Positions 1-5,205 of a stretch of 5,205 bases of DNA are shown here, piece by piece. Under the pieces are notes generated by a model. The model worked only from the letters and a program-made list of their open reading frames with translations, was not told where the DNA came from and searched no databases. The DNA comes from Gemmatimonadota bacterium (GTDB lineage: Bacteria > Gemmatimonadota > Gemmatimonadetes > Gemmatimonadales > Gemmatimonadaceae): contig CANJOX010000260.1 in NCBI GenBank assembly GCA_947475795.1, positions 1-5,205 of the forward strand. The letters are read 5' to 3'. A program made the translations under genes and the position numbers. How positions within the stretch are numbered: the stretch's first letter is position 1; the number at the start of each line of letters is the position of its first letter.

Positions 1-1493
1 CGGTCACGGCGTTCTCGGTCGCCCCCGACAGCCGCTGGGTGGGCTTCACCGCGGTCCCCAACGACCGCTACAAGCGCAACATCACGGAGCAGGGGATCTA
101 CGCCGACCAGTACCTGCTCAACACGAGCGACGGCAGCATCGAACGCCTCACGAACAATGCGGAATCGGCCGAGTCGGGGATCTCCTTCTCGCCCGACTCG
201 CGCATGATCGCGTTCTCGGCCTCCGATGACATGGCGGCCTACAACATGCAGAACCGCCGCGTGTACGTGCGGTCCACCGACGCCAAGGGCGGCGCGTTCC
301 GGAAGATCGGTGATCTCGACGGCGACGTGAGCGCCGAATGGTGGTCGGCCGACGGCAAGACCATCTATTTCAACGAAGGGCTCAAGGCCACCCAGCAGCT
401 GTTCGCCCTCGACGTGGCGTCGGGCGCGGTCAAGGCGGTCACCGACGTGAAGGGCGTGATCTCGGTCTCGCAGGACCAGGCCACCAAGCGCCTGCTGGTG
501 TCGTATCAGGATCCGATGTCGCCGCCGGCGCTGTTCACCGTGGCGTCGCTGTCGGCGCTGGCCACGCGGAGCGACTGGACGCAGCTCACCGACCCCAACC
601 CGTGGGTGCGCCAGCAGGTCGCGCTGGGCGAGGAGACGGAAGTCACGTGGACCTCCAAGGACGGCAAAAAGGTGGGGGGCGTGCTGCTCAAGCCCGTCGG
701 CTACCAGCCCGGGAAGAAGTATCCGCTCATCGTGGCCATCCACGGCGGACCGGCATCGGCCGACCTGCTGAGCTTCAACGGCGGCTACGGGGCGCAGGTG
801 TACGCCGGACAGGGGTGGGCGGTGCTCATGCCCAACTACCGTGGCTCAACCAACTACGGTGAGGCCCACAAGAACGGCATCGTGGGCAACTACATGGCCC
901 CCGGCTTCAACGACATCATGACCGGCGTCGATGCCCTCATCAAGGACGGCATGGTGGACAGCACCAAGATGGGCGTGCTGGGGTGGAGCGCCGGCGGGCA
1001 CTGGAGCAACTGGATCCTGACGCACACCGATCGCTTCAAGGGCATTTCGAGCGGTGCCGGCACGTCGAACTGGATCTCGATGTACGCGCAGTCCGACGTG
1101 CAGCGGAACCGCCAGTACTACCTGGGGAACAAGCTCCCCTACGACGACTTCGACGCCTACTGGAAGCAGTCCCCGATCCGGTACATCCGGAACGCGAAGA
1201 CGCCCACGATGATCCACGTGGTCGAGGGGGATCCGCGGGTGCCGAGCCCGCAGAGCGTGGAGCTGCACATGGGGCTCAAGCGGGTGGGGGTGCCCACGGA
1301 GCTGTTCATGTACCCGGGCGCCTCGCACGGTATCCCCGATGCCCGCAACCGGCTGGTGAAGAGCACGGCCGAGATGGCATGGATGAACTACTGGGTGCTC
1401 GGCAACGGCCAGAAGTTCTCGTGGCGCGAGGTGCTGGAGACGCTCGAGGACCCGAAGACGGAGAAGAAGGTCGAGGTGAAGGGGATCAACTGA
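1..1493 (+). CDS. S9-family serine peptidase (prolyl oligopeptidase / acylaminoacyl-peptidase type), 5'-truncated
   Basis: Seen: the reading frame is open from base 3 and runs to a TGA at 1491-1493; its start lies left of the window. The first part has PD40/WD40-like propeller strands, including VAPDSRWVGFTA near base 21, ISFSPDSRMIAFSAS near 180-224 and AEWWSADGKTIYF near 335-373. From about base 640 it becomes an alpha/beta-hydrolase domain. HGGP (741-752) is the usual oxyanion-side motif and YRGSTNYG (837-860) is typical of S9. The nucleophile Ser is at 987-989 in GWSAGG, the acid is most likely Asp 1230-1232 in GDPRVP, and the His is at 1326-1328 in ASHG. Order and spacing fit the S9 triad, so the catalytic part looks intact. 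Known: S9 enzymes cleave short peptides, with the propeller restricting access. Inferred: probably exported and used in peptide scavenging, but the N-terminus is missing. A charged tail of roughly 45 residues, including EDPKTEKKVEV, follows the hydrolase fold. It is convergent with the next gene. Confidence 0.93.
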   Translation, partial: VTAFSVAPDSRWVGFTAVPNDRYKRNITEQGIYADQYLLNTSDGSIERLTNNAESAESGISFSPDSRMIAFSASDDMAAYNMQNRRVYVRSTDAKGGAFRKIGDLDGDVSAEWWSADGKTIYFNEGLKATQQLFALDVASGAVKAVTDVKGVISVSQDQATKRLLVSYQDPMSPPALFTVASLSALATRSDWTQLTDPNPWVRQQVALGEETEVTWTSKDGKKVGGVLLKPVGYQPGKKYPLIVAIHGGPASADLLSFNGGYGAQVYAGQGWAVLMPNYRGSTNYGEAHKNGIVGNYMAPGFNDIMTGVDALIKDGMVDSTKMGVLGWSAGGHWSNWILTHTDRFKGISSGAGTSNWISMYAQSDVQRNRQYYLGNKLPYDDFDAYWKQSPIRYIRNAKTPTMIHVVEGDPRVPSPQSVELHMGLKRVGVPTELFMYPGASHGIPDARNRLVKSTAEMAWMNYWVLGNGQKFSWREVLETLEDPKTEKKVEVKGIN

Positions 1494-1500
1494 TCGTCTC

Positions 1501-1536
1501 GGCGACGGGCTGCCGCGTTACGGGCAGCCCGTCGCC
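1501..1536. terminator. Strong GC-rich hairpin between convergent genes, probable bidirectional terminator
   Basis: The arm GGCGACGGGCTGCC (1501-1514) is the exact reverse complement of 1523-1536, giving a 14-bp perfect stem with an 8-base loop. It starts 7 bases after the peptidase stop codon. On the minus strand the last codons of the opposing gene form one arm, and its TAA (1520-1518) lies in the loop. Neither side has a clear T-tract, so a classical intrinsic terminator is not proven. In a GC-rich genome the stem may still end transcription or protect the 3' ends of both mRNAs. Confidence 0.6.
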
Positions 1537-2363
1537 ACGACCGGCGCCGGGCACGGGCCGCGCGCCGCCGCGCACAAGGCGGTGGCCATGGTCAGGCGAT
1601 CGGCCAGCCGGGTGACCGGTGGCCCGTGGTCGGGGAGCGCCTCGAGGGGAGGCCAGGCGTCGGTCAGCAGCCCCATGAGGCGAGCCTGCTCGCGCGGGGA
1701 GCGAATGCCGGGGCTCTTGGCGCTCCGGCGCAATTGCGCCAGATCGAACAGCAGCCACGCGTTTTCCGCCGTGACCTCACCCGCCGCGTGCTCCGTGCGA
1801 TCCTTCACGTCACCCTCGTGGAGGCGGACGGCGACGGCCAGCGCGGAGTTGAGGGTGGAGAGGGCCGCCGACTCCTGGCCGCCGGCCAGCTCGACGGCCG
1901 CCATCCCCTGCAGAAAGCGCACACTCTCGCCGGTGATGGTGCGTCCCACGGACGGCACATCACGGTAGCTCTGCACGAGCACCGTGCGGGCCTCGGCCAC
2001 CGCACCACGGCCGGCCAGCAGCCGTACGAGCGCGTCGGCGCTCGCACGATCGCCGGGGGCCGCGGCCGCAACCGCGTCGCGCAGGATCCGGATGGCGCTG
2101 TCGGCGCAGCCGCGCAGCTGCCAGAGGTCGGCACGGCCACGCATGGTGGCCTGTTCGGTGGCGCGGTCGCCGGCGGCCCGCGCCGCCGTGGCCGCGCCGT
2201 CAAGGGCGCGCTGCGCCGAGTCGAGCTGTCCCCGCGCCGCCATCGCGCGGGCCTGCCGCCAGAGCGCGACCGCGTCGGTGGCGCGCTGTGCCTCCAGCGG
2301 ACCGGCCCCAGCGCCGGACGCGCCCAGCGCGGCGACGAGGAGAGCCCGCGCGAGTGCCCGCAT
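1518..2363 (-). CDS. Exported TPR-like helical protein, function unknown (281 aa)
   Basis: Seen: the start ATG (2363-2361) overlaps the stop of the upstream gene as TGATG, and there is no good Shine-Dalgarno of its own. This suggests translation by coupling. The N-terminus is a signal peptide: Arg at 2 and 6, an Ala/Leu hydrophobic core, and possible cleavage after A20 (AGA) or A25 (LEA before Q26). The mature part is nearly all amphipathic helix. Residues about 31-66 (ALWRQARAMAARGQLDSAQ onward), 74-98 and 103-130 look like helix pairs of degenerate tetratricopeptide repeats. Cysteines occur in RGCADS and in the tail (ALCAAARGPCP, ATGCP). The frame ends in TAA inside the hairpin at 1501-1536. 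I do not recognise a named family. Inferred: a periplasmic or secreted scaffold-like protein, expressed with the 141-aa protein upstream. The TPR assignment rests on helix pattern only. Confidence 0.75.
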   Translation of the reverse strand: MRALARALLVAALGASGAGAGPLEAQRATDAVALWRQARAMAARGQLDSAQRALDGAATAARAAGDRATEQATMRGRADLWQLRGCADSAIRILRDAVAAAAPGDRASADALVRLLAGRGAVAEARTVLVQSYRDVPSVGRTITGESVRFLQGMAAVELAGGQESAALSTLNSALAVAVRLHEGDVKDRTEHAAGEVTAENAWLLFDLAQLRRSAKSPGIRSPREQARLMGLLTDAWPPLEALPDHGPPVTRLADRLTMATALCAAARGPCPAPVVATGCP

Positions 2364-2788
2364 CAGCCGATGACCAGCCCGGGGAGCGGGGGCGGGGAGG
2401 CCAGCGCCTCCTGAGCGGCCAGAATCACCGAGGCCGGGATGGGGGCGTTCCCGCCGCGTCGGGCGGCCTCGATCACCATGGACAGCGCGCGGGCCTGCGC
2501 CGCGAAGGCGGCGAGCAGCGCCCCGCCGGCGCCGGGGACGGACACGATCTCCTGCGCGAGGTCGTCCAGGTGAAGGGCGAGCGCGCCCGAATTGGGCGAC
2601 GCCGAGGTGCGCGCCACCTCGTGGCCCTGTACGGTCGTGACCGACCCGTGGCTGTTCCCGTAGGTCGGCAACGGTCCGGAAAACGCCCCCGGGAAGGACG
2701 CCGGCGACAACGCTTCCTGCACGCGACCGTTGCTGGCCGCCAGTGCGGCGAGCCGACGACGCGCCACCTGTGATGACTCAAAACCCAC
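2363..2788 (-). CDS. Hypothetical protein, 141 aa, first gene of a two-gene operon
   Basis: I do not recognise this protein. The frame stays open upstream to 3040, but I chose the GTG at 2788-2786. It has a good ribosome binding site, GGAGA at 2799-2795 with 6 bases of spacing, and the translation upstream of it (rich in Pro, Cys and basic residues) does not look like protein. The product has a basic N-terminal helix (QVARRRLAALAAS, residues 7-19) and a Gly/Ser/Pro-rich middle (about 28-70). Next comes an acidic stretch, LHLDDLAQEI (72-81), then a hydrophobic Ala-rich helical part (90-110) and a proline-rich tail (PPPLPG, 132-137). No signal peptide is seen. The Ala-rich segment contains Gln, Arg and Glu, so it is a poor membrane span. 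The stop TGA (2365-2363) shares a base with the next ATG. The operon implies a joint role with the exported 281-aa protein, but what that is cannot be read from the sequence. Confidence 0.65.
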   Translation of the reverse strand: MGFESSQVARRRLAALAASNGRVQEALSPASFPGAFSGPLPTYGNSHGSVTTVQGHEVARTSASPNSGALALHLDDLAQEIVSVPGAGGALLAAFAAQARALSMVIEAARRGGNAPIPASVILAAQEALASPPPLPGLVIG

Positions 2789-2794
2789 GTGGAA

Positions 2795-2799
2795 TCTCC
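2795..2799 (-). promoter_or_regulatory. Ribosome binding site GGAGA that fixes the GTG start at 2788
   Basis: On the minus strand GGAGA is followed by six bases and then GTG. This is the only strong Shine-Dalgarno/start pair I found near the 5' end of this frame, and it decides the start of the 141-aa protein against the longer frame reaching 3040. Confidence 0.6.
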
Positions 2800-2849
2800 G
2801 GAAAGTGCTGTCTCTCAGGGGTTTACGCGGGTTTTCCCCGAGATCACCC

Positions 2850-2876
2850 TTGACAGGTACGGACTTGTGACATAAA
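2850..2876 (+). promoter_or_regulatory. Possible sigma-70-type promoter for the 313-aa gene
   Basis: There is an exact TTGACA at 2850-2855, then 15 bases, then CATAAA at 2871-2876 (4 of 6 to TATAAT), preceded by TG at 2868-2869 as in an extended -10 element. The spacing is short, which the extended -10 could offset. Transcription would start near 2883 and leave a leader of about 200 bases before the ATG at 3091. The rest of the roughly 300-base divergent gap (2789-3090) holds a 12-bp palindrome (2975-2986), no convincing small gene, and no clear promoter for the minus-strand operon. Confidence 0.35.
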
Positions 2877-2974
2877 TGCGACAGTGACGACGGCGCAGGG
2901 CGGGCAGGGAGCACCCATCTTCCAACGGTTTGCGTCAGGGCCTGCGGTGCGGGAACGGCGACGGCTCCGCGGCA

Positions 2975-2986
2975 GGGGCATGCCCC
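2975..2986. repeat. Perfect 12-bp palindrome GGGGCATGCCCC
   Basis: The 12 bases equal their own reverse complement and sit in non-coding sequence between two divergent genes, downstream of the possible promoter at 2850-2876. It could be an operator for a dimeric regulator or a small leader hairpin. In GC-rich DNA such a palindrome can also be chance, and no second copy was seen in the window. Confidence 0.3.
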
Positions 2987-3081
2987 GGTCGTGATCGTCG
3001 GGTCATGCGAGACGAGGTCTGAGGCCTGTTCCGGCACCACGTCGGGTGGCGGACAGGGTACGGTTCGAGCGCTCCTTGCAC

Positions 3082-3086
3082 GGAGG
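3082..3086 (+). promoter_or_regulatory. Ribosome binding site GGAGG supporting the ATG at 3091
   Basis: GGAGG ends four bases before ATG 3091. The spacing is slightly short, but it is the strongest Shine-Dalgarno match near this gene and favours ATG 3091 over GTG 3046. Confidence 0.5.
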
Positions 3087-3090
3087 CTGG

Positions 3091-4032
3091 ATGCACGTCC
3101 TCACCCCAACAGCTGAACGTGATCGTGCCGCGAGGGATCTGGCCGCACTGGCCAGAGCCGCGCTGGACGACCACTGGGCTGTCGCCGCCATCCCCGCCGA
3201 ACGTCGCGCGCTGTTGCTGGAACGAGCCGATAGCGCTGCGCTTCGGCCGGGCGACGGGCTGGGTGAGCCGATCGCCGACGGACTCGCCCTGCTGGGGACG
3301 GCCTACGAACTGGCGGCCCTCGGCCAGCTCGAGACGGCGCTCCACCCCGCGCCCAGCGCCGCCCGCGATCTGGCGCAGGCGGTCCTCGCCCTCGGCGCCG
3401 CGCGCGCCTTCCGCTGCGCGGCGGCCCTCCGTCCCCCGACCGACGACGACGAATCGGCGCTCAAGTGGGCGCTCAAGGTGGGCGCCCTGGCGCTGGTGTC
3501 GCGTCAGACCGAGGCCTACGTCCGCTGGTGGGAGATCCGCACCCACGTGGCCCGCTCCGTCCGGCAGGCGGCACTGCGCTTCGAGCAGGAGCCCTGGGAA
3601 GCGTACGCCCGCGGCACGCTGTGGATGGCCTGGCTGGGACTGTTGGGGGCCCCCGTGGTCGCGCCGACCGAGTCGGTCGGCGACGAGCTGCCCGCGCTCT
3701 CCGCCACCCGCAACCGCCTCGCCGCGTTCCGCGAGCGGCGTGCCGATCACGACGTGCCCGGCGAGGGGCCGGTTCTGAACACGGCCGCCCTGCGCGCCCG
3801 GATGACCGAGTTCGCGATCCGGCACCTGGCCGACGCCACGGAGTTGCTCACCGTGGCCGTGCTGCGCCGGACCCTGCCCGATGTGTCGGGCGAGTTCAAG
3901 CTGCACCTGAGCGCGGCGCGCTCCGCCATGGCTGGCGATCATGGGCAGGACATCTTGCTGGCGTGGTTGCAAGCGGCCGGCGTTACGCTGGCTGGCGGCG
4001 TGACCGCCCAGCTCGAACTCCCAGGATTCTAG
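3091..4032 (+). CDS. Hypothetical helical protein, 313 aa
   Basis: I do not recognise this protein. The start chosen is ATG 3091, preceded by GGAGG at 3082-3086 with a short 4-base spacing. A GTG at 3046 is in frame and would add 15 residues but has no visible ribosome binding site. Third positions are very GC-rich throughout and the frame is uninterrupted to TAG at 4030-4032. The protein is almost wholly alpha-helical and rich in Ala, Leu and Arg, with no signal peptide, no long membrane span and no known catalytic motif. Tryptophans cluster in the middle: W126 in ALKWALKV, W146-W147 in VRWWEIRTH, W169 in EPWEAY, and W178 and W181 in TLWMAWLGLLG. The last stretch is the most hydrophobic (about 174-191). 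Near the C-terminus is DVSGEFKLHLSAA (264-276). Inferred: cytoplasmic, perhaps in a protein complex. Its last 50 bases overlap the convergent 138-aa gene, so the two may affect each other's expression. Confidence 0.75.
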   Translation: MHVLTPTAERDRAARDLAALARAALDDHWAVAAIPAERRALLLERADSAALRPGDGLGEPIADGLALLGTAYELAALGQLETALHPAPSAARDLAQAVLALGAARAFRCAAALRPPTDDDESALKWALKVGALALVSRQTEAYVRWWEIRTHVARSVRQAALRFEQEPWEAYARGTLWMAWLGLLGAPVVAPTESVGDELPALSATRNRLAAFRERRADHDVPGEGPVLNTAALRARMTEFAIRHLADATELLTVAVLRRTLPDVSGEFKLHLSAARSAMAGDHGQDILLAWLQAAGVTLAGGVTAQLELPGF

Positions 4033-4399
4033 TCTTCCCGCCCCGCGACGCGCCCTCGCTGGCGCGCCAGACGCGGAACACGCGGCGCCCGCTGCTGCCC
4101 ACCGGAAACGCCACCCGTCCGGCGCCGAGGGGCAGAATGTCGGCCATCATGGCACCAATGGCGACCCGGGTCGCCTCGGCCGCCCGCGCCTCATCCGCGC
4201 TGGCATGCTCCACCACCGACTCGGCCTCGATACGGAACCACGCGGCGCCATCCGGCCCGTCCACGCGCACCAGATACTCGTCGTCGCTGCCCCAGAACGC
4301 CGACATCCGCTCGCGATCCATGCCCATGTGGAAAGGCAGGGATGTGAGGGGGGCGGGTTCGAGCGAACCAATCGGGGCGTGGCAGGCGACGACGTGCAT
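3983..4399 (-). CDS. Hypothetical protein, 138 aa, convergently overlapping the upstream + gene
   Basis: I do not recognise this protein. The start ATG is at 4399-4397, with only a weak GGA about 9 bases upstream; M25, M27 and M32 are later alternatives. Codon use supports coding: third positions are mostly G or C from the start to about codon 121 (SRGGK), then lose that pattern over the last 17 codons, which overlap the opposing gene. Residues 33-61 (SAFWGSDDEYLVRVDGPDG, then AAWFRIEAES) look like beta strands, 62-90 like a helix (ASADEARAAEATRVAIGAMM), and 94-112 like strands again (GRVAFPV, RRVFRVWR). This suggests a small alpha/beta domain. There are two early cysteine/histidine residues (C6, H7) and no signal peptide. 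The tail (RAGRSRRQ) is basic. It is divergent from the ATP-grasp-like gene across the DnaA-box region. Confidence 0.65.
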   Translation of the reverse strand: MHVVACHAPIGSLEPAPLTSLPFHMGMDRERMSAFWGSDDEYLVRVDGPDGAAWFRIEAESVVEHASADEARAAEATRVAIGAMMADILPLGAGRVAFPVGSSGRRVFRVWRASEGASRGGKTRILGVRAGRSRRQPA

Positions 4400-4533
4400 G
4401 GGCGGTTTTCCGAAGGGGCAGAAACGTGAGCCTCGCTGTTTGGCCGCGGGGGCGTTCAGCGATGGGCGGGGATGTTATGACGATCCACGCGTCCACGCAA
4501 TACGACCAAAAGCCCCTAAGTTATTGACAGTGT

Positions 4534-4668
4534 TGTGGATATGCGTTGAGATCCGTGTGGATAACCTGCTAAGTGGCGGTCCGGTACCAGATCGGGATGC
4601 CACGGTTGTGGAAAAGTGGTTCCGTGACCCCACCGCTTTTTCCGGTCAGCAGGGGCGTGTTGTCCACA
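4534..4668. promoter_or_regulatory. Cluster of four DnaA-box-like 9-mers, candidate replication origin or DnaA-regulated region
   Basis: Compared with the DnaA box TTATCCACA, and reading the minus strand for the first three: 4542-4534 is ATATCCACA (8 of 9), 4564-4556 is TTATCCACA (exact), and 4615-4607 is TTTTCCACA (8 of 9, allowed by the relaxed consensus TTWTNCACA). The fourth, TTGTCCACA at 4660-4668, is on the plus strand (8 of 9). So three boxes point one way and one the other, within 135 bases of non-coding DNA of unusually low GC. Known: DnaA binds such arrays at oriC, at its own promoter and at titration sites. No dnaA, dnaN or other replication gene is visible in the window, so origin function is inferred from the boxes and composition. 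I found no clear DnaA-trio run. Confidence 0.65.
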
Positions 4669-4680
4669 TTCATTGAGATC
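4546..4680 (+). repeat. Direct repeat TTGAGATC, one copy beside each outer DnaA box
   Basis: TTGAGATC occurs at 4546-4553, three bases after the first DnaA-like box, and again at 4673-4680, four bases after the fourth. The copies are 127 bases apart, in the same orientation, and bracket the two middle boxes. Each contains GATC. They may be binding sites for a second protein, or chance. Confidence 0.35.
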
Positions 4681-4834
4681 ACAAAGTTGCTTTTTAGTGG
4701 CTTGCTCACACGGTCTGCTCGGCTGAAAATTTCCTCATCCTGGCGAACTCGTCGTTTCCGGTCATGAACCCGTGGTGGCCCATGGCGGCCGCCGTCCCCT
4801 TCGCGCATTGTCCCCTGATCGTGCGCACTTCACC

Positions 4835-4839
4835 AGGAG
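4835..4839 (+). promoter_or_regulatory. Ribosome binding site AGGAG favouring the GTG start at 4847
   Basis: AGGAG is followed by seven bases and GTG 4847, an ideal spacing. The in-frame ATG at 4853 would be 13 bases away, so GTG is the better start and adds two residues (Met-Ser) before MDPRIG. Confidence 0.6.
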
Positions 4840-4846
4840 CTCAGAC

Positions 4847-5205
4847 GTGTCGATGGACCCTCGAATCGGACTGCTTGTTGGCCGGGAATGGTCGTTTCCG
4901 CCTGCTTTTCTCGACGCGGTGGCCCGCCGGAAGGCCGGCGTCACGGCGGAGTACATCACGCTCGATGCGACGCGGATGGGGCAGGAGGTGCCTTACTCGC
5001 TGATCATCGACCGGATCTCGCACGAGGTCGGCTTCTACCGGACCTTCCTCAAGCATGCCACGCGCATGGGGACGACGGTCGTGAACAACCCGTTCATGTG
5101 GTCGGCCGACGACAAGTTCTACGACGCCACGGTGGCGATCCAGAACGGCGTCGCGCACCCGAAGACGATGGTGCTCCCCAACAAGGACTACATCCCGGGG
5201 ATCTC
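4847..5205 (+). CDS. ATP-grasp ligase-like protein (RimK / glutathione-synthase type), 3'-truncated
   Basis: The frame is open from GTG 4847 to the right edge and gives 119 residues. It begins with a strand, RIGLLVGRE (6-14), followed by a helix, PAFLDAVARRKAG, as in the pre-ATP-grasp domain. LIIDRISHEVGFYRTFLKHATRMG (52-75) resembles the segment where RimK-like enzymes have a strand plus Arg, then a helix ending in Gly. TTVVNNPFMWSADDKF (76-91) matches the conserved G-x-x-V-x-N-x-P followed by a D-K pair, and the next helix leads to GVAHPKTMVLP (101-111), like the G-x-x-x-P-x-T motif before the ATP-binding fold. Known: these enzymes join a carboxylate to an amine or thiol using ATP through an acylphosphate. 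The substrate cannot be told, because the ATP-binding and catalytic half lies outside the window. The DnaA-box region lies directly upstream. ATP-grasp membership is from motif pattern only. Confidence 0.75.
   Translation, partial: MSMDPRIGLLVGREWSFPPAFLDAVARRKAGVTAEYITLDATRMGQEVPYSLIIDRISHEVGFYRTFLKHATRMGTTVVNNPFMWSADDKFYDATVAIQNGVAHPKTMVLPNKDYIPGI

Follow-up and report, generated by a model that had tools for sequence, protein, structure and literature searches.

DnaA boxes act in several described settings away from, or in addition to, the chromosomal origin, oriC. In Bacillus subtilis, the small gene sda is directly activated by DnaA via several boxes, as described in excerpts of PMC4447404 and PMC8203912. 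In the Escherichia coli loci datA, DARS1 and DARS2, a conserved accessory element accompanies three to five boxes (excerpts of PMC4585315). The DnaA-box clusters (DBCs) of B. subtilis lie near oriC and are weakened on being moved to the terminus, and excerpts of PMC5010248 report that both datA and the DBCs lose function there. For Gemmatimonadota, we found no report of a DnaA site outside oriC among open-licence papers, which is weak evidence of absence. Here we analyze a 5,205-bp stretch of DNA, referred to as the window, in which a cluster of box-like 9-mers had been predicted to be either a chromosomal origin or a DnaA-controlled divergent promoter. Judged by its sequence and context, the array looks like a cell-cycle switch for a 138-aa gene, p138, and not like an origin.

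All four predicted boxes are present in the window. Box 1 (ATATCCACA, 4534-4542 (-)), the weakest of the four, lies closest to the predicted p138 promoter, box 2 (TTATCCACA, 4556-4564 (-)) is the exact match, and box 3 (TTTTCCACA, 4607-4615 (-)) is followed by box 4 (TTGTCCACA, 4660-4668 (+)) in inverted orientation relative to boxes 1-3. Spaced by 22, 51 and 53 bp, they are the only matches with up to one mismatch in the whole 5,205 bases. The view that they exceed chance held up, with none of 200 shuffles reaching four (mean 0.17, maximum 2); the background density of such matches was 0.041-0.065 per kb in sampled stretches of three relatives. The GC content of 4534-4668, estimated originally at about 51%, is in fact 57.0%, compared to 69.0% for the whole window. 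As noted originally, no dnaA gene was found among the window's open reading frames (ORFs). A plasmid origin was rejected, as positions 4400-4860 had no match in a plasmid collection.

Conservation of the array and its linkage to p138

Scanning genome contigs with a 119-residue fragment of the ATP-grasp-like gene that starts to the right of the boxes (4847-5205 (+), running off the window) identified 77 loci, the nearest belonging to Gemmatimonadota or Gemmatimonas metagenome-assembled genomes with up to 97% identity. We assign the window to a member of the Gemmatimonadaceae. Among the 25 closest loci (76-97% identity), the 600 bp ahead of the ATP-grasp gene contain three to five boxes in 23 and two in L008; L006, where the contig begins 234 bp before the gene, contains one. 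The other 52 loci, three of which have less than 600 bp of upstream sequence, contain no box (48) or one (4). We also searched 179 family genomes for the array itself. The spaced three-box pattern occurred in 29 genomes, once in each, and a fixed-spacing three-box search permitting up to three mismatches recovered 30, with zero matches for the backward control in either case. G057 and G073 each gave one extra three-mismatch match in the fixed-spacing search, overlapping the same array. The union of both searches places the array in 32 of the 179 genomes, with G011 and G070 contributed by the spaced-pattern search only and G003, G004 and G056 by the fixed-spacing search only.

The architecture of these 32 loci is nearly constant. 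Boxes 2, 3 and 4 are separated by 52/53 bp in 30 loci, by 53/53 bp in one and by 51/53 bp in one, while box 1, at up to one mismatch, lies exactly 22 bp from box 2 in 16 and 21 bp away in one more. Box 2 is exact in 15 loci, TT[TCG]TCCACA in 16 and TTATCAACA in one. Box 3 reads TTNTCCACA in 30, as does box 4 in all 32, the latter being imposed by the search pattern; at position 3 of boxes 2-4, all four bases occur. Mean column conservation was 0.94 for the boxes, 0.94 for an adjoining element, CAANNACTTA, 0.84 for the promoter block and 0.56 between boxes, calculated for 16 modal-length loci of the 19 remaining from a set of 25 (L002, L003, L004, L005, L007 and L019, which have a variant -35, drop out, and the set itself excludes the truncated L006). 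Alignment of the close loci revealed conserved blocks outside the boxes as well. All 19 measured loci have 165-167 bp between the -35 and box 4, and the distance from box 4 to the ATP-grasp start varied from 157 to 256 bp. Conservation of the boxes in relatives, suggested originally as a check, was strong.

To the left of the boxes, p138 (3983-4399 (-), 138 aa from a putative start codon) is the gene that stays with them; its homologue in G. aurantiaca T-27, GAU_1358, is listed at 111 aa. By eye, we predicted a p138 -35 hexamer, TTGCGT (4495-4500 (-)), in a motif, [T]ATTGCG[CT], that recurs in relatives, and, 17 bp from it, a -10 hexamer, TAACAT (4472-4477 (-)), conserved in the genus. The conserved element CAANNACTTA (4517-4526 (-); TAAGTTATTG when read on the (+) strand) recurs in remote relatives. 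It bears only a loose resemblance to an IHF/HU-type site and was the one IHF-like conserved element noted by eye; an HU-family gene was detected, one each, in three of three genomes. A TTGACA next to box 1 was considered as a rightward -35 and set aside, with no conserved -10 at the right distance.

With a p138 profile, 33 of the 179 genomes yielded strong homologues (E <= 3.4e-43), comprising the 32 array genomes and G059, where 132 bp of contig are left upstream of the gene. Ten further genomes contained remote homologues (E 1.6e-13 to 2.1e-6), and scoring 23 candidates per genome gave no match in the remaining 136. As these 136 genomes also lack the array, the module may not extend to the whole family. 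Upstream of the remote p138 genes, two to three boxes occur within 300 bp in nine of 11 copies and nine of ten genomes, against an expectation of 0.012-0.019 per 300 bp calculated from the sampled relatives; single boxes precede one of two G113 copies and the G075 copy. The outer boxes are 75-77 bp apart in five remote copies and 74 bp apart in most of the genus. When rows were aligned on the -35, box 1, CAANNACTTA and CTATTG[CT]GC could be seen in this order in eight of 11 remote copies. For L278, where the anchor had landed on a later TGTTGCG, the order was found further left in the row; no anchor was placed in L276 and L285, and the sequence of L276 displays the box 1, element and promoter order with CCATTGCGT. 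Conserved -35/-10-like sequence blocks likewise lie beside the boxes in relatives. The predicted DnaA boxes stay with one gene, p138, across relatives.

Neither Pfam nor NCBIfam contains a match to p138. Its AlphaFold2 model (mean pLDDT 67.8, pTM 0.42) retrieved nothing with Foldseek at E <= 0.001 (best 0.49). At least 564 of 8,000 candidate proteins scored at E <= 0.001 in a protein search, with names that were hypothetical or uncharacterized among the matches listed (120 of 564). The neighborhood yielded further observations. In the window, a conserved protein of ~313-328 aa (p328; 3091-4032 (+)) converges on p138 with overlapping 3' ends, had no match in Pfam or NCBIfam and is likewise kept in the genus. 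One locus of G113 (L282) contains two divergent p138 copies ~5.6 kb apart (2815-3186 (-) and at ~8.8 kb (-)), each preceded by the same promoter-like block and by one or two boxes. In two remote relatives, a Ku (DNA repair) gene lies across the boxes from p138 (L280:3725-4576 (+) and L283:1667-2518 (-)). ORFs of 340-390 aa beside remote p138 genes had no Pfam match, look like shadow frames and were discarded.

Position of the array on the chromosome

Three relatives with chromosome-size contigs were used to locate the array. In G058 (4,716,552 bp), the dnaA domain lies at 499 (+), the array at 1,819,309 (+) and a dif-like site at 2,121,495; the corresponding positions are 3,688,209 (-), 1,823,018 (-) and 1,421,889 in G057 (5,179,092 bp) and 449 (+), 1,630,514 (+) and 1,930,292 in G056 (4,636,964 bp). 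The array thus sits at 0.86, 0.82 and 0.84 of the dnaA-to-dif arm, respectively. The dif pattern by itself is not specific, as a backward control matched G058 twice; the same 26-bp dif-like sequence, with at most two differences, is present in five genomes. A scan for KOPS-like sequences yielded no usable signal. GC skew was sampled in G058 over 58 stretches (1.14 of 4.72 Mb), giving means of +0.022 from dnaA to the array (19 of 23 stretches positive), +0.017 from the array to dif (7 of 10) and -0.030 over the remainder beyond dif (4 of 25). The sign switches within ~20 kb of dnaA, with no switch at the array. For the same three segments, noisy values of +0.024, +0.027 and -0.016 (dnaA strand, 22 stretches) were obtained for G057 and of +0.010, +0.042 and -0.012 (20 stretches) for G056. 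In G075, skew was weak and dnaA lies outside its 20 sampled stretches.

Strict TTWTCCACA boxes numbered 12 in G057 and 18 in G058 (7 and 20 for the backward control), and across these two genomes the G057 array is the only place with two strict boxes within 300 bp of each other. With one mismatch allowed, the sampled stretches of G056, G057 and G058 each showed a pair or triple within 300 bp at the array. Elsewhere, G057 and G056 have one further pair apiece, and in G056 a box triple also adjoins the dif-like site. In G058, the 100 kb flanking dnaA on each side, a fully covered region, contain no pair within 300 bp, such that oriC itself lacks an obvious box cluster. At the other end of the arm, the dif-like site TGCGYATAATACATGTTATGTAAACY is followed within ~8 bp by GGTGGATAA[CG]TGTGGGAAA in five of five genomes, and CTGTCCACCTNNCCACAT lies ~190 bp past it in all five. 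These dif-adjacent sequences are DnaA-box-like pairs (L188, L189, L233, L234 and L235, representing G057, G058, G056, G007 and G069). A sequence shared by dnaA, the array and dif of G058, TTGCYAACACG (nine matches in 1.14 Mb, three of them at these sites), was not used, as by eye the other four genomes did not appear to conserve it at dif.

These data make it extremely unlikely that the array is the chromosomal origin, the first of the two roles initially proposed. The reading has points in its favor: like an origin, the array has several boxes in intergenic DNA; it is the only place with the spaced pattern in G057 and G058; no box pair flanks dnaA in G058; the denser box-like stretches of remote relatives lie at p138; and the raw extremes of sampled skew in G057 are displaced, the maximum (0.52 Mb) by 0.9 Mb relative to the dif-like site and the minimum by 0.25 Mb relative to dnaA. 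Yet dnaA, the dif-like site and sampled skew together place the origin 1.6-1.9 Mb from the array in all three relatives, skew in G058 keeps the same sign on both sides of the array, the arm means of G057 and G056 agree with it in sign, and dnaN directly follows dnaA in G057 and G058. The skew minimum expected at an origin is located away from the array, a result that applies to the relatives rather than to the window's own genome. For origin prediction, this carries a warning: the most obvious DnaA-box cluster in Gemmatimonas is not at the origin.

Candidate functions of the array

Relevant to the identity of the binding protein is the dnaA promoter, which in all 14 relatives examined (L175-L187 and the start of G058) has a single box lying across its predicted -35. 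The box is exact in 13 and TTGTCCACA in one, within TTGACTT[AG]TCCACA. The arrangement looks like autoregulation, with the overlap favoring repression there. Because the same 9-mer occurs in all 14 dnaA promoters, these 9-mers appear to be the group's DnaA site and DnaA is the likely binder. Some other protein is an improbable candidate. In its favor, all four bases occur at position 3 of boxes 2-4, and the genomes also encode a second protein with tandem DnaA-type AAA+ domains; against it stand the 14 promoters, the match to the DnaA-box consensus and the tandem protein itself, for which the Pfam matches listed (25 of 29) include no C-terminal DnaA DNA-binding domain. This ~580-590-aa protein with two such domains was found in 15 of 16 genomes searched (not G008), for example at L109:1486-3225 (+) and L110:265-2040 (-), the latter gene adjoining an ORF that by eye resembles a small GTPase.

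With moderate confidence, we interpret the array as an upstream, DnaA-bound control region of the leftward gene p138, probably an activating one. The interpretation builds on computed features: the boxes, their conservation and near-fixed spacing, their linkage to p138 and their distance from dnaA and the skew switch. Assuming a start 7 nt past the -10, the centers of boxes 1-4 are ~73, 95, 146 and 199 bp upstream of that start. Because all of them are upstream of the predicted -35, DnaA would most likely activate p138. DnaA, probably in its ATP form, would bind boxes 1-3 and the inverted box 4; spacings of 22, 51-52 and 53 bp (~2, 5 and 5 helical turns) would put the boxes on one face of the DNA, fitting a cooperative DnaA complex. 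A protein bound to CAANNACTTA might help in activation, and p138 output would track DnaA activity or replication status. We infer DnaA binding, the promoter and activation from the sequence. Weighing against this interpretation, box 1 is found with up to one mismatch at 22 bp in just 16 of the 32 loci, and linkage to p138 may reflect common descent of a short syntenic stretch, as p328 is also kept in the genus.

Of the divergent promoter originally predicted, the leftward half is retained, with boxes tied to p138, and the rightward half is not. Control of the ATP-grasp operon is very unlikely. The ATP-grasp gene adjoins the array in 30 of 32 loci, a full-length relative of it resembles the CPSase_L_D2 and RimK models (both below cut-offs), and CP_ATPgrasp, Peptidase_C26 and GCS2 genes come after it in relatives. 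However, in G060 and G062 only CP_ATPgrasp fragments of 37-87 residues are left beside an intact array, and ATP-grasp, Peptidase_C26 and GCS2 genes were not found near it in the 16.3-kb contig of G060 or the 20 kb searched of G062. The conserved right-hand flank (TCACAAA...TTGCTCACACG, 4679-4712 (+)) is also kept in these decayed loci (L080 and L082). We rejected ATP-grasp control because operons have decayed beside a kept array and because the 52 more distant homologues are array-free, and judge the gene to be a neighbor outside the unit. Persistence of the boxes beyond the operon also fits a site that titrates DnaA or switches its nucleotide, similar to datA, DARS or the B. subtilis clusters, which would tune replication timing with p138 as a mere neighbor. 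This possibility is unlikely but deserves consideration: the array is a box cluster outside oriC, its several boxes have near-fixed spacing, its relative position on the arm is similar in three chromosomes, a conserved non-box element adjoins its boxes, and an HU-family gene is present in three of three genomes. Conversely, it is situated near the terminus, a position in which excerpts of PMC5010248 describe a loss of function for datA and the B. subtilis clusters, and remote relatives keep a recognizable promoter and p138 beside it, neither of which a pure titration site needs.

The control region proposed for p138 could be part of something larger, which we regard as doubtful: a dedicated Gemmatimonadaceae replication-control module in which a late-replicating locus would serve to sense or reset DnaA and p138, as a new protein family, would feed back on initiation or division as the fork nears the terminus, the dif-side pairs forming a second arm. 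If regulation by DnaA is true, our data name a conserved, probably DnaA-controlled gene and offer a handle on replication-coupled gene expression in a widespread, little-studied phylum.

Comparison with known DnaA-box systems

The array shares with oriC several boxes in DNA less GC-rich than the surrounding genes (57% versus 69%) but its location disagrees with dnaA, the dif-like site and sampled skew, with no skew change at the array. Like the DBCs, it is a box cluster outside oriC; unlike them, it is terminus-proximal, the B. subtilis clusters being near oriC in excerpts of PMC5010248. Similarities to datA and DARS, as far as these are described in excerpts of PMC4585315, include the number of boxes, a candidate accessory element and a position relative to the origin that is similar between genomes. 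In contrast to these loci, the array is close to the terminus and has a predicted gene promoter attached, and its conserved element is a candidate IHF-like site. By analogy, the closest working counterpart appears to be Bacillus sda. As described in excerpts of PMC4447404 and PMC8203912, sda shares with p138 its small size, the several boxes that precede it, a location away from oriC and a candidate role as reporter of DnaA activity. They differ in that p138 is not recognizable as Sda (no family match) and belongs to a different phylum, that the spacing of the array is nearly fixed and that regulation of p138 is putative.
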